A DNA stretch of 64,000 nucleotides from Pseudomonadota bacterium (GTDB lineage: Bacteria; Pseudomonadota; Alphaproteobacteria; Rhodobacterales; Rhodobacteraceae). The notes below the pieces were generated by a model, which made no database searches, was not told where the DNA came from, and worked only from the letters and a program-made list of their open reading frames with translations. Within the stretch, counting starts at the first letter, position 1; every line of letters begins with the position of its first letter. Shown one piece after another: positions 1 through 64,000 of this stretch. The stretch spans positions 1 to 64,000 of the forward strand of contig JAIUPC010000009.1 of the NCBI GenBank assembly GCA_020161655.1, given 5' to 3'. A program made the position numbers and the translations under genes.

Positions 1-75
1 ACCACGCTTCTTCAGCGAGGCGGTGTAGCCGGACCAGTTCGTGGGGCGGTAGCGGGCAGGTGATGGCTTGCTCAT
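1..75 (-). CDS. IS5-family transposase, N-terminal fragment (runs off left edge)
   Basis: The minus strand from 75 reads ATG then MSKPSPARYRPTNWSGY, continuing in frame to the window edge. Basic N-termini with a TNW(S/P)xY motif followed by a run of Leu/Lys/Arg are characteristic of IS5-family (IS903/IS427-like) DDE transposases. Only 25 residues are visible, so catalytic residues cannot be checked. The element's 5' end must lie just right of position 75, against the truncated reading frame beginning near 106. This suggests the insertion sequence landed in, and truncated, that gene. Confidence 0.7.
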   Translation of the reverse strand, partial: MSKPSPARYRPTNWSGYTASLKKRG

Positions 76-94
76 GCCGCCTGCCTAACTGCAT

Positions 95-113
95 GGATTC
101 GCGATGTGAATCC
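95..113. repeat. short palindrome, candidate terminal repeat of the IS5 element
   Basis: GGATTC and GAATCC form a perfect 6-bp inverted repeat around a 7-bp spacer, 20 bp upstream of the transposase start. It sits where an IS5-family terminal inverted repeat would be expected. The matching right end and target duplication lie outside the window, so the IS boundary is an inference. Confidence 0.35.
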
Positions 114-1161
114 TACAACGTCAGAGTTGTGCAACAACGCCGCAGAAATGCACAAAGTGCTTGAAGGAACGCGAGCGCGGTACAAGGACGAGATCGCCGC
201 CTCGCGAAAAGCCGTGATGACGGTCGAAGGCAAGAGCCTGAAGACCGATATGAAGGCCGGGGAAATGACCTTCGATGATTTCCTCGAGGTCGCAGACTAT
301 GCGGTGATCGAAGATGCCTACCGCAGGGCTGGGCGTGCCATCAGCCCGGACCTGGCCACGACGTACAGCGACTTCATCGCCAAAGCCGACGGCGATCCAG
401 ACGACCTGGAAGGGGCGCTGATTGAAGCTCACGTCACAGTTGCGGCGCTTGGGCTGGTGCCGCAAGTAAAGGAGTCGCTGGAGGCTGAGGCAGAGAAGCT
501 CGCGACGCAGTGGCTCTCCAAGTATCGAGTCCAGATCAAAAGCCTGTCAGACGAACGACAGGACGTTTACCGGCAGATCCGGGAAATGAGCGCCAATCCG
601 ATGGAGGTTGATATCGCGCGCCCGACGTCGTGGATGCAGCCAACTGTCATCCGCGAGGCCAACGGCAACGAAACGCCGCTGCCTCGCTTTGAGCGGCACC
701 TCTTGTGTGGCGACGACGGCCTTTTCCCCGAGGACTTCAATACTTGGGAGGGCGAAGTCGTGAATGCCGAACTGAAGCGGGCGGGGACGTTGGGATGGTA
801 TCGCAACCCTTCCAGAGCCAGTCAGGACTCGCTCGGCATCATCTACGCGGAGGGCGAGGAAACGAAGATGGTTCGTCCTGACTTTGTGTTTCTTGGTCAA
901 CTGGCCGACGGATCAGTCGTTGCCGACATAGTCGACCCGCATGGCATCCAGTTCGGCGATGCGATGCCAAAGTTGAAGGGGCTGTCCCGCTATGCAGAGA
1001 CATTCGGTGGCCAGTATCGCCGGATCGAAGCTGTTGCGAAGATTGGCGACAAATTCCGCGTCCTCGACTTGACGGAGCCTGGCACCCGAGCCGCCGTTGC
1101 AACGGCTACGACAATCAAGGCCTTGTACGAGAGCGACGCAGCTGCGGACTACCTGGCCTAG
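106..1161 (+). CDS. C-terminal fragment of a type III restriction/DEAD-helicase-like protein
   Basis: The 351 codons begin with a GTG inside the presumed IS end; the frame is open back to 64 with no Shine-Dalgarno sequence. The first ~170 residues are helical and charged. The C-terminal half has the pattern WYRNPSRA, MVRPDFVF, then IVDPHG, resembling the C-terminal nuclease-like region of large type III restriction endonuclease R-subunit-like helicases (a PD-(D/E)XK-style acidic pattern). No helicase motifs (Walker A, DEAD) are present, so this is probably the tail of a gene of well over 700 codons cut by the IS5 element. Base composition looks less GC-rich than the flanking housekeeping genes. 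The family call is from memory of the motif pattern; expression is doubtful. Confidence 0.5.
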   Translation: MNPTTSELCNNAAEMHKVLEGTRARYKDEIAASRKAVMTVEGKSLKTDMKAGEMTFDDFLEVADYAVIEDAYRRAGRAISPDLATTYSDFIAKADGDPDDLEGALIEAHVTVAALGLVPQVKESLEAEAEKLATQWLSKYRVQIKSLSDERQDVYRQIREMSANPMEVDIARPTSWMQPTVIREANGNETPLPRFERHLLCGDDGLFPEDFNTWEGEVVNAELKRAGTLGWYRNPSRASQDSLGIIYAEGEETKMVRPDFVFLGQLADGSVVADIVDPHGIQFGDAMPKLKGLSRYAETFGGQYRRIEAVAKIGDKFRVLDLTEPGTRAAVATATTIKALYESDAAADYLA

Positions 1162-1436
1162 GTCGCGCTATCTTCCGATGCCAGTCGCGCTTTCGAAGCA
1201 GATGCCAAAGCGAACGTCATCATCGCGGTCGGACAAGGTTTTGTTGGCTTTTCAGGATGTTGCGGCTCTGAACCGAAAGTGGTCCGGTTAACAGGTCTGG
1301 AGAATGTCGGCCCGGAGAGAACGCGTGTGCGCCCTTTGGGGCGTGGGCCGGTTAACAGCCCTACCCGCATAACCCTTGAAAACAACGGGAAAATCCGGTC
1401 GCAGCCGGATCGGGAGAACGCTTGCGCTAGGGCAGG
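1162..1436. other. non-coding junction between the accessory fragment and tRNA-Ser
   Basis: No convincing gene is seen. It holds an 11-bp direct repeat (CCGGTTAACAG at 1284-1294 and 1348-1358) and the tRNA terminator. It faces the 3' end of tRNA-Ser, the side where tRNA-integrating islands normally insert, but no integrase or att duplication is visible. Confidence 0.4.
1387..1410 (-). terminator. intrinsic terminator of tRNA-Ser
   Basis: On the minus strand, ATCCGG and CCGGAT form a 6-bp stem with a 6-nt loop (1393-1410) followed by TTTT. It lies 27 bp past the tRNA 3' end in the correct orientation. Confidence 0.6.
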
Positions 1437-1526
1437 TGGCGGAGCCGAAGGGATTCGAACCCTCGAGACGGTTCCCCGTCTGCACCCTTAGCAGGGGTGT
1501 GCCTTCGACCACTCGGCCACAGCTCC
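1437..1526 (-). tRNA. tRNA-Ser (anticodon GCU)
   Basis: A 7-bp acceptor stem (GGAGCTG with CGGCTCC), the D-arm motif GTGGCCGAGTGG, anticodon loop CTGCTAA giving GCU, a long class II variable arm, and T-loop TTCGAAT. The discriminator G is followed by an encoded CCA at 1437-1439. The long variable arm and GCU anticodon identify the serine AGC/AGU decoder. Confidence 0.95.
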
Positions 1527-1527
1527 G

Positions 1528-1547
1528 CCTGCCCGTTTAATGGCAGG
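1528..1547. repeat. small hairpin between rppH and tRNA-Ser
   Basis: CCTGCC and GGCAGG are separated by 8 bp and lie just upstream of the tRNA 5' end and downstream of the rppH stop at 1584. There is no clear U-tract; it may end rppH transcripts weakly. Confidence 0.25.
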
Positions 1548-1583
1548 TGCGGGGCGGGGCAAGGGGGATTTCCTGTCCCGGGT

Positions 1584-2069
1584 TCAGGCGAGCCATTTGC
1601 GGAAGGTGGTCACGACCTCATCATAGACGGCGCGCTTGAAGGGGACGATGGCCTTCAGCATCTCGTCCGCCGTGACCCAGCGCCATTCCGAGAATTCGGG
1701 ATGTTCGGTGGCGATGTCGATCTGGTCATCGCGCCCGGTGAAGCGGTAGAGGAACCAACGCTGACGCTGGCCGCGGTACTTGCCGCCCCAGATCTTGCCG
1801 ACGAGCTCGGGCGGCAGGTCATAGGTGACCCAGCCCGGCGACTTGGCAAGCGGTTCCACCAGATCGCCGGTGACGCCGGTTTCCTCCCAAAGTTCGCGGA
1901 TCGCAGCCTCGCGCGGCTTCTCACCGTCGTCGATACCGCCCTGCGGCATCTGCCAGGCGGAGACGGGGCTGTCCTTGCGCTGGCCGGCGAAGATGCGGCC
2001 ATCGTCGTTGATGAGCATGACGCCCACACAGGGGCGATAGGGCAGGGTGCTGGGATCGGGCGCTGTCAT
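1584..2069 (-). CDS. rppH: RNA pyrophosphohydrolase (Nudix)
   Basis: A 161-residue protein of the normal size for RppH. The Nudix box spans residues ~44-66 ([20 protein letters not shown]), with the family-typical YRPCVGVML start and WQMPQGG just before the box. RppH removes pyrophosphate from the 5' triphosphate end of mRNA, starting 5'-end-dependent RNA decay in the cytoplasm. It is last in the gpmI-envC-ctpA-rppH run, 34 bp after ctpA. No Shine-Dalgarno sequence is obvious before the ATG; instead a stable hairpin sits immediately upstream (2078-2097), so translation may depend on RNA structure or coupling. Confidence 0.93.
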
Positions 2070-2077
2070 GCGGCGAA

Positions 2078-2097
2078 GGGGCCGGTTGCCCGGCCCC
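2078..2097 (-). promoter_or_regulatory. intercistronic hairpin 8 bp before the rppH start
   Basis: GGGGCCGG and CCGGCCCC form a perfect 8-bp stem with a 4-nt loop between the ctpA stop (2104) and the rppH ATG (2069). No U-run follows, so it is probably not a terminator. It covers the place where the rppH ribosome-binding site should be. Confidence 0.4.
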
Positions 2098-2103
2098 CGG
2101 TTC

Positions 2104-3477
2104 CTACTGCTGGACCGCCGCCTGTTCGGCGGCGCTTTCAGGATTGATCGCCGTCAGGCCCTTGAGGATGTCGATGGCATAGGCGAGCTGGTAATCCTCC
2201 TCGCGCAGCTTGGCCGCGTTCTCGGCCTTCTGCTGTTCTTCCTCGAGCACGCGCTTTTCATCCTCGGTCATCGAGTCGTTCGAGATAGCGCCGCGAAGAT
2301 CCGCCTCGGACCGGTCGCGGGCGGCGGCGGAATCGGCTTCCTCCGTCGCGGTCTCGTCGGCGGGCTTCGCCGGCGGTTGGTCCACCACGATGTCGGGCGA
2401 GATGCCGAGCGCCTGGATCGAGCGGCCCGAGGGCGTGTAATAGCGCGCCGTGGTCAGCCGCATCGCGCCTTCGCCCTTCAGCGGGATCACCGTCTGGACC
2501 GAACCCTTGCCGAAGCTCTTGGTGCCGACGACGATGGCGCGGTGATGGTCCTGAAGCGCGCCAGTGACGATTTCCGACGCTGAGGCGGAGCCGCCGTTGA
2601 TGAGGACGACGATCGGCTTGCCATTGGCCAGATCCCCCGCCTCGGCATTGAACCGCTCGCTGTCCTGCGGGTTGCGGCCCCGGGTCGACACGATCTCACC
2701 CTTGTCGAGGAAGGCGTCTGACACTTCGATGGCCTGGGTCAGAAGGCCGCCGGGGTTGTTCCTGAGGTCAAGGACAAAGCCGTTGACCTTGTCCATGCCG
2801 CCGGCCTCCTCGACCGATTTCTTCAGCCCGGCTTCAAGGTTGTCATAGGTCTGGTCGTTGAAGGTGGTGACGCGCAGCACGACGGAATTGCCTTCTACCC
2901 GCGCCTTGGCCGCCGTCAGCTTGATAGTGTCGCGGATGATCGAGACGTCGAAGGGTTCTTCGGTGCCCTTGCGCGCGACGGTCACGATGATCTCGGACCC
3001 GACCGGCCCGCGCATCTTGTCGACCGCCTGGTCGAGCGTCAGGCCAAGGACGCTTTCACCGTCGACATGGGTGATGAAATCACCCGCCTTGATGCCGGCC
3101 TTTTCCGCAGGCGTGCCGTCGATGGGCGAGACGACCTTGATGAAGCCCTCTTCCTGCGTGACTTCGATGCCGAGGCCGCCAAATTCGCCCTTGGTCTGCA
3201 CCTTCATGTCCGAGAAATCGTTGGCGCTGAGATAGCTTGAATGCGGGTCAAGCGAGGTGAGCATGCCGTTGATGGCCGCCTCGATCAGCTTGCCCTCCTC
3301 GACCGGCTCGACATACTGCGCGCGGATACGTTCGAAGATGTCGCCGAAAAGGTCGAGCTGTTCATAGACCGAGCCGCCCTTCTCCGCCTCTTGCGCGACC
3401 AGCGGGCCAGCGACCTGGGTAGTCAGCAGGACCCCGGCGACCGTGCCGCCCAGCGCTGCCATCGCGAATTTCTTCAT
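2104..3477 (-). CDS. ctpA: carboxyl-terminal processing protease (S41, PDZ)
   Basis: A 457-residue S41 peptidase. An N-terminal signal sequence or anchor occupies residues 1-29 (ending VAGPLVAQE), a PDZ domain lies at ~95-170 ([22 protein letters not shown]), and the catalytic core has Ser299 in GGSASASE and Lys324 in SFGKGSVQ. The last ~90 residues are acidic, Ala/Glu-rich and probably helical. Such periplasmic proteases trim or degrade envelope proteins, including cell-wall hydrolases and their activators. It follows the envC-like gene by 3 bp, a neighbour pairing common in alphaproteobacteria that points to cell-wall hydrolysis control. Confidence 0.93.
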
Positions 3478-3480
3478 CGC

Positions 3481-4623
3481 TCAGTCTTCCTTCGTTTCCG
3501 TGAACCAGGGACCGGGGTCGACTGGCTCCTTGCCATCTCTCAGCTCTATATAAAGCGTTTCCGTGCGGCCGGTGCCACCGGCATCTTTGCCTTCGGCGGG
3601 AAAGAGCGTTTCCGCGCTTTCGCTGCCGCCCATCAGCCCAAGGGGTGCCCCCGCCTCCACCACGTCGCTGGTTTCGCCGAAGACACTCTCCAACCCTGCG
3701 AGCACCAGAAGATAACCGGCTGCGGGCTCAACGATCATCACATTTCCGTAGTCGAGGAGCGGACCGCGGTAGCGGATTGTCGCAGGCCAGGGCGCGGTGA
3801 CCAGCGCGGCGGGCCGGGTCGCGACCAGAAGGCCGGGGCGGCGGATGCCGGCGGCGTCGGCTTCACCGGCGCGGCGCAGGATCGTGCCGCGCACCGGCAG
3901 GGGCAGCGTTCCCATGGCGCCGGCGAAATCCTCCATCGGTGCGCCGATGTCGGTCTCAAGGCCCGCAAGCCCCGTCGCGAAGCTGCTGAGGCTGTCGGCG
4001 CTGGCCAGAAGCTCGGTCAGTTCCTCGGGGTTTTCGAGGAAGCGGGTTGGCAGGCCGGTGCGGTCCTGTACCGCCTGGCTGAGGGCGGCGCGGGCTTCCT
4101 GTGCCGCGACAAGGCCGCGGGTCAGCGTGTCCCTCGTGTCGGTCTGGAGCTTTCTCAGGCGCTTCAGCTCCTCAAGCTGGCCGCGCATCGCCTCGGCCTC
4201 GGTCTGAAGCGCCGGGGCGACGGCGGACATCACCATCGCCGCCTGCGCCGTGCCGACCGGGCCATTGGGATGGAGAAGGATCAGCGGCGCCGGGTCACGC
4301 TCCATCGTCAGCATGACGCCCAGAAGCTGGCCGATATTGCCGCGGCGGGCGTCGAATCCCTTCTGGATCTCGGCCTCGCGCACCGAGGCACGGCGAAGTG
4401 CGTCGCGAAGAGCGGCCAGCCCGTCCTCATAGGCGGCGATGGTCCGCGTCAGGGCCTTGACCCGGTCGGTCGCGCCGTTCGCCTCGCGAAGCGCGCCGAC
4501 GGCGTCGCGCAGGCTGGTGGCCGCCGCCTCGGCTGCCGGAATCGCCGGATCGGCCCCTTCGGCCCGCGCCGGTGCGGCAAGTGCCGCGAGGCACAGGACA
4601 AGTGAGGCAAACCGGTGCCGCAT
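3481..4623 (-). CDS. EnvC-like murein hydrolase activator (LytM/M23 domain)
   Basis: 380 residues from the ATG at 4623, which overlaps the gpmI stop as TGATG; a longer frame exists, but the sequence before this ATG is gpmI antisense-like and the ATG is followed at once by a signal peptide (cleavage near PARAEG). Residues ~25-215 are heptad-like coiled coil. The C-terminal ~120 residues match a LytM/M23 fold (TAPWPATIRYRGPLLDYGN, then ETLYIELRDG), but the usual Zn ligands (HxxxD, HxH) are not visible. A degenerate LytM domain is typical of EnvC, which activates amidases at the septum rather than cutting peptidoglycan. Synteny with gpmI mirrors E. coli. Confidence 0.85.
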   Translation of the reverse strand: MRHRFASLVLCLAALAAPARAEGADPAIPAAEAAATSLRDAVGALREANGATDRVKALTRTIAAYEDGLAALRDALRRASVREAEIQKGFDARRGNIGQLLGVMLTMERDPAPLILLHPNGPVGTAQAAMVMSAVAPALQTEAEAMRGQLEELKRLRKLQTDTRDTLTRGLVAAQEARAALSQAVQDRTGLPTRFLENPEELTELLASADSLSSFATGLAGLETDIGAPMEDFAGAMGTLPLPVRGTILRRAGEADAAGIRRPGLLVATRPAALVTAPWPATIRYRGPLLDYGNVMIVEPAAGYLLVLAGLESVFGETSDVVEAGAPLGLMGGSESAETLFPAEGKDAGGTGRTETLYIELRDGKEPVDPGPWFTETKED

Positions 4624-6146
4624 CAGCCACGCTCGATCAGGCTGCGGCCGGTCATCTCGGGCGGCAGATCGAGGCCCATGAGGTCGAGGAGGGTGGGCGC
4701 GAGGTCCGCCAGCCGACCGTTCCTGAGACCTGCGCCCTTCGGCCCGCCGACAAGGATCACCGGCACCGGATTGGTCGTATGCGCGGTATGCGGGCCGCCC
4801 GTGACCGGGTCGATCATGGTTTCGCAATTGCCGTGGTCGGCGGTGACGATCATCGCGCCGCCAGCCTTTTCCAAGGCGGCAATGGCGCGGCCAAGGCCCC
4901 GGTCCACCTCTTCGACGGCGGCAATGGCGGCGGCGAGGATGCCGGTATGGCCGACCATGTCGGGGTTCGCGTAATTCACCACGATCAGGTCATAGCCTTC
5001 GCCGATGGCCCTCACGAAGGCGTCCGACACTTCGGGCGCCGACATTTCGGGCTGAAGGTCATAGGTCGCGACCTTGGGCGAGGGCGCCATGTAGCGATCC
5101 TCGCCCGCCTCCGGCACTTCCCGGCCGCCGTTCAGGAAGAAGGTGACATGGGGATATTTCTCCGTCTCGGCGAGGCGGAACTGGCGCAGGCCCTTAGCGG
5201 CGACCCAGGCGCCGATGGTGTTGACCACCGGGCGTTTCGGGTAAGCCGCCGCCATGAAGGCGTCATGGGTCTGGGAATAGTCGACCATGCCCAGAAGCGC
5301 TTCCCAATGCGGACGGGCGCCCCGGTCGAAGCCCTTGAACGCATCCTCGCCCACGGCCAGCAGGATCTCCCGCGCGCGATCGGCGCGGAAGTTGAGGCAG
5401 AAGAAGCCGTCGCCATCCTTGGCGCCGCCAAAGCCGCCGATCACGGTCGGCAGGATGAACTCGTCATTCTCGCCGCGCGCATAGGATTCCGCCACGGCGG
5501 CCCCGGCGGTGGCAGCGGAAAGCCCCTCGCCCTTGACGATGGCGCCGTAGGCCTTTTCCACCCGCTCCCAGCGGTTGTCACGGTCCATGGCGTAGTAGCG
5601 TCCAGACACCGTGGCGACGAAGGCGCCCTGCGGCAGGCGGCGCTGAAGATCGGCGACGAAATCCTCCGCCGATTTTGGCGCCACATCGCGGCCGTCCGTC
5701 ACGGCGTGAAGCGCCACCGGCACGCCCGCTTCGGCAATCGACCGGCAGGCGGCAAGGACATGTTCGATATGGCCATGCACGCCGCCATCCGACACCACGC
5801 CCATCAGATGCGCGGTGCCGCCGCTCGCCTTCAGCGTTGCGGTGAAGGCGGCAATGGCGGCGTTCGAGAAAAAGCTCCGGTCCTCGATGGCAAGGTCGAT
5901 CTGGCCAAGGTCCATCGCCACCACGCGCCCGGCGCCGATGTTCGTGTGCCCGACTTCGGAATTGCCCATCTGGCCGGAGGGCAGCCCCACGTCCGGGCCA
6001 TGCGTCACAAGCTGGGCATTGGGGCAGGTCGCCATGATCCGGTCGAAGTTCGGCGTATGCCCGAGTGCGACCGCATTGCCCTTTGTCTCGGCCCTGAGCC
6101 CCCAGCCGTCGAGGATGCAGAGAACTACGGGCTTGGGGCGGGTCAT
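4623..6146 (-). CDS. gpmI: 2,3-bisphosphoglycerate-independent phosphoglycerate mutase
   Basis: 507 residues, the usual length of iPGM. LCILDGWG near the N-terminus carries the first metal ligand, the active-site serine lies in MGNSEVGH, and VTADHGNCE near the C-terminus supplies further metal ligands. It interconverts 3- and 2-phosphoglycerate in glycolysis/gluconeogenesis with Mn ions in the cytoplasm. The ATG at 6146 was chosen because GAGGAG precedes it by 6 nt; a start 27 nt upstream would put that site inside the gene. It heads the gpmI-envC-ctpA-rppH run and is divergent from the aminotransferase across 159 bp. Confidence 0.95.
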   Translation of the reverse strand: MTRPKPVVLCILDGWGLRAETKGNAVALGHTPNFDRIMATCPNAQLVTHGPDVGLPSGQMGNSEVGHTNIGAGRVVAMDLGQIDLAIEDRSFFSNAAIAAFTATLKASGGTAHLMGVVSDGGVHGHIEHVLAACRSIAEAGVPVALHAVTDGRDVAPKSAEDFVADLQRRLPQGAFVATVSGRYYAMDRDNRWERVEKAYGAIVKGEGLSAATAGAAVAESYARGENDEFILPTVIGGFGGAKDGDGFFCLNFRADRAREILLAVGEDAFKGFDRGARPHWEALLGMVDYSQTHDAFMAAAYPKRPVVNTIGAWVAAKGLRQFRLAETEKYPHVTFFLNGGREVPEAGEDRYMAPSPKVATYDLQPEMSAPEVSDAFVRAIGEGYDLIVVNYANPDMVGHTGILAAAIAAVEEVDRGLGRAIAALEKAGGAMIVTADHGNCETMIDPVTGGPHTAHTTNPVPVILVGGPKGAGLRNGRLADLAPTLLDLMGLDLPPEMTGRSLIERG

Positions 6147-6305
6147 CGGCATCTCCTCGCGGCTGTCGCGCATCTTCTAGGCCGCTCGCGCCGAACCGGC
6201 AACCGGGTTGAGAGGTTTCCGCCTGCGAAGGCGGGCGGAGACGCGCCGGCAGTGGCTTTCTTGCGGATTCAGGCGCAGATTTGCGGCGGGCATGGAGGGT
6301 GTCTC

Positions 6306-7481
6306 ATGAACGTTCTGTCTGCACGCGCGACGGCGACGTCAGCCGCAATCGACACGGTATTCAACTTCTTCAGCAGCTACCGCTCCGGGGTCGGTGACGG
6401 GGATGTCAGGGCCGACCTCACCTTCGGCAACCCGCACGAAATGCCGCTGCCTGAACTGGTCACGGCGATCCGGGCAGGGATGGAGCCGCGCGCCACCGAC
6501 TGGTTCGCCTACAAGACCAGCGAAGAGGAACCGCGCGCCGTCGTCGCTGCGGCGTTAAGCGCAGAGCTTGGCCTGCCCTTCCACCCCGAGGACATCGCGC
6601 TGACCAAGGGCGCTTTCGGCGCCATCGCACTGGCATTCTCACTGCTTCTCGACCCCGGCGACGAATGCATCATCCCGCTGCCGGGCTGGTTCTGCTACGC
6701 GGCGATCCTGCGCGCCGGCAACGCCGTGCCGGTGCAGGTCCCGCTCGCCGAGGGGACCTTCGACCTGGACGTTGCGGCCATCGAGGCTGCGATCACGCCC
6801 CGCACCCGGATTGTCGTCGTCAACACCCCGCACAATCCGACCGGCGTGATCTACAGCCGCGAAAGGCTGACGGAACTTGCCGCCATGCTGACCCGAAAGT
6901 CGGCCGAGATGGGCCGCCCGATCTTCATTCTTTCCGACGAGCCCTACCGCCGCATCCGCTTCGATGGCGCTGAATTCACCAGCCCGGCCGCGGTCTATCC
7001 CTATACGCTCATCGACTACAGCTATGGCAAGATCCTGCTCGCGCCCGGCCTGCGCATCGGCTACCTCGCTTTGTCCCCGTCGATGCCGGAGGCGGACCGG
7101 CTGGCATTCCGCGCGGCGGCGCTGACATCGCAGATCGCGGGCGGCTGGAACTTTCCCGATGCGCCGCTGCAATACGCGGTTGCCGATCTTGAGCGGATCG
7201 GCATCGACATCGGCGCGCTGCAAGGAAAGCGCGACCGGCTGCACGGGGCGTTGACACAGTGGGGCTACCGCATGACCCGGCCCGCCGGCACCTTCTACCT
7301 CTGGGGCCGCGCGCCGGGCGGGAATTCGGCGCGCTTCACCCGCAAGCTCGCCGATCAGGGTGTCTTCGTGATGCCGGGCACGCTTTTCGACAGGCCAGCG
7401 GATTTCCGGATCAGCCTGACCGGTACCGAGGCGATGATCGAGGCCAGCCTTCCGGCCTTCGAGGCCGCCGCAGTGGGCTGA
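6306..7481 (+). CDS. class I/II pyridoxal-phosphate aminotransferase
   Basis: 391 residues from an ATG with GGAGG 8 nt upstream. Fold type I aminotransferase motifs are visible: the substrate/PLP region TKGAFGAI, NTPHNPTGVIYS (the Asn contacting PLP), the Asp-Tyr pair in SDEPYRRI, the Schiff-base lysine in SYGKILLAPGLRIGYLA, and a C-terminal Arg in DFRISLTG that would bind the carboxylate. The substrate cannot be deduced; aspartate/aromatic-type aminotransferases are closest by motif. It is transcribed alone and converges on rlmH with 6 bp between stops. Confidence 0.85.
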   Translation: MNVLSARATATSAAIDTVFNFFSSYRSGVGDGDVRADLTFGNPHEMPLPELVTAIRAGMEPRATDWFAYKTSEEEPRAVVAAALSAELGLPFHPEDIALTKGAFGAIALAFSLLLDPGDECIIPLPGWFCYAAILRAGNAVPVQVPLAEGTFDLDVAAIEAAITPRTRIVVVNTPHNPTGVIYSRERLTELAAMLTRKSAEMGRPIFILSDEPYRRIRFDGAEFTSPAAVYPYTLIDYSYGKILLAPGLRIGYLALSPSMPEADRLAFRAAALTSQIAGGWNFPDAPLQYAVADLERIGIDIGALQGKRDRLHGALTQWGYRMTRPAGTFYLWGRAPGGNSARFTRKLADQGVFVMPGTLFDRPADFRISLTGTEAMIEASLPAFEAAAVG

Positions 7482-7487
7482 CCCGCC

Positions 7488-7958
7488 TCAGGCCCGGTGA
7501 TAGGGCGCACCGGCGAGGATCGAGGCGGCGCGGTAAAGCTGTTCGGCGATCATGACGCGGACCAGCATATGCGGCCAGACCATCGGCCCGAAGGAGAGGA
7601 CCGCATCCGCGTCATTCCGCAGACCGCTGGCAAGGCCGTCCGCCCCGCCAATAACCAGCGCCAGATCCTGCCGGCCACCGTCGCGGAACCGGGCGATGAG
7701 GGCGGCGAATTCCGGCGAGGTCAGCATCCGCCCGCGTTCGTCCAGCGCAATGATGGCTGCACCTGAGGGAATCGCCCGCGACAGAAGCGCCGCTTCGGCG
7801 GCAACACCGCCGCCCTTCTTGCCCTCGACCTCATGCTCTTCCACCGGGCCAAGCCCGAGGGCGCGCCCGCTCCGGTCGAAACGCTGGAGGTAGTCGTCGA
7901 TCAACACGCGTTCTGGGCCGGTCCTGAGCCGGCCCACCGCGCAGATATGCAGGCGCAT
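7488..7958 (-). CDS. rlmH: 23S rRNA (pseudouridine1915-N3)-methyltransferase
   Basis: 156 residues, the standard RlmH size. SPOUT-class features include the N-terminal MRLHICAVG, ALDERGRMLTSPEFA, the knot loop LVIGGADGL, and the conserved C-terminal MVWPHMLVRVMIAEQLYRA and YHR. RlmH methylates the modified pseudouridine in helix 69 of 23S rRNA using S-adenosylmethionine. The ATG at 7958 overlaps the rsfS stop as TGATG, so the two are translationally coupled, as in many bacteria. Confidence 0.95.
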   Translation of the reverse strand: MRLHICAVGRLRTGPERVLIDDYLQRFDRSGRALGLGPVEEHEVEGKKGGGVAAEAALLSRAIPSGAAIIALDERGRMLTSPEFAALIARFRDGGRQDLALVIGGADGLASGLRNDADAVLSFGPMVWPHMLVRVMIAEQLYRAASILAGAPYHRA

Positions 7959-8329
7959 CAGTTCTGGCGGGTGGCCAGACCGACGCCCGAGGGCATCCAC
8001 ATCTTTTCGAGCTGATAGAACTCGCGCACTTCCGGGCGGAAGACATGGACCACGACATCGGCCGCGTCGATCAGCACCCAGTCGCCCTGATCCTTGCCTT
8101 CGATCTTGGGCGTGCGCCCGAACTCGGCCTTCAGCCGTTCGACCAGCTTTTCCGCGATCGCCGCGACCTGGCGCGACGAACGGCCGGAACAGATGACCAT
8201 GTGATCGGCGACAGAGGACCGGCCGCGGAGATCAATCGTCACCACGTCTTCGGCCTTGTCGTCATCGAGGGAGGCGAGGATCCGGGCGAGCAGAACGTCG
8301 CTCGTGATCGCGGTGGGCGCTGCCGTCAT
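7958..8329 (-). CDS. rsfS: ribosomal silencing factor RsfS
   Basis: The DUF143/RsfS core is clear: KAEDVVTIDLRGRSSVADHMVICSG, a helical middle, then GDWVLIDAADVVVHVFRPEVREFYQLEKMW. RsfS binds uL14 on the large subunit and blocks subunit joining in slow growth. The start is uncertain: the ATG at 8329 gives 123 residues, typical for the family, while the frame extends upstream to 8446 with a basic, unlikely N-terminus. Only a weak GGCGGG precedes the chosen ATG. It is followed directly by rlmH. Confidence 0.88.
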   Translation of the reverse strand: MTAAPTAITSDVLLARILASLDDDKAEDVVTIDLRGRSSVADHMVICSGRSSRQVAAIAEKLVERLKAEFGRTPKIEGKDQGDWVLIDAADVVVHVFRPEVREFYQLEKMWMPSGVGLATRQN

Positions 8330-8508
8330 CGGCACCCGCCCTGCGGCCGTAATACCGGCCGACTTCTCAGACTGAAACAGGACATCGTCCTCCAGGGTTG
8401 CGCGCCGCAGAGCACCCCGGCGCCGGGCGTACCTAAAAGGTAGCATCGCAATTGTAAAATCTCAATGTGACCCGAATGGGGCGGCTGGCGGGATGCCGCC
8501 GGGCCTTG

Positions 8509-9846
8509 TCATGGTTGCGGCACGGTCACATTCGGCGGTCTAGCCGCGCCGTCGCCAAGAATCCGAACCTCGCGCTGCGGGAAGGGTAGCGTGACGCCGT
8601 GCTCCTTGAAGGCGTCCCAGAGTGCCAGGTAGACGCCGCCGCGCACATTGGTCAGCCCCTCGACCGGATCGCGAATCCAGAAGCGCAGGATGTAGTCCAC
8701 CGAACTGTCACCGAAACCGTTGATGTGGCAGACCGCCGGGCGCGTCTTCAGCACCCTGTCGACGCTCAGCGCCGCCTTTACCGCGATCTTGCGCACGAGG
8801 TGCGGGTCGTCGTCGTAGGAAACCCCGAAAAAGAGGTCGATCCGCACGAATTCGTCGGAATGGGACCAGTTTACCACCTGCCCGGTGATGAGGTCTTCAT
8901 TCGGGATGAGGTATTCGCGCCCGTCGCGGGTGACGACCGAGACATAACGTGCGCCGAGCGCAGCAATCCAGCCGAAGGTATCGCCAAGCGAGATCACGTC
9001 GCCCGGCTTCACCGACTTGTCGAGTAGGATGATGATGCCGGAGACAAGGTTCGACACCACTTTCTGCAAGCCAAAGCCAAGTCCGACGCCGATGGCGCCC
9101 GAGAGGACCGTAAGGCCGGAAAGATCGAAACCCACCGATTTCAGGCCGATGAAACCGGCCAGGAAATAAAGTGTGATCTGCAGGAACTTGACCGTCAGCA
9201 CCCGCATCGACGGGCTGATGTCCTCATTCCGGCTGATCCGCGCCGATGCGGTGACGGAGAGAAGCCGCGCCGCGTAAAAGAGAAGGCCGGTGACGATGGC
9301 GGCCTTGAGAATCGCCAGCACCGAAAGGTGGAAGCTGCCGAAGTCCACCGCCAACCCGTCGAGGAAGGCCGCCGCCTGATCGAGGCTTCCGGCATAGTAT
9401 AGCGCGGCATAGATCGTCAGGCCCCAGATCGCGAACTGGCGCAGGAACTGGTTGCGCACCGCCTGCGCGGCGATGCGGATGCAGAACCAGGTCAGCGCCA
9501 TCGTTGCAACCAGCGCCAGCACATAGCGCCGCGACGGGAAGGCGTAGAGCATCTTGAAGCCGCCGACCGCGAGCCATGCCAAGAGGGCGAAGATGCCAAG
9601 CTGCAACCGCCGCCGGAGGATGACGATCCAGCGAAGCTGCCACTTCGGCCGCCCTTCGACGGAAAGGGCCCAGACCTCCAGTCGCGGCCCGATCTGGCGG
9701 GCAAGAAGCCATGCCAACAGAACGCAAACCGCGAGCGTCGCCAATTGCAAAAGCTGGTTCGGCTGAGCCAAGAGCCTGACATACCAGAGGAAATCGGCCC
9801 AGATTCCGCCGAACCAGGCTGCGATCACCGATTGGTCAAACTCCAT
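8509..9846 (-). CDS. MscS-family mechanosensitive ion channel
   Basis: 445 residues with a well-placed GGGAGG before the ATG. About five to six hydrophobic segments precede the MscS pore helix, which is Gly/Ala-rich (LTVLSGAIGVGLGFGLQ). This is followed by the signature NLVSGIIILLDKSVKPGDVI, the beta domain (VVTRDGREYLIPNEDL, VVNWSHSD) and a C-terminal alpha/beta region. It would open under membrane tension to relieve osmotic downshock in the inner membrane. It is longer than E. coli MscS (286 residues) because of extra N-terminal membrane helices, a medium-sized MscS subtype. It is transcribed singly. Confidence 0.9.
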   Translation of the reverse strand: MEFDQSVIAAWFGGIWADFLWYVRLLAQPNQLLQLATLAVCVLLAWLLARQIGPRLEVWALSVEGRPKWQLRWIVILRRRLQLGIFALLAWLAVGGFKMLYAFPSRRYVLALVATMALTWFCIRIAAQAVRNQFLRQFAIWGLTIYAALYYAGSLDQAAAFLDGLAVDFGSFHLSVLAILKAAIVTGLLFYAARLLSVTASARISRNEDISPSMRVLTVKFLQITLYFLAGFIGLKSVGFDLSGLTVLSGAIGVGLGFGLQKVVSNLVSGIIILLDKSVKPGDVISLGDTFGWIAALGARYVSVVTRDGREYLIPNEDLITGQVVNWSHSDEFVRIDLFFGVSYDDDPHLVRKIAVKAALSVDRVLKTRPAVCHINGFGDSSVDYILRFWIRDPVEGLTNVRGGVYLALWDAFKEHGVTLPFPQREVRILGDGAARPPNVTVPQP

Positions 9847-10134
9847 CGTCCGCGCCTCCCGAGTACCAGCTTGGCAAAAATCTGAACGATTGCAAGCCGT
9901 GCGGGTTCCGAACGGCGCCAGATGGAAAGCGGCTTTCGGTGCGTGCGGCCAGTCTCAGCGCAGTCGCGGGCCAATCCAGAGACGGCGCTGGACTTTAATT
10001 TGGAACGGTGGATATCTGTACCAGACGGAATAGAGCTGGGCCTGATTGACGGACGACAACCCAGTTCAGCCGGGCGCCCTATTCGTCGGCATAACTTAAG
10101 TCTTTCCTGTAATGTCCTTGGGAGCTTGAGCTTC
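9847..10134. promoter_or_regulatory. divergent promoter region between mscS and gcd
   Basis: 288 bp without a supportable gene. It separates two divergent genes and becomes AT-richer around 9990-10020 and 10090-10115, where promoter elements for gcd would be expected. No clear operator was recognised. Confidence 0.35.
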
Positions 10135-12552
10135 ATGACTTATTCGGACACGCACCCCCAAAACGTAAATCTACTGGTCCGCATCATTGGGATCGCCCTG
10201 CTTTTTACGGGACTTATTCTTTCCGCCGGCGGCGCCTGTCTCGCCGTTATTGGCGGGTCCTGGTATTACCTCCTTGCCGGGTTGGGCATTGCCGCTGCGG
10301 GCCATTTTCTGGCGCGAGGGCGTTTCGTCGGAGCGATGATCTATCTCGCCGTCTTCGCCCTGACCTGCATCTGGGCGCTATGGGAATCGGGCTTCGATTT
10401 CTGGCCGCTGGTGCCGCGTCTGGCGGCGCCGATCTTCATCGCGGCCATCGTGCTCCTGATTGTGCCGCTCATCCGGACAGAGCAGGGGCGCCCGGCGGAC
10501 ACGCGCCCCTTCGTGATCGGTGGCCTCGCCATGGCGCTGGTCTTCGTCGGCTATTTTGCGATGATGTTCCGCCCGCATGACATCATCCGCAACGATTTCT
10601 CCGTCGTGCCTGGGGCTGTCAGCGCAACGACGGCCGCCAGCGGCGACAACTGGTATTCCTACGGCAAGACCGGCGAAGGCACGCGTTATGCCCCCTTCGA
10701 CCAGATCAACCGCGACAACGTGAAGGGTCTTGAGGTCGCCTGGACCGCCCGCACCGGCTTCATCGCCGACCAGTCGCAGAACTATCAGGACCAGAACACG
10801 CCGCTTTATGTGGACGGGACGCTCTACCAATGCGCCGCCAACAGTGCGGTGACGGCGCTTGATGGCGTGACCGGCGAGATCAAGTGGCAGTTCGATCCCA
10901 AGGCAGAATCGCCGGCCTGGAAACGGTGCCGGACGCTCGGATATTTCGATCCCGGCCCCGGCGACCAATGCGGGCCGCGCATCCTCATGACCACCACCGA
11001 CACCCGGCTTTTTGCGCTGAAGGCTTCGGATGGGCTGCCTTGCGAAGGCTTCGGCGCGGGCGGCGTTGTCGACCTCACGACCGGCATGGCGCAGGCCACG
11101 CCGCACGCCGGCGTCGATCCGAACGAGAATGGCCCCGTCATCCCCGGATTCCTTGTCCAGACGACCGGGCCATTCGTTGCCAAGGACAAGATCATCCTCG
11201 GCGCCTGGGTCGGCGACAACGTCAGTCTTGGGGAGCCTTCGGGCGCGGTCCGCGCTTATGATGCGCTGACCGGCCAGCAGGTCTGGGCCTGGGATCTCGG
11301 CAATCCCGCGATCACCAACCTGCCGCCCGAGGGCGAGGTCTATACCAAGGGGACGCCGAACGTATGGTCGGCCATGGCTTTCGACACCGACCTGAACATG
11401 GTCTACCTGCCGCTTGGCAATGCCACGCCCGACTATTACGGCGGCAAGCGCCGCCCGTTTGACGACGAATACAATGCTGCCCTTGTCGCGCTTGATTTCA
11501 ACACCGGCAAGGAAGTCTGGCGCTTCCGCACCATGAATCACGACATCTGGGATTATGATCTGCCGTCGCAGCCGAATCTCGCCGATATTCCCGACGGCAA
11601 TGGCGGCACCGTGCCGGCCGTGATCCAGACCACAAAGCGCGGCCAGATCTTCGTGCTTGACCGGCGGAACGGCACACCCATCAAGACGGTCGAGGAAAAG
11701 CCTGCGCCAAAAGGTGACGGCACCGCCGAGGGTGAGTATTACGCCGAGACCCAGCCCTATTCGACGGGTATCGCGGCGGTCGACGCGGACCCGTTGACCG
11801 AACAACAGATGTGGGGCGCGACGCCCATCGACCAGATGCTCTGCCGCATCCTGTTCCGCACCTACCGCTACGAAGGTGATTTCACGACACAGTCGACGAC
11901 GTCGACGATCATCTATCCGGGCAACAACGGCGGCATCAACTGGGGCAGCGCGACGGTCGATCAGGAACGCAACATCCTGGTGACGGCGGACATGCGGATG
12001 CCGGTCATCGGGACGCTGATTACACGCGCCGAGTTCGAAAAGGACAACCCCGACTTCCAAAGTGATCCGCATGGTGAACTGTCACCGCAGTTCGGGCTTC
12101 CCTTTGCTCAGAAGGTGGTCAACTTCATGTCGCCGATCGGCATTCCCTGCCTTGAGCCGCCATGGGGCAGCGTCACTGCCGTCGACCTCGCCAGTGGCGA
12201 ATTGATCTGGCAGCATCCGGCGGGAACCGCGAGGGACGTGACCTTGCCCAGCCTCGGCATCCAGCCCGGCCTTGGCTTCTACGTCGGGATGCCTGCCCTT
12301 GGCGGGCCGATTTCCACCGGAGGCGGGCTGACCTTCCACGGCGGAACCCAGGACTACTACCTCCGCGCCTTCAACACCGAGACGGGGGAGCTTCTCTGGG
12401 AAGGGCGCCTGCCATCTGGCGCGCAGTCGACACCGATGAGCTATGTCGGCAAGGACGGGCGCCAGTACATCGTGACCACGGCGGGCGGGGCGCGCTACAA
12501 TCCCAACGACTGGGGCGACTATATCGTCGCCTTCGCGCTGCCCAAGAAATAG
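10135..12552 (+). CDS. gcd: membrane-bound PQQ-dependent glucose dehydrogenase
   Basis: 805 residues from the ATG at 10135 (GGGAG upstream); E. coli Gcd is 796. About five membrane helices fill residues ~10-150, then a periplasmic eight-bladed propeller begins at NWYSYGKTGEGTRYAPFDQI. PQQ-site features include NHDIWDYDLPSQP around residue 470 (the Asp matching catalytic Asp466 of E. coli), TTKRGQIFVLDR with its Lys, and WGSVTAVDL. It oxidises glucose to gluconolactone on the periplasmic face and passes electrons to ubiquinone. Quinate/shikimate dehydrogenases share this architecture, so substrate is a family-level inference. No PQQ synthesis genes are in the window. It is monocistronic. Confidence 0.9.
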   Translation: MTYSDTHPQNVNLLVRIIGIALLFTGLILSAGGACLAVIGGSWYYLLAGLGIAAAGHFLARGRFVGAMIYLAVFALTCIWALWESGFDFWPLVPRLAAPIFIAAIVLLIVPLIRTEQGRPADTRPFVIGGLAMALVFVGYFAMMFRPHDIIRNDFSVVPGAVSATTAASGDNWYSYGKTGEGTRYAPFDQINRDNVKGLEVAWTARTGFIADQSQNYQDQNTPLYVDGTLYQCAANSAVTALDGVTGEIKWQFDPKAESPAWKRCRTLGYFDPGPGDQCGPRILMTTTDTRLFALKASDGLPCEGFGAGGVVDLTTGMAQATPHAGVDPNENGPVIPGFLVQTTGPFVAKDKIILGAWVGDNVSLGEPSGAVRAYDALTGQQVWAWDLGNPAITNLPPEGEVYTKGTPNVWSAMAFDTDLNMVYLPLGNATPDYYGGKRRPFDDEYNAALVALDFNTGKEVWRFRTMNHDIWDYDLPSQPNLADIPDGNGGTVPAVIQTTKRGQIFVLDRRNGTPIKTVEEKPAPKGDGTAEGEYYAETQPYSTGIAAVDADPLTEQQMWGATPIDQMLCRILFRTYRYEGDFTTQSTTSTIIYPGNNGGINWGSATVDQERNILVTADMRMPVIGTLITRAEFEKDNPDFQSDPHGELSPQFGLPFAQKVVNFMSPIGIPCLEPPWGSVTAVDLASGELIWQHPAGTARDVTLPSLGIQPGLGFYVGMPALGGPISTGGGLTFHGGTQDYYLRAFNTETGELLWEGRLPSGAQSTPMSYVGKDGRQYIVTTAGGARYNPNDWGDYIVAFALPKK

Positions 12553-12648
12553 CCGCCGGACCGGCTCCGGCAGGGGCCTTTGCCGCTGTCGCGCCCCGGT
12601 GGCCCGACGGGGTTGCGGGACGGGGTGCGAGGGTGTATTTCCTGCGCA

Positions 12649-12735
12649 ATGAAACGCATCTTCGACATGGACGACCGCGCGCGCCTGCCCTGGCGGTTCT
12701 ACGGCGAAAGCCTGTCGATTCTCGCGCGACTTTGA
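12649..12735 (+). CDS. possible 28-residue leader peptide upstream of leuC
   Basis: In the 248-bp gap before leuC, an ATG at 12649 opens a 28-codon frame starting MKRIFDMDDRARL and ending SLSILARL before TGA. Four of 28 codons are Leu, three of them in the last seven, and one is Ile. A small hairpin (CGCGG-N7-CCGCG) follows before leuC. Leucine-biosynthesis operons are sometimes controlled by Leu-rich leader peptides, but the ribosome-binding site is poor (GAGGG about 13 nt away) and the U-run of an attenuator is absent. This is a candidate only. Confidence 0.25.
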   Translation: MKRIFDMDDRARLPWRFYGESLSILARL

Positions 12736-12800
12736 CGCGCCCTTTCGCGGCCAATGTCCGCGCGACGCCTCTGCCCATTCCCCATTTGTGAGATACCGCC

Positions 12801-14204
12801 ATGGCTGGCAAGACACTCTATGACAAGATCTGGGACGCCCATCTCGTCGATACCCAGGACGACGGCACCTGCCTTCTCTACATCGACCGCCACCTCGTGC
12901 ATGAGGTGACCTCGCCCCAGGCCTTCGAAGGGCTGCGCATGTCGGGCCGCAAGGTCCGCGCGCCGGAAAAGACCATCGCCGTCCCGGACCACAACGTGCC
13001 GACGACCGAAGGCCGCGACAAGCATATCGACAACGAGGAAAGCCGTATCCAGGTCGAGGCGCTTGACAAGAACGCGCGCGATTTCGGCATCAACTACTAC
13101 CCGGTCAGCGACATCCGGCAGGGCATCGTCCATATCGTCGGCCCCGAACAGGGCTGGACCCTGCCGGGCATGACGGTCGTTTGCGGCGACAGCCATACCG
13201 CGACCCATGGCGCCTTCGGCGCGCTCGCCCACGGCATCGGCACGTCGGAGGTGGAACATGTCCTCGCCACCCAGACGCTGATCCAGAAGAAATCGAAGAA
13301 CATGAAGGTGGAGATCACCGGCAAGCTTCGCCCCGGTGTCACCGCCAAGGACATCACCCTGTCGGTCATCGGCGCCACCGGCACCGCCGGCGGCACTGGC
13401 TATGTCATCGAGTATTGCGGCGAGGCGATCCGCGACCTGTCGATGGAAGGCCGCATGACCGTCTGCAACATGGCGATCGAGGGCGGCGCCCGCGCCGGCC
13501 TGATCGCGCCGGACGAGGTGACCTATGCCTATGTCATGGGCCGACCCCATGCGCCGAAGGGCGCCCAGTGGGAAGCAGCGCTGAACTGGTGGAAGATGCT
13601 GCATTCGGACGATGACGCCCATTGGGACAAGGTCGTGACCCTGAAGGGCGAGGATATCGCCCCGGTCGTGACCTGGGGCACCAGCCCCGAGGACGTGCTG
13701 CCGATCACCGGCGCCGTACCCGCCCCCGAAGACTTCAAGGGCGGCAAGGTCGAGGCTGCGGCGCGCTCGCTCGACTACATGGGGCTGAAGCCCGGCACCC
13801 GTCTGACCGATATCAAGATCGACACGGTCTTCATCGGTTCCTGCACCAACGGCCGGATCGAGGACCTGAGGGCGGCGGCGGCCATCCTCAAGGGCAAGAA
13901 GATCAAGGACGGGATGCGGGCGATGGTCGTCCCCGGATCCGGCCTCGTGCGCGCGCAGGCGGAAGAAGAGGGCCTCGCCCAGATATTCATCGACGCGGGC
14001 TTTGAATGGCGTCTTGCCGGCTGCTCCATGTGCCTTGCGATGAACCCCGACCAGCTTTCGCCGGGCGAGCGCTGCGCCGCCACCTCCAACCGCAACTTCG
14101 AGGGCCGTCAGGGCCGGGGCGGACGCACCCACCTGATGAGCCCCGCGATGGCGGCGGCTGCGGCGGTCACCGGGCATCTGACCGATGTGCGCGAACTGAT
14201 GTGA
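12801..14204 (+). CDS. leuC: 3-isopropylmalate dehydratase large subunit
   Basis: 467 residues, the bacterial LeuC length. It begins [16 protein letters not shown]; aconitase-family signatures include [28 protein letters not shown], and the [4Fe-4S] cysteines lie in [11 protein letters not shown] and GCSMCLAMN. With LeuD it isomerises 2-isopropylmalate to 3-isopropylmalate in leucine biosynthesis. It is followed after 10 bp by an HdeD-like membrane gene and then leuD, so the two subunit genes are separated by one unrelated reading frame. Confidence 0.97.
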
Positions 14205-14214
14205 GGAATACGCG

Positions 14215-14727
14215 ATGAAGCTGCCCATCCTGTTCATCGTTGCCGGCGTGCTGATGGTGGTGGGCGGCATCCTCGCCCTCGCCAACCCCTTCGCGGCGTC
14301 CATCACGGTCACGACTCTGGTCGGCATCTTCCTCTTGATCGGCGGCGCCGGCCAGATGTGGGCGGCCTATTCCACGCCCGAGGACGATCACAGGCTCTGG
14401 CACGGCATCCTTGGCCTTCTGTCGCTGGTCCTCGGCGTCATGCTGATGGCGAACCCGCTGGCGGGCACGCTGTCCCTGACGCTGATCGTCGGCCTCCTGT
14501 TCCTTCTGAACGGGGCCGGCCGGATGATCGTGGCGCTGCGGCTGAGGGAAACGCGCTACTACTGGCTCCTGCTCATCTCGGGGGCGCTGTCGCTGCTGAT
14601 CGGCTTTCTCGTGCTCGCCAACATCGCCACTGCCGCGACCTGGCTTCTCGGCTTCCTTCTTGGCATCCAGCTGATGACCGAGGGCGCCGTCCTTCTTGCG
14701 CTCGGCCTCCTTGCCCGCCAGCGCTGA
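14215..14727 (+). CDS. HdeD/DUF308-family membrane protein
   Basis: 170 residues, almost entirely hydrophobic, with six predicted membrane helices. The DUF308 repeat is visible as three helix pairs, each with a Gly-rich G(I/L)L followed by an N-P or A-N motif ([44 protein letters not shown]). HdeD proteins are linked to acid resistance in enterobacteria, but function elsewhere is unknown. It starts 10 bp after leuC and ends 41 bp before leuD, on the same strand, so it is probably cotranscribed with the leucine genes. Confidence 0.85.
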
Positions 14728-14768
14728 ACCATCTTCGGGGCCGCGTGCCCCAGCAAAGGACCACGACC

Positions 14769-15374
14769 ATGGACAAGTTCACCACCCTGACCGGCATTGC
14801 AGCACCCATGCCGCTGGTCAACATCGACACCGACATGATCATCCCCAAGCAGTTCCTGAAGACGATCAAGCGCTCGGGCCTTGGCAAGAACCTCTTCGAC
14901 GAGATGCGCTTTACCCAGGACGGTCAGGAGATCCCCGATTTCGTGCTGAACCAGCCCGCCTGGCGCAAGGCGGAGATCATCGTTGCCGGTGACAACTTCG
15001 GCTGCGGCTCGTCGCGCGAACACGCGCCCTGGGCGCTTCTCGACTTCGGCATCCGCTGCGTGATCTCGACCTCCTTCGCCGACATCTTCTTCAACAACTG
15101 CTTCAAGAACGGCATCCTGCCGATCGTCCTGCCGGAGGAAGCGGTGGCGGTCCTGATGGAGGATGCCCGGAAAGGTGCGAACGCCCGGATGACCGTCGAT
15201 CTCGAGGATCAGACGGTGACCACATCGGACGGCAAGAGCTATTCCTTCGAGGTCGATGCCTTCCGCAAGCACTGCCTTTTGAACGGTCTGGACGATATCG
15301 GCCTTACTCTGGAGAAGGTTTCGGCCATCGACAGCTACGAGAAGACCCTGGGGCAGAGCCGTCCTTGGGTCTGA
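14769..15374 (+). CDS. leuD: 3-isopropylmalate dehydratase small subunit
   Basis: 201 residues, normal for LeuD, from [18 protein letters not shown]. Family motifs: [30 protein letters not shown] (substrate-recognition loop) and [17 protein letters not shown]. It forms the heterodimer with LeuC. A longer in-frame extension upstream is antisense-like and has no start signal; AAAGGA lies 10 nt before this ATG. A strong terminator follows 24 bp after the stop, closing the leuC-hdeD-leuD unit. leuB is 4 kb downstream as a separate unit. Confidence 0.97.
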
Positions 15375-15398
15375 TAACCCAATAAATACAACATCTTG

Positions 15399-15428
15399 GG
15401 CCGCCCCATTTGGGCGGCCTTATTCTTG
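15399..15428 (+). terminator. intrinsic terminator after leuD
   Basis: GGCCGCCC and GGGCGGCC form an 8-bp stem with a 5-nt loop (15399-15419), followed by TTATTCTT. It lies 24 bp past the leuD stop. Confidence 0.9.
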
Positions 15429-15648
15429 CGCGAATGTCGGCGGAATCTTGCTCATGAAATGATGCATTGCCGCACCACTTCTTCCACGAAATCGCCCCAA
15501 AGAACCGCTTTACCTTATCGAAAGTTGAAGGGGAGCTGGAAGTGGGCGAGATAATGTCAAAAATGAGGCAGTTCGCCGGACAGGGCGGGCTCAATGTGGA
15601 AGAGGGGCGCGGCACAGCATCCGTCCCCGCCAGGTTGAGGGCATAGAC
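15429..15648. other. intergenic region downstream of the leu terminator
   Basis: 220 bp with no gene or repeat that I can support. It presumably carries the promoter of the membrane-protein/EEP gene pair starting at 15649. Confidence 0.3.
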
Positions 15649-16485
15649 GTGGTTTCGCAGATCACAGGCGCGTTCGTGCGTGCGTTGCTGGTTTTGGTGT
15701 TGATCGCGACGCCTTCGCTGATGCTGCCGTCGGTTCCCTCGGACACCACCCAGATCGTTGCCCTCGTCGCGCTTTTCGCCGCCGCGCTGACCTTTTTCGA
15801 ATATGCCTCGACCTACCCAGGACTGGTGGAATTCCGCGACGCACCGCCCTTCAACCGCGTCCGTTTCCTCTCGCTCTTCGTCACGGTCCTCCTGCTGTCG
15901 ACGATCGTGCGCGGCCAGACCATGCCCACCACGCTCACCGATTTCATCGAGGCGCTCGGCAACAGGCTCGGCAGCGTCATCGACGTGCCCTACAGCCCGG
16001 TGCGCCTTGTCGTCCTGATGCTGCCTGAGGACATGAGCCTGCGTCACCTGATCCTGGTGCGCACCGCTGCCGGTCTCAGCTACCTCATCTCGCTCACCAC
16101 GCTCATCGTCTTCGTCATCACCATGCGGGTCATCGGCTGGCCGAACCGCATGGGCAGCTTCAACGTCTGGATCAACCTGCCGACCTTCGACCCGACCACC
16201 GGCGGCGACGTGGTGGAACGGCTTGAGCGGGACGCGCGCTTCAACATCGCGCTCGGTTTCCTTCTGCCCTTCCTGATCCCGGCCGCCGTCAAGGTCGCTT
16301 CGATTGCCTTCCAGCCGGTCACGCTGGAAAGCCCGCAAACCCTGATCTGGACGATGACCGCATGGGCCTTCCTTCCCGCCAGCCTTCTGATGCGTGGCAT
16401 CGCCATGGGCCGCATTGCCGGCATGATCGCCGAAAAACGCCGCCAGAACAGCCTCGCCGCCGAAGCGGAGCTCTTGCCGGCCTGA
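15649..16485 (+). CDS. conserved integral membrane protein of unknown function
   Basis: 278 residues from a GTG with GAGGG 7 nt upstream. Hydrophobic segments lie near residues 7-28, 34-52, 72-87, 140-162, 200-220 and 230-248, giving about six membrane helices. A longer non-membrane stretch around residues 165-200 (WPNRMGSFNVWINLPTFDP) contains conserved-looking aromatics. I do not recognise a named family. It lies 5 bp before an endonuclease/exonuclease/phosphatase-family gene on the same strand, so the two are probably cotranscribed. Confidence 0.7.
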   Translation: MVSQITGAFVRALLVLVLIATPSLMLPSVPSDTTQIVALVALFAAALTFFEYASTYPGLVEFRDAPPFNRVRFLSLFVTVLLLSTIVRGQTMPTTLTDFIEALGNRLGSVIDVPYSPVRLVVLMLPEDMSLRHLILVRTAAGLSYLISLTTLIVFVITMRVIGWPNRMGSFNVWINLPTFDPTTGGDVVERLERDARFNIALGFLLPFLIPAAVKVASIAFQPVTLESPQTLIWTMTAWAFLPASLLMRGIAMGRIAGMIAEKRRQNSLAAEAELLPA

Positions 16486-16490
16486 GCCTG

Positions 16491-17549
16491 ATGGCGGCGC
16501 TTCTGGCGCCGCCCGCCAGCGCCGACACGCTCAGGATCGCCACCTTCAACGCCGACCTGACGCGCAAGGGGCCGGGCCTTCTCTTGCGCGATGCCCTGTC
16601 GGGCACCGATCCGCAGGTGGAGGCGGCGGCTTCCGTGGTGGCCGCGGCGCATCCCGATATCCTCGTCCTGACCGGTATCGACTATGACTACGGGCTGAAG
16701 GCCCTTTCCGCCTTCGCCGCTCGTGTTGCGGCGGCGGGCGGGCCGGACTATGCCCATCGCTTCGCTCTCCGCCCCAACACCGGCATGGCCACCGGCCTTG
16801 ATCTTGACGGCGACGGGCGGCTTGGCGGCCCCGGCGATGCGCAGGGCTTCGGTGAGTTTTCTGGCCAGGGCGGCATGGCGATCCTGTCGCGCCTGCCCCT
16901 CGATGCGGCAGGGGCGCAGGACTACTCCGCCTTCCTCTGGCGCGACCTTCCCGGCGCGCTGATCGCCGAGGCGGGGCTGGGCGGGGAGGCCGCCGCGATC
17001 CAGCGCCTTTCCACGACCGGCCATTGGGCGGTGCCGATCACGCTGCCCGGCGGCAAGAAGTTGACGGTTCTCGCCTGGCTCGCCACGCCCCCGGTCTTCG
17101 ACGGGCCGGAAGATCGGAACGGTCGGCGCAACCATGATGAGGCGGCCTTCTGGACCCGGCTTCTCGACGGGGCGCTGCCCTTTGCCGCGCCGGTCGGCCC
17201 CTTTGTCATCGCGGGCGATGCCAATCTCGACCCGGTGGACGGCGATGGCAGGCCCGAGGCTTTGAATGCGCTTCTCGCCGATCCTCGCCTCACCGACCCA
17301 AGGCCCACGAGCAAGGGCGGGGCGGACGCTGGCGGTGCGCAAAAGGGCGACGCGGCGCTCGACACCGCCGACTGGCCCGAGGCCAAGCCAGACGATCCCG
17401 GCAACCTGCGCGTCGACTACGTCCTGCCCTCGTCCGACCTGACTGTCATCGCCTCTGGGGTCTACTGGCCGAAACCGGGCGAACCCGGCGCGGAAACTGC
17501 CGCCGCCGCCTCGGCGCACCGGCTGGTCTGGGTCGAGGTCAGCCCCTAG
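16491..17549 (+). CDS. endonuclease/exonuclease/phosphatase-family protein
   Basis: 352 residues from the ATG at 16491, 5 bp after the preceding stop; a short hydrophobic leader ending PPASA suggests export, though it lacks the usual basic residues and an upstream non-ATG start is possible. The EEP fold is recognised from TLRIATFNADL (metal-binding Asn), HPDILVLTGIDYD, GGMAILSRLPL, VIAGDANLDP, RVDYVLPSSDL and the C-terminal ASAHRLVWVEV with the catalytic His. Members cleave phosphodiesters of nucleic acids, phospholipids or sugars; the substrate here is unknown. Its end overlaps the convergent epimerase gene by 11 bp. Confidence 0.85.
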   Translation: MAALLAPPASADTLRIATFNADLTRKGPGLLLRDALSGTDPQVEAAASVVAAAHPDILVLTGIDYDYGLKALSAFAARVAAAGGPDYAHRFALRPNTGMATGLDLDGDGRLGGPGDAQGFGEFSGQGGMAILSRLPLDAAGAQDYSAFLWRDLPGALIAEAGLGGEAAAIQRLSTTGHWAVPITLPGGKKLTVLAWLATPPVFDGPEDRNGRRNHDEAAFWTRLLDGALPFAAPVGPFVIAGDANLDPVDGDGRPEALNALLADPRLTDPRPTSKGGADAGGAQKGDAALDTADWPEAKPDDPGNLRVDYVLPSSDLTVIASGVYWPKPGEPGAETAAAASAHRLVWVEVSP

Positions 17550-18405
17550 CGGGCAGATGCGCCGCCAGCATCTGCTCAGGCGTTGCCGAGCGGAAATCCG
17601 GCAGCAGCGCGGACAGTGGTGCGGGGTCGAGCCCATGGTCCAGATCGTAGAGATAGCGCATCTCGGTCAATTCGCGTCCCAACTCCCAGACGGGTGACGC
17701 CAGCTTCAGCGCCCACCAGGGGAACCTCTTGATGCGGTAGCTGCGCCCCGTCATCCGCTCCAGCGTGCCGGCGATCTGGTTCAGGCTGACGGAATGCCCC
17801 GGAAAAGGCACATCGGCAAAGGCGGGAAGGTCGGGGTTTTCGGCCAGCGCCACCGCCACGCGGGCCAGATCGGGCAGCCAGGCGAAAGCGCGCCGCACCT
17901 CGGGGTCGCCCATCGCCGTCAGGTTGCCCTTCGCCACGCCCTTCAGCGTGACGATGCGCCAGATCGTTGCCGGCGACACCGGATCGACGAAATCGCCGCC
18001 GCGCAAGAGGATCACCTTTTGGCCCCTCTCCGCCGCTTCCCGGTAGCGCGCTTCCATCGCCGCGCGAATCCGGCCCTTGCGTGCGACCGGCAGATGCGGC
18101 GTGTCTGGCCCCCAGGGGCCCATCTGGTCGCCGTAGACATAGACGTTGCCCGGCACCAGAACCGCCGCCCCGCTTGACCGCGCCGCTGCCAGCACGGCTT
18201 CGGTGATCTCCGGGATCAGCTTTGCCCAGTTGTGATAGTTCGGCGGATTGAGCGCGTTGACGATCAGATCCGCCCTGCGCGCTGCCTCGGTCATATCGGT
18301 GCCCCGCGCATAGCGGCGGACCTGCCAGCCCGCAGTTGAAAACGCCTCCGCCGCGCGTGCGCCGAAATTGCCACTGGCACCAAGAACCAGAACAGTCCGT
18401 GTCAT
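17539..18405 (-). CDS. NAD(P)-dependent epimerase/dehydratase-like protein
   Basis: 288 residues starting MTRTVLVLGASGNFGARAAEAF, a Rossmann nucleotide-binding loop (GASGNFG). Further motifs: DLIVNALNPPNY, VYVYGDQMGP (an extended-SDR active-site region without a clear YxxxK) and a C-terminal region typical of atypical SDRs (NmrA/NAD-epimerase-like). Substrate is unknown. The ATG at 18405 was chosen since the Gly-rich loop follows at once; the frame extends upstream without homology-like sequence. It is divergent from a LysR regulator 93 bp away, which may control it. Confidence 0.75.
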   Translation of the reverse strand: MTRTVLVLGASGNFGARAAEAFSTAGWQVRRYARGTDMTEAARRADLIVNALNPPNYHNWAKLIPEITEAVLAAARSSGAAVLVPGNVYVYGDQMGPWGPDTPHLPVARKGRIRAAMEARYREAAERGQKVILLRGGDFVDPVSPATIWRIVTLKGVAKGNLTAMGDPEVRRAFAWLPDLARVAVALAENPDLPAFADVPFPGHSVSLNQIAGTLERMTGRSYRIKRFPWWALKLASPVWELGRELTEMRYLYDLDHGLDPAPLSALLPDFRSATPEQMLAAHLPARG

Positions 18406-18498
18406 CCTGAATACTCTCGTGATCGCCCGACTCCGACTATCCCATTCATCAGCGTAAATTTGATTGTCGAAATCCGGGCAGTTGATATTCATAATTGC
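18406..18498. promoter_or_regulatory. divergent promoter between the epimerase and its LysR-type neighbour
   Basis: This AT-rich 93-bp region separates a LysR-type gene and the gene it probably regulates. An imperfect dyad with T-N11-A geometry lies near 18455-18472 (AAATTTGATTGTCGAAAT), the usual form of a LysR-family operator. Confidence 0.4.
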
Positions 18499-19392
18499 AT
18501 GTCAAATCTCGACTGGACCTTGGCGCGTTCCTTTCTTGCCGTTGCCGAAACCGGCTCCCTCTCGGCGGCGGCGCGCCGCCTTGGCCTGTCGCAACCGACC
18601 CTCGGCCGCCATATCGCCGAGATCGAGGCGACGACCGGCCTCAGCCTTTTTACCCGCAAGCCGCGAGGGTTGGAGCCGACGAAGGCCGCCGCGGCGCTTC
18701 TGCCCCATGCCCGCGCCATGGCCGAGGCCGCCGCGCGCCTGTCGCTCGCCGCGGCGAGCGGGGACAACGCGATGACCGGCACCGTCCGCATCACGGCAAG
18801 CCGCGTTGTCGCCCATCATCTCCTGCCGCCGATCATCGCCGACCTGAGGCGGGCGGAGCCGGGGATCGACATCGAGCTCGTTCCCTCCGACACCTCGGAG
18901 AACCTCCTTTTCCGCGAGGCTGACATCGCGCTCAGGATGTACCGGCCGACGCAGGACGGCACTTTTGCCCGCCATGTCGCCGATCTTCCGTCCTCGCTCT
19001 ATGCGGCCCGCAGCCTCCTTGACCGCTACGGCAGGCCTTCAAGCGTGGAAGACCTCCTCGCGCTGGAGTTCGTCGGTTTCGACCGCGACGATCTGATCCT
19101 GCGGCTGATGGCGGAATTCGGCATCCATAAAGAGCGTGAGGATTTTCCGGTGCGCTGCGACGACCAACTGGTCTACTGGAACCTCGTCCGGGCGGGGCTT
19201 GGCGTCGGCGGGATGCAATGCGCGATTGGTGACGCCGATCCTCTGGTCGAGCGTATCGCGCCCTTCGTGCCGCTGCCGCCCTTGCAGATCTGGCTTGCCG
19301 CGTCCGAGGCACTGCGCCGAACGCACCGGGTTCGCCGGGTCTGGGACCATCTCGCCCGCGAAATTTCCGCCGCAAGCCCGCTGCCGGCCTGA
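18499..19392 (+). CDS. LysR-family transcriptional regulator
   Basis: 297 residues with an N-terminal winged helix-turn-helix (DWTLARSFLAVAETGSLSAAARRLGLSQPTLGRHIAEIE), a linker helix, and a periplasmic-binding-like effector domain from about residue 90 (GTVRITASRVVAHHLLPPI). Family length is ~300. The start was placed at MSNLDW, immediately before the HTH; the upstream frame overlaps the promoter region. The divergent arrangement suggests it regulates the epimerase gene and itself. The effector is unknown. Confidence 0.9.
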   Translation: MSNLDWTLARSFLAVAETGSLSAAARRLGLSQPTLGRHIAEIEATTGLSLFTRKPRGLEPTKAAAALLPHARAMAEAAARLSLAAASGDNAMTGTVRITASRVVAHHLLPPIIADLRRAEPGIDIELVPSDTSENLLFREADIALRMYRPTQDGTFARHVADLPSSLYAARSLLDRYGRPSSVEDLLALEFVGFDRDDLILRLMAEFGIHKEREDFPVRCDDQLVYWNLVRAGLGVGGMQCAIGDADPLVERIAPFVPLPPLQIWLAASEALRRTHRVRRVWDHLAREISAASPLPA

Positions 19393-19455
19393 CCGCTTGA
19401 CGCCTCCCCATGCCTCGTTTACGCGGGCAACGACCCATTTCAGCGAGGCGCTGCC

Positions 19456-20562
19456 ATGTCCAACCCTTCCCTTCTCATCCTTGCCGGCGACGGAATCGGC
19501 CCCGAGGTCATGACCGAGGTCAAGAAGATCATCGGCTGGTTCGGCAAGAAGCGCGGCATCACCTTCGACGTGAGCGAGGATCTGGTCGGTGGCTGCGCCT
19601 ATGACAAGCACGGCACGCCCTTGCACGACGACACCATGGCCAAGGCGCAAGAGGTCGACGCCGTCCTTCTTGGCGCCGTCGGTGGGCCGAAGTACGACAA
19701 GCTCGACTTCTCGGTGAAGCCGGAACGCGGACTTCTGCGCCTGCGGAAGGAGATGGACCTTTACGCCAACCTGCGCCCCGCGCAGTGCTTCGACGCGCTC
19801 GCCGACTTCTCCTCGCTGAAGAAGGACGTGGTCGCCGGTCTCGACATCATGATCATCCGGGAACTGACCTCGGGCGTCTATTTCGGCGAGCCGCGCGGCA
19901 TCTTCACCGAAGGCAACGAACGCGTCGGCATCAACACCCAGCGCTACACCGAATCCGAGATTGCCCGCGTGGCGCGGTCGGCCTTCGAGATGGCCCGGCG
20001 GCGGGGCAACAAGGTCTGCTCGATGGAGAAGGCCAATGTGATGGAATCGGGTGTCCTCTGGCGCGACGTGGTGCAGGAGGTTCATGACCGGGAATATCCC
20101 GATGTGGAACTGTCGCACATGTATGCTGACGCCGGCGCCATGCAGCTGACACGCTGGCCGAAGCAGTTCGACGTGATCGTCACCGACAACCTTTTCGGCG
20201 ACCTTCTGTCGGACCTCGCGGCGATGCTCACCGGCTCGCTCGGGATGCTGCCCTCGGCCTCGCTCGGCGCGCCGATGGCGAACGGGCGTCCGAAGGCGCT
20301 TTACGAACCCGTCCATGGCTCCGCCCCCGACATTGCCGGCCAGGGCAAGGCCAACCCGATCGCCTGCATCCTCTCCTTCGCGATGGCGCTCCGCTATTCC
20401 TTCGACCTCGGTGACGAGGCGGCACGGGTGGAAAAGGCGGTCGAGAAGGTGCTGGCCGACGGCCTGCGCACCGCCGATCTGATGGGGCCGGAAGGCGGCA
20501 AGCCCGTCTCCACTGCCGAGATGGGCGATGCGGTGGTCAAGGCGCTCGACGACAGCCTCTAG
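19456..20562 (+). CDS. leuB: 3-isopropylmalate dehydrogenase
   Basis: 368 residues, standard LeuB length, GAGG 7 nt upstream of the ATG. Motifs: [24 protein letters not shown], the Arg-rich substrate site around [27 protein letters not shown], a metal/NAD-site Asp region in [28 protein letters not shown], and [20 protein letters not shown]. It oxidatively decarboxylates 3-isopropylmalate to 2-oxoisocaproate with NAD in leucine synthesis. It is monocistronic here, about 4 kb from leuCD. Confidence 0.97.
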
Positions 20563-20679
20563 GCACGAACTGGCGTTGGCGCGGGAATGTCGCCTGCGGC
20601 AGCGCCGCCGCCTCTTGCAACTGCCGGGCCGTAGAGGCAAACAAGGCGCGAAATTGTTAGCGTCACCGGAACCGAACCC

Positions 20680-21651
20680 ATGAAATCGTCGCAGAACCTG
20701 CGCGGTGCCCTTCTGGCGCTGATCGCGATGGGCATTTTCGCGACCCACGACGTCGTGGTCAAAACCCTCGGCGCCAGCTATTCGGCCTTCCAGATCGTGT
20801 TCTTCGCGGCACTGCTGAGTTTTCCGCTGGTCTCGGTGATCCTCCTGAACGATGGCCGCGAGGCGAGCCTGAAGCCGCGCCATCCCTGGTGGGTGACGCT
20901 TCGCATGGTGATGACGGTCATCACCGGCGTTTCGGCCTTCTACGCCTTCTCTGTCCTGCCGCTGGCGCAGGTCTATGTGATCCTCTTCTCGACGCCACTC
21001 CTCGTCACGATCCTCGCAATCCCGATGCTGGGCGAAAGGGTCGGTCTGCATCGCTGGGCCGCCGTCATCGCCGGGCTGATCGGCGTCATCATCGTGATGC
21101 GACCGGGGCAGGCCGCACTTTCGGCCGGCCATATCGCTGCCATTGTCGCCGCTGTCACCAGCGCCTTTGCCTCCGTCATCGTGCGCAAGATCGGCTCGCG
21201 GGAAAGATCGGTGGTCCTTCTCCTCTTCCCGATGATCGGCAACTTCGTCGCCACAGGCCTCGCGCTGCCCTTCGTCTACAAGCCGATGCCGATCGAGCAT
21301 CTGGGGCTGATGGGGGTCATCGCGCTGTTCGGCCTCGTCGCGTCATTCCTCGTGATCCTCTCCTACCGAGCGGCCGAGGCGGCCATCGTCGCGCCGATGC
21401 AGTACAGCCAGATCCTCTGGGCGACGGCCTATGGCTATTTCCTGTTCGGAGAGGAACTGGACCAGCCGACGGTCATCGGCGCCGGCATCATCATCGCCTC
21501 GGGCATCTACATCGTCTTCCGCGAAAGCCGCAAAGGGGCGGCCTCGCACAAGCCCGTCACCGAGACGCGGATGCGGCCGGAAACCGTCACCACGCCACGG
21601 TCGAGCCTGCTTCTGAAGGTGCTGCCCTTCTGGCGCGGGATAGGCCGCTGA
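20680..21651 (+). CDS. EamA-family (DMT superfamily) transporter
   Basis: 323 residues with ten hydrophobic segments arranged as two EamA repeats: the first from GALLALIAMGIFATHDVVVK to VGLHRWAAVIAGLIGVIIVMRPG, the second from HIAAIVAAVTSAFASVIVRK to PTVIGAGIIIASGIYIVFRE. A polar tail follows. Such proteins export or import small metabolites such as amino acids, nucleosides or S-adenosylmethionine; the substrate is not predictable. The ATG lacks a strong Shine-Dalgarno sequence. It is followed by tRNA-Pro on the same strand. Confidence 0.88.
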   Translation: MKSSQNLRGALLALIAMGIFATHDVVVKTLGASYSAFQIVFFAALLSFPLVSVILLNDGREASLKPRHPWWVTLRMVMTVITGVSAFYAFSVLPLAQVYVILFSTPLLVTILAIPMLGERVGLHRWAAVIAGLIGVIIVMRPGQAALSAGHIAAIVAAVTSAFASVIVRKIGSRERSVVLLLFPMIGNFVATGLALPFVYKPMPIEHLGLMGVIALFGLVASFLVILSYRAAEAAIVAPMQYSQILWATAYGYFLFGEELDQPTVIGAGIIIASGIYIVFRESRKGAASHKPVTETRMRPETVTTPRSSLLLKVLPFWRGIGR

Positions 21652-21708
21652 AGGCCCGCCTCCCCCCTTGCCAAAGCCGGCGAGACACGGTAACCCCCGG
21701 CCCACGGT

Positions 21709-21785
21709 CGGAGCGTAGCGCAGCCTGGTAGCGCACCTGCTTCGGGAGCAGGGGGTCGGAGGTTCAAATCCTCTCGCTCCGACCA
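21709..21785 (+). tRNA. tRNA-Pro (anticodon CGG)
   Basis: Acceptor stem CGGAGCG pairs with CGCTCCG, D-arm TAGCGCAGCCTGGTAGCGC, anticodon stem-loop CTGC-TTCGGGA-GCAG giving CGG, T-loop TTCAAAT, discriminator A and an encoded CCA. It decodes CCG, a frequent proline codon in this GC-rich genome. Confidence 0.96.
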
Positions 21786-21872
21786 ATTTCCCGATCTGAT
21801 GTTTCAGCCCCTGACAGACGCCGGTCCGGCCTGATGGCGGACCTGCCGGGCTGATCTCCCGCGGGCATTCTT

Positions 21873-23612
21873 CTATGCGGAAGCCACCCGATGGCCGCCG
21901 CCGATGTCGCTGAGCGCCACCTTAGCGGGGCCGGCGCCCACCGGCCAGACGGGGCTGCGCACGTCGTCGGACATGCGGCTCAGCGCCGGGCGCTGGTGCG
22001 TCGGGTCGGGGATCGGCACCGCTTCGATCAGGCGCCGGGTATAGGGGTGCTGGGGATTGCCGAAGATCTGGGCGCGGCTGCCGGTTTCGACGATCTGCCC
22101 CAGATACATCACGGCGATTCGGTCGCTGATGTTCTCCACCACCGCCATGTCATGGCTGATGAAAAGATAGCTGATCCCAAGATCGGCCTTCAGTTCTGCC
22201 AGAAGGTCCAGAACCCGCGCCTGCACCGAGACGTCAAGCGCGCTGACGCTTTCATCGGCGATGATGAGGCGCGGCTCAAGCGCAAGCGCCCGGGCGATGC
22301 AGATGCGCTGGCGCTGACCGCCGCTGAACTCATGCGGATAGCGGTCGATCTGGTCGGGCGACAGGCCGACCCGGTCAAAGAGCGCACGCACCCGCTCACG
22401 CCGGCTGGCGGCATCGCCGATGCGGTGGATCACCAAGGGCTCGGCCACAAGGTCGCCGACACGCTTGCGCGGGTTCAGGGCGGCGGCCGGGTCCTGGAAC
22501 ACCATCTGCACATCACGGCGGAGCGCCGGCCCGGCGCTGAGTCCGTCTTCCGGCACAACATGACCCGCGAGGTTGATGAGGCCCTGATGCGGCACCAGCC
22601 CGGTCATGGCGCGGGCAATCGTGGACTTGCCGCAACCGGACTCGCCGACCAGCGAGAAGGTCTCGCCCATGCGGATTTCAAAGCTGACCTCTTCGACGGC
22701 ATGGACCCGGTGCGTTACCCGCCCCAGAAGCCCGCCGCGAATGTCGTAGCGGACCGAGATATCCTCGATCCGGGCGATGGTCTCAGCCGGCGCGGGGACC
22801 GGCCCCGATCCGTCGCCCATGCGCGGCACGGCGGCCAGCAGGGCCTGGGTATAGGCCTCGGCCGGGCGGGCAAAGATGTCGCGGACCGGGCCTGTTTCCA
22901 CCATGCACCCGGATTTCATCACCACCACCCGGTCGGCCATTTCCGCCACCACGCCCATGTCATGGGTGATGAGGATGATCGCGGTGCCGGTGTCGCGCTG
23001 CAGGTCGCGCAGAAGGTCCAGCACCTCGCGCTGCACCGTCACGTCAAGCGCGGTCGTCGGTTCGTCCGCGATCAGCACCTCGGGCTTCAGCGCCAGCGCC
23101 ATGGCGATCATGACCCGCTGGCGCATCCCGCCGGAAAGCTCATGCGGATATTGCCGCATCCGCGCTTCGGGCTGCGACAGGCGCACGGATTTGAGCGCGG
23201 CGAGCGCCAGCGCCTGGGCATTGGCGCCGGGATCATGGCTGCGGATCGCCTCGGACAACTGGGTGCCGATGGTCAGGACCGGGTTCAGCGAAGTCATCGG
23301 TTCCTGAAAGATCATCGCGATGCGGGCGCCGCGAATGGCCTGCATCCGGCGTTCGGAGAGCTTGGCCAGATCCCGCCCGTCAAGCCGGATGCTGCCGCCC
23401 GTCACCCGCACGCCCGGCGGCAACAGCGCCATCGCCGCCAGCGAGGTGATCGACTTGCCAGAGCCACTTTCACCGGCAATGCAGAGCGTCTCACCCGCGA
23501 AAAGATCGAAGGACAGGCCCGAGACCAGAGGCCTCGGACCCGTTTCGGTGCCGACCGACACGGTCAGGTCGGTGACTGAGAGGACCGGCCCGCGCGGCAC
23601 CGAGGCGTTCAT
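21873..23612 (-). CDS. fused double ATP-binding protein of a peptide-class ABC transporter
   Basis: 579 residues holding two complete ABC domains, a DppD-DppF (GsiA-like) fusion. Domain 1 (~8-260) has Walker A GESGSGKS, signature LSGGMRQR and Walker [10 protein letters not shown]; domain 2 (~285-550) has [17 protein letters not shown] and [12 protein letters not shown]. Note ES rather than EP after the second Walker B Asp; the catalytic Glu is retained. It would power the permease pair encoded upstream. It is the last gene of the amiC-like operon, overlapping the amidase stop/start by 4 bp (ATGA). Confidence 0.93.
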
Positions 23613-24568
23613 TCAAAGACCACCCGCGGGAAATAGAAGCTGACCACCCAGTTCGGCTGATCGACGATTTCCGAGATGCGCAGATCGCCGCAGGTCGACA
23701 CCAGCATATAGGCATCGACCGCCGCCATGCCGCGCGTGGCGCAGAGAAGGTCGACCATGCCCGCGACCGCATCGCGGGAGGCTGACATCAGGTCCGGCCC
23801 GATGCCGGTCGTGACCTCATACCCCTTGGCGTCGAGATGGCGGGTGACCGGGCCGGGCGTGGTGAAGCGCGGCAGTTTCAGCCGCGCATCCTTGACCAGA
23901 TCCAGCGTGAGGGCCACGTCCATCGGGCTTTCGATGGCGGTGCCGCAAACCTCTCCGTCGCCCTGGGCGGCATGGGTATCCCCCACGCTGAAGAGGGCAC
24001 CAGCGACCTCGACCGGCAGGTAAAGGACCGTGCCCGCCGCCAGATCGCGAATGTCGAGATTGCCACCCACCCGCCGCGGCGGGACGACCGAATGCAGGCC
24101 CGGCTCGGCCGGCGCGCAGCCGATGGTGCCGGCGAAGGGCTTCAGCGGCACCCGGCCCTGCCTGCCGTAAAGCGCATGATCCGGGTTCGCGGCGTCATAC
24201 TTCCAGATCATCAGCGCCGGATCGGTGAACTGGTCGGCCAAAAGCCCGAAGCCGGGGATATTGGCGGTCCAGCCCCAGGCGCTGCCATCCTGTTCACGGG
24301 GCGTGAAGCCGTCGATGGTGATCTTCAGCGCATCGCCGGGTTCCGCACCCTCGACATGGATCGGGCCGCTGACAGGATTGATCCTGCCGAAATCGAGCGT
24401 CGGAATCTCGGCCACGGTCGAGGACGGGCCAAGCTGGCCCGCCGAACTGTCAAGGCAGTGAAACCCGATCTTCGCGCCGGGTTCGACGCGCAGCGCCGGT
24501 GGCTGGGAGTTATCCCAGCCAAAGTGGTGCTGCGCGCCGTGAATGGTGTAGTCGCAGTTCCTGCACAT
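23609..24568 (-). CDS. acetamidase/formamidase family protein
   Basis: 319 residues of the FmdA/AmdA family. Family motifs are GPIHVEGAEPGDALKITI, WGWTANIPGFG, KPFAGTIGCAPAEPG, VPPRRVGGNLDIRDLAAGTVLYLPVEV, and GDTHAAQGDGEVCGTAIE. These cytoplasmic metal-dependent hydrolases release ammonia from formamide, acetamide or related short amides. The gene begins 1 bp after the binding-protein stop and overlaps the ATPase start, so it is embedded in the transporter operon. Together with the AmiC/AmiR-like genes upstream this makes an amide substrate likely for the transporter; the exact amide is unknown. Confidence 0.9.
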   Translation of the reverse strand: MCRNCDYTIHGAQHHFGWDNSQPPALRVEPGAKIGFHCLDSSAGQLGPSSTVAEIPTLDFGRINPVSGPIHVEGAEPGDALKITIDGFTPREQDGSAWGWTANIPGFGLLADQFTDPALMIWKYDAANPDHALYGRQGRVPLKPFAGTIGCAPAEPGLHSVVPPRRVGGNLDIRDLAAGTVLYLPVEVAGALFSVGDTHAAQGDGEVCGTAIESPMDVALTLDLVKDARLKLPRFTTPGPVTRHLDAKGYEVTTGIGPDLMSASRDAVAGMVDLLCATRGMAAVDAYMLVSTCGDLRISEIVDQPNWVVSFYFPRVVFE

Positions 24569-24569
24569 G

Positions 24570-26186
24570 TCAGTCGGTCACATAGACATAGTCATAGTTG
24601 ACCGGGATCGAGACGGGATCGACATAAAGCTTGTCATCCCCGCCCATGCGCGGCGACTTCATCGTGAAGCGCTGTTCGTTGAAGACCGGTGCCCAGGGCG
24701 CATCCTCCATCACCTTCATGTAGACATCGGACCAGGCCTTCAGCCGCGCCTCGGCCTCTTCCGGCTTGGCCATGCTGTCGGCGGCGGTGGCCAGCGTGTC
24801 GAGATCCGCGTTGCAGTATTTCGACCAGTTCCAGCCACCTTCGCCCGCACCGCCACAGCCGAGGATCGGTCCGTAGAAGTTCGACGGATCGGGGAAGTCG
24901 GCGATCCAGGCCATGCCGCCCGACCAGATCATCGGCGCGCTGCCATTGCCGCCCGCCTCGATCACATTGGCCTGGGCCAGCGACTTGATCTCGGCCTTGA
25001 TGCCGATGGCGTCCAGATCCTGCTGGATCGCCTGGGCGATGCGCGGGTTCGGGTCGGTGTTCATCACGAAAAGCTCCGTCGTGACCCCGTCCGCATAGCC
25101 CGCATCCGCCATCAGCTTCTTGGCGGCCTCGACGTCGAAGGCATAGCCCGCATAGTCGGCGGTATAGCCCGGCATCGAGGGCGGCAGCGGCTGGCTGGCC
25201 GGCACCGCGCGATTGTTGATCATCTGGACGATGCGGTCCTTGTTCAACGCCATGTTGACGGCGCGGCGCACCTCGGCCTTGTCGAAGGGCGCGGTGTTGA
25301 CGTTCATTGTGATATAGCCGGTATGGAGCTGCCCGCCCTCGACCACGCGCGCGGCCTGCTCGGCGTCGGCCATCACTTCCTGGAACTTCGCCGGCGGAAT
25401 GCCGTCGCCGGGGACGTCAACCTCGCCATTCTGCAGGCGGAGGAGTGCGACCACGGGTTCCTGGCCGATCTCGAAGGTGATCTTGTCCAGATAGGGCACG
25501 CCCGGGCGCCAGTTGTCGGCGTTCTTTTCGAAGGTCAGGCTTTGCCCGATGGTCCAGTCAGCGAGCTTGAAAGAACCGGTGCCGACCGGATGTTTGCCGA
25601 AATCGGCGCCAAATTCCTCGACCACCTCTTTCGGCACCACGGCGGAAAAGTTCAGCGCCATGACATGGAGGAAGGTCGCGTCCGGCCGCTTGAGGTCGAT
25701 CTTCACCGTCAGGGGGTCGACGACGGTGACGCCCGCGAGGCCCTTGGCCGCACCCGAGGCCGCCTCGTCATACCCCGCAATCGAGGCGAAGAAGCCCGCA
25801 CCAGGTGATTGCGTTGCCGGGTCGGTGACGCGGTCGAGCGAGTATTTCACGTCATCGGCCGTCATCTCGCGGCCGTTGTGGAACTTCACGCCGGCCCGCA
25901 GCTTGAAGGTATAGGACAGGCCGTCCGCGCTCATCTCATAGCTTTCGGCGAGGCCGGGGCGCAGTTCGGTCGTCCCCGGTGCGTAGTCCATCAGCCCGTC
26001 GAAGAGCGATTTGATCATGGACCAGTTCTGCCAGTCATAGCCGATGGCCGGGTCGAGCGTGGCCACGTCATCCTTGTAGGTGATGACGATCGCGCCGCCG
26101 GGCTTGGCGTTCGGGTCAAGTTCCTCGGCCATGACGGGGAATGCCAGCGTCAGCGCGAGGGCTGTGGAAGTCAGCCAGGTTTTCAT
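24570..26186 (-). CDS. extracellular solute-binding protein (peptide/nickel class, SBP_bac_5)
   Basis: 538 residues with a Sec signal peptide (MKTWLTSTALALTLAFPVMA, cut before EELDP). Cluster C binding-protein signatures: IVITYKDDVATLDPAIGYDW near the N-terminus, LAESYEMSADGLSYTFKLRAGVKFHNG, and VRRAVNMALNKDRIV. The mature protein would capture ligand in the periplasm for the two permeases upstream. Although the fold is that of dipeptide/oligopeptide binders, the operon context suggests a small amide or amidated peptide. It lies 36 bp after the DppB-like permease gene. Confidence 0.92.
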   Translation of the reverse strand: MKTWLTSTALALTLAFPVMAEELDPNAKPGGAIVITYKDDVATLDPAIGYDWQNWSMIKSLFDGLMDYAPGTTELRPGLAESYEMSADGLSYTFKLRAGVKFHNGREMTADDVKYSLDRVTDPATQSPGAGFFASIAGYDEAASGAAKGLAGVTVVDPLTVKIDLKRPDATFLHVMALNFSAVVPKEVVEEFGADFGKHPVGTGSFKLADWTIGQSLTFEKNADNWRPGVPYLDKITFEIGQEPVVALLRLQNGEVDVPGDGIPPAKFQEVMADAEQAARVVEGGQLHTGYITMNVNTAPFDKAEVRRAVNMALNKDRIVQMINNRAVPASQPLPPSMPGYTADYAGYAFDVEAAKKLMADAGYADGVTTELFVMNTDPNPRIAQAIQQDLDAIGIKAEIKSLAQANVIEAGGNGSAPMIWSGGMAWIADFPDPSNFYGPILGCGGAGEGGWNWSKYCNADLDTLATAADSMAKPEEAEARLKAWSDVYMKVMEDAPWAPVFNEQRFTMKSPRMGGDDKLYVDPVSIPVNYDYVYVTD

Positions 26187-26221
26187 CTTTCTTTCCTCTC
26201 CTCTCCTGTTGTTTTTCTTGG

Positions 26222-27142
26222 TCAGCGCAGCTTGATGCGCGGGTCGATCATGGGGGCGATGAGGTCGGCCAGAAGGTTGCCAAGGACGATGGCAATGGCG
26301 GACACCAGGGTCACCCCCATGATGATGGGAATGTCGACGCGCTGGATCGCCTGCCAGGCCAGCTGGCCGATGCCGGGCCAGCCGAACACGCTTTCGACCA
26401 CGACCACCCCGCCCATGAAGATGCCTATATCCATGCCGATCATGGCGACGATGGGCAGGATCGCATTCGGCATCGCATGACGCAGGATGACCCTGAGCCG
26501 GCCAAGGCCCTTGGCCCGCGCGGTGCGGATGTAATCGGCGCGGAGCACATCCAGCATGGATGACCGCATCATCCGGCTGTACCAGCCCGCGCCCATGATC
26601 CCCAAGGTGACCGAGGGCAGCACCAGATGCGCGAACGTGCCGTAGCCGCCGATGGGGAACCAGCCGAGCTTGACCGCGAAGACGTAGAGCAAAAGCAGCG
26701 CCACCACGAATTGCGGGGCCGAGACGGCGACGAAGGACCCGACCATCAGCCCGGTATCAATGGGTCGCCCGCGCTTCAGCGCGGCAATGACGCCGAGCGT
26801 CAGGCCGAAGATCAGCTCGCAGGTGATGGCGCCGACCATCAGCAACAGTGTGGCCGGCAGACGCGCCGCGATGAGCGTCGCGACATCGGTCTTCTGCAGG
26901 TAGCTACGGCCCATGTCGCCTTGCAGAAGGCCGCTGAGATAGGTCCAGTACTGGACCCAGACCGGCTGATCGAGGCCAAGCTGGCGGCGGATGTTCTCGA
27001 CCACCTCGGGTGTCGCCGAACGGCCGGCGATCTGGCGCACCGGATCGGCCGGCAGCACGTAGAGAAGGCCGAAGGTGATGATGGTGATCCCCAGAAGGAT
27101 CAGCGCGGACTGGACGAGGCGGCGCAGGAGATAGGCGGCCAT
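26222..27142 (-). CDS. ABC transporter permease, DppB-like
   Basis: 306 residues with about six membrane helices and the DppB/OppB N-terminus (MAAYLLRRLVQSALILLGITIITFGLLYVLPADP). The EAA loop carries YIRTARAKGLGRLRVILRHAMPNAILP, where the ATPase docks. It forms the inner-membrane channel with the DppC-like partner, whose stop overlaps this ATG. Confidence 0.93.
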   Translation of the reverse strand: MAAYLLRRLVQSALILLGITIITFGLLYVLPADPVRQIAGRSATPEVVENIRRQLGLDQPVWVQYWTYLSGLLQGDMGRSYLQKTDVATLIAARLPATLLLMVGAITCELIFGLTLGVIAALKRGRPIDTGLMVGSFVAVSAPQFVVALLLLYVFAVKLGWFPIGGYGTFAHLVLPSVTLGIMGAGWYSRMMRSSMLDVLRADYIRTARAKGLGRLRVILRHAMPNAILPIVAMIGMDIGIFMGGVVVVESVFGWPGIGQLAWQAIQRVDIPIIMGVTLVSAIAIVLGNLLADLIAPMIDPRIKLR

Positions 27143-28035
27143 CAGCGCTGCCCCCGCTGTGTCGGGTCCATCACTTCGCGCAGCGCGTCGCCGACGAGGT
27201 TGAAGGCCAGGGCCAGGACCAGGATCGCAGCGCCGGGAATGAAAACCAGCCAGGGCGCGGACTGAAAGTAGGTCTGGTTCTCGAAGATGATGTTGCCCCA
27301 GCTCGCCGTGGGTGGCTGCACGCCGATGCCGAGATAGGAAAGCGTGGCCTCCAGAAGCACGGTGGTGGAAATCCCGAGCGTGGCCCAGACGATGATCGTC
27401 GGCCAGAGATGCGGCAGAAGGTGATGCCAGAGGATGCGCAGGCTCGATGCGCCAAGGGTGCGTTCGGCGGCGATGAAGTCGCGTTCAGCCAGCGCCGTGG
27501 TTTCGGTATAGACGATACGGGCGGTCTGGACCCAGTTCACCAGCGCAATCACCAGCGCCACGATCCAGAGCGAGGGCCGAAAGATTGCGGCAAGGCAGAT
27601 GGCGAGCAAAAGCGCCGGAAAGGCCATCATCAGATCGGTGAAGCGCATGAGGACCGTTCCGACCCAGCCCCGAAGCCAGCCGGCGGTCAGCCCGACGAGC
27701 GTGCCGACGCCCACCGCGATGCCATTGGCGATGATGCCGATCAGAAGCGACGTGCGTGCGCCGTAGAGAAGGCGCGAATAAAGGTCGCGGCCAAGAAGAT
27801 CGGTGCCAAGAAGCCAGGGCCCGCCCGGCGGCATCGGCGCGCCTTCAAGGGTGAGGCCGTCGAAATTCTGCTGGTCCGGCGGATAGGTCGCAAGCCAGGG
27901 CGCCGCGATGGCGGCACCGACGACCAGCGCGATCAGCACCAGCCCCAGAAGCGCCAATGGCCGGCGCAGAAGCCGCGTCAGCGCGCCGCGCTCGGCAGGT
28001 GCGCTCGCGGCTATCACAAAGGGGGCGCCGCTCAT
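27142..28035 (-). CDS. ABC transporter permease, DppC-like
   Basis: 297 residues with the DppC architecture: a first helix after a polar N-terminus (LLRRPLALLGLVLIALVVGAAIAAPWLA), the conserved GTDLLGRDLYSRLLYGARTSL segment, four more helices, and the EAA loop FIAAERTLGASSLRILWHHLLPH. It pairs with the DppB-like permease. Its start overlaps the ANTAR regulator stop (ATGA at 28032-28035), so regulator and transporter genes are translationally linked. Confidence 0.93.
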   Translation of the reverse strand: MSGAPFVIAASAPAERGALTRLLRRPLALLGLVLIALVVGAAIAAPWLATYPPDQQNFDGLTLEGAPMPPGGPWLLGTDLLGRDLYSRLLYGARTSLLIGIIANGIAVGVGTLVGLTAGWLRGWVGTVLMRFTDLMMAFPALLLAICLAAIFRPSLWIVALVIALVNWVQTARIVYTETTALAERDFIAAERTLGASSLRILWHHLLPHLWPTIIVWATLGISTTVLLEATLSYLGIGVQPPTASWGNIIFENQTYFQSAPWLVFIPGAAILVLALAFNLVGDALREVMDPTQRGQR

Positions 28036-28628
28036 TGCCCGGCCCCCTTGCGGGTGGGGCCGGGGAACTTGGCCAGCACTCGTTCGGCGGCGGCCTCGAA
28101 GCTTTCCTGCCGGTCGGTGGCAAGGCGACGCAGCCGGGCAAAGGCTTCGTCATCGCTCAAGCCCTGGGCCACCAGTGCCATCACCGCCCGGACCACGGTT
28201 TCGCGCCCCGCCAGCCGGTCGCGCAACTGGTCGATCTCGGCGGCCATGCGGTGCTGCGCGTCAAAGCCCGCCCGCGCGATCAGCAGGGCGGAATAGACGC
28301 CGCTGTCCCCCACCGGCTTCAGGAGTTGCGCATGTGCGCCCCGCGCCAGAGACCATTCGATGCGGCCCGGTGCCTCGGACCCGATCAGCCCGATCAGCGG
28401 CATCGGGCTGGCGCCGTCGCCCCAGGGAAACTGCCCGTCAAAGCCCATGTCGACATCGAAGAAGAGGAAATCCGCGCCAAGGTCGGGCGGAAGCTCCGGC
28501 CAATAGGCCTCGGTCATCAACCCGATGGCGGTCAGTTGCCGCGTCAGCGCGGCCACGGTGGCATGGGGGCGGTGCAGGATCGCGGCGCGCGCGCCAGCGA
28601 GATCAAGGATGCGCAAGCCCCGTTTCAT
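28032..28628 (-). CDS. AmiR-like ANTAR-domain transcription antiterminator
   Basis: 198 residues, matching AmiR of Pseudomonas aeruginosa (196). Residues ~1-120 form a pseudo-receiver domain (ILDLAGARAAIL, FLFFDVDMGF, LIGLIGSE), a helical linker follows (AAEIDQLRDRLAGRE), and the C-terminal ~50 residues are an ANTAR domain (VVRAVMALVAQGLSDDEAFARLRRLATDRQ). ANTAR proteins bind paired RNA hairpins and stop premature termination. AmiR is normally held silent by AmiC until an amide binds AmiC. The ATG at 28628 overlaps the amiC-like stop (ATGA). Its probable target is the leader hairpin at 29718-29753. Confidence 0.88.
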   Translation of the reverse strand: MKRGLRILDLAGARAAILHRPHATVAALTRQLTAIGLMTEAYWPELPPDLGADFLFFDVDMGFDGQFPWGDGASPMPLIGLIGSEAPGRIEWSLARGAHAQLLKPVGDSGVYSALLIARAGFDAQHRMAAEIDQLRDRLAGRETVVRAVMALVAQGLSDDEAFARLRRLATDRQESFEAAAERVLAKFPGPTRKGAGQ

Positions 28629-29683
28629 CTGATGACCCGGAAGGAGGGCCGGGCTTCGGGCAGGCGGTCCGGCCGGGTCAGATAGGGGTCGCCCATCACC
28701 GCCGGGCGGCGGTGGAGAACGTGGAAAGCGCCGCCGCAAACCTCGGCGATCAGCACCGGCAGCGTGGTGTGGTGGGTCGCGGGGTCGATCGGCCCGGCCC
28801 CGGCATCGCGCGCCAGAAGTTCCGCCAAGGGCAGGTCTTCGCCGCCCGGATGGCGGTGAAAGAGCCGCGCCATTTCCATGATGGCGGCATGGGCGGCGGC
28901 CTCATGCGAATTGCCGAACCCGCCCGACTGCCCCGGGTCGCGGAAATAGGGGCCCGCCGCCACCAGCCCTTCCGAGGTTGCGCCCATCAGCGGCAGTTCG
29001 CTTTCCGTGAGGTTGCAAGAAAGGATCGGCAGGCCCGGCAGCCGCGCCGCCATCTCGGCGACGAAGGCATATTGCGACGGGCCGATCAGCGAGTTCAGCA
29101 CGTAATCGGGCCGCAGGACGGCGATTTCATCGACCATGCCGGTCACGTCGACCGCGCCGAGGGGCAGGTGCCTTTCGCCGGTGATCTCGCCGCCGGCGGT
29201 GGTGATGACCTCGCGCGCAAGGCGGTTGATCTCCCATCCCCAGATGTAGTTCGAGGCCAGAAGATGCACCCGCCGCCCATGGCGCGGCATCGCCCAATCG
29301 AGAAGCGGCAAGAGGTGCTGGTTCGGGCAGGCATGCATGTAGACGACGTGGTCCGAAGCCTCGAAGCCTTCGTAAGGCAGCGCGTACCAGAGCGTCGCGC
29401 CAGCGCGTTCAAGGACCGGCAGCACCTCTTTCCGGCTCCAGGAGGTGACGCAGCCGAGCACATGCCGGGCGCGGCTTGCCGTCAGGATATCCTGGCAAAG
29501 CGGCGCATAAAGGTCGATCTTCCCCTCGGGATCGCGTTCCACCGGCACCAGCCGCACCGAGATGTCGGGATCGGCATTGACCGCATCAATCGCGGCGTAG
29601 GCGCCCATCAGGTTTGACCGCGCAATCGCCTGATACCCGCCGGAGCGCGATTGCAGGATGCCGATTTCGACTGTCCGCTTCAT
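28625..29683 (-). CDS. AmiC-like amide sensor / negative regulator (periplasmic-binding fold, cytoplasmic)
   Basis: 352 residues beginning MKRTVEIGILQSRSGGYQAIA, a type I periplasmic-binding fold (Peripla_BP_5/AmiC family). It has no signal peptide, as expected for AmiC, which works in the cytoplasm by sequestering AmiR. Family-like segments: VLGCVTSWSRKEVLPVLE, LASNYIWGWEINR, and VLNSLIGPSQYAFVAEMAA. The ATG at 29683 was chosen because AGGGA sits 8 nt upstream; earlier in-frame ATGs fall on or ahead of that site. It is the first gene of the seven-gene amide operon. The recognised ligand cannot be read from sequence. Confidence 0.87.
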   Translation of the reverse strand: MKRTVEIGILQSRSGGYQAIARSNLMGAYAAIDAVNADPDISVRLVPVERDPEGKIDLYAPLCQDILTASRARHVLGCVTSWSRKEVLPVLERAGATLWYALPYEGFEASDHVVYMHACPNQHLLPLLDWAMPRHGRRVHLLASNYIWGWEINRLAREVITTAGGEITGERHLPLGAVDVTGMVDEIAVLRPDYVLNSLIGPSQYAFVAEMAARLPGLPILSCNLTESELPLMGATSEGLVAAGPYFRDPGQSGGFGNSHEAAAHAAIMEMARLFHRHPGGEDLPLAELLARDAGAGPIDPATHHTTLPVLIAEVCGGAFHVLHRRPAVMGDPYLTRPDRLPEARPSFRVIR

Positions 29684-29713
29684 ATCCATTTCCCTGTGCG
29701 ATCCTATGTGAAC

Positions 29714-29753
29714 GACAAAGGCCCCTCCCTGCGAAAAGCAGATGAGGGGCCTT
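29714..29753 (-). terminator. leader terminator/attenuator hairpin upstream of the amiC-like gene
   Basis: On the minus strand AAGGCCCCTC pairs with GAGGGGCCTT (10 bp, 29744-29753 with 29718-29727), with a smaller CTGC/GCAG helix at its apex, followed by a short T-rich run (TTTGTCGTT). It lies ~35 bp before the amiC-like ATG and after a possible promoter (TTGACC at 29808-29813, weak -10 at 29785-29790), where an ANTAR-controlled attenuator would be expected. Two smaller dyads precede it (near 29776-29790 and 29764-29774). I could not find a clean pair of hexaloop hairpins. Confidence 0.6.
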
Positions 29754-29886
29754 GATGCCGTGCGATGATCGCTATGTGTCCGCCACACTGCGTCGGGATT
29801 CGCCTTCGGTCAAGCGCGGAGTCGCATCGGCCCGAACCTGACCGCCGGAATGAACCGATCGGCGGGTGGCGTCGGCCCCGCCGCCG

Positions 29887-30936
29887 TCAGGCTGGAATCA
29901 CCAGCAAGTCGCGGCCGGAAAAGCTCAGCTCCACTTCGGTTCCCATCACCGGCGGCGGCGTGTCGGGGGCGTTGAACGTGTCGAAGTCAACGACCATGCC
30001 GCCAAGATCGGCGCGAAGCCGGATCACCGAGCCAAGGAAATGCACCTCGGCGATGCGCCCGGTGACAACCGTTTCGTTCCCCGGCTGGCGGCCAAGGGCG
30101 ATGGCCTCGGGCCGGGCGGCAAGCGTTACCTTGCCCTTGGGCAGCGGCTTGCCGAGGTCGACGGGGGTTCCGGCGATCCGGGCGATGCCCTTTTCGGCGT
30201 CGATGACCTCGGCCTCCATCAGGTTGAGGGTGCCGACGAAGCCGGCGACAAAGCGGGTCGCGGGCTTGTTGTAGATCTCGAAGGGCGCGCCAACCTGATC
30301 GGCGATACCCTGATGCATGACGACGATCCGGTCAGAGATCGACAGTGCCTCTTCCTGGTCATGGGTCACGAAGATCGTGGTGATGCCAAGCTTCTGCTGG
30401 ATCGCCCGGATTTCTGTCCTGAGCGAGACGCGGACCTTGGCGTCGAGGGCGGAGAGCGGCTCATCAAGAAGCAGGACGCGGGGTTTCGGCGCCAGCGCGC
30501 GGGCCAGCGCCACGCGCTGCTGCTGGCCACCGGAAAGCTGGAACGGATAGCGCCCGCCAAGATCGGGCAGGCCGATGAGCGCCAGCATTTCGGCCACGCG
30601 GGCCTCGCGGCCGGCCTTGGGGATGCCGGCGACCTTCAGCCCGAAGCCCACGTTGTCGGCCACCGTCAGGTTCGGGAAAAGCGCATAGGCCTGAAACATC
30701 ATGCCGACGTTGCGCCGGCTGGTCTTGAGGCCGATGACATCCTGCCCGTCGATCTGGATCGAGCCGGCGGTCGGCGTCTCGAACCCCGCGACCATGCGCA
30801 GGACGGTCGTCTTGCCGCAGCCCGAAGGGCCGAGGAGCGAGATGAATTCCCCCTTGGCGACGGAGAGATTGAAATCCTTCACCACGCGATTGGCGCCGAA
30901 GGATTTTTCCAGGTGGGAGATTTCGAGGAAGCTCAT
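29887..30936 (-). CDS. PotA/FbpC-like ABC transporter ATP-binding protein
   Basis: 349 residues: ABC domain with Walker A GPSGCGKTT, Q-loop MMFQAYALFPNLTV, signature LSGGQQQR, Walker B VLLLDEPLSALD and switch His in VTHDQEEAL. A TOBE regulatory domain from ~280 (VTLAARPEAIALG) marks the spermidine/putrescine/iron/maltose type. It energises the two permeases upstream. It overlaps the preceding permease stop (ATGA) and closes the four-gene operon ~200 bp before the amiC-like gene. Confidence 0.93.
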   Translation of the reverse strand: MSFLEISHLEKSFGANRVVKDFNLSVAKGEFISLLGPSGCGKTTVLRMVAGFETPTAGSIQIDGQDVIGLKTSRRNVGMMFQAYALFPNLTVADNVGFGLKVAGIPKAGREARVAEMLALIGLPDLGGRYPFQLSGGQQQRVALARALAPKPRVLLLDEPLSALDAKVRVSLRTEIRAIQQKLGITTIFVTHDQEEALSISDRIVVMHQGIADQVGAPFEIYNKPATRFVAGFVGTLNLMEAEVIDAEKGIARIAGTPVDLGKPLPKGKVTLAARPEAIALGRQPGNETVVTGRIAEVHFLGSVIRLRADLGGMVVDFDTFNAPDTPPPVMGTEVELSFSGRDLLVIPA

Positions 30937-31736
30937 CGTGCGGCGGCTTTCGTGTGTTTGGAGAGGCGGTTTGTCAGCTGGATCAGGCCCATGCAGGCCC
31001 AGGTGATGGCGAAGGAAATCACCGAGAGGGCGAAGGGTTCATAGGGCTTGTTGGCGCCGATCCGTTGCAGGTAGGGCCCAAAGGCGGGCCGGTCGAGAAG
31101 GGCGGCAAGGGTAAACTCGCCGATGACGATGGCGAAGGTCAGGAAGGCACCCGACATGACCGCGACAAGGACGTTGGGCAGGATCACCCGACCAAGGATC
31201 GTCGCCCAGCCCGCGCCAAGGCTCTGCGCCGCTTCCGTCAGCGTACCCACGTCGATGGTCCTAAGGCCGGTATCGACGGCACGGTACATGTAAGGCAGCG
31301 CCAGCGTGGTGTAGCCGAAGGCGAGCAGCAGGTTGGTGCCCATCACGCTGCCGGTCAGCGGAAGCCAGCTTGAGGTGTTGTAAAGCCGGATATAGCCGAA
31401 GACGATGACGATGGCCGGGATCACCAGCGGCAGGAGGGTGACGAATTCGACGTAGGGCCGCGCCCAGGGCATCCTGAGCCGCACCCAGAAGGCGGTCGGC
31501 ACCACGATCAGAATGCCCATGATGATGGTGACCAGGGCCATGGCGACCGAATAGCTGAAGGTTGCCTGGAACTCCGGGTCGCCGATGATCTTGGCGTAGG
31601 CGTCGAAGGAATAGACCCCGCGCCGGGCCTTGAGCGAAAACTCGGTCAGCCCGAGAAGCGGCAGCGCGAAATAACTCAGCCCGAAGAGAAGGACGATCCA
31701 GCCGGTGATGCGGGCATAAAGGCTCATTTCAGCCAC
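30933..31736 (-). CDS. ABC transporter permease, PotC-like
   Basis: 267 residues with six membrane helices and the BPD_transp_1 EAA motif (EAAQSLGAGWATILGRVILPNVLVA). It starts inside the end of the other permease gene (13-nt overlap) and is the second permease of the operon. The short N-terminus and motif resemble PotC/FbpB-half permeases for polyamines, iron or 2-aminoethylphosphonate. Confidence 0.9.
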   Translation of the reverse strand: MAEMSLYARITGWIVLLFGLSYFALPLLGLTEFSLKARRGVYSFDAYAKIIGDPEFQATFSYSVAMALVTIIMGILIVVPTAFWVRLRMPWARPYVEFVTLLPLVIPAIVIVFGYIRLYNTSSWLPLTGSVMGTNLLLAFGYTTLALPYMYRAVDTGLRTIDVGTLTEAAQSLGAGWATILGRVILPNVLVAVMSGAFLTFAIVIGEFTLAALLDRPAFGPYLQRIGANKPYEPFALSVISFAITWACMGLIQLTNRLSKHTKAAAR

Positions 31737-32626
31737 CTCTCGGCGCGGATGCGGAGCCAGATGTAAAGGACATTGGCGATGGCGGTGATGACGATCATGC
31801 CGAAGGCCATGGCGTAGCCGAGGTTGGGGTTGCCAAGGACGTCACCCCGGATCTGCGCGAAAAGCTGGATCGGCACGATGTTCAGCGCCGAACCGGTCAG
31901 CGCGATGGCGGTGGCGACGGCGCCGAAGGCATTGGCGAAGAGAAGCGCGAAGGTGCCGAGGAGCGATGGGAAGAGGATCGGCAGCGCGACCATGCGCCAA
32001 TACTGGGCTGAGGTCGCGCCCAGAACCTCCGCCGCCTCGCGCCATTCCTTGCGCAGACCTTCCAGCGCCGGGGTGATGATGAGGATCATCAGCGGGATCT
32101 GGAAGAAGAGGTAGGTGACGGTCAGGCCCCAGAAGCTGAGGATGCTGAAGCCGAGATCGCGTTGCAGGACAATGCCGAAGTTGTTGCGCAGAAAGACCGT
32201 GACAAGTCCCACTGGCCCGAAGGTGGCGAGGAAGGCGAAGGCCAGGGGGACGCCGGCGAAGTTTGAGGCGACGCCCGAAAAGGTCATCAGCGGTGCCTTG
32301 ATCCAGTGCGGCACGGCGCCGAAAGTCACGGCGGCGGCCATGCCGAAGCCGATCAGGCAGCCGAGTGCCGCCGAAGCCACGGAAATCTTGACCGAAATCC
32401 AGTAGCTTGACGGGATGGTGCCGGTGTTGAGGTCTTTCAGGTTCTGCAGCGTGAAGGTGCCGCTGCGATCCTGAAACGCGCCGATGACGATATGGATCGT
32501 CGGCAGGATCAGGAACAGCGTGACGAAGATGATGAAGGGCAAAAGCCCCAGCCACGTCAGCGGCAGGCGCCGGTGGATCGGTGCCGAACTCATTCTGGAA
32601 GCATCCCCGTTCGTGTTCTTTTTCAT
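31724..32626 (-). CDS. ABC transporter permease, PotB-like
   Basis: 300 residues: cytoplasmic N-terminus, six membrane helices, EAA loop EAAEVLGATSAQYWRMVALPILFPSLLG. It resembles PotB-class permeases. Two starts are possible (32626, or MSSAPIH at 32593); 32626 was kept because GGGG lies 6 nt before it. It is separated from the binding-protein gene by a strong hairpin, which may lower its expression relative to that gene. Confidence 0.88.
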   Translation of the reverse strand: MKKNTNGDASRMSSAPIHRRLPLTWLGLLPFIIFVTLFLILPTIHIVIGAFQDRSGTFTLQNLKDLNTGTIPSSYWISVKISVASAALGCLIGFGMAAAVTFGAVPHWIKAPLMTFSGVASNFAGVPLAFAFLATFGPVGLVTVFLRNNFGIVLQRDLGFSILSFWGLTVTYLFFQIPLMILIITPALEGLRKEWREAAEVLGATSAQYWRMVALPILFPSLLGTFALLFANAFGAVATAIALTGSALNIVPIQLFAQIRGDVLGNPNLGYAMAFGMIVITAIANVLYIWLRIRAERWLK

Positions 32627-32632
32627 TGCGAA

Positions 32633-32659
32633 CCCCGGCCCGATGGAATCGGGCCGGGG
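32633..32659 (-). repeat. 12-bp hairpin between binding-protein and permease genes
   Basis: CCCCGGCCCGAT and ATCGGGCCGGGG form a perfect stem with a 3-nt loop, 20 bp after the binding-protein stop. There is no U-run in the minus direction, so it more likely stabilises the upstream mRNA or acts as a leaky attenuator. Confidence 0.75.
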
Positions 32660-32678
32660 CCGGTGTCTTCAGACCAGA

Positions 32679-33782
32679 TTACTGGACGTTGGCGCCGACG
32701 ACGGCATCCCAGCCGCCGGTGACGGCGGCCTTGTTGGCGTTGACCTCATCCAGCGTCGGAAAGTAAGCGGCCTCATAGGAGGCTGCCGGCGGCAGTTTCT
32801 CCATCGCCCCCGCGTCGAGCTTGCCCGCCGCCGACATCGCGTTGAAGCGCGCCGGGTGGCAGTAGCCCTTCAGCCAGAGGTTCTGGCCTTCGTCCGAATA
32901 GAGGTATTCCATCCAGAGCTTCGCCGCGTTCGGGTGCGGTGCATAGGCCGAGATGCCCTGCACGTAGACGCCGGCAAGGACGCCGGTCTTCGGCACGACG
33001 ATCTCCACCGGCGGGTTGCCGGCAAGTTCGTCCGCCCAGGCGAGCGCATTGTAGTCCCAGGCAATGACGATCGGGGTCGCGCCCTGGGCAATGGTGCCGG
33101 CCTTGCCGATGACCGGGACGAAGTTGCCCGCCTTGTTCACCCCGGCGAAGTACTCAAGCCCGGCCTTGCCGGCGGCTTCACCCGAGGCGGCGCCCGTCGA
33201 AAGGCCTGCCGCCAGAACACCGAGAATCGCCTGGTTCGAGGCGCGCGGATCGCCGGCAAGGGCGACCTGGCCCGCATATTCCGGCTTCGCGAGGTCCGCC
33301 CAGTCGGTCGGCGTGTTGGGCACGAGGTCCTTGTTCACGATGAACGACATCACGCCGTAGTAGTCGCCGTACCAGTAGCCCTCGGCATCCTTGATGCTGT
33401 CGGGGATCTCGTCCCAGGTCGAGACCTTGTAGGGCTGGAGGAGACCCTCCTCCTTCATCGACGGGCCGAAGGCGAGGCCAACGTCCACGACGTCCGGTGC
33501 CTGCGGACCCTTGTTGTCCTTGTTGGCCTTTACGGCCTCGACCTCATCGGCCGAACCGGCGTCGGGGTTCAGCTCATTGACCTGGATTTCCGGGTACTTG
33601 GCCTTGAAGCCCTCGATCACCGCGCCGTAGCCGCACCAGCTGTGCGGCAGCGCGATGGTGGTCAGCATGCCTTCGGCCTTGGCCGCGGCTTCAAGGTCGG
33701 CCATCGCATCGGCGCGCACCATGGCGGTCGACGACAAGAGCGCCGCGACCGAGACCGCGAAAGTAAGTTTGTTTTTGTACAT
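32679..33782 (-). CDS. PotD/AfuA-like extracellular solute-binding protein
   Basis: 367 residues with a Sec signal peptide (KLTFAVSVAALLSSTAMVRA). The mature part has the type II binding fold of the spermidine/putrescine/Fe(III)/2-aminoethylphosphonate group: IVIAWDYNAL, GISAYAPHPNAAKLWMEYLYSDEGQ, GYWYGDYYGVMSFIVNKD. The ligand cannot be assigned; the Tyr pair expected for Fe(III) binders is not obvious. First gene of the SBP-permease-permease-ATPase operon. GGGGAG lies 11 nt before the ATG, and an inverted-repeat operator candidate is ~90 bp upstream. Confidence 0.9.
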   Translation of the reverse strand: MYKNKLTFAVSVAALLSSTAMVRADAMADLEAAAKAEGMLTTIALPHSWCGYGAVIEGFKAKYPEIQVNELNPDAGSADEVEAVKANKDNKGPQAPDVVDVGLAFGPSMKEEGLLQPYKVSTWDEIPDSIKDAEGYWYGDYYGVMSFIVNKDLVPNTPTDWADLAKPEYAGQVALAGDPRASNQAILGVLAAGLSTGAASGEAAGKAGLEYFAGVNKAGNFVPVIGKAGTIAQGATPIVIAWDYNALAWADELAGNPPVEIVVPKTGVLAGVYVQGISAYAPHPNAAKLWMEYLYSDEGQNLWLKGYCHPARFNAMSAAGKLDAGAMEKLPPAASYEAAYFPTLDEVNANKAAVTGGWDAVVGANVQ

Positions 33783-33873
33783 GCGAGATTTTCTCCCCTT
33801 GGAAGGTCTGATCCGTTGTGGACACAGGACCGCTTTACGCCCGCCGCGTAACAGAACTGCGACGCGTAAATCG

Positions 33874-33907
33874 TTGCCAGCTAACCCCGAATTTGTCCGG
33901 CTGGCAA
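33874..33907. promoter_or_regulatory. inverted repeat in the promoter region of the PotABCD-like operon
   Basis: TTGCCAGC and GCTGGCAA form a perfect 8-bp dyad with an 18-bp spacer, 92-125 bp upstream of the binding-protein ATG. The geometry suits a dimeric repressor or activator site. A GTTACA direct repeat (33915-33920 and 33926-33931) lies just beyond, partly inside the ycaQ stop. Confidence 0.4.
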
Positions 33908-33926
33908 TGGCGATGTTACAAATCTG

Positions 33927-35141
33927 TTACACGATCATCGGTTGCCGACGCCAGCCATCGGCGAAGATGACGGTACTGCAACCAGCGAATGTGGAAAGCC
34001 TCTCCAACTCAGCCATAAGACGCTCCTCCCGGCCATTGGAGAGGGGAACGCCAGCCTCCGGCCAGAAGGCCGCGACGTTGAGCGCGCCCTCGGCCCGGCG
34101 CGCCCGCATGTCGATCCGGCCGATCATGCGGTCGCCCTCCATGACGGGAAAGACGTAGTAGCCATAGGTCCGCTGCGGCTCGGGGACGAAGACCTCGATC
34201 CGGTAGTAAAAGCCGAAAAGCCGCTCGGCCCGGTTGCGGTCGCGGAGTGCGGGGTCGAAGGGCGACAGGATGCGCACGCGGCCCGATGGCGCGGGCAGGG
34301 CTTCGGCTTCCGCGATGGTTCCGGGCCGGGCAAAGACGCGGCGCGCACTGCCATCGGAAAGCGTCAGGTCGATCTCCTCGATCTCACCCGCCGCAAGCGC
34401 TGCCGCGCACCAGGCCTTGGCGTCTTCGGGCCGTATCAGCGCCCAGAAGGCGGCAAGCTCACCCGAGGTGGCGAAGCCGAGACGGTCGAGTGCGGCGCCG
34501 CAGGCCCAGGCGACCAACCCCTCCTCGGAGGGTGCCGGCAGGGCGTGGGTGTCGGGCAGGACACGCTCCGTCAGGTCGTAGAATTTGGCGAAGTTGCGCC
34601 GGTGGCAGACCGAAAGCCGCCCCGTCCGCCAGAGATATTCGAGCGCGGTCTTCGACGGATGCCATTCCCACCAGCCACCCTTGCTGCGCGCCTCATCCGT
34701 GCCGACATCGCCCGTGCCGACGGCACCGCCCGCCCGGACGTGGGCCAGCACATCCTCGACCTTGTCGTGGAAGGCGCTGCCCTGCCAGTCCGACCAGCGC
34801 GCCTTCAGCCGTTCGGCATCGCGGGCGAAGCGGCGCTTCCAGTAGGGAAAGAACTCGGACGGTATGACCGCCGCGTCATGGGTCCAGTGTTCGAAGAGCG
34901 TCCGGTCGCGTTCGAGATGGGGCTTCAGGTGCTTTGGCCTGTAGCTTTGCCGCCGCGACCAGAGGATCATGTGATGGGCGCGTTCGACCGTGTTGATGCT
35001 GTCGACCTGAACGAAGCCAAGGCGGCGGATCAGGGCCAGAAGATCGTCGCCCTTGGCGGGGCCGGTCGGCGGTTCCAGAAGCGCGTGGCGGTCAAGGAAC
35101 AATCGCCGCGCCGCGCTGTTGGTCAGGGTCGGGCGGGTCAT
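33927..35141 (-). CDS. YcaQ/AlkX-family DNA glycosylase (winged-helix, DUF1006)
   Basis: 404 residues, family length ~400. The N-terminal region has LIRRLGFVQVDSINTVERAHHMILWSR; its Q-V-D triplet matches the catalytic QxD motif of E. coli YcaQ. Three winged-helix segments follow and the C-terminus has YYVFPVMEGDRMIGRIDMRARR. YcaQ-like enzymes excise alkylated bases and unhook interstrand crosslinks. Its ATG overlaps the dipeptidase stop (ATGA), so it ends the opp-dipeptidase operon, an unusual partnership for a DNA repair enzyme. Confidence 0.87.
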   Translation of the reverse strand: MTRPTLTNSAARRLFLDRHALLEPPTGPAKGDDLLALIRRLGFVQVDSINTVERAHHMILWSRRQSYRPKHLKPHLERDRTLFEHWTHDAAVIPSEFFPYWKRRFARDAERLKARWSDWQGSAFHDKVEDVLAHVRAGGAVGTGDVGTDEARSKGGWWEWHPSKTALEYLWRTGRLSVCHRRNFAKFYDLTERVLPDTHALPAPSEEGLVAWACGAALDRLGFATSGELAAFWALIRPEDAKAWCAAALAAGEIEEIDLTLSDGSARRVFARPGTIAEAEALPAPSGRVRILSPFDPALRDRNRAERLFGFYYRIEVFVPEPQRTYGYYVFPVMEGDRMIGRIDMRARRAEGALNVAAFWPEAGVPLSNGREERLMAELERLSTFAGCSTVIFADGWRRQPMIV

Positions 35142-36199
35142 TTCCCCCAGGTCCGGCCAAGCAGTGCGAACCAGTTTTCGTGGCCAAGCTTGCGCAAGAG
35201 CGCGTCGTCGTATCCATGTCCCCTGAGCGCCTCCATCATGTCCGGCAGCCCGGCGGCATCGCCGATCCCGGCTGGCACGGCGGTGCCGTCGAAATCAGAC
35301 CCGAAGCCGACCCGATCCTCCCCGAGCCGCGCGATCAGGTAGTCGAGGTGGCGGAGCACAGGCTCCCAGTCGGTGATGGTCTGGTAGCGGCCATCGGGGC
35401 GCAGGAAGATGTTGCCGAAGTTCAGGCCGACCATGCCGTCGGTGTCGCGGATCACGTCAAGCTGGCGGTCGGTCAGGTTGCGGGTGAGGGGCGTCAGCGC
35501 ATGGGCGTTGGAATGGGTGGCGACCAGCGGCGCGTCCGAGATGGCGGCCACGTCGTCGAAACCCTTTTCGTTCAGATGGCTGAGGTCGACCATGATCTTC
35601 AATGCGTTGCATTCGCGGATCAGCCGCTTGCCCGCCTCGGTCAGGCCCGGCCCGGTATCGGGACCGGCGGGGAAGCGGAAGGGCACGCCGTGGCCGAAGA
35701 CCGTGGGCCGCGACCACACAGGCCCGAGAGAGCGAAGACCCGCCGCATGCCAGACATGCAGCGCGTCAAGGTCCGCGCCGATCGGCTCGGCGCCCTCGAA
35801 ATGCAGGATCGCGGCGATCTGGCCCGCTGCCAGCGCGGCGCGGATATCGGCGACCGATCGGCAGATGGAGACCGTGCCGGTTCGTTCCATCCACATCAGA
35901 TGGCCGACCATCGCGGCGGCAACGGGCTGCGCGGCCTGAAGGGGCACCATGCCGGGCAGCGGCAGGTCATAGGGCGGGGCCTTCATCGCCTCATCCGACG
36001 GTGGTTGGGCCGGGTTCGGGGGCGAGGGGATGTAGACCGCGAAGAAACCGCCGACGAGGCCGCCGGCCTTCATCCGCGGCAGGTCGAGATGGCCCTTGCC
36101 CTCGCCCGTCAGCCAGATTTCCTCGCGCCGCGCCGGGTCGTGGAGAAGACGCAGGAGGAAATCGTTATGCCCGTCGAAAACGGAAATCTTGTCGGTCAC
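35138..36199 (-). CDS. membrane-dipeptidase family (M19) metallopeptidase
   Basis: 353 residues from a GTG with AGGAG 8 nt upstream; an in-frame ATG 30 nt earlier lies before that site. M19/renal dipeptidase signatures: FDGHNDFLLRLL (zinc His and Asp), AAILHFEGAEPIGADLDAL (bridging Glu), VDLSHLNEKGFDD, PLVATHSNAHAL (His ligands), and VGFGSDFDGTAVP near the C-terminus. It hydrolyses dipeptides, likely in the cytoplasm since no signal peptide is seen. Sitting 78 bp after oppF, it fits processing of peptides imported by the Opp system. Confidence 0.93.
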   Translation of the reverse strand: MTDKISVFDGHNDFLLRLLHDPARREEIWLTGEGKGHLDLPRMKAGGLVGGFFAVYIPSPPNPAQPPSDEAMKAPPYDLPLPGMVPLQAAQPVAAAMVGHLMWMERTGTVSICRSVADIRAALAAGQIAAILHFEGAEPIGADLDALHVWHAAGLRSLGPVWSRPTVFGHGVPFRFPAGPDTGPGLTEAGKRLIRECNALKIMVDLSHLNEKGFDDVAAISDAPLVATHSNAHALTPLTRNLTDRQLDVIRDTDGMVGLNFGNIFLRPDGRYQTITDWEPVLRHLDYLIARLGEDRVGFGSDFDGTAVPAGIGDAAGLPDMMEALRGHGYDDALLRKLGHENWFALLGRTWGK

Positions 36200-36277
36200 G
36201 CTTGCCTCTCCTGTCGCGGTTCGGGCCAACCCTCGCCCGATCCACGGCGAACCGCAACCCTTCGGCTTTAGGCCGCC

Positions 36278-37294
36278 TCAGGCCGTCGCCCGCGCGATCT
36301 CGGCAAGCTGAAGCGTGCCGGGGAAATGGCAGGCGACGGCATGGCCGTTGCCCTGCAGCACCGGAACTTCATTGGTGCAGCGGTCGACGGCGCGCGGGCA
36401 GCGGGTGCGAAAGACGCAGCCCGATGGCGGCTTCAGGGGCGAGGGCAGATCACCCGCCAGCGGGATCACCACCTTGGCGCGTTCCGCCTGCGGATCGGGG
36501 ATCGGCACGGCAGACAGCAGCGCCTGCGTATAGGGATGCTGCGGCGCGCTATATAGGTCATGGCTGGAGGCAAGCTCCATCGTGCGGCCAAGGTAAAGCA
36601 CCATCACCCGGTCGGAGATATGCTTCACCACGCTGAGGTCATGGGCGATGAAGATCATCGCGAGGCCAAGATCGCGCTGAAGTTCGGCCAGAAGGTTGAT
36701 GACCTGCGCCTGGATCGACACGTCGAGCGCGGAAACCGGCTCGTCGCAGATGAGAAGCTTCGGTTCCACGATCAGCGCGCGGGCGATGCCGATCCTTTGG
36801 CACTGGCCGCCGGAAAACTCGTGCGGGTAGCGGTTGATCTGGTTCGGCAAGAGGCCGACGCGGTCCATCATCGCCTTGACCCGGTCCTTGACCTCGGCCG
36901 GCTTGATGCCCTTGCGATGCGTCTTCAGGGGCTCGGCAATGATCTGGCCCACCGTCATGCGCGGGTTGAGGCTCGCCAGCGGGTCCTGAAACACCATCTG
37001 GATATCGGCGCGGTACTTCAGCATCTCGCGCGATGACAGCGCCAGAAGGTCGGTCTTGCCCTGCCAGATGGCCTTGCCGGTTGCCGGCACCATCTGGATC
37101 AGCGCCCGCGCCAGCGTCGACTTGCCAGAGCCGCTTTCGCCGACGATGCCCAGCGTCTCGCCCGGCATCAGGTCGAAATTCACGCCGTTCACGGCATGGA
37201 GGAGCGTCGGTTTGGTCCAGGGCATGTCGCTTGCCCGGCGCAGATGGAAGGCGACGCGCAGGTCCCGGGCTTCGAGCAGGGGCGCGGTGGTCAT
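36278..37294 (-). CDS. oppF: oligopeptide ABC transporter ATP-binding protein OppF-like
   Basis: 338 residues. Walker [10 protein letters not shown], signature FSGGQCQR (a Cys replaces the common Gln/Arg), Walker B LLICDEPVSALD, and a C-terminal oligopeptide-transporter domain with clustered cysteines (CVFRTRCPRAVDRC, later AVACHFP) typical of OppD/F. It overlaps oppD by 4 bp (ATGA). With OppD it drives the OppBC permease. Confidence 0.93.
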   Translation of the reverse strand: MTTAPLLEARDLRVAFHLRRASDMPWTKPTLLHAVNGVNFDLMPGETLGIVGESGSGKSTLARALIQMVPATGKAIWQGKTDLLALSSREMLKYRADIQMVFQDPLASLNPRMTVGQIIAEPLKTHRKGIKPAEVKDRVKAMMDRVGLLPNQINRYPHEFSGGQCQRIGIARALIVEPKLLICDEPVSALDVSIQAQVINLLAELQRDLGLAMIFIAHDLSVVKHISDRVMVLYLGRTMELASSHDLYSAPQHPYTQALLSAVPIPDPQAERAKVVIPLAGDLPSPLKPPSGCVFRTRCPRAVDRCTNEVPVLQGNGHAVACHFPGTLQLAEIARATA

Positions 37295-38259
37295 GCCAAT
37301 TCCTCCACCTTGCGGTTGCAGGCGCGCCAGCGGTCCGGCGCGAATTCGGTCAGGGGATCGAGATGGTCAAGGCAATCCTCGGCGCTGAAGCCGCAGCGCG
37401 GCGCGAAGGGGCAGCCTTTCGGCGCCTGCGTCATGTTGGGCGGCGATCCGGGGATGCTGCTCAGCTCATCCCCGATCTGGTCGACGCGCGGGATCGCCGC
37501 GAGAAGGCCGCGCGTATAGGGATGCGACGGCGCGGCAAAAAGCGGATCGGTCGGGCTTTTCTCCATCACCGTGCCGCCGTAGAGCACCAGCACCTCCCGG
37601 CAGAACCCGGCGACGACGCCAAGGTCATGGGTGATGAGGATCGTCGCCATGCCGAAATCGCGCTGAAGATCGGCGAGAAGGTTCATGATCTGCGCCTGCA
37701 CCGTCACGTCGAGCGCGGTGGTCGGTTCATCCGCGATCAGAAGGCCGGGCCGGCAGAGGAGCGACATGGCGATCATCACCCGCTGCCGCATCCCGCCGGA
37801 AAACTCGTGCGGATAAAGCCGGGCGCGGCCCTTGGCATCGGGGATCTTCACCGCGTCAAGCATTCGCACCGATTCCGCCACCGCGTCGCGGTGGGACATG
37901 CCCCTGTGGTAGGTCAGAACCTCCGCCATCTGGTCGGAAACCCGCATGTAGGGGTTGAGCGAGGTCATCGGGTCCTGGAAGACCATGGCGATCTTCTGTG
38001 CCCGGATCGGGTTGATGACCTCACGCGGCGCGTTGAGAATGTCCTTGCCCTCGAACTTCACCGACCCGCTCGCCCTGCCGTTCTTGGCGAGAAGCCCCAT
38101 CAGGGCGAAGGCGAACTGGCTCTTGCCAGAGCCGCTTTCGCCGACGATGCCCAGCGTCTCACCCTTTTCCAGCGACAGGCTGACGTTGTTGACCGCGCTG
38201 ACGGTGCCGTCAGGGGTATTGAAGCGGACCGACAGGTCCCGGACTTCCAGCATCGCCAT
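37291..38259 (-). CDS. oppD: oligopeptide ABC transporter ATP-binding protein OppD-like
   Basis: 322 residues from the ATG at 38259, 1 bp after the oppC stop with AAGGA 9 nt upstream. Walker [10 protein letters not shown], signature FSGGMRQR, Walker [13 protein letters not shown], then the Cys-rich C-terminal domain ([19 protein letters not shown]) seen in Opp ATPases. It forms the ATPase heterodimer with OppF. Confidence 0.93.
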
Positions 38260-38260
38260 G

Positions 38261-39181
38261 TCAGCGGTCCTTCGGATCAAAGGCGTCGCGCAGCCCGTCG
38301 CCCACGAAGAAGAACGAAAAGAGCGTGATGACGAAGAAAAGCAGAGGATAGCCGAGCTGCCAGATGGTGCCGTAGTAGATCGTGCTCGCCCCTTCCGAGA
38401 TGAGCGCGCCGAGCGAGGTCAGCGGTTCCTGAACGCCGAGGCCGAGGAAGGAGATGAAGCTTTCGAGGAGGATCATCTCGGGCACCAGAAGCGTGGCATA
38501 GACCGCGACGATGCCGAGAAGGTTCGGCACGATATGGCGCAGGATGATGGTCAGCGGGGCCACACCCGTCGCCTCAGCCGCCTCGACGAATTCCTTGTGC
38601 TTGAGGCTCAGCGTCTGGCCTCGCACGATCCGCGCCATGTTCAGCCACGAGATCATGCCGATGCCGAAGAAAAGCATGAAGAGCGACCGGCCGAACATGA
38701 CCAGTAGAAGGATCACGACGAACATGAAGGGGACGGCGATCAGGATATCGACGATCCGCATCATGATCTGGTCGGTGCGGCCGCCGACATAGCCGGAGAT
38801 CGCTCCGTAAAGCGTGCCGACGACAACCGCGATGAAGGCGCCGACGATGCCGACCATGAGCGAAACGCGCGTGCCCTGAAGCGTGCGCGAATAAAGGTCG
38901 CGGCCAAGGTCGTCGGTGCCGAAATAGTGGCCGTTCGATATCGACGGACCGCCAAGCTGCAGGGCCTGGCCCATGACGTTGAAGTCGATCTCCTCATTCG
39001 ACCACTGGGCGATGGCGTCACCGAAAAGCGCGATGAAGCCGATCAGGATGAGGGCGATCAACCCGCCGACCGAGGCCTTGTTGCGCATGAAGCGGCGGCG
39101 TGCATCGACCCAGGGCGAACGGCCCTTGACCTCTTTGCCGGTCAGGGCGGCGGCGGGCATGGTGGAAGCTTGGTTGACCAT
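38261..39181 (-). CDS. oppC: oligopeptide ABC transporter permease OppC-like
   Basis: 306 residues: polar N-terminus, first helix (VGGLIALILIGFIALFGDAIA), the OppC hallmark GTDDLGRDLYSRTLQGTRVSL, and EAA loop FVEAAEATGVAPLTIILRHIVPNLLG. It forms the channel with OppB. It lies 3 bp after the oppB stop. Confidence 0.94.
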   Translation of the reverse strand: MVNQASTMPAAALTGKEVKGRSPWVDARRRFMRNKASVGGLIALILIGFIALFGDAIAQWSNEEIDFNVMGQALQLGGPSISNGHYFGTDDLGRDLYSRTLQGTRVSLMVGIVGAFIAVVVGTLYGAISGYVGGRTDQIMMRIVDILIAVPFMFVVILLLVMFGRSLFMLFFGIGMISWLNMARIVRGQTLSLKHKEFVEAAEATGVAPLTIILRHIVPNLLGIVAVYATLLVPEMILLESFISFLGLGVQEPLTSLGALISEGASTIYYGTIWQLGYPLLFFVITLFSFFFVGDGLRDAFDPKDR

Positions 39182-39184
39182 GGA

Positions 39185-40108
39185 TCAATACCTGATCTTC
39201 GGGTCGATCCAGGCGTAGAGGATATCGACCACGAGGTTGAAGGCGATGGTAAGCGCACCGACGAGGATGGTGATGCCAAGCATCACCGCGTAGTCGCGGT
39301 TCAGCGCGCTGTCGACGAAGCTCTTGCCGATGCCGCCGGTCGAAAAGAAGAAGTCCACCACGACCGAGCCGGTGATCATCGAGACGAAGGCCGGGCCGAG
39401 GTAGGAGAGGACCGGCAGCAGCGCAGGCTTCAGTGCGTGTTTCAGGATCACGCGGGATTCCGGCAGGCCCTTGGCGCGGGCGGTGCGGATATGGTTCGAG
39501 GTCAGCACCTCAAGCATCGAGGCGCGGGTCAGGCGCGCGATCGAGGCCATGTAGGAGGTGGCAAGCGCGATCACAGGCATCACCATGTATTGCCACTGCC
39601 CGCCCTCCCATCCGCCGCCGGGCAACCATCCGAGCCACCAGGTGAAGGTGAGGAGCAGAAGCGGCGCCATGACGAAGTTCGGCAAGACCTGCGCGCCGAT
39701 GGAAATGCCGACGGCGAGGTAATCGAGCCAGGAGTTCTGGTAGATCGCCGCCGCGACACCAAGGCCGACGCCCGTAATCACCGCAACGACGAAAGAGATG
39801 GTGCCATAGGTCAGCGTGACCGGAAAGCCCTGGGCGATGATCTCGTTCACCGTGCGATCCTTGTAGATGAAGGACGGGCCGAAATCGAAATGCGCCACGA
39901 TCCCCCAGATATAGGACGCGAGCTGCCGCCAGAGCGGCTGATCCAGCCCGTACTTGGCGTTGAGGTTCGCCAGCACGGCCGCGGGCACCTGACGCTCCTG
40001 CGTGAAGGGGCCGCCGGGTGCCGCATGCATCAAGAGAAACGAAACGATGATGAGAAAAAGCAGCGTCGGCACCGCGATGGCCAGGCGCTTGAGGATATAG
40101 GTGATCAT
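39185..40108 (-). CDS. oppB: oligopeptide ABC transporter permease OppB-like
   Basis: 307 residues starting MITYILKRLAIAVPTLLFLIIVSFLLMHAAPGGPF, the classic OppB N-terminus, with six membrane helices and the EAA loop HIRTARAKGLPESRVILKHALKPALLP. It follows oppA after a hairpin-containing 66-bp gap. Confidence 0.94.
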   Translation of the reverse strand: MITYILKRLAIAVPTLLFLIIVSFLLMHAAPGGPFTQERQVPAAVLANLNAKYGLDQPLWRQLASYIWGIVAHFDFGPSFIYKDRTVNEIIAQGFPVTLTYGTISFVVAVITGVGLGVAAAIYQNSWLDYLAVGISIGAQVLPNFVMAPLLLLTFTWWLGWLPGGGWEGGQWQYMVMPVIALATSYMASIARLTRASMLEVLTSNHIRTARAKGLPESRVILKHALKPALLPVLSYLGPAFVSMITGSVVVDFFFSTGGIGKSFVDSALNRDYAVMLGITILVGALTIAFNLVVDILYAWIDPKIRY

Positions 40109-40134
40109 GCGAAAACCCCGGACAAAAAGGGGAA

Positions 40135-40160
40135 GGCGCGCCGCGGTCAGGCGGCGCGCC
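40135..40160 (-). repeat. 10-bp hairpin between oppA and oppB
   Basis: GGCGCGCCGC and GCGGCGCGCC with a 6-nt loop, 14 bp after the oppA stop, followed in the minus direction by TTCCCCTTTTT. The late T-run suggests a leaky terminator that sets a high binding-protein to permease ratio. Confidence 0.75.
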
Positions 40161-40174
40161 CCAAGGCCAGTCGC

Positions 40175-41791
40175 TTATTGGGCGACGCGGTACATGTCCT
40201 TGACGTACCAGTTCTGCATCAGGTTTTCCTGACCCATGCCGCGCATGTCCGGCTTGATCATCTCAACCTTGGTGTACTGGTAGATCGGTGCCATCGGCAT
40301 ATTCTTGGCCAGGATCTGTTCCGCCTGCGTGTACATCGGATTCGGGTCCGCGGCGGTCTTCGATTCCTTCATCAGCTTGTCGTATTCCTCGCTGAAGAAC
40401 TTGCCGTTGTTGTGGCCGGAGTAGCTGGTGAAGAGGTCCAGATAGGTCGAAGCTTCGTTGTAGTCGCCGCACCAGGCGTAGCGGGCCACTTCGAAGTCCT
40501 GGTTCTGCATCTTGTCGGTATGGACCTTCCACTCCATGTTGTTGAGCGTCAGGTCGACGCCGATGCCTTTCCAGAACTGCTGCACCGCGATGGCGATCTT
40601 CTTGTGATCTTCCGAGGTGTTGTAGTTCAGCGTCAGCTTCAAGGGGTTGTCCGGCCCGAAGCCCGCCTCGACCAGAAGCTCCTTCGCCTTGGCAAGACGC
40701 TCTTCCTGAGTCCACTTCGCGTAGTCGATCTCGGGCATGGCAAAGCCCTCGGTCGCGGCATGGGTCCAGTTGTAGGACGGTGCCTGACCACCCTGAAGGA
40801 TCTTCTCGACGACGATGTCGCGGTCGATCGCATAGGACAGCGCCTTGCGCACGCGGATGTCCTTTAGCGCCGCCGGGCCCTTTGCCTCATCCATGTTGAA
40901 CATGTAGATGTAGGAACAGGACTGCGGCACCGAAGTCGCCTGATCCGGATACTGTTCCTTCAGCGTCGGATACTGGCCCGCCGGAATGTCGACGCGGTCC
41001 AGCTCGCCCGAGAGATAGCGGGTAAGTGCTGCGTTCACGTCGTTGATGGTCAGCGCGGTGATCTTCTGGATGACCGTATTCTCGTTGTCCCAGTAGTTCG
41101 GGTTCGGCTCCATCACCACCTTTTCGCCAAGGATATGTTCCTTCAGCACATAGGCGCCGTTGCCGACGAGCGTGCCGGCCTCGGTCCACTTGTCGCCGTT
41201 TGCCTCAAGCGCCTTCTGGTTGACCGGGAAGGTCGAGGCATGGGTCAGCATCTTCGGAAAGTAGGGCAGCGGCGCTTCGATTGTCACTTCAAGCGTGAGA
41301 TCGTCGATTGCCTTTACGCCAAGCTGGTCCGGCGGAACCTCGCCGGCGATGACCGCGGCGGAGTTCTTGACCTGCATCAGTTCCATGTACCAGGCGTATT
41401 CGGAGGCGGTTTTCGGGTCGGCGAGGCGGCGCCAGGAATAGACGAAGTCGTTGGCCGTCACCGGATCGCCGTTCGACCACTTGGCATTGTCGCGGAGTTT
41501 GAAAGTGTAAACGGTCTTGTCTTCGGAAAGGTCAAAGCCGGTCGCGACGCCGGGCACCAGCGCGCCCTTCTGGTCTTCGTTGTAAAGTCCCTCGAAGAGC
41601 GAGCGGAGCACGCCCGAACCTTCGACGTCGGTGTTGATCTGCGGGTCCATCGACTTGATCGCGTCGAGAAGCCAGTAGGTGTAGTTCTGGTTTTCGGCCA
41701 GCTTGTCACCCTCGGCGACGGTTGCCGCCACCGATGGAAGCGCCAGGCCGAGGCTCAGAGCGGTGGAAAGAAGCAGCTTGTTCATGGTCAT
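40175..41791 (-). CDS. oppA: oligopeptide-binding protein OppA-like
   Basis: 538 residues from the ATG at 41791 (AGGGG 8 nt upstream; a TTG 6 nt earlier is less likely). Signal peptide [19 protein letters not shown] ending SVAA. SBP_bac_5 features: [60 protein letters not shown], and [22 protein letters not shown], closest to E. coli OppA-type proteins. It binds oligopeptides in the periplasm for OppBCDF. First gene of the oppABCDF-dipeptidase-ycaQ operon. Confidence 0.93.
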
Positions 41792-42057
41792 CTGCAATAC
41801 CCCTGTCTTGGTTTGTATTGATTGTTTGTCCGCCGAACTCGGGCGGAAACTGGCTAGAGCCTAGTCGGCTTGCGCACGCAAGCAAGCCAAATGCGCTACG
41901 CTGTATCGCCAACTTTCCGTCAACCTGCCGGCGAAACGAGGCAATCTGCCGGGGCCGGACGGTTTTCCCTGGGTCAACCGCGCGCGCCCGAACATCCCCT
42001 CCGGCAGCGCCGTCAGGAAAGACGCCGTGGCACGCAGCCACCAGGCCTGGCAGGCGT
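41792..42057. promoter_or_regulatory. oppA promoter region
   Basis: 266 bp between oppA and the usp stop, without a credible gene. It contains a perfect dyad GCTTGCG-CA-CGCAAGC at 41868-41883, about 80 bp upstream of oppA, and a CCGCC/GGCGG hairpin closer to the gene. Either could be an operator or leader structure. Confidence 0.35.
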
Positions 42058-42897
42058 TCAATGCGCCATCAGGACCGTGATCTCGGCCATTTCAAGCATG
42101 TTGCGCGTGGTGCCGCCAAGGATCGCCTCGCGGAAGCGCGAATGGCCATAGGCGCCCATCACGATCAGGTCGGCGTCAAGGTCGCGGGCATGGCGCGACA
42201 GAACCTCCGAGGTCTTGGGCAGGGTCCTGGCAAGGACCGAGACCTCGGCGTGGATGCCATGGCGCGACAGAAGTTGCGACAGCATGCCGCCGGGATCGGA
42301 GCGCTCCGGCCCATGCGTCGGCGGGTCGATGATGGTGATGTTCACAGCCGACGCAGCCTTCAGGACCGGCAGCGCCGCCTTTGCCGCGCGCAGGGATTCG
42401 TCGCTCTGGTTCCAGGCCACGACCACCCGCTTGCCGAACTTTGCATCCTGCGCCTTGCCGGGCAGGACAAGGACCGGCGCGCTGCCCTCGAAAAGAGCGG
42501 CCTCAAGAATCGCCTCGCTGGAATAGCTGCGCCCCTGACCGTATGGCTTGTCGAGAATGACGAGGTCGGCGAACCGCGCCATCATTCCGACCGGCCCGGA
42601 AAGCGCCCCCACCTGCGCCACGGCGGAATCGACCGCCCAGCGGATGTCTTCGCTCGCAAGACGTTCGCGAACCGCCTTCTCGGCCCGGGCGACATCGTCC
42701 TTGGCCTGATTATACGCCTCCTGCGTCAGGATCGCGGTCGCCCCGGCGTAGTAATAGCCGGTCTGGGTCTGATCGACGCCGACGCACAACACGTCAAGGT
42801 GGGCATCCTCGCGCCGGGCCAGATCGACGGCAACGTCAAGCTGGTGCGTCGAGTCTTCGGCGTCGGTGGTGATGGTCAGCATGGACTTGAAGGCCAT
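42058..42897 (-). CDS. tandem-domain universal stress protein (UspA family)
   Basis: 279 residues with two UspA-like halves. The second half carries the ATP-binding pattern [23 protein letters not shown], close to G-2x-G-9x-G-(S/T); the first half is degenerate ([13 protein letters not shown]). Such proteins support survival in stress or low oxygen. It is divergent from ccoNOQP, with two FNR-type sites in the shared promoter region, so oxygen-responsive control of both directions is likely. Confidence 0.9.
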
Positions 42898-42955
42898 GGG
42901 AATCTCCTTTCCAAGGTGATTGCTGCAAGCATCTCAGCGCCGGCATCGGATCGCC

Positions 42956-42969
42956 TTGATACGGATCAA
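42956..42969. promoter_or_regulatory. FNR/FnrL binding site, perfect consensus
   Basis: TTGAT-ACGG-ATCAA matches the FNR consensus TTGAT-N4-ATCAA exactly, 59 bp upstream of the divergent usp start and 127 bp before ccoN. FnrL controls cco operons in Rhodobacter relatives. Confidence 0.85.
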
Positions 42970-42987
42970 GTGCTGCGACCGCACGAC

Positions 42988-43001
42988 TTGACCCAGATCA
43001 A
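42988..43001. promoter_or_regulatory. second FNR/FnrL-type site
   Basis: TTGAC-CCAG-ATCAA differs from the FNR consensus at one base. It lies 95 bp upstream of the ccoN ATG and 32 bp (three helical turns) from the first site, centre to centre. Confidence 0.75.
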
Positions 43002-43095
43002 GGCGGCGGGACCGCCCGGCGTTCACAACGCCGTGTATCGGAGGCCGTCCGAAGCTGGGGATTCGGCTGTCTTCAGAAGACGAGGGAACGCGGAC

Positions 43096-44709
43096 ATGTC
43101 TGACTATATCAAACTGGTGGTGCTTGGCGCCATCGCGGTGATGGCCGCGATTGCCGCCAACTATGCGCATGACCTTGCTTACATGGTGAACGCGCTGACG
43201 GTGATGCTCGCCGCCGCGGTTACGTTCATCTGGGTGCTGAGAAGGACCGGGAACGACCAGCCCGCTCTCGATCCCCATCCCGAACTGAGCTACAACGACG
43301 GCGTCGTCCGGGCCGGCGCCATCGCCACGGTGCTCTGGGGCCTCGTCGGCTTTCTCGTCGGCGTAACTATCGCCTTCCAGCTCGCGTTCCCGAGCCTGAA
43401 CTTCTCGGAACTGACGCAGGGCTACCTGAATTTCGGCAAGCTCCGGCCGCTGCATACTTCGGCGGTAATCTTCGCCTTCGGCGGCAACGCCCTTATCATG
43501 TCGTCGTTCTATGTCGTCCAGCGCACCTCGGCCGCCCGCCTATGGGGCGGCAACCTCGCCTGGTTCGTCTTCTGGGGTTATCAGCTTTTCATCGTCCTCG
43601 CCGCGTCGGGCTATATCCTCGGCGCCACCCAGTCCAAGGAGTATGCAGAGCCGGAATGGTACGTCGACTGGTGGCTGACCATCGTCTGGCTCGCCTACCT
43701 CGCCGTCTTCCTCGGCACGATCCTGAAGCGGAAAGAGCCGCATATCTACGTCGCGAACTGGTTCTACCTCAGCTTCATCGTGACCATCGCGATGCTGCAT
43801 GTGGTGAACAACCTCTCGGTGCCGGTGTCGATGTTCGGGTCGAAATCCGTCCAGGTCTTCGCAGGTGTGCAGGATGCCATGACCCAGTGGTGGTACGGCC
43901 ATAATGCCGTCGGCTTCTTCCTGACGGCGGGCTTTCTCGGCATGATGTACTACTTCGTGCCGAAACAGGCCGAACGCCCGGTCTATTCCTACAAGCTCTC
44001 GATCATCCACTTCTGGGCGCTGATCTTCCTTTATATCTGGGCCGGTCCGCACCACCTGCACTACACGGCACTTCCCGACTGGGCCGCGACGCTTGGAATG
44101 GTCTTCTCGATCATCCTCTGGATGCCATCCTGGGGTGGCATGATCAACGGCCTGATGACGCTGTCGGGCGCCTGGGACAAGCTTCGCACCGATCCGGTGA
44201 TCCGGATGATGGTGGTCTCCATCGGGTTCTACGGCATGGCGACCTTCGAAGGCCCGATGATGTCGATCAAGGCGGTGAACTCGCTTTCGCACTATACCGA
44301 CTGGACCATCGGCCACGTCCATTCCGGCGCCCTTGGCTGGAACGGCATGATCACCTTCGGCGTCCTCTACTTCCTGGTGCCTAGGCTCTGGAACCGTGAG
44401 CGGCTCTATTCGCTGACGCTCGTCTCCTGGCACTTCTGGCTCGCCACCATCGGCATCGTTCTCTACGCCGCCTCGATGTGGGTGACCGGGATCATGGAAG
44501 GCCTGATGTGGCGCGAGGTTGATGCGCAAGGCTTCCTCGTGAACGCCTTCGCAGACAGCGTCGCCGCGAAGTTCCCGATGAACGTGGTGCGCGCGTCTGG
44601 CGGGGTTCTTTACCTCACCGGGGCTCTCATCATGGCCTACAACCTCTGGGCCACCGTCGCGAAGCAGCCGGCCAATGCCGCCGCTTCCGACGCTGTCCCT
44701 GCAGAATAA
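43096..44709 (+). CDS. ccoN: cbb3-type cytochrome c oxidase subunit I
   Basis: 537 residues with twelve membrane helices. Haem and CuB ligands are visible: the first His in [17 protein letters not shown], CuB His in [15 protein letters not shown], the paired His in [13 protein letters not shown], and the haem-binding His pair near the C-terminus in [15 protein letters not shown]. It is the catalytic subunit of the high-affinity oxidase that reduces O2 to water in the inner membrane. The start at MSDYIKLV was chosen over a much longer frame that runs through usp antisense; two FNR sites lie upstream. Confidence 0.96.
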
Positions 44710-44721
44710 GGAGCTTGGGCC

Positions 44722-45447
44722 ATGGGCATTCTTGACAAGCACAAGTTCATCGAGACCAACGCGACAGCGCTTCTCGTCGGCTCGTTCCTCGTGGTGACGA
44801 TCGGCGGCATCGTGGAGATCGCACCGCTCTTTTATCTCGAGAACACCATCGAGAAGGTCGAAGGGGTGCGGCCCTATACGCCGCTCGAACTGACCGGGCG
44901 CGATATCTACGTCCGCGAGGGTTGCTATACCTGCCACAGCCAGATGATCCGCCCGATGCGGGATGAGGTGGAACGTTACGGCCATTACTCGCTGGCGGCG
45001 GAATCGATGTATGACCATCCGTTCCAGTGGGGCTCGAAGCGGACGGGGCCTGACCTTGCCCGCGTCGGTGGCCGCTATTCGAACGAATGGCACGTCGATC
45101 ACCTGACCGACCCGCAATCGGTGGTGCCGGAGTCGATCATGCCCAAGTACGGTTTCCTCAAGGACCGGATGATCGCGCCGACCCGCATCGCCGACCGGCT
45201 TTCGACTGATGCGTTGGTGGGGGTTCCCTATACCTCCGAGATGATCGAACAGGCGAAGGCCGATTTCACCGCGCAGGCCGACCCGGATGCCGACAGCGAG
45301 GGGCTTCTCGAACGCTATCCCCGTGCCAATGTCGGCAACTTCGACGGGCAGGCCGGGATTTCCGAAATGGATGCGCTTGTGGCCTACCTGCAGGTCCTCG
45401 GCACGATGGTCGACTTCTCGACCTTCCAGCCGGACGCGAGCCGATAG
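44722..45447 (+). CDS. ccoO: cbb3-type cytochrome c oxidase subunit II (monohaem cytochrome c)
   Basis: 241 residues: one N-terminal membrane anchor ([22 protein letters not shown]), then the c-type haem motif CYTCH at about residue 73 and Met ligand region [31 protein letters not shown] is the CcoO signature. It passes electrons from CcoP to CcoN on the periplasmic side. It starts 12 bp after ccoN with AAGGAG upstream. Confidence 0.97.
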
Positions 45448-45456
45448 GAGGGGGAT

Positions 45457-45663
45457 ATGGAGCTTTACAGCCTCTTGAGGGAATTCGCCGACAGCTGGGC
45501 GCTTCTGGCGCTGCTTCTCGTCTTTCTTGGTGTCGTCGTCTGGGCCTTCCGGCCCGGTTCGCGGCAGATCCATGACGATGCGGCCAGTGTCCCCTTCCGG
45601 AACGAGAAAAGACCCGCCAGCGGCAGCCCCAGGGCCGAGAGGGCGCAGGAGACGTTGAAATGA
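45457..45663 (+). CDS. ccoQ: cbb3-type oxidase subunit IV
   Basis: 68 residues with a single membrane helix ([20 protein letters not shown]) followed by a polar tail. Size, the WAFRPGSR motif after the helix, and position between ccoO and ccoP identify CcoQ, which stabilises the oxidase. Its stop overlaps the ccoP start (ATGA). Confidence 0.93.
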
Positions 45664-46529
45664 GCAAGCGACCCGTCACCAAGAAGCCCGATCCCGAAAC
45701 CACCGGCCACAATTGGGACGGCATCGAGGAATTCAACAACCCCCTGCCGCGCTGGTGGCTCTGGACCTTCTACGCGACGATCATCTGGGGCATCGCCTAT
45801 ACGATCGCCTATCCGGCCTGGCCCCTCATCACCGGCGCGACGCCGGGTGTGCTGGCGTCGAGCACGCGCGCCGATGTCGCCGCCGAGATCAAGCGCTACG
45901 AGGATGCCAATGCGCCGATCGAGGCCAAGCTTGCGGCGGCCGACCTGACGGCCATCGCCTCGGACCCTGAACTTGCCAACTACACCGCCAATGCGGGTGG
46001 CGCGGTCTTCCGTACCTGGTGCGCGCAGTGCCATGGCTCCGGTGCGGCCGGGGCGAAGGGTTATCCGAACCTTCTGGACAACGACTGGCTCTGGGGTGGC
46101 ACGATCGAGGAAATCCACACGACCGTCGCGCACGGCATCCGCAACACCACCGACGCCGATGCCCGCTATTCCGAGATGCCGAAGTTTGGTGCCGACGAGC
46201 TTCTGGAAAAGGAGCAGATCGACGAGGTCGTGCAATATGTCCTGCAGATCTCCGGTCAGGATCATGATGCGGCCCTCGCCGAAGCCGGCGCCACGGTCTT
46301 CGCCGACAACTGCGCCGCCTGCCATGCCGAGGACGGCACCGGCGACCGGGCGCAGGGCGCGCCGAACCTGACCGATGCGATCTGGCTTTACGGCGGCGAT
46401 CAGGTGGCCCTTACCGACACCGTCACCAATGCCCGCTTCGGCGTGATGCCTTCCTGGCAGGGCCGGCTGAGCGAGGCCGACATCCGCGCCGTGGCCGCCT
46501 GGGTCCACAGCCGTGGTGGCGGCGAATGA
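45660..46529 (+). CDS. ccoP: cbb3-type cytochrome c oxidase subunit III (dihaem cytochrome c)
   Basis: 289 residues: N-terminal CcoP domain with [28 protein letters not shown] and one membrane helix, then two cytochrome c domains with haem motifs CAQCH (~residue 121) and CAACH (~219), and Met ligands in YSEMPKFG and FGVMPSWQG. It receives electrons from soluble or membrane cytochrome c. Last gene of ccoNOQP; two inverted repeats follow. Confidence 0.97.
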
Positions 46530-46541
46530 TCTGAAGAATTC

Positions 46542-46563
46542 GGAGGGGCGGTTACGCCCCTCC
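46542..46563. terminator. hairpin after ccoP
   Basis: GGAGGGGCG and CGCCCCTCC with a GTTA loop form a perfect 9-bp stem, 12 bp past the ccoP stop. No U-run follows on the plus strand, so it may act as an mRNA-stabilising or Rho-assisted 3' structure. Confidence 0.6.
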
Positions 46564-46570
46564 GGGTAGA

Positions 46571-46619
46571 GGCATCGGCACCCCGTCCTGTTCGCGCGTT
46601 TCCTGGGGGTGCCGATGCC
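46571..46619. repeat. long inverted repeat between convergent ccoP and DUF2270 genes
   Basis: GGCATCGGCACCCC (46571-46584) and GGGGTGCCGATGCC (46606-46619) form a perfect 14-bp stem around a 21-nt spacer. It lies between convergent genes and probably helps end transcription in both directions. Confidence 0.7.
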
Positions 46620-46658
46620 GTCTAACCTACCACAGTCCGTGCCGGTTCCACGCGCCGC

Positions 46659-47342
46659 TCACCCCATGGTGGCGGTGCCGCCGCGTTCAAGGATGCGGCG
46701 GTCGTCGACCCGGTTGATCCAGACTGCCAGCGCCACCCAGGACAGGATGTAAAGGGCGCCGATCCCCAGCACCAGTTCGCCCGGCAGCAGGGGGCCGACA
46801 TCTGCGCGCCGGATGAATGTTTCGAGATCGGGCACCGCCGTCGGATGGACGATGAGCTTGCCGACATAGGCGGCCGTCTGGATGAGCAGGATCCAGAGAT
46901 AGTTGCCTCTGACCCGCCGGGCGACCGAGGCGAGGTAGGTCACATGATAGGTTGGATGATCGTAATCCGCCGCGAGGATCGTCGCCCAGTTCTCCTCGGT
47001 ATGCAGGTCGCCATCCCGGAGCATCGGCACGAAGAAGTGCTTCTCAAGCCAGCGCGACCGGGCGCGCCAGACGCTGAAATAGCGGTAGCGCCGGGCCTCG
47101 AGCGCGAGGAAGAGAAGGATCAGGATGCCGACGAGGAGAAGCGGCAGCGGCGAGGCCTCGGGCGAGGAATAGGTGATCGAGAGCGCCACCCCCAGCGTCA
47201 CCACCGACCAGTTCGTCGTCGTGTCGAGCCGGGTTCGCCAGATGGTGGAACGGTAGACCTCGCCCCGGTAAAGGTGTGCGAGCGCGCCGATCTCCGCCGC
47301 TGAGAATTCGCTCGCTTCGCCCGGCTTGCGTTTTTCCGACAT
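46659..47342 (-). CDS. DUF2270 family membrane protein
   Basis: 227 residues from an ATG with GGGAGGAG 7 nt upstream. DUF2270 hallmarks: LAHLYRGEVYRSTIWRTRLDTTTNWSV, EARRYRYFSVWRARSRWLE, and two to four membrane helices (NWSVVTLGVALSITYSS, LLLVGILILLFLALEA, plus two near the C-terminus). Function is unknown. It sits between and opposite to ccoNOQP and ccoGHIS, which suggests but does not show a role linked to the oxidase. Confidence 0.88.
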   Translation of the reverse strand: MSEKRKPGEASEFSAAEIGALAHLYRGEVYRSTIWRTRLDTTTNWSVVTLGVALSITYSSPEASPLPLLLVGILILLFLALEARRYRYFSVWRARSRWLEKHFFVPMLRDGDLHTEENWATILAADYDHPTYHVTYLASVARRVRGNYLWILLIQTAAYVGKLIVHPTAVPDLETFIRRADVGPLLPGELVLGIGALYILSWVALAVWINRVDDRRILERGGTATMG

Positions 47343-47525
47343 GCCCGCTCCTCCCGGCAGACCACGACCGCCGCAGCCGCCCCCGTCTTCATCTGCTGCC
47401 GCGTCGGCGCAGCGGGCAAGGGATTTCTGCGGCAATCACAAAGGCAGCCGCCATGGCTCATGCCCCTTTTTCGGTCGGAGTCACGCTGAGAATCGCTGCT
47501 GTTGCATCCGGCGGCCACCCCTGAC

Positions 47526-47539
47526 TTGATCTGCGTCAA
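47526..47539. promoter_or_regulatory. FNR/FnrL-type site upstream of ccoG
   Basis: TTGAT-CTGC-GTCAA matches the FNR consensus at 9 of 10 positions, 61 bp upstream of the ccoG GTG. It argues against the longer ccoG frame that would begin at 47502. Confidence 0.75.
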
Positions 47540-47600
47540 TGTCCGTTTGCCGTCAGAGGGCCATAACGACAGGGCGAACAGGACGATTGGAGACTGCCCC

Positions 47601-49061
47601 GTGGATGCCTCAGGCCCCCCCGAGCCACAGCTCTATGCTGCGCATGAGCCTATTTTTCCGCGCCGCGTCAAAGGAACATTCCGCAACCTGAAGTGGGTGA
47701 TCATGGCGATCACCCTTGGCATCTATTACATCACGCCGTGGATTCGCTGGGATCGCGGGCCGGGGATGCCCGATCAGGCGGTGCTGGTGGACCTTGGCGA
47801 TCGGCGCTTCTTCTTCTTCATGATCGAGATATGGCCGCACGAGTTCTATTTCGTCGCCGGTCTTCTGATCATGGCGGGCTTGGGGCTTTTCCTCTTCACC
47901 TCGGCACTGGGCCGGGTCTGGTGCGGCTATGCCTGCCCGCAAACGGTCTGGACCGACCTCTACATCCTTGTCGAACGCTGGATCGAGGGCGACCGCAATG
48001 CCCGCGTCCGGCTCTGGAACGAACGCTGGTCCTTGCGCAAGGCGCGGCTGCGTCTGGTCAAGTGGACGGTCTGGCTTCTGATCGGCCTCGCCACCGGCGG
48101 GGCCTGGATCTTTTACTTCACCGACGCGCCGACGCTTCTCTCTGACCTTGTCCACGGCACGGCGCATCCGGTCGCCTATATCACCATGGCCTTCCTGACG
48201 CTGACCACCTTCTTCTTCGGCGGCTTCGCGCGGGAACAGATCTGCATCTACGCCTGCCCCTGGCCGCGCATCCAGGCCGCGATGATGGACGAGGATACGC
48301 TGACCGTCGCCTACCGCGAATGGCGGGGCGAGCCGCGCGGCAAGCTCGCGAAGGACGAGCCGACGAAATCCGACGGCGGCGACAAGGGCGACTGCATCGA
48401 CTGCATGGCCTGCGTCAACGTCTGCCCGATGGGGATCGACATCCGCAACGGCCAGCAGATGGAATGCATCACCTGCGCGCTCTGCATCGACGCCTGCGAC
48501 GATGTGATGGACAGGATCGGCAAGCCTCGCGGGTTGATCGACTACATGGCGCTGAAGGACGAGGCGGCCGAGCGCGCCGGCGCGAAGCCCAAGCCCCTGA
48601 TGAAGCATGTTCTGAGGCCGCGCACGCTGCTTTACTTCACCCTCTGGGCCGGATTCGGCCTTGGCATGGTCGTCGCCCTTTTCCTGCGCTCGCCCGTCGA
48701 TCTCAACGTCTCGCCGATCCGCAACCCGGTCTATGTGCTTCTCGCCGACGGCTCGATCCGCAACACCTACGAGGTGCGCATCCGCAACAAACAGCCGGGC
48801 GCGCGCAGCTTTGAACTGACTGCCACCGTGCCCGGCCCCGATGGCAATCCGGTCGCGCTGCCCTTGACGCTTGAGAATGTCGTCGGCACCGTTGTCGACG
48901 CGGCCGCCGACGAAACCCTGACCCAGCGGGTCTATGTCACCGCGCCGCCGGACAGCCCGCTTGCCGCCGGCGCCCTGACCGACATCACGATCTGGCTCCA
49001 GGACGTGAACGGGGCAGACCGCGCCAGCAAGGGCACCGTCTTCACCGGGAAGGAAGGCTGA
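47601..49061 (+). CDS. ccoG: cytochrome c oxidase accessory protein CcoG (FixG/RdxA)
   Basis: 486 residues from a GTG with GGAG 8 nt upstream and the FNR site ahead of it. Five or so membrane helices, the RVWCGYACPQTVWTDLY signature, two 4Fe-4S ferredoxin motifs (CIDCMACVNVCP and CITCALCIDAC), and a C-terminal Ig-like FixG domain after the last helix. CcoG is a cupric reductase that supplies reduced copper for cbb3 assembly. First gene of ccoGHIS. Confidence 0.95.
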   Translation: MDASGPPEPQLYAAHEPIFPRRVKGTFRNLKWVIMAITLGIYYITPWIRWDRGPGMPDQAVLVDLGDRRFFFFMIEIWPHEFYFVAGLLIMAGLGLFLFTSALGRVWCGYACPQTVWTDLYILVERWIEGDRNARVRLWNERWSLRKARLRLVKWTVWLLIGLATGGAWIFYFTDAPTLLSDLVHGTAHPVAYITMAFLTLTTFFFGGFAREQICIYACPWPRIQAAMMDEDTLTVAYREWRGEPRGKLAKDEPTKSDGGDKGDCIDCMACVNVCPMGIDIRNGQQMECITCALCIDACDDVMDRIGKPRGLIDYMALKDEAAERAGAKPKPLMKHVLRPRTLLYFTLWAGFGLGMVVALFLRSPVDLNVSPIRNPVYVLLADGSIRNTYEVRIRNKQPGARSFELTATVPGPDGNPVALPLTLENVVGTVVDAAADETLTQRVYVTAPPDSPLAAGALTDITIWLQDVNGADRASKGTVFTGKEG

Positions 49062-49062
49062 G

Positions 49063-49518
49063 ATGGCAAGGGAACTGACTGGCGGCAAGGTCCTCGCGAT
49101 CACCGTTTCCGCTTTCGCGGTCATCATCGGCGTCAACGTGGTGCTGGCGGTCATGGCCGTCAGCACCTTCCCCGGACTTGAGGTGAAGAATTCCTACGTT
49201 GCCTCGCAGGTTTTCGACGCCGAGCGGAAGGCACAGCAGGCGCTCGGCTGGACGCTGACCGAAAGCCACGAAGGCGGGGAACTGCGTCTGGCCTTCCGCG
49301 ACCGTGACGGGCTGCCGGTCGAAGTTGACCGCCTTTCGGCGGTTGTCGGGCGCGCGACCCAGGCGACCGAGGATATCCGGCCCGATTTCGTGTACCGGAA
49401 CGGCGACTATGTGGCACAGGTGCCGCTCGCTCCCGGCAAGTGGATGATCCTTCTCGAGGCCTTCGCGAAGGATGGCACCCGCTTCCACCAGCGGCTTGAT
49501 CTCTTCGTGGCGGGCTGA
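49063..49518 (+). CDS. ccoH: FixH/CcoH family protein
   Basis: 151 residues: a single N-terminal membrane helix (VLAITVSAFAVIIGVNVVLAVMAV) with the GGKVL and FPGLEVKNSYVASQVFD motifs of FixH, then a periplasmic beta domain ending in GKWMILLEAFAKDGTRFHQR. It is required for cbb3 maturation. It starts 1 bp after ccoG and its stop overlaps ccoI (TGATG). Confidence 0.93.
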   Translation: MARELTGGKVLAITVSAFAVIIGVNVVLAVMAVSTFPGLEVKNSYVASQVFDAERKAQQALGWTLTESHEGGELRLAFRDRDGLPVEVDRLSAVVGRATQATEDIRPDFVYRNGDYVAQVPLAPGKWMILLEAFAKDGTRFHQRLDLFVAG

Positions 49519-51701
49519 TGTCCACGCTTGCGACAAACATCTCGGCCTGTCCGGCCTGCGTCGCGGCCCCGGTGGCCGAAACCATCGCGGCACGGCGGGC
49601 GGAGCGCGAGGCGGGGATCGTCCTGTCGCTGCCGACGGCCCATTGCGCCGCCTGCATCTCTGACGTCGAACGGGCACTGAACACGGTGCCGGGCGTCCGT
49701 TCGGCGCGGGTGAACCTCACGCAAAAGCGGGTCTCGGTCGCGGCGCTGCCCTCGGTCGGCGCGGAGGAACTGGTCGCCCGCCTCGCCGCCATCGGCTATC
49801 CGGCGCATGAACTTGATCCCGGCCTTCTTTCCACGACTGCAACCGACCGGCAGGGCCGCGATCTCCTGATGCGGCTCGGCGTGGCGGGCTTTTCCATGAT
49901 GAACATCATGCTTCTGTCCTTCGCCGTCTGGTCGGGGGCAGAGGCCGCGACGCGCGATCTTTTCCACTGGATTTCGGCGGCCATCGCGCTGCCGACCCTC
50001 GCATTTTCCGGCCAGCCCTTCTTCAAATCCGCCTGGGCTTCGATCAGGGCGCGGCGGCTTGGCATGGATGTGCCGATCTCGCTGGCGCTGATCCTGTCCT
50101 CGGCGATCTCGCTGTTCGAGACGTTCGAGGGCGGCGAGCATGCCTATTTCGACGCCGCTGTGTCCTTGTGCTTCTTCCTTCTGGCCGGGCGCTATCTCGA
50201 CTACCGCAGCCGCGCCGCCGCGCGTTCGGCAGCGGAAGAATTGGCCGCGCTGGAAGTGCCGCGCGCCACCCGCCTTGGCCCTGAAGGCGAGGCGATCGTC
50301 CCCATCGTCGACCTCGCGCCGGGCGACCTCGTGCTGGTGCGTCCCGGCGGGCGGATGCCGGTCGATGGCGTGGTCACGGAGGGGGCCTCCGAGATCGACC
50401 GTTCGCTCCTGACCGGGGAGACATTGCCGCTTTATGCCGGGCCGGGGAGCGTGGTCAGCGCCGGCGAGGTGAACCTGACCGGCCCCCTGACGCTGCGGGT
50501 CACGGCGGCGGGGCGCGACTCCTCGCTCCACCGCATGGCCGAACTTGTCGCCGTCGCCGAGACTGCGCGCACGCGCTACACCTCGCTCGCCGACCGGATG
50601 GCGCGGGGCTATTCGCCTTCGGTCCATATCCTCGCGCTGTCGTCGTTCCTTGTCTGGCTCTATCTCACCGGCGACCTCAGGCTCGCCGTCAATATCGCCG
50701 CCGCGGTTCTCATCATCACCTGCCCCTGCGCGCTGGCGCTGGCCGTGCCGGCGGTCGTCACCTCCGCTTCGGGAAAGCTCTTCCGCAAGGGCTTCCTCGT
50801 CAAGGACGGCACCGCGCTCGAACGGCTGGCCGAGGTTGATACGGTCGTCTTCGACAAGACCGGCACGCTGACGCTTGGCGCGCCGGCACCGCTTGGCCTT
50901 GACGGGCATCACGCGCGTGATCTGGCGGTTGCCGCAGGACTTGCCGCCGCTTCGGGCCATCCCTTGTCGCGGGCGCTTTCAGTTGCGCTGAGGGACATGG
51001 CGATTGCCCCGGCGACCATCGAGGACCTGCGCGAAGTGCCAGGCTACGGTGTCGAGGGGCGCTGGCAGGGCAGCCTTGTGCGGCTTGGCCGCGCCGAGTG
51101 GCTTGGCGCCAAGCTTGTCGAGGAAACCGCGACCTTCCTCAGGATCGGTGCTGCCGACCCGATTGCCTTCCGCTTCAGCGACAGCCCACGCATCGGCGCG
51201 GCGGCTGCGGTCGCCGCGCTGCAACAGGCTGGAAAGCGCGTGCTCCTGATCTCCGGCGATGCCGAGGCGCCGGTGGCGCGCCTTGCCGCCGAACTGGGCC
51301 TGACTGAATGGCAGGCGCAGGCCCTGCCGCAGGAAAAGGCTGCCAAGGTCACGGCGATGCAGGCGGAAGGCCGCAAGGTGCTGATGGTCGGCGACGGCCT
51401 GAACGACACTGCGGCCCTGGCCTCCGCCCATGTCTCGATCTCGCCGGCCTCGGCCCTCGATGCTGCCCGCGTCGCTTCCGACATCGTGCTTCTGGGGCAA
51501 GACCTTTCGCCTTTGCCCGATGCGCTCAGGATCGCGGTGCAGGCGCGGCGGCGGATCAAGCAGAACTTCGCCCTGTCGCTCGCCTATAACGCCGTCGCGG
51601 TGCCGGTGGCGCTCGTGGGCCTCGCCACACCCTTGATCGCGGCGCTGGCCATGTCGACTTCATCAGTGACGGTTTCACTCAACGCCCTCAGGCTGAAATA
51701 G
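49518..51701 (+). CDS. ccoI: copper-translocating P1B-type ATPase for cbb3 oxidase assembly
   Basis: 727 residues. An N-terminal Cys motif (ACPAC) and HMA-like domain with HCAAC, eight membrane helices, the ion-site CPCALALAVPA, phosphorylation motif DKTGTLTLG, SGHPLSRA and hinge GDGLNDTAAL. The CcoI/FixI subgroup exports copper into the periplasm or membrane for insertion into CcoN. Overlap with ccoH and position before ccoS support this over a detoxifying CopA. Confidence 0.95.
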   Translation: MSTLATNISACPACVAAPVAETIAARRAEREAGIVLSLPTAHCAACISDVERALNTVPGVRSARVNLTQKRVSVAALPSVGAEELVARLAAIGYPAHELDPGLLSTTATDRQGRDLLMRLGVAGFSMMNIMLLSFAVWSGAEAATRDLFHWISAAIALPTLAFSGQPFFKSAWASIRARRLGMDVPISLALILSSAISLFETFEGGEHAYFDAAVSLCFFLLAGRYLDYRSRAAARSAAEELAALEVPRATRLGPEGEAIVPIVDLAPGDLVLVRPGGRMPVDGVVTEGASEIDRSLLTGETLPLYAGPGSVVSAGEVNLTGPLTLRVTAAGRDSSLHRMAELVAVAETARTRYTSLADRMARGYSPSVHILALSSFLVWLYLTGDLRLAVNIAAAVLIITCPCALALAVPAVVTSASGKLFRKGFLVKDGTALERLAEVDTVVFDKTGTLTLGAPAPLGLDGHHARDLAVAAGLAAASGHPLSRALSVALRDMAIAPATIEDLREVPGYGVEGRWQGSLVRLGRAEWLGAKLVEETATFLRIGAADPIAFRFSDSPRIGAAAAVAALQQAGKRVLLISGDAEAPVARLAAELGLTEWQAQALPQEKAAKVTAMQAEGRKVLMVGDGLNDTAALASAHVSISPASALDAARVASDIVLLGQDLSPLPDALRIAVQARRRIKQNFALSLAYNAVAVPVALVGLATPLIAALAMSTSSVTVSLNALRLK

Positions 51702-51713
51702 GGGAGGGGCGCC

Positions 51714-51872
51714 ATGGAGATGCTCGTCTACCTGATCCCGATCTCGCTCATCCTGGGCGGGATCGGTCTTGCCGCCTTCATCTGGTCGCTCAGGAACAAC
51801 CAGTATGACGACCCCGATGGCGACGGGCAGCGCATTCTCAGGAAGGACTGGGACGACCGGCCGAAGCCGTGA
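51714..51872 (+). CDS. ccoS: cbb3-type oxidase assembly protein CcoS
   Basis: 52 residues from an ATG preceded by GGGGAGGGG. It starts MEMLVYLIPISLILG with one membrane helix and continues WSLRNNQYDDPDGDGQRI, the CcoS signature (Asn/Gln then Tyr-Asp-Asp), ending in a charged tail. CcoS is needed for cofactor insertion into the oxidase. It ends the ccoGHIS operon, 6 bp from the convergent carboxypeptidase stop. Confidence 0.95.
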   Translation: MEMLVYLIPISLILGGIGLAAFIWSLRNNQYDDPDGDGQRILRKDWDDRPKP

Positions 51873-51878
51873 CCGGCC

Positions 51879-53840
51879 TTATGGCCCGACTACGGCGCAT
51901 TCGGTCTGACGCGCCGCCAGCCTGCGGCAGGCAAGCTCGGCCATCTCCTCGGTCATGCCGACGAAGTTCGCGTCGAACCCGCCTTTGCGCGGCACTACCT
52001 TGCGCAGCGACTCGTCAAGCGTGTTCATCTCGATCAGCGCGGTCTGCAGAAGCATCCGCTCGGCCGCATAGCGCGAGTTGAAGTTGCCGACATTGATCGC
52101 CCATTGCCGCCCGCCCGAGGTCGAAACCCGGGTGACGACTTCCAGCGGCGCTTCCGGCGCCGGTTCAGTGGCGGGCGCTGCGGCGAGCACGACCTCAACC
52201 GGGCGCGCGCGCGGGGCAGGGGTCTGGCCTGCTTCGGGCGCGGCGATGACGACGGTTTCTTCGGCTGCGGGCGCCACTTTGGCGGCGTCAATTGCGCTCG
52301 CGTCGGTCTGGTCGGCGCTCGGTTCGCTCACGGCTTCGGGCAGCGGTGCCGAAGCGACGACGATCGGGTCCGAGGCGGCGGGCGCTTCGTCGGCAAGCGG
52401 CGAGGGCTTCGGCGCGACAGCGGCAAAGGCGACGGCAGTGCCCTCCGGCACCTCTGCGAGTTCAGCCGCCGCACCCTGCAAGCCGAGCGTTTCGGGCTGC
52501 GGGGCGGTGGATTGCGTGAAGACCGGGCCGGTTTCGGGCAGCGGCGCCGCCTCGGCCACGGTGATGGCTTCGGCGGCAGGTGCCTCGGCGGTGTTTTCGG
52601 CGACGGCGACCGCTTCCGGTTCTTCGGTGGTCTCCTCCGCGAGCGCCGGTTCGGGAGTAGTCCCCAGCGTTTCCTGTGCCTCGGCCAAGGCGGCGGCGAT
52701 ATCGTCCTGCATCGAGGCGAGGAGCATGTCGTCCACCTCCTCGGCGGGTTCCGCTGCGGGTTCTTCGGCGGGCTTGGCGCCCGGCAGCGGTCGCATGCGC
52801 GGGCGCAGGCTCTTTTCGACAGCGACGTTAATCCGCAGTGTCTTGCCCGCAGCAACGCCGCTGGCGAGCGCCGCCGCAACGGCGCCGTCGCTGTCGAAGG
52901 CCGGATCGTCCGAGGTCACGTCGGCCGCCGGGCCTGCATCCGCCAGAAGATCTTCGGGCTCGGGCGCGACATAGGCGGGCCGCGCCGGCTTTTGCACGGT
53001 CGCGCGGTTCGGCGACTTGCCGAAGCCCATGTCGAGAAGTTGCACCATCCGCGCGTTGCGCTGGGCGGTCGACTGGCCACCGAAGAGCGAGGCCACGATG
53101 CGCTTGTTGCCGCGCTGCGCCGAAGCGACAAGGTTGAAGCCTGCCGCCACGGTGTAGCCGGTCTTGATGCCGTCTGCGCCCTCGTAGGAATCAAGGAACC
53201 GGCGGTTGGTGGAGTTCACCTGCGCGATCCCGGCATCGGCAGAGCGGCGGGAGAAGATGTTGTAATACTGGGGGTAGTCGTAGAAGAGATGCCGCCCGAG
53301 CACCGCCATGTCGCGCGCCGTGGACAGGTGCCCCTTGGCGGTCAGGCCGTTGGCATTGGCAAAGGTCGAACGGGTCATGCCAAGCGCCCTCGCGGTACGG
53401 GTCATGCGCTTGGCAAAGGCGGGTTCGGACCCTTCGATGGCCTCGCCGATGGCGGTCGCGGCGTCGTTGGCCGACTTGATCGCCGCGGCGCGGATCAGGT
53501 AGCGGAGCGCGATGGTCTGACCGGCCCGCAGCCCCAGCTTGGACGGCGGCTGTGACGCCGCGTGGCGGGAGATCGTCACCCGGCTGTCGAGCGAGATCTC
53601 GCCACGCTCGATCGCCTCGAAAGCGATGTAGAGCGTCATCATCTTGGTGAGCGAGGCGGGATGAAGCTTGGTGTCGGCATTCTCGGACCGCAGCACCTCG
53701 CCGGTGCGCATGTCCATCACGAGGTCGGCATAGGGTGCCGAAAGCGCCACTACGGGCGCCAGAAGCAGCATTGCTATCACTGCCAGACACGTGCCAATGC
53801 GAAAAGCGCACTGCCCCGGACAAGTCAAAACCTGTCTCAC
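51879..53840 (-). CDS. D-alanyl-D-alanine carboxypeptidase (S11) with SPOR domain
   Basis: 653 residues from a GTG with AGGA upstream. Signal peptide (CLAVIAMLLLAPVVALSA), then a penicillin-binding S11 domain with SLTK (acylating Ser, residues ~64-67), SAN (~123-125) and KTG (~226). Residues ~290-570 are a very long Ala/Glu/Pro-rich linker without membrane helices. The last ~75 residues are a SPOR domain (WAINVGNFNSRYAAERMLLQTAL) that binds denuded glycan at septa. It trims the terminal D-Ala of pentapeptides. The linker is far longer than usual and replaces the PBP5 C-terminal anchor. Confidence 0.92.
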   Translation of the reverse strand: MRQVLTCPGQCAFRIGTCLAVIAMLLLAPVVALSAPYADLVMDMRTGEVLRSENADTKLHPASLTKMMTLYIAFEAIERGEISLDSRVTISRHAASQPPSKLGLRAGQTIALRYLIRAAAIKSANDAATAIGEAIEGSEPAFAKRMTRTARALGMTRSTFANANGLTAKGHLSTARDMAVLGRHLFYDYPQYYNIFSRRSADAGIAQVNSTNRRFLDSYEGADGIKTGYTVAAGFNLVASAQRGNKRIVASLFGGQSTAQRNARMVQLLDMGFGKSPNRATVQKPARPAYVAPEPEDLLADAGPAADVTSDDPAFDSDGAVAAALASGVAAGKTLRINVAVEKSLRPRMRPLPGAKPAEEPAAEPAEEVDDMLLASMQDDIAAALAEAQETLGTTPEPALAEETTEEPEAVAVAENTAEAPAAEAITVAEAAPLPETGPVFTQSTAPQPETLGLQGAAAELAEVPEGTAVAFAAVAPKPSPLADEAPAASDPIVVASAPLPEAVSEPSADQTDASAIDAAKVAPAAEETVVIAAPEAGQTPAPRARPVEVVLAAAPATEPAPEAPLEVVTRVSTSGGRQWAINVGNFNSRYAAERMLLQTALIEMNTLDESLRKVVPRKGGFDANFVGMTEEMAELACRRLAARQTECAVVGP

Positions 53841-54025
53841 CTTGTTCCTGCCTCTTTACCCCGATCTTTGCGCCGGGGCCTGCTGATTTGCCGGAACGAT
53901 AGCACAGCGGCTCCGGGACGAAAACCGCCTGATTTGAAAACAGTTAGACCGTGTTCTTACAGCAAGGATGGGGTGTGTTGCGCTACATCTTGTGGTGGTG
54001 CTGGCGCCCTCCCACAACACTCGCC
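53841..54025. other. intergenic region upstream of the carboxypeptidase
   Basis: 185 bp carrying the promoter of the carboxypeptidase gene and the end of the HAD gene. No RNA gene or strong repeat was recognised; a short plus-strand frame from 53951 looks non-coding (Trp-rich, no ribosome site). Confidence 0.3.
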
Positions 54026-54733
54026 TTACCCTTCCGCCTCGATTGCCCCGATCAGCCCCGGCAGCGCGCCAAGATCATTGATCGTACGGAAACGCGGTTC
54101 GGCCTCAGGCGCGGTTTCGTGCTCAAGCGCCCAGGTCAGGTCATGCGGTACATGGATGCCCCAGCCGCCGAGCGCCAGAATTGGCAGCACATCGGATTTC
54201 AAGGAGTTGCCGACCATCATCGCCGCGTCCGGTGCCACGCCGAGGCGGCGGAAGATGCCGGCATAGACCGGCGCGGTCTTGTCCGAGACGATCTCCACCG
54301 CGTCGAAGATCTCGCCAAGACCCGATTGGGCGACCTTGCGCTCTTGATCAAGAAGATCGCCCTTGGTGATAACGAAAAGCCGGTGGCGGCCCTTCAGCGC
54401 CTCGACGGTTTCGCGGGCATGGGGCAGAAGCTCGATCGGATGGGCCAGCATCTCGCGCCCCGCCGCGACAAGTTCGCCGATGACATGGCCGGGCACGCGG
54501 TTTTCCGTCACCTCCAGCGCGGTCTCGATCATCGAGAGGGTGAAGCCCTTGATGCCGTAGCCATAGCGCCCGATATTCCGCCGCTCGGCCGCAAGTAGCC
54601 GCTCTTCCAGATGATCGCGCCCGGCGTAGTCGGCCAGAAGGCCGGTAAAATGGTCATGCGTCAGGCGAAAGAAACGCTCGTTGTGCCAGAGCGTATCGTC
54701 GGCATCGAAGGCGATGGCTGAAAGCGCGGGCAT
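54026..54733 (-). CDS. HAD-superfamily hydrolase
   Basis: 235 residues with HAD motif I FDADDTLW (nucleophile Asp and general acid Asp), motif II FVITKGD, a Lys in IVSDKTAPVYAGIF, and motif III MVGNSLKSDVLPI. A helical cap lies at ~30-95. It is a cytoplasmic phosphatase-like enzyme of unknown substrate, similar to YjjG/2-haloacid-dehalogenase-like members. The start was set at MPALSAIAFD because motif I follows; a huge upstream frame is antisense to clpS and the methyltransferase. Divergent from clpS. Confidence 0.85.
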   Translation of the reverse strand: MPALSAIAFDADDTLWHNERFFRLTHDHFTGLLADYAGRDHLEERLLAAERRNIGRYGYGIKGFTLSMIETALEVTENRVPGHVIGELVAAGREMLAHPIELLPHARETVEALKGRHRLFVITKGDLLDQERKVAQSGLGEIFDAVEIVSDKTAPVYAGIFRRLGVAPDAAMMVGNSLKSDVLPILALGGWGIHVPHDLTWALEHETAPEAEPRFRTINDLGALPGLIGAIEAEG

Positions 54734-54916
54734 GTCCGCTCCGGTCCGGGTGACAGTCGGTAGAGCTTCGCGTGCCGGAAGGCCTGGATCAAGCCTCCGC
54801 AAGGCAACCCTTTTCTCATGCGTGTTTGCGCCTATATTGTGGGTCCAGTCCGAATGCCCGCGAATCCCCTGCCGATGACCATGGAGTGCCTCGACTTGCC
54901 CTTGCTGCCGCTGACC

Positions 54917-55237
54917 ATGACGGACCGCAAAGACGGCAATGACCCTGACGCCTCGGTCTTGACCAAGACGCGCACCAAGACCCAGCGCCCGCCGCTCTAC
55001 AAGGTGCTTCTGCTGAACGACGATTACACGCCGATGGAATTCGTCGTGCATATCCTGGAACGCTTCTTCGGCATGACCCATGCGCAGGCGTTCGAGGTCA
55101 TGCTTACCGTCCACAAGAAGGGCCTCGCGGTGGTCGGCGTCTTTTCCTTCGAGGTGGCGGAAACTAAGGTGGCGCAGGTGATGGACTTCGCGCGCCGCCA
55201 CCAGCATCCGCTGCAATGCACCATGGAAAAGGAATAG
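54917..55237 (+). CDS. clpS: ATP-dependent Clp protease adaptor ClpS
   Basis: 106 residues with the ClpS core: [27 protein letters not shown] (the DDYTPME acidic pocket that binds N-degrons), [31 protein letters not shown], and a C-terminal PLQCTMEKE. It delivers N-end-rule substrates to ClpA. The start is uncertain: the ATG at 54917 gives family length, but in-frame ATGs at 54875 and 54881 are possible and none has a clear Shine-Dalgarno sequence. clpA is not adjacent. Confidence 0.93.
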
Positions 55238-55255
55238 GGCCCAAGGGCCCCCGCC

Positions 55256-56251
55256 ATGTCCGCGTCCCGCCTGACCCTTGCGCTTGACGGCGCCCTGCCT
55301 GCTTCGGGTGATATCCTCGTCATCGGGGCGCGGTCGGGCGATGATCTTTCGGTGCTGCCGCGCGAAAGGGTGCGGATCGTGCAGGGCTTCCGCCCCGATC
55401 ACGACGCCTGGGAGGCGCGCGGCTATCGCACCACGCCGGACTTCGCGGGCCTGGCCGAAGCGACTGCGGCGGTGGTTTTCCTTCCCCGCGCCCGTGGCGC
55501 CGCCCGTGATGCGGTGGCAATGGCCGCCGCCCATGTCGTGCCGGGAGGGCCGGTCTGGATCGACGGCCAGAAGACCGACGGTATCGACACCATGCTGAAG
55601 GACATTCGCGCGCGGGCGCCGGTGTCGCCACCCATCGCCAAGGCGCATGGCAAGACTTTCGGCTTCGACCGGCCTGACTGCGAAGTCTTCGCCGACTGGC
55701 GGGCCACCGATCTTTCCCCCGCGCCGGGTTTCGTCACCCGTGCCGGCGTCTTTTCCGCCGAGGCGGTCGATCGCGGCTCCGCGCTCCTCGTCGCGACCTT
55801 GCCGGCGCGGCTCGGGCGCAGGGTTGCTGACTTCGGTGCAGGGTGGGGCTGGCTTTCGGCTGCGATCCTTGCGCGCAGCGAGATCGAGGTGCTTGACCTT
55901 GTCGAGGCCGATCATCTCGCCCTTGCCTGTGCGCGCCGCAACGTCACCGATCCGCGCGCCGCTTTCCACTGGGCCGACGCCACCCGCTTTCGCCCGGCGG
56001 CCCTTTACGATGCCATCGTGACCAACCCGCCCTTCCACACCGGCCGCGCCGCCGAACCGGCGCTTGGCCTTGCTTTCATCACCGCTGCCGCCGACCGGCT
56101 TCACCCTTCCGCTACGCTCTGGCTTGTCGCCAACCGCCATTTGCCATACGAAACGGCTTTGTCGCAGCGCTTCCGCGAGGTTGAGGAGGTTGGCGGCGAC
56201 AACGGGTTCAAGGTTCTGCGTGCCGCGCGCGTATCGCGCCGCCTCGGCTGA
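55256..56251 (+). CDS. RsmC-like class I SAM methyltransferase
   Basis: 331 residues, RsmC size. A degenerate N-terminal domain (~1-150) precedes a C-terminal methyltransferase domain with motif I VADFGAGWGWLSAAIL, acidic motif DLVEAD, and catalytic NPPFHTG. RsmC methylates G1207 of 16S rRNA at N2; the NPPFH motif and two-domain layout support an rRNA guanine-N2 enzyme (RsmC/RlmG group). It lies 18 bp downstream of clpS, so likely cotranscribed. Confidence 0.87.
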   Translation: MSASRLTLALDGALPASGDILVIGARSGDDLSVLPRERVRIVQGFRPDHDAWEARGYRTTPDFAGLAEATAAVVFLPRARGAARDAVAMAAAHVVPGGPVWIDGQKTDGIDTMLKDIRARAPVSPPIAKAHGKTFGFDRPDCEVFADWRATDLSPAPGFVTRAGVFSAEAVDRGSALLVATLPARLGRRVADFGAGWGWLSAAILARSEIEVLDLVEADHLALACARRNVTDPRAAFHWADATRFRPAALYDAIVTNPPFHTGRAAEPALGLAFITAAADRLHPSATLWLVANRHLPYETALSQRFREVEEVGGDNGFKVLRAARVSRRLG

Positions 56252-56306
56252 GAGGCTGAAAATCCACCAACCTGCCCCCATGGGCAGCTTCGGAGATGTA
56301 TCCCCC

Positions 56307-57116
56307 ATGTCGCTTTCCATCGCCGGCAAGACGGCCATCATCACCGGGGCCGCAAGCGGGATCGGTCTCGCCATCGCCCACCATTTCATGGATCGCGGCG
56401 CGAAGGTCATGCTTGCGGATGCCGATGAGGAGCTGCTGGCCGAAGAGATGAAGGTGCTTGGCGGCGACGAAAGCTCGCTCCGGGCCTTCAACTGCGACCT
56501 TTGCCAGAAGCTCGCCGTGGCCAACCTCCTGTCGGCGACGGTGGATGCCTTTGACCGCATCGACATCCTCGTCAACGCCAGCCGCAACTTCATGTTGACC
56601 GATCCCCTGAGCCATGAGGACCAGAGCGTCGAGACCCTGCTGAAACAGAACCTCATGGTGTCGCTGCGCCTGTCGCAGACTGCGGCGAAGCGGATGATCG
56701 CCCAGGCAGAGCGTGACGGGAACGAGGATGGCCCGGTCGGGGCGATCATCAACATCTCGCCCCTGGCCGCCCAGCGCAGTCAGCCGGAGCTTCTGGCCTA
56801 TTCGGTCGCGGGGGCTGCGCTTGAACAGGCGACACGCTCGCTTGCGCTGGCGCTGGCGCCGGAGCGTATCCGCGTCAACGGCATTGCCGTCGGCAGCGTG
56901 CTGACGTCGAGCCTTTATGCGACGCTGAAGGAAAACCCCGACTGGCGCGACGAGATCATCGCGCGGACCCCGCTTGGCCGGATCGCCTCGCCCTCCGAAG
57001 TGGTCGAGACGGCACTTTTCCTCGCCTCGGACGGGTCGAGCTTCATGACCGGCCAGATTCTGACCGTCGACGGCGGGCGCAGCCTTCTCGATCCGGCAGC
57101 GGCCCCCGCCTACTGA
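56307..57116 (+). CDS. SDR-family protein with atypical active site
   Basis: 269 residues, classical SDR length. The cofactor loop TGAASGIG and a downstream DADEE acidic site suggest NAD preference. However the usual NNAG is VNAS, and the catalytic tyrosine motif reads YSVAG, so the Lys of YxxxK is Gly; the C-terminal TGQILTVDGG is normal. The catalytic Lys positions cofactor and lowers the Tyr pKa, so this protein may be a weak enzyme or a binding protein. A start 27 nt upstream (56280) is also possible. It lies 55 bp after the methyltransferase. Confidence 0.83.
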   Translation: MSLSIAGKTAIITGAASGIGLAIAHHFMDRGAKVMLADADEELLAEEMKVLGGDESSLRAFNCDLCQKLAVANLLSATVDAFDRIDILVNASRNFMLTDPLSHEDQSVETLLKQNLMVSLRLSQTAAKRMIAQAERDGNEDGPVGAIINISPLAAQRSQPELLAYSVAGAALEQATRSLALALAPERIRVNGIAVGSVLTSSLYATLKENPDWRDEIIARTPLGRIASPSEVVETALFLASDGSSFMTGQILTVDGGRSLLDPAAAPAY

Positions 57117-57124
57117 GGCGGCCC

Positions 57125-57520
57125 CTACTCGGGATATTGCGCCTTGCAGGCCGCGACCGCGGGGCCAATCCGCTTCGCCAGTGTCGTGCGGCGCTGCGTC
57201 AGCGCGGCGAGCTTTCGTTCCTCAGAAGCGGGATCGACGGCGACCGCGGTGCGCACCGTGCGCTCATAGGGTTCCCAGCACATCGACCGGCTGCTGATAC
57301 CGCCCGGTGTGACGCTGCGGCCCCAGTAGCAGGGCTCATAATCCCAATCCGTCACCCTGTCCTCGCGGTAGCCGTAGCCCCGCGCAAGGTTCGCCCGCGT
57401 CTCGGCGATGAGCGCATCGACCTGCCTGAGTTCCTTGGTGTAGGGGCGGATGCACTGTTCCTGCGGCGTACCGCAGGCGGCGAGGAGGAGCGGCAGGACC
57501 AGAAGGGGGGCAAGCCGCAT
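57125..57520 (-). CDS. putative lipoprotein, paralogue of the adjacent gene
   Basis: 131 residues with a lipoprotein signal (MRLAPLLVLPLLLAAC; lipobox LAAC, so mature N-terminus Cys16). The mature part has CIRPYTKELRQVDALIAETRANLARGYGYRE, a Cys pair region, and a C-terminal helix SEERKLAALTQRRTTLA. Several Cys (CYWG, MCWEP, AACK) could form disulfides. Function unknown. It starts 1 bp after the paralogue's stop with GGAGG 7 nt upstream. It converges on the SDR gene with 8 bp between. Confidence 0.75.
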   Translation of the reverse strand: MRLAPLLVLPLLLAACGTPQEQCIRPYTKELRQVDALIAETRANLARGYGYREDRVTDWDYEPCYWGRSVTPGGISSRSMCWEPYERTVRTAVAVDPASEERKLAALTQRRTTLAKRIGPAVAACKAQYPE

Positions 57521-57521
57521 G

Positions 57522-57926
57522 TCAAATTCCTCCGGCGGGTGCGCAGGCGGCTGACTTGGCGCTCATCTCGGCGATGAGCGCACTGCGCCGGGCTTCGAGT
57601 GCAGCCAGCTTGCGTTCTTCCGCAGCCGCGTCAATCGGCACAGCCGTCTTCCGACGCGACGGATCGCCGCAGACAGAGACACCGACATTGGAATTGATGC
57701 CGCCAAGGCAGAAGTTCACGAAGCCGCCACCGCTGCCATAGGTGGTTTCCTCGCGGTAACCCCGCGCCATGCCGGTGCGGGTGTCGCGGATCAACCTCTC
57801 GACGGTGCGCAATTCGCGCTCCTCATCGCGGGTATCGGCTTTGGGACAGGTGCCGGTGCTGTTCACGCAACCGGACAATACGGCAAGAAGAACGATGACC
57901 GGGGGAAGGGCGCGCAGTGTCAACAT
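57522..57926 (-). CDS. putative lipoprotein, tandem paralogue
   Basis: 134 residues, lipobox LSGC (mature Cys20). It shares the layout of the downstream gene: RELRTVERLIRDTRTGMARGYREE, a mid Cys/Gly segment (FVNFCLGGINSNVGVSVCGDPSRRKTAVPIDAAAEERKLAALEARRSALIAEM split by the mid-region) and a C-terminal Cys. The repeated ARGYxxE and xEERKLAAL elements point to gene duplication. Probably outer-membrane or periplasm anchored; function unknown. Divergent from hemF. Confidence 0.75.
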   Translation of the reverse strand: MLTLRALPPVIVLLAVLSGCVNSTGTCPKADTRDEERELRTVERLIRDTRTGMARGYREETTYGSGGGFVNFCLGGINSNVGVSVCGDPSRRKTAVPIDAAAEERKLAALEARRSALIAEMSAKSAACAPAGGI

Positions 57927-58029
57927 GGTGTTCGACTCATCACAAGGTACGATGCGGCGACTCTACAGCCACTGGCCCAATCCGCCAAATGGAGTCACGC
58001 TGGCAGGGGCGCGGCAAACCTGCTAGGCG

Positions 58030-58947
58030 ATGGTGACGAGCCCGACGGAGGCGCAGGTGAGCCAGGATTGCGAGACCCGGAAACAGCAGGCGGCTGCGTG
58101 GTTCCGCACGCTGCGCGATGAGATCGTCGCGGCATTCGAGGCGCTCGAGGACAGCCAGAAGGGCGGCCCCAACGCCGGCCTTCCTCCGGGCCGGTTCGAG
58201 GTGACGGAGACGCGCCGCGCCTCGGACGATGGTTCGGACGCGGGCGGCGGGCTGATGAGCGTGCTGCGCGGCGGCCGGGTCTTCGAAAAGGTCGGCGTCA
58301 ATGTCTCGACCGTCCACGGCACGCTTGGCCCCCGGGCGCAGGCGGCGATGGCGGCGCGCGGCGTGCCGGGCATGGCCGAGGACCCGCGCTTCTGGGCTTC
58401 GGGCATCAGCCTGGTCGCCCATATGCAGAACCCCCATGCCCCCGCCGTCCACATGAACACGCGGATGTTCTGGACGCCCCATGCCTGGTGGTTCGGCGGC
58501 GGCGCCGACCTCAACCCCTGCATCGAATACCCTGAGGATACCGCGCATTTCCACGCCACGCTGGAAGCCGCCTGCGACCCGCATGACCCCAGCTATTACA
58601 CCCGCTTCAGATCCTGGGCCGACGAATATTTCTTCGTGCCGCACCGGGGTCGGGCGCGGGGCGTCGGCGGCATCTTCTACGACGACCTGCACAGCGGTGA
58701 CTGGGACCGGGATTTCGCCTTTACCTGCGATGTCGGCCGCGCCCTTCTGCCCGCCTTCGTGCCGGTGACGGAGCGGCGGCGCAACACGCCCTGGACAGAG
58801 ACGGACCGCGACGCGCAGCTTGTCCACCGTGGTCTTTATGCCGAATACAACCTGGTCTACGACCGCGGCACCAAGTTCGGGCTTGAATCCGGCCATGACG
58901 CCAGCGCCGTGCTGATGAGCTTGCCGCCGCTGGCCAAATGGGTCTGA
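58030..58947 (+). CDS. hemF: oxygen-dependent coproporphyrinogen III oxidase
   Basis: 305 residues, HemF size. Signatures: FEKVGVNVSTVHG, AHMQNPHAPAVHMNTRMF (substrate His region), WWFGGGADLNPCIEY, FFVPHRGRARGVGGIFYDDL and the C-terminal YNLVYDRGTKFGLESGHDASAVLMSLPP. It oxidatively decarboxylates coproporphyrinogen III to protoporphyrinogen IX using O2 in haem synthesis, complementing the haem demand of the nearby cbb3 oxidase. No FNR site is visible in the 103-bp upstream region. Confidence 0.97.
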   Translation: MVTSPTEAQVSQDCETRKQQAAAWFRTLRDEIVAAFEALEDSQKGGPNAGLPPGRFEVTETRRASDDGSDAGGGLMSVLRGGRVFEKVGVNVSTVHGTLGPRAQAAMAARGVPGMAEDPRFWASGISLVAHMQNPHAPAVHMNTRMFWTPHAWWFGGGADLNPCIEYPEDTAHFHATLEAACDPHDPSYYTRFRSWADEYFFVPHRGRARGVGGIFYDDLHSGDWDRDFAFTCDVGRALLPAFVPVTERRRNTPWTETDRDAQLVHRGLYAEYNLVYDRGTKFGLESGHDASAVLMSLPPLAKWV

Positions 58948-58951
58948 CCGG

Positions 58952-59572
58952 ATGCTGCCGGCGGGCCTGTCGGCCTTCGTCCTGACCGCGACGCTGATCG
59001 AGCTGACGCCCGGCCCCAACATGGCCTGGCTGGCGCTTGTCGCCGCGACCGAGGGGCGGCGGCCGGGCTATGCCGCCGTGGCCGGGGTGGCGCTTGGCCT
59101 CGCACTCATCGGCATCGCCGCCGCCTTCGGCCTTGCCGCGCTGATCGCCGCCACGCCCGCATTTTATCAAGGCCTGCGCTGGGGCGGAGTGCTTTACCTT
59201 CTTTGGCTCGCCTGGGACGGCTGGCGCGATGCTGGGGACGGCGCCGGGATTGGCCTCAGCGAAATCACGCTCGCCCGTGCCTTCCGCCGCGGACTTGTCA
59301 CCAATCTTCTCAACCCCAAGGCCGCGATCTTCTATGTCGCGGTCCTGCCGGGCTTCACCGATCCTGGCGCCCCGGTCCTTGACGAAACCCTGATCCTGAC
59401 CGCCGCCTATGTGGCCGTGGCGACGGTGATCCATGCCGCCATCGTCACCCTCGCAGGTTCCGCCAACGCCCTTCTCAGCGATCCCGGTCGCAGCCGCGTG
59501 GTGCGCCGCGCGCTGTCCGCCGCACTGGCGCTTGTGGCGCTGTGGTTCTTCTGGTCAAGCCGCGCGGCCTGA
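58952..59572 (+). CDS. LysE/RhtB-family amino acid exporter
   Basis: 206 residues with six membrane helices. The family signature TPGPNMAWL near the N-terminus and NPKAAIFYVAVLPGF in the middle are clear. Such proteins export amino acids or derivatives such as homoserine, threonine or lysine; the substrate is not predictable. It starts 4 bp after hemF and likely shares its mRNA. It ends 4 bp from the convergent uraH. Confidence 0.92.
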   Translation: MLPAGLSAFVLTATLIELTPGPNMAWLALVAATEGRRPGYAAVAGVALGLALIGIAAAFGLAALIAATPAFYQGLRWGGVLYLLWLAWDGWRDAGDGAGIGLSEITLARAFRRGLVTNLLNPKAAIFYVAVLPGFTDPGAPVLDETLILTAAYVAVATVIHAAIVTLAGSANALLSDPGRSRVVRRALSAALALVALWFFWSSRAA

Positions 59573-59576
59573 GACC

Positions 59577-59936
59577 TCAGCTCCCCCGATAGGTCGAATA
59601 GCCGAAGGGCGAGAGGAGGAGCGGCACATGGTAATGCGCGCCGGCATCCGAGATCCCGAAGCGGATCGGCACTTCTTCAAGGAAGCGCGGGGCCTCCGGC
59701 GCAGCCCCGGTGCGGTCGAGATACTCGCCGGCGTGGAAGACCAGCTCATAGATGCCCGGCGCGAACTCGCCCCTGGGCAGGATCGGTGCGTCGGTCCGCC
59801 CGTCCGCATTCGTGACCATCTCTGCGATCTTGCGCCGCGCGTCGCCGCTGACCTCGTAAAGCGCGATCCGGAGCCCCGCCGCAGGCAGGCCCCGCGCGGT
59901 ATCCAGAACATGTGTCGTCAGATAGCCCTCGGCCAT
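59577..59936 (-). CDS. uraH: 5-hydroxyisourate hydrolase (transthyretin-like)
   Basis: 119 residues. N-terminal [14 protein letters not shown] (catalytic His), Arg in DGRTDAPIL, and the C-terminal [19 protein letters not shown], which is the HIUase signature YRGS tail. It hydrolyses 5-hydroxyisourate, the uricase product, to OHCU. The ATG at 59936 has AGGGGG upstream and starts just before the conserved LTTHVLD; a longer frame lacks support. Divergent from the puuE-uraD fusion, which acts on the next two steps. Confidence 0.96.
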
Positions 59937-60085
59937 GCCGCGCCCCCTTGTCGCATTCAAAGCCACCTTACCGAGACAGGCGGCAAAGGCGACCGTCGGA
60001 TTTCACGTCAGGTACTTCAGGATTTTCTTGATAATATCTCTGGCAATCGGAAGCTAACCTCATCGCAGCTCCAGAAAGGCCCGGC
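59937..60085. promoter_or_regulatory. divergent promoter region of the ureide cluster
   Basis: 149 bp between uraH and puuE-uraD. It has an AT-rich core near 60015-60045 (TTGATAATATC) that could hold a -10 element. A shared purine-responsive operator would be expected here, but no clear dyad was recognised. Confidence 0.35.
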
Positions 60086-61501
60086 ATGAACCGCTACCCC
60101 CGCAACATGATCGGCTACGGCGCCAACCCGCCCGACGCTCAATGGCCGGGCGGCGCGAAGATCGCCGTCAGCGTTGTCCTCAACTACGAAGAGGGCGGCG
60201 AAAACTGCATCCTGCATGGCGATGCGGCATCGGAAGCCTTCCTCTCCGATATCGCCGGGGCGGCGATGTGGCCCGGCCAGCGCCACTGGAACATGGAATC
60301 GATCTACGACTACGGGGCGCGCGCCGGCTTCTGGCGGCTCCATCGCCTGTTCACCGGCATGGAAATCCCCGTCACTGTCTACGGCGTCGCCACCGCGCTC
60401 GCCCGCTCGCCCGAACAGGTCGCGGCGATGAAATCGGCGGGCTGGGAGATTGCCTCGCACGGTCTGAAATGGGTCGAACACAAGGACATGTCCGAGGAGG
60501 ATGAGCGTCGCCAGATCGCCGAAGCGATCCGCCTACATACCGAGGTCACGGGGTCGCCGCCAACCGGCTGGTATACCGGGCGCTGTTCGGTCAACACGGT
60601 GCGGTTGACGGCGGAGGCGGGCCTCGACTGGGTCTCCGACACCTATGACGACGATCTTCCCTACTGGCTAGAGGCTGGCGACCGCGACCAGCTTGTCATC
60701 CCGTACACGCTCGAAGCCAATGACATGCGCTTCGCCACCGCCCCCGGCTACATCACCGGCGAGCAGTTCTATCAGTATCTGAAGGACGCTTTCGATGTCC
60801 TCTATGCCGAAGGGCAGGCGGGCGCGGCCAAGATGATGTCGGTCGGCCTTCATTGCCGCCTGATCGGCAGGCCCGGCAAGCTGGCTGGCCTGAAGCGCTT
60901 CCTCGACTATGCGAAGGGGCATGAGGGCGTCTGGTTCCCGCGCCGGCTCGACATCGCCCGGCACTGGGCCGAAACCCATCCACCGCGCCGCCACGACCGG
61001 CCGAGCCTGATGGACAAGGCTGGCTTCACCGCCCGCTTCGGCGGCGTTTTCGAACATTCCCCCTGGATCGCCGAACGCGCCTGGGCGCTGGAACTTGGTC
61101 CGGCGCATGACACGGCGGGGGGTCTTCAGAATGCCCTCGCCCGGATCTTCCGCACCGCGAGCCGCGCCGAACGCTTGGGGGTCCTCACCGCCCATCCCGA
61201 CCTTGCCGGCAAGCTCGCCCAGGCGAAACGGCTGACGGCAAGCTCCACCGCCGAACAGGCCTCCGCCGGGCTCGACGCGCTGACCGATGCCGAACGGACC
61301 GAGTTCACCGAGCTCAACAACGCCTATGTCGCGCGCCACGGCTTTCCCTTCATCATCGCCGTCCGCGACAACACCAAGGCCACGATCCTTGACGCATTCC
61401 GCCGCCGGCTTGAGCAGGACAACGAGACCGAGTTCCATGAGGCCTGCGCCCAGGTCGAACGGATCGCCGCCCTGCGTCTCACCAACATGCTCCCCCGATG
61501 A
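60086..61501 (+). CDS. bifunctional allantoinase (PuuE) / OHCU decarboxylase (UraD) fusion
   Basis: 471 residues with two domains. Residues ~1-300 are a polysaccharide-deacetylase-like PuuE allantoinase (VSVVLNYEEGGE, SIYDYGARAGFWRL, EIASHGLKW, TGRCSVNTVRL, GLHCRLIGRPGK). Residues ~312-471 are UraD (FTARFGGVFEHSPWIAERAW with the catalytic His, AHPDLAGKLA, EFTELNNAYVARHGFPFIIAV). UraD makes (S)-allantoin from OHCU and PuuE opens it to allantoate. The fusion joins two non-homologous consecutive enzymes. Its stop overlaps an alternative start of the next gene. Confidence 0.94.
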   Translation: MNRYPRNMIGYGANPPDAQWPGGAKIAVSVVLNYEEGGENCILHGDAASEAFLSDIAGAAMWPGQRHWNMESIYDYGARAGFWRLHRLFTGMEIPVTVYGVATALARSPEQVAAMKSAGWEIASHGLKWVEHKDMSEEDERRQIAEAIRLHTEVTGSPPTGWYTGRCSVNTVRLTAEAGLDWVSDTYDDDLPYWLEAGDRDQLVIPYTLEANDMRFATAPGYITGEQFYQYLKDAFDVLYAEGQAGAAKMMSVGLHCRLIGRPGKLAGLKRFLDYAKGHEGVWFPRRLDIARHWAETHPPRRHDRPSLMDKAGFTARFGGVFEHSPWIAERAWALELGPAHDTAGGLQNALARIFRTASRAERLGVLTAHPDLAGKLAQAKRLTASSTAEQASAGLDALTDAERTEFTELNNAYVARHGFPFIIAVRDNTKATILDAFRRRLEQDNETEFHEACAQVERIAALRLTNMLPR

Positions 61502-61512
61502 AGGATGCCGCC

Positions 61513-62361
61513 ATGACCCGCGCCCCGAACCGCTACTACGCCCCACCGGGCGGCCTGCCGCCGCAGACCGCGCTGATGACCGGTCGCGCCATCTTCACCG
61601 ATGCCTATTGCTTCATTCCGAAGGGCTGTTTTTCCGACATCGTGACAAGCGTCCTGCCCGGGTGGACCAACACCCGCATGTGGCTGATCGCGCGGCCGAT
61701 GTCGGGCTTTTCGGAAACCTTCAGCCAGTACGTGATGGAGGTCGGGCCGAAAGGCGGCTCCGATGCGCCGGAACCCGAAGCCGGCGCCGAAGGCGTGATT
61801 TTCGTCACCGAGGGCGAATTGTGGCTCAGCCTCGACGGGCAGGAACATGACCTCGGCCCCGGCGGCTATGCCTATATCCCGGCTGGCGCGCGCTGGCGCC
61901 TGAAGAACGCGAAAAAGCAGCCCGCCCGCTTCCACTGGGTCCGCAAACTCTACGAACCCGCCCCGGGCGTCGCGGCCCCCGAGGCCTTCGTCACCTCGGA
62001 TCAGGACCTGAGCCCCATCGCCATGCCTGATACAGAAGGGCGCTGGGCCACCACGCGCTTCGTCGAACCCGACGACCTCCGCCACGACATGCATGTGAAC
62101 ATCGTCACCTTCCAGCCCGGCGGCGTCATTCCCTTCGAGGAAACCCATGTGATGGAACATGGGCTCTACGTCCTTGAAGGCAAGGCGGTCTACAAGCTCA
62201 ACCAGGACTGGGTGGAGGTCGAGGCCGGCGATTTCATGTGGCTCCGCGCATATTGCCCGCAGGCCTGCTACGCCGCCGGACCGGGCTGCTTCCGCTACCT
62301 CCTCTACAAGGACGTGAACCGCCACGCGAAACTCCGGGGCACCGGCGCCTTCGGCCGCTAG
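61513..62361 (+). CDS. (S)-ureidoglycine aminohydrolase-like bicupin
   Basis: 282 residues from the ATG at 61513, with AAGGA 7 nt upstream; an ATG at 61498 overlapping the previous stop is an alternative. Two cupin domains: YVMEVGPKGGS/GVIFVTEGELWLSLDGQEHDLGPGGYAYIPAGARW and FQPGGVIPFEETHVMEHGLYVLEGKAVYKLN. The second has the Glu/His/Gln-type Mn site expected for UGHY. It converts ureidoglycine from allantoate into ureidoglycolate and ammonia. Position between puuE-uraD and allA supports this. Confidence 0.9.
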   Translation: MTRAPNRYYAPPGGLPPQTALMTGRAIFTDAYCFIPKGCFSDIVTSVLPGWTNTRMWLIARPMSGFSETFSQYVMEVGPKGGSDAPEPEAGAEGVIFVTEGELWLSLDGQEHDLGPGGYAYIPAGARWRLKNAKKQPARFHWVRKLYEPAPGVAAPEAFVTSDQDLSPIAMPDTEGRWATTRFVEPDDLRHDMHVNIVTFQPGGVIPFEETHVMEHGLYVLEGKAVYKLNQDWVEVEAGDFMWLRAYCPQACYAAGPGCFRYLLYKDVNRHAKLRGTGAFGR

Positions 62362-62434
62362 CGCTTCTTCGTTGTCCAAATACCCCACGGGGGTCCGGGG
62401 GTGTGAAACCCCCGGCTTCGGCCAAAGGACTAGA

Positions 62435-62878
62435 ATGCGCCAGACCGTCCAAGCCCTGCCGCTCACTCCAGCCGCCTTCGCCCCCTTCGGCGACGTGCTT
62501 GACGCCACGGGTGACTTCCGTCTCATCAACGAAGGCCTCTGCCGGCGCCATCACGACCGCGCCCGGCTCGATTTCGGCACCGGCCACGCCGGCATCTCGG
62601 TCTTCAGCGCCGAGCCCCGGGCGCTCCCCCATGACGTCGACCTTGTGGAGCGTCACCCCGAAGGCAGCCAGGCTTTCCTGCCGATGACGGAACACCCCTT
62701 CCTCGTCATCGTCGCACCGGACGAGGGCGGCAGGCCCGGCACGCCGCAGGCCTTCCTGACCGCACCGGGACAGGGCATCAACCTTCATCGCGGCACCTGG
62801 CACGGCGTCCTGACGCCGCTCGCCGCCCCCGGTCTTTTCGCCGTAATCGACCGTATCGGCGACGGCCCGAACCTTTAG
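62435..62878 (+). CDS. allA: ureidoglycolate lyase
   Basis: 147 residues. Family motifs: LTPAAFAPFGDVLDA near the start, ISVFSAEPRALPHDVDLVERHPEGSQAFLPM, FLVIVAPDEGG, and a C-terminal INLHRGTWHGVLTPL. It splits ureidoglycolate into glyoxylate and urea, finishing ureide breakdown. AAAGGA lies 7 nt before the ATG at 62435; an in-frame start at 62372 lies ahead of it. The 73-bp gap after the aminohydrolase gene has no terminator. Confidence 0.95.
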   Translation: MRQTVQALPLTPAAFAPFGDVLDATGDFRLINEGLCRRHHDRARLDFGTGHAGISVFSAEPRALPHDVDLVERHPEGSQAFLPMTEHPFLVIVAPDEGGRPGTPQAFLTAPGQGINLHRGTWHGVLTPLAAPGLFAVIDRIGDGPNL

Positions 62879-62950
62879 GAATTCCGCTACCCGACCCCTT
62901 GGCGCGTGACGGCGCCGGGAACCGCCTGAGGGCGTCCCGACCTAACCGGA

Positions 62951-62973
62951 CCGCGGCCAAGGGGCTGCCGCGG
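62951..62973. repeat. hairpin upstream of the purine permease gene
   Basis: CCGCGGC and GCCGCGG (7 bp) with a 9-nt loop, 45 bp before the permease start and 73 bp after allA. No U-run; it may separate allA from the permease gene or shape its leader. Confidence 0.35.
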
Positions 62974-63017
62974 AGACGGCGCGAAAAAGAACGGCCCCCG
63001 GGGAAAAGGAAATGACC

Positions 63018-64000
63018 ATGAAACCCGAGATTCATCCGGTGGATGAAATACTCCCGGTGCCGAAGCTCTTCACCCTCGGCCTCCAGCACGTCCTTGTCAT
63101 GTATGCCGGCGCCATCGCGGTACCGCTGATCGTCGGGCGGGTCCTGAAACTTGAACCGCAGGACGTGGCCTTCCTGATCTCGGCCGATCTTTTCGTCTGC
63201 GGCGTGGTCACGCTGATCCAGTCCTTCGGCATGACCCGCTGGTTCGGCATCCAGCTGCCGGTGATGATGGGCGTTACCTTCGCCTCGGTCGGGCCGATGA
63301 TCGCCATTGGCACAGCCAATCCGGGGGTCGAGGGCGCAAGGCTGATCTTCGGCGCGATCATCGGCGCGGGGTTCATCGCCATCCTTCTGGCGCCCTTCAT
63401 GTCGAAGATGCTGCGCTTTTTCCCGCCGGTGGTGACGGGGACGATCATCCTTGTCATCGGCGTCACCCTGATGCGCATCGGCATCAACTGGATCTTCGGC
63501 CTGCCGGTCGGCCCGACCGCGCCGAAGACCGTCGACCCCGCCCATGCCGACTGGCTGAAGGCGGTTGGCGATCTCGCGGCGGCGGGGACGGTGCCCGAGG
63601 TGCCGAAAGGCCTTGCGATTGCGGCCTCCACCCCTAACCCGGCCTATGCGAGTCCAGGCAACATGGCGATCTCGGCCGTGGTGCTGGTCTCGATCCTTCT
63701 GATCGCGAAGTTCGGGCGCGGGTTCTTTTCCAACATCGCCGTCCTTCTCGGCATCGTCACCGGCGGTATAGTCGCAGCCCTTCTCGGCCAGATGCAATTC
63801 GACAAGGTCGGCGAGGCGGCCTGGTTCGGCCTGATCCTGCCCTTCCATTTCGGGATGCCAGTCTTCAACCCGGTGATGATCCTGACGATGGTCCTCGTGA
63901 TGATCGTGGTGATGATCGAATCGACCGGCATGTTCCTTGCGCTCGGCGACATGACCGGACGGAAGATCACGCCCGAGCGTCTGTCAGCGGGTCTTCGGAC
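63018..64000 (+). CDS. NCS2-family purine (urate/xanthine) permease, 5' part
   Basis: The frame runs without a stop from the ATG at 63018 (AAGGA 7 nt upstream) to the window edge, giving ~327 residues of an expected ~450-480. NCS2 signatures: LGLQHVLVMYAGAIAVPLIVG in helix 1, FGIQLPVMMGVTFASVGPM, VVTGTIILVIGVTLM, and MIESTGMFLALGDM, whose Glu contributes to substrate binding in the UraA/UapA fold. It would import urate, xanthine or similar purines by cation symport. Position after the ureide genes favours urate or xanthine over uracil. The C-terminus is outside the window. Confidence 0.92.
   Translation, partial: MKPEIHPVDEILPVPKLFTLGLQHVLVMYAGAIAVPLIVGRVLKLEPQDVAFLISADLFVCGVVTLIQSFGMTRWFGIQLPVMMGVTFASVGPMIAIGTANPGVEGARLIFGAIIGAGFIAILLAPFMSKMLRFFPPVVTGTIILVIGVTLMRIGINWIFGLPVGPTAPKTVDPAHADWLKAVGDLAAAGTVPEVPKGLAIAASTPNPAYASPGNMAISAVVLVSILLIAKFGRGFFSNIAVLLGIVTGGIVAALLGQMQFDKVGEAAWFGLILPFHFGMPVFNPVMILTMVLVMIVVMIESTGMFLALGDMTGRKITPERLSAGLR

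Follow-up and report, generated by a model that had tools for sequence, protein, structure and literature searches.

Identification of the operon and its conservation in the family

The seven minus-strand genes between positions 21873 and 29689 of the window (the whole 64,000-nucleotide stretch of Rhodobacteraceae DNA analysed here) probably form an operon for the uptake and hydrolysis of amino-acid amides, controlled by AmiC/AmiR antitermination at a leader that combines a hexaloop hairpin (P2) with a terminator and seems to use a variant RNA code. The first-pass annotation covered the genes only, and the candidate leader RNA switch, read from the sequence, is an addition to it. Amino-acid amides have received little attention as a source of nitrogen, and such an operon would join their sensing, import and breakdown in one testable unit.

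As had been claimed, all seven genes are present on the minus strand, tightly spaced, and all of their products score above the cut-off of a Pfam family. In the order of transcription they encode an AmiC-like amide sensor (28625-29689, Peripla_BP_5/6, also supported by its predicted fold; start codon ATG at 29689 or 29683), an AmiR-like antiterminator consisting of a pseudo-receiver, a long helix and an ANTAR domain (28032-28628, AmiR_N and ANTAR), a DppC/OppC-type permease (27142-28035), a DppB/OppB-type permease (26222-27142), an SBP_bac_5 periplasmic binding protein (24570-26186), an FmdA_AmdA amidase of 319 aa (23609-24568, PF03069) and a fused two-domain DppD-DppF-type ATPase (21873-23612). 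Starting at the sensor, the first three pairs of neighbouring genes overlap by 4, 4 and 1 bases, the next two are separated by 35 and 1 bases, and amidase and ATPase genes again overlap by 4 bases. An AmiC-type sensor and an AmiR-type pseudo-receiver/ANTAR protein are thus encoded in adjacent genes, as in an AmiC/AmiR amide antitermination system. The predicted AmiC model matched the structures 8tg1, 1pea, 1qnl and 1qo0, and the best structural match of the AmiR model was 1qo0, followed by RNA-bound EutV (6ww6).

The binding protein was found in 32 of 295 family genomes, 31 of which also carry AmiR. Sixty-seven AmiR places were found, and 40 were taken with their neighbours, namely 28 of the 30 close ones and 12 weaker ones; the window is the 29th close place, and G091 is one of the 30, its neighbours not included. 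L034 was dropped as it lies on the same contig as L038, L113 was unused as it gave no AmiR match, and L076, whose copies of these genes look fragmented and whose AmiR is only 31% identical, was placed in set B. The proposed co-occurrence of AmiC, AmiR, SBP_bac_5 and FmdA across Rhodobacteraceae held in this synteny check, with the seven-gene order complete in 27 of the 30 family genomes whose AmiR is at least 52% identical. Because the identical order recurs in many genomes, the arrangement is not due to chance. Gene content, synteny, folds and a conserved terminator/hexaloop leader support the earlier view that an AmiC/AmiR pair here controls an ABC transporter of the peptide class together with an amidase of the FmdA type.

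Substrate and sensor

The binding protein is identical to PDB 8upi (MeAmi_SBP) at 398 of 518 positions (77%), and we take 8upi to be an L-amino-acid-amide binder. A 2024 study by Frkic et al. in Biochemistry reportedly described an FmdA_AmdA-associated L-amino-acid-amide ABC transporter-amidase unit and dealt with its ligand and structure. Because of the 77% identity, the transporter and its substrate are probably known already, and, judging from sequence, the substrate is most likely L-amino-acid amides. An SBP_bac_5 protein encoded with an FmdA_AmdA amidase and a Dpp-type transporter is also what defines MeAmi_SBP-type systems; the window shares with these a closely related binding protein and the transporter-amidase unit reported in 2024, while the AmiC/AmiR pair and the RNA leader are added here.

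A search of the genome for PF03069 proteins turned up the amidase alone. Its previous label, acetamidase/formamidase, stands as regards the FmdA_AmdA family and is not supported in the sense of a strict formamidase, as the score against FmdA (NF045496) is 120.7 bits versus an NCBIfam equivalog cut-off of 500.

The sensor is taken as cytoplasmic, no signal peptide being visible by eye. Among 46 aligned clade sensors (an alignment that excludes L051 and L076), the equivalents of Ser85, Tyr104 and Tyr150 are invariant. Three further positions differ from both Pa AmiC and set B: position 83, Tyr in the latter two, is Val, Ile or Thr in 46/46 clade sensors; position 106 is Val in 24, Cys in 10, Leu in 6, Ala in 3 and Thr in 3; and position 121 is His in 38/46.

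The gene order of the Pseudomonas aeruginosa amidase operon is amiEBCRS. Both systems have an AmiC-fold sensor adjoining an AmiR-fold ANTAR protein, and in both a leader with a hairpin and a terminator lies ahead of an operon for an ammonia-releasing amidase. In contrast to amiEBCRS, the amidase controlled here is of the FmdA_AmdA family and not the nitrilase-fold AmiE, a Dpp-type ABC importer replaces AmiS, and the sensor genes come first in the operon.

The leader carries a hexaloop hairpin and a mutually exclusive terminator

The regulatory element lies in the leader of about 200 bases upstream of amiC. A pattern search located the candidate antiterminator P2, the hexaloop hairpin GGC-ATCAAG-GCC, at 29748-29759 of the minus strand, and an intrinsic terminator, AAGGCCCCTC..GAGGGGCCTTT (29717-29753, minus strand), was recognised by alignment covariation, fold and model R1. 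The 3' arm of P2 is part of the 5' arm of the terminator, so that the two structures are mutually exclusive; at the level of sequence, this antiterminator/terminator exclusivity was found upstream of the operon in 46/47 leaders. For the leader of the window, the folding energy is -38 kcal/mol (z -7.05). Its U tract, TTTGTCGTT, is weak, and a terminator scan of the window lists only a shifted 7-pair stem and not the full terminator. No Rfam family matches the leader, either in the window stretch or at seven leader loci.

A GGC-ANNNNN-GCC hexaloop hairpin is present in 46/47 leaders (mean of shuffles 2.2, maximum 7), and P2 together with a U-tailed terminator likewise in 46/47 (mean 0.41, maximum 3). 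As the pattern, GGCANNNNNGCC, was derived from the first 35 leaders, the count in these 35, the A at the first loop position and the invariance of the P2 stem follow from the way the pattern was chosen; among the leaders collected after the pattern had been noticed, P2 is present in 11 of 12. Moreover, the 46 leaders are not 46 independent cases because some are close relatives (the window/L033, L049/L106, L046/L112 and L050/L105). The exception, L097, has a swapped stem (GCC-AAATGA-GGC) that by eye runs into a U-tailed terminator too. L076 gave no match to model R1, and with it the P2 count is 46/48.

Alignment A1 comprises 44 of the 46 P2-bearing leaders, L043 and L095 being excluded for odd or long terminators. 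In it, 96.0% of the terminator stem cells are paired, and double-sided changes occur in 18 cells compared with 5.0 in shuffled alignments, with none of 500 shuffles as high. By another covariation measure, pairs changed on both sides number 4, a value matched by 27/500 shuffles. The P2 stem showed no covariation in the leader alignment.

Upstream of P2, TTGACC (29808-29813, minus strand) lies at a distance of 54 bases and resembles a -35 hexamer, which would belong to a presumed promoter of the operon; TTGAC occurs 43-63 bases upstream of P2 in 34/46 leaders. No convincing -10 box was seen in the window leader, and a consensus promoter scan of that leader found no promoter. A P1-like hairpin, GCGATCATCGC (29762-29772, minus strand), is located 2 bases upstream of P2. 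Of the 11 leaders in which the promoter distance is short, 10 have no clear P1 hairpin, by a threshold chosen after a first look at the leaders.

Occurrence of the element

In the own genome, model R1 detected a single site, at 29711-29763, with an E value of 4e-5, the window being one of the 44 rows from which the model was built; the search scored 150 of the 9131 candidates from a first look. The next match (E 8) and a match at G066:C13 downstream of a solute symporter gene were both discounted as probable ordinary terminators. At other AmiC/AmiR loci, the element was detected in 14 of 16 at E<=1 and in 9 at E<=0.05, while it was not found by model R1 at the leaders of five transporter loci without AmiC/AmiR. 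The element thus follows AmiC/AmiR rather than the transporter. A family-wide search with model R1 under stricter filters gave at least 19/198, which is a lower bound because these filters missed the known site of the own genome. Short as it is, the element offers a means to find such operons in raw genomes.

Proposed mechanism and alternative explanations

The transcript would begin some 90 bases ahead of amiC and by default end at the intrinsic terminator, about 30 bases before that gene. AmiC would hold AmiR as long as amide is absent; once AmiC has bound an amide, the presumed inducer, AmiR would be freed and dimerise. We infer that AmiR then binds the hexaloop hairpin P2 when this emerges from the polymerase, and the 3' arm of P2 would thereby be kept from the terminator and all seven genes be read. 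The Dpp-type transporter would import small primary amides, of which L-amino-acid amides are the most likely, and the amidase would split them into amino acid and ammonia.

It is unlikely that substrate and inducer are, as in the Pseudomonas ami system, formamide or short aliphatic amides in place of L-amino-acid amides. The FmdA_AmdA family name and an AmiC-type sensor with its three invariant residues speak for them, whereas the close relationship of the binding protein to 8upi, the altered sensor positions 83, 106 and 121, and the missed formamidase cut-off speak against them. It is hardly credible that the operon is a dipeptide or nickel importer with amidase and sensor as bystanders: Gsi, Dpp, Opp, Nik and Yej are the best-scoring named models for the transporter parts, yet the binding protein falls below the GsiB, DppA and NikA cut-offs (204.2 bits versus an equivalog cut-off of 1005 for DppA, NF043070), and the amidase gene sits between those of binding protein and ATPase both in loci with the seven-gene order and in the five without AmiC/AmiR.

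The hairpin might also merely terminate an upstream PotA-like operon, with amiC and the genes behind it read from a promoter of their own without attenuation. A PotA-like gene does end at 29887 on the same strand; among the upstream stretches examined at operon loci, however, L033 and L059 were the only ones with such a match on that strand, and the element precedes amiC despite different upstream neighbours and is present at other AmiC/AmiR loci too. As termination does not need the hexaloop half either, we consider this very improbable. Somewhat less improbable, though still doubtful, is that AmiR of this strain no longer binds RNA, expression being due to weak termination and the switch working only in relatives. 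Met172 is essential for RNA binding in EutV (PMC8934654), and the window AmiR has Thr at this position, a change seen in 2/47 AmiRs (the window and its near twin L033), with Gln at Arg175 and Phe at Tyr164; neither of the two has Trp at 174, and the weak U tract fits such a loss. Against it, 35 codon changes between the window AmiR and that of L033 are synonymous and 4 are not, the terminator retains a compensatory U-A pair, and the leader is matched by model R1, if with the window among its rows. Control of amino-acid-amide use by AmiR at P2 remains our preferred reading.

Comparison with canonical ANTAR targets

Canonical ANTAR target RNAs, such as nasF, eutP and amiE, contain a pair of hairpins whose six-base loops both have A as first and G as fourth base (A1/G4 hexaloops) (PMC3369931, PMC8164766). 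The leaders studied here share with them a hexaloop starting with A, the C-G closing pair, a 3' arm within the terminator and the link to nitrogen metabolism. They differ in having a single conserved hexaloop, in which position 4 is mostly C or A and position 5 mostly a purine able to pair with the U tract. A G at position 4 occurs in 2/46 P2 loops and in 0/38 where AmiR is at least 53% identical. To our knowledge, no base-specific contact other than G4 has been reported for EutV. Within the 25 bases upstream of P2, the best hairpin is an A1/G4 hexaloop in 1/46, and the P1-like hairpin of the window is not one. The dual A1/G4 hexaloop arrangement is thus lacking in these leaders, in contrast to the amiE leader, which has two (PMC3369931). 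The purine at position 5 was considered as a recognition base and set aside: since positions 5 and 6 are paired with the first tail bases in the fold of the alignment, it may serve the terminator only.

The NasT locus of the own genome (G000:C6, about 68130-68190) provides a textbook ANTAR leader as an internal control. Like P2, it adjoins an ANTAR gene and is followed by a U run, but it has two A1/G4 hexaloops (ACAGTC and AAGGCC) with 5-pair stems that are 3 bases apart, and close upstream of them lies a third such loop, AATGGC.

The apparent target change is accompanied by differences within the ANTAR domain. Of these AmiRs, 36/47 carry Trp at the 174 position compared with 0/16 other AmiRs, and the segment between the 149 and 160 positions is shorter in 42/47 compared with 0/16. 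Trp174 tracks the loop imperfectly, as the window, L033, L044, L061 and L103 are without Trp yet without G4. We would only tentatively, and at somewhat less than an even chance, suggest that the ANTAR target recognised by these AmiRs has been re-coded to a single hexaloop, in most cases ANN(C/A)RN, near the mRNA 5' end, without G4 and sometimes without a second hairpin, and that these AmiRs, in some relatives, govern an amide regulon. This would be a natural case of an RNA-binding domain with an apparently changed target code. In some relatives (L064 and L159), the element precedes further genes as well.

Seven-gene operon and its occurrence

The seven minus-strand genes that the first-pass annotation had read from the sequence, joined by overlaps of 1-4 bases or by short gaps, were borne out at 21873-29689; each product passed its Pfam cut-off. 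The domains were Peripla_BP_5/6 (AmiC-like sensor), AmiR_N with ANTAR (AmiR), BPD_transp_1 in both permeases, SBP_bac_5, FmdA_AmdA, and two ABC_tran domains with oligo_HPY (fused ATPase). The label acetamidase/formamidase stood at the level of the FmdA_AmdA domain, and formamidase proper did not (NCBIfam, 120.7 bits against a cut-off of 500); the closest solved structures were 5ubu, named acetamidase/formamidase, and 2ii1, named acetamidase. This amidase was the sole PF03069 protein found in the genome of the window, and AmiR was one of two ANTAR proteins there. AlphaFold models of AmiR and AmiC, with ortholog alignments as input, reached mean pLDDT values of 89.6 and 93.8, respectively. The top PDB match of the AmiR model was 1qo0, with RNA-bound EutV (6ww6) third, and the AmiC model matched the urea- or amide-binding entries 8tg1, 1pea, 1qnl and 1qo0. 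A tRNA-Pro gene (cgg; 21709-21785, plus strand) lies directly past the operon end, convergent with it.

AmiR was matched in 61 of 295 family genomes (E<=1e-5), 30 of them at 52% identity or more. Complete seven-gene order was found in 27 of these 30, counting the window and one locus whose ATPase gene is truncated at the contig end (L055). Among the three exceptions, the contig stops past the permeases in G216, the neighbours were not fetched for the 3.2 kb contig of G091, and in G037 AmiC-AmiR-FmdA leads into another transporter. At E<=1e-180, the binding protein occurred in 32 of the 295 genomes, 31 of them AmiR-positive; the sole AmiR-negative one, G022, is a fragmented assembly. Class-wide, the binding protein was found in 10 of 385 genomes (E<=1e-120), and AmiR in five of the ten. 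Because no AmiR was matched next to transporter and amidase at the other five loci, the transporter-amidase unit can evidently stand alone, and the AmiC/AmiR pair has the look of a controller joined to it.

A hexaloop hairpin shared with the terminator

Leaders of 200 bases 5' of amiC were examined at 47 loci, namely the window, 42 loci with AmiR identity of at least 46% (one of which, L064, has a different transporter) and four with AmiR at 36-41% in the same operon. The hairpin GGC-ANNNNN-GCC (P2) was present in 46 of the 47, and its 3' GCC starts an inverted repeat followed by a T-rich stretch. In dinucleotide-shuffled leaders, the hairpin occurred in a mean of 2.2 (maximum 7), and hairpin and terminator together in a mean of 0.41 (maximum 3). 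The pattern was derived from the first 35 leaders and recurred in 11 of the 12 fetched afterwards. In the only leader without it (L097), inspection by eye shows the stem swapped, GCC-AAATGA-GGC; here too the hairpin runs into a terminator, whose T tract is long.

In an alignment of 44 of the 46 P2-bearing leaders, in which P2 stem invariance holds by construction, the seven pairs of the terminator stem were paired in 96.0% of cells. Doubly changed cells numbered 18, against 5.0 after shuffling and at most 11 in slid controls; four pairs carried a double change, a count matched by 27 of 500 shuffles. The window leader folded as the terminator (-38 kcal/mol, z -7.05), which has a U-A pair where G-C is usual. 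No Rfam family matched the leader when the window stretch and seven leader loci were searched.

Departure from the textbook ANTAR target

In PMC3369931 and PMC8164766, the ANTAR target is given as two hexaloop hairpins with A and G at loop positions 1 and 4 (A1 and G4). According to PMC8934654, EutV makes its sole base-specific contact at G4, and one hexaloop is put forward there as the smallest ANTAR site. In contrast to the textbook target, the operon leaders mostly lack G4: position 4 of the P2 loop was C in 34, A in 8, T in 2 and G in 2 of 46 leaders, and G was absent from all 38 leaders with AmiR at 53% or above. The A at position 1 was built into the search pattern.

P1 denotes a clear hairpin within five bases upstream of P2. 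Where TTGAC was 53-65 bases away, 19 of 23 leaders had one; where the distance was 42-52 bases, one of 11 did (Fisher p 7e-5, with the P1 threshold chosen after seeing the data). Of the 12 leaders that lack TTGAC, 11 had P1, a distribution that would fit an optional insertion. The best hairpin upstream of P2 was an A1/G4 hexaloop in only one of 46 leaders.

As an internal control, 18 kb around the second ANTAR gene of the same genome was scanned for adjacent A1/G4 hexaloops. The scan gave 11 pairs, and both stems had at least five base pairs only in the interval that separates a NasS-like gene from the NMT1-type gene after it. Here ACAGTC and AAGGCC stand three bases apart, with a third hexaloop, AATGGC, upstream, making three A1/G4 hexaloops in a row (contig C6, ~68130-68190; 6131-6191, minus strand, in locus L135).

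EutV contact positions were located in the AmiRs via alignments. Equivalents of Arg142 and Arg168 were kept in all 47 AmiRs, and Met172 in 45, the two exceptions being the window and its near twin L033. Tyr164 was kept in 34 (Phe in 8, Leu in 5) and Arg175 in 34 (Gln in 12), while the Lys149 position was Val in 44. Trp occupied position 174 in 36 of 47 AmiRs versus none of 16 other AmiC/AmiR loci, and the segment from 149 to 160 was shorter by one residue in 40 of 47 and by two in 2 of 47, versus none of the 16. The change of Lys149 to Val alone does not account for the altered loop, because those other loci have Val149 in 11 of 16, yet G4 in four of eight P2 loops.

In AmiR (28032-28628, minus strand), Asp58, Asp60 and Pro105 were invariant and Lys104 nearly so among 45 aligned clade AmiRs, a pattern that resembles receiver phospho-sites. 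The Pseudomonas AmiR, by contrast, lacks an Asp that aligns with Asp58.

The operon is built from familiar components, and its wiring and altered leader make it a new variation on them. No AmiC/AmiR-transporter operon or single-hexaloop leader like this one emerged from a search by title and abstract in a collection mostly of openly available papers. The supplementary tables of PMC3369931 list ~400 predicted ANTAR targets, according to PMC8164766.

Distribution of the element

A leader model built from the 44 aligned rows was scored on 150 of 9131 first-look candidates in the genome of the window; it found one site at E 4e-5, and the second-best reached E 8. Over 198 family genomes, 19 had a site at E<=0.01, giving 21 places, of which 18 were amiC leaders by position. 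The remaining three were a second site in G037 and one each in G044 and G066. The second hexaloop-terminator of G037 lies between FmdA and the ATPase (L064, 10780-10848, minus strand) and suggests a switch within the operon. The G044 site (L159, ~12120-12181, plus strand) precedes a cytosine/purine/allantoin-type permease gene, and nearby lie genes for AmiR, an AmiC-like protein and BPD_transp_2 permeases; the G066 site lies past a symporter gene.

The 16 other AmiC/AmiR loci held a model match in 14 cases at E<=1 and in nine at E<=0.05, several not immediately 5' of amiC. None of five transporter loci without AmiC/AmiR had a match at the leader; their only match (L132, E 0.86) was partial and away from it. 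The element thus tracks the AmiC/AmiR regulator, not the transporter or the upstream gene. Two leaders of other AmiC/AmiR loci, L099 and L075, have hexaloops that begin with G rather than A (GATCAG and GACACG).

Substrate and sensor

The binding protein matched PDB 8upi at E 1.1e-276, with 398 of 518 residues identical. We take 8upi to be MeAmi_SBP of a Mesorhizobium, which, in work by Frkic et al. in Biochemistry in 2024, reportedly binds L-amino-acid amides; the same work is said to count ~610 such binding proteins adjoining FmdA_AmdA amidases. The sensor clade kept Ser85, Tyr104 and Tyr150 of AmiC in 46 of 46 sequences and differed from AmiC at positions 83, 106 and 121. Positions 83, 85 and 150 presumably line the pocket, and 106 is the site, within the aligned stretch, at which 1pea (acetamide) and 1qnl (butyramide) are not alike. 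Compared with L033, the window sensor (28625-29683, minus strand) had 22 non-synonymous and 72 synonymous codons and AmiR had 4 and 35, respectively; the sensor changes faster.
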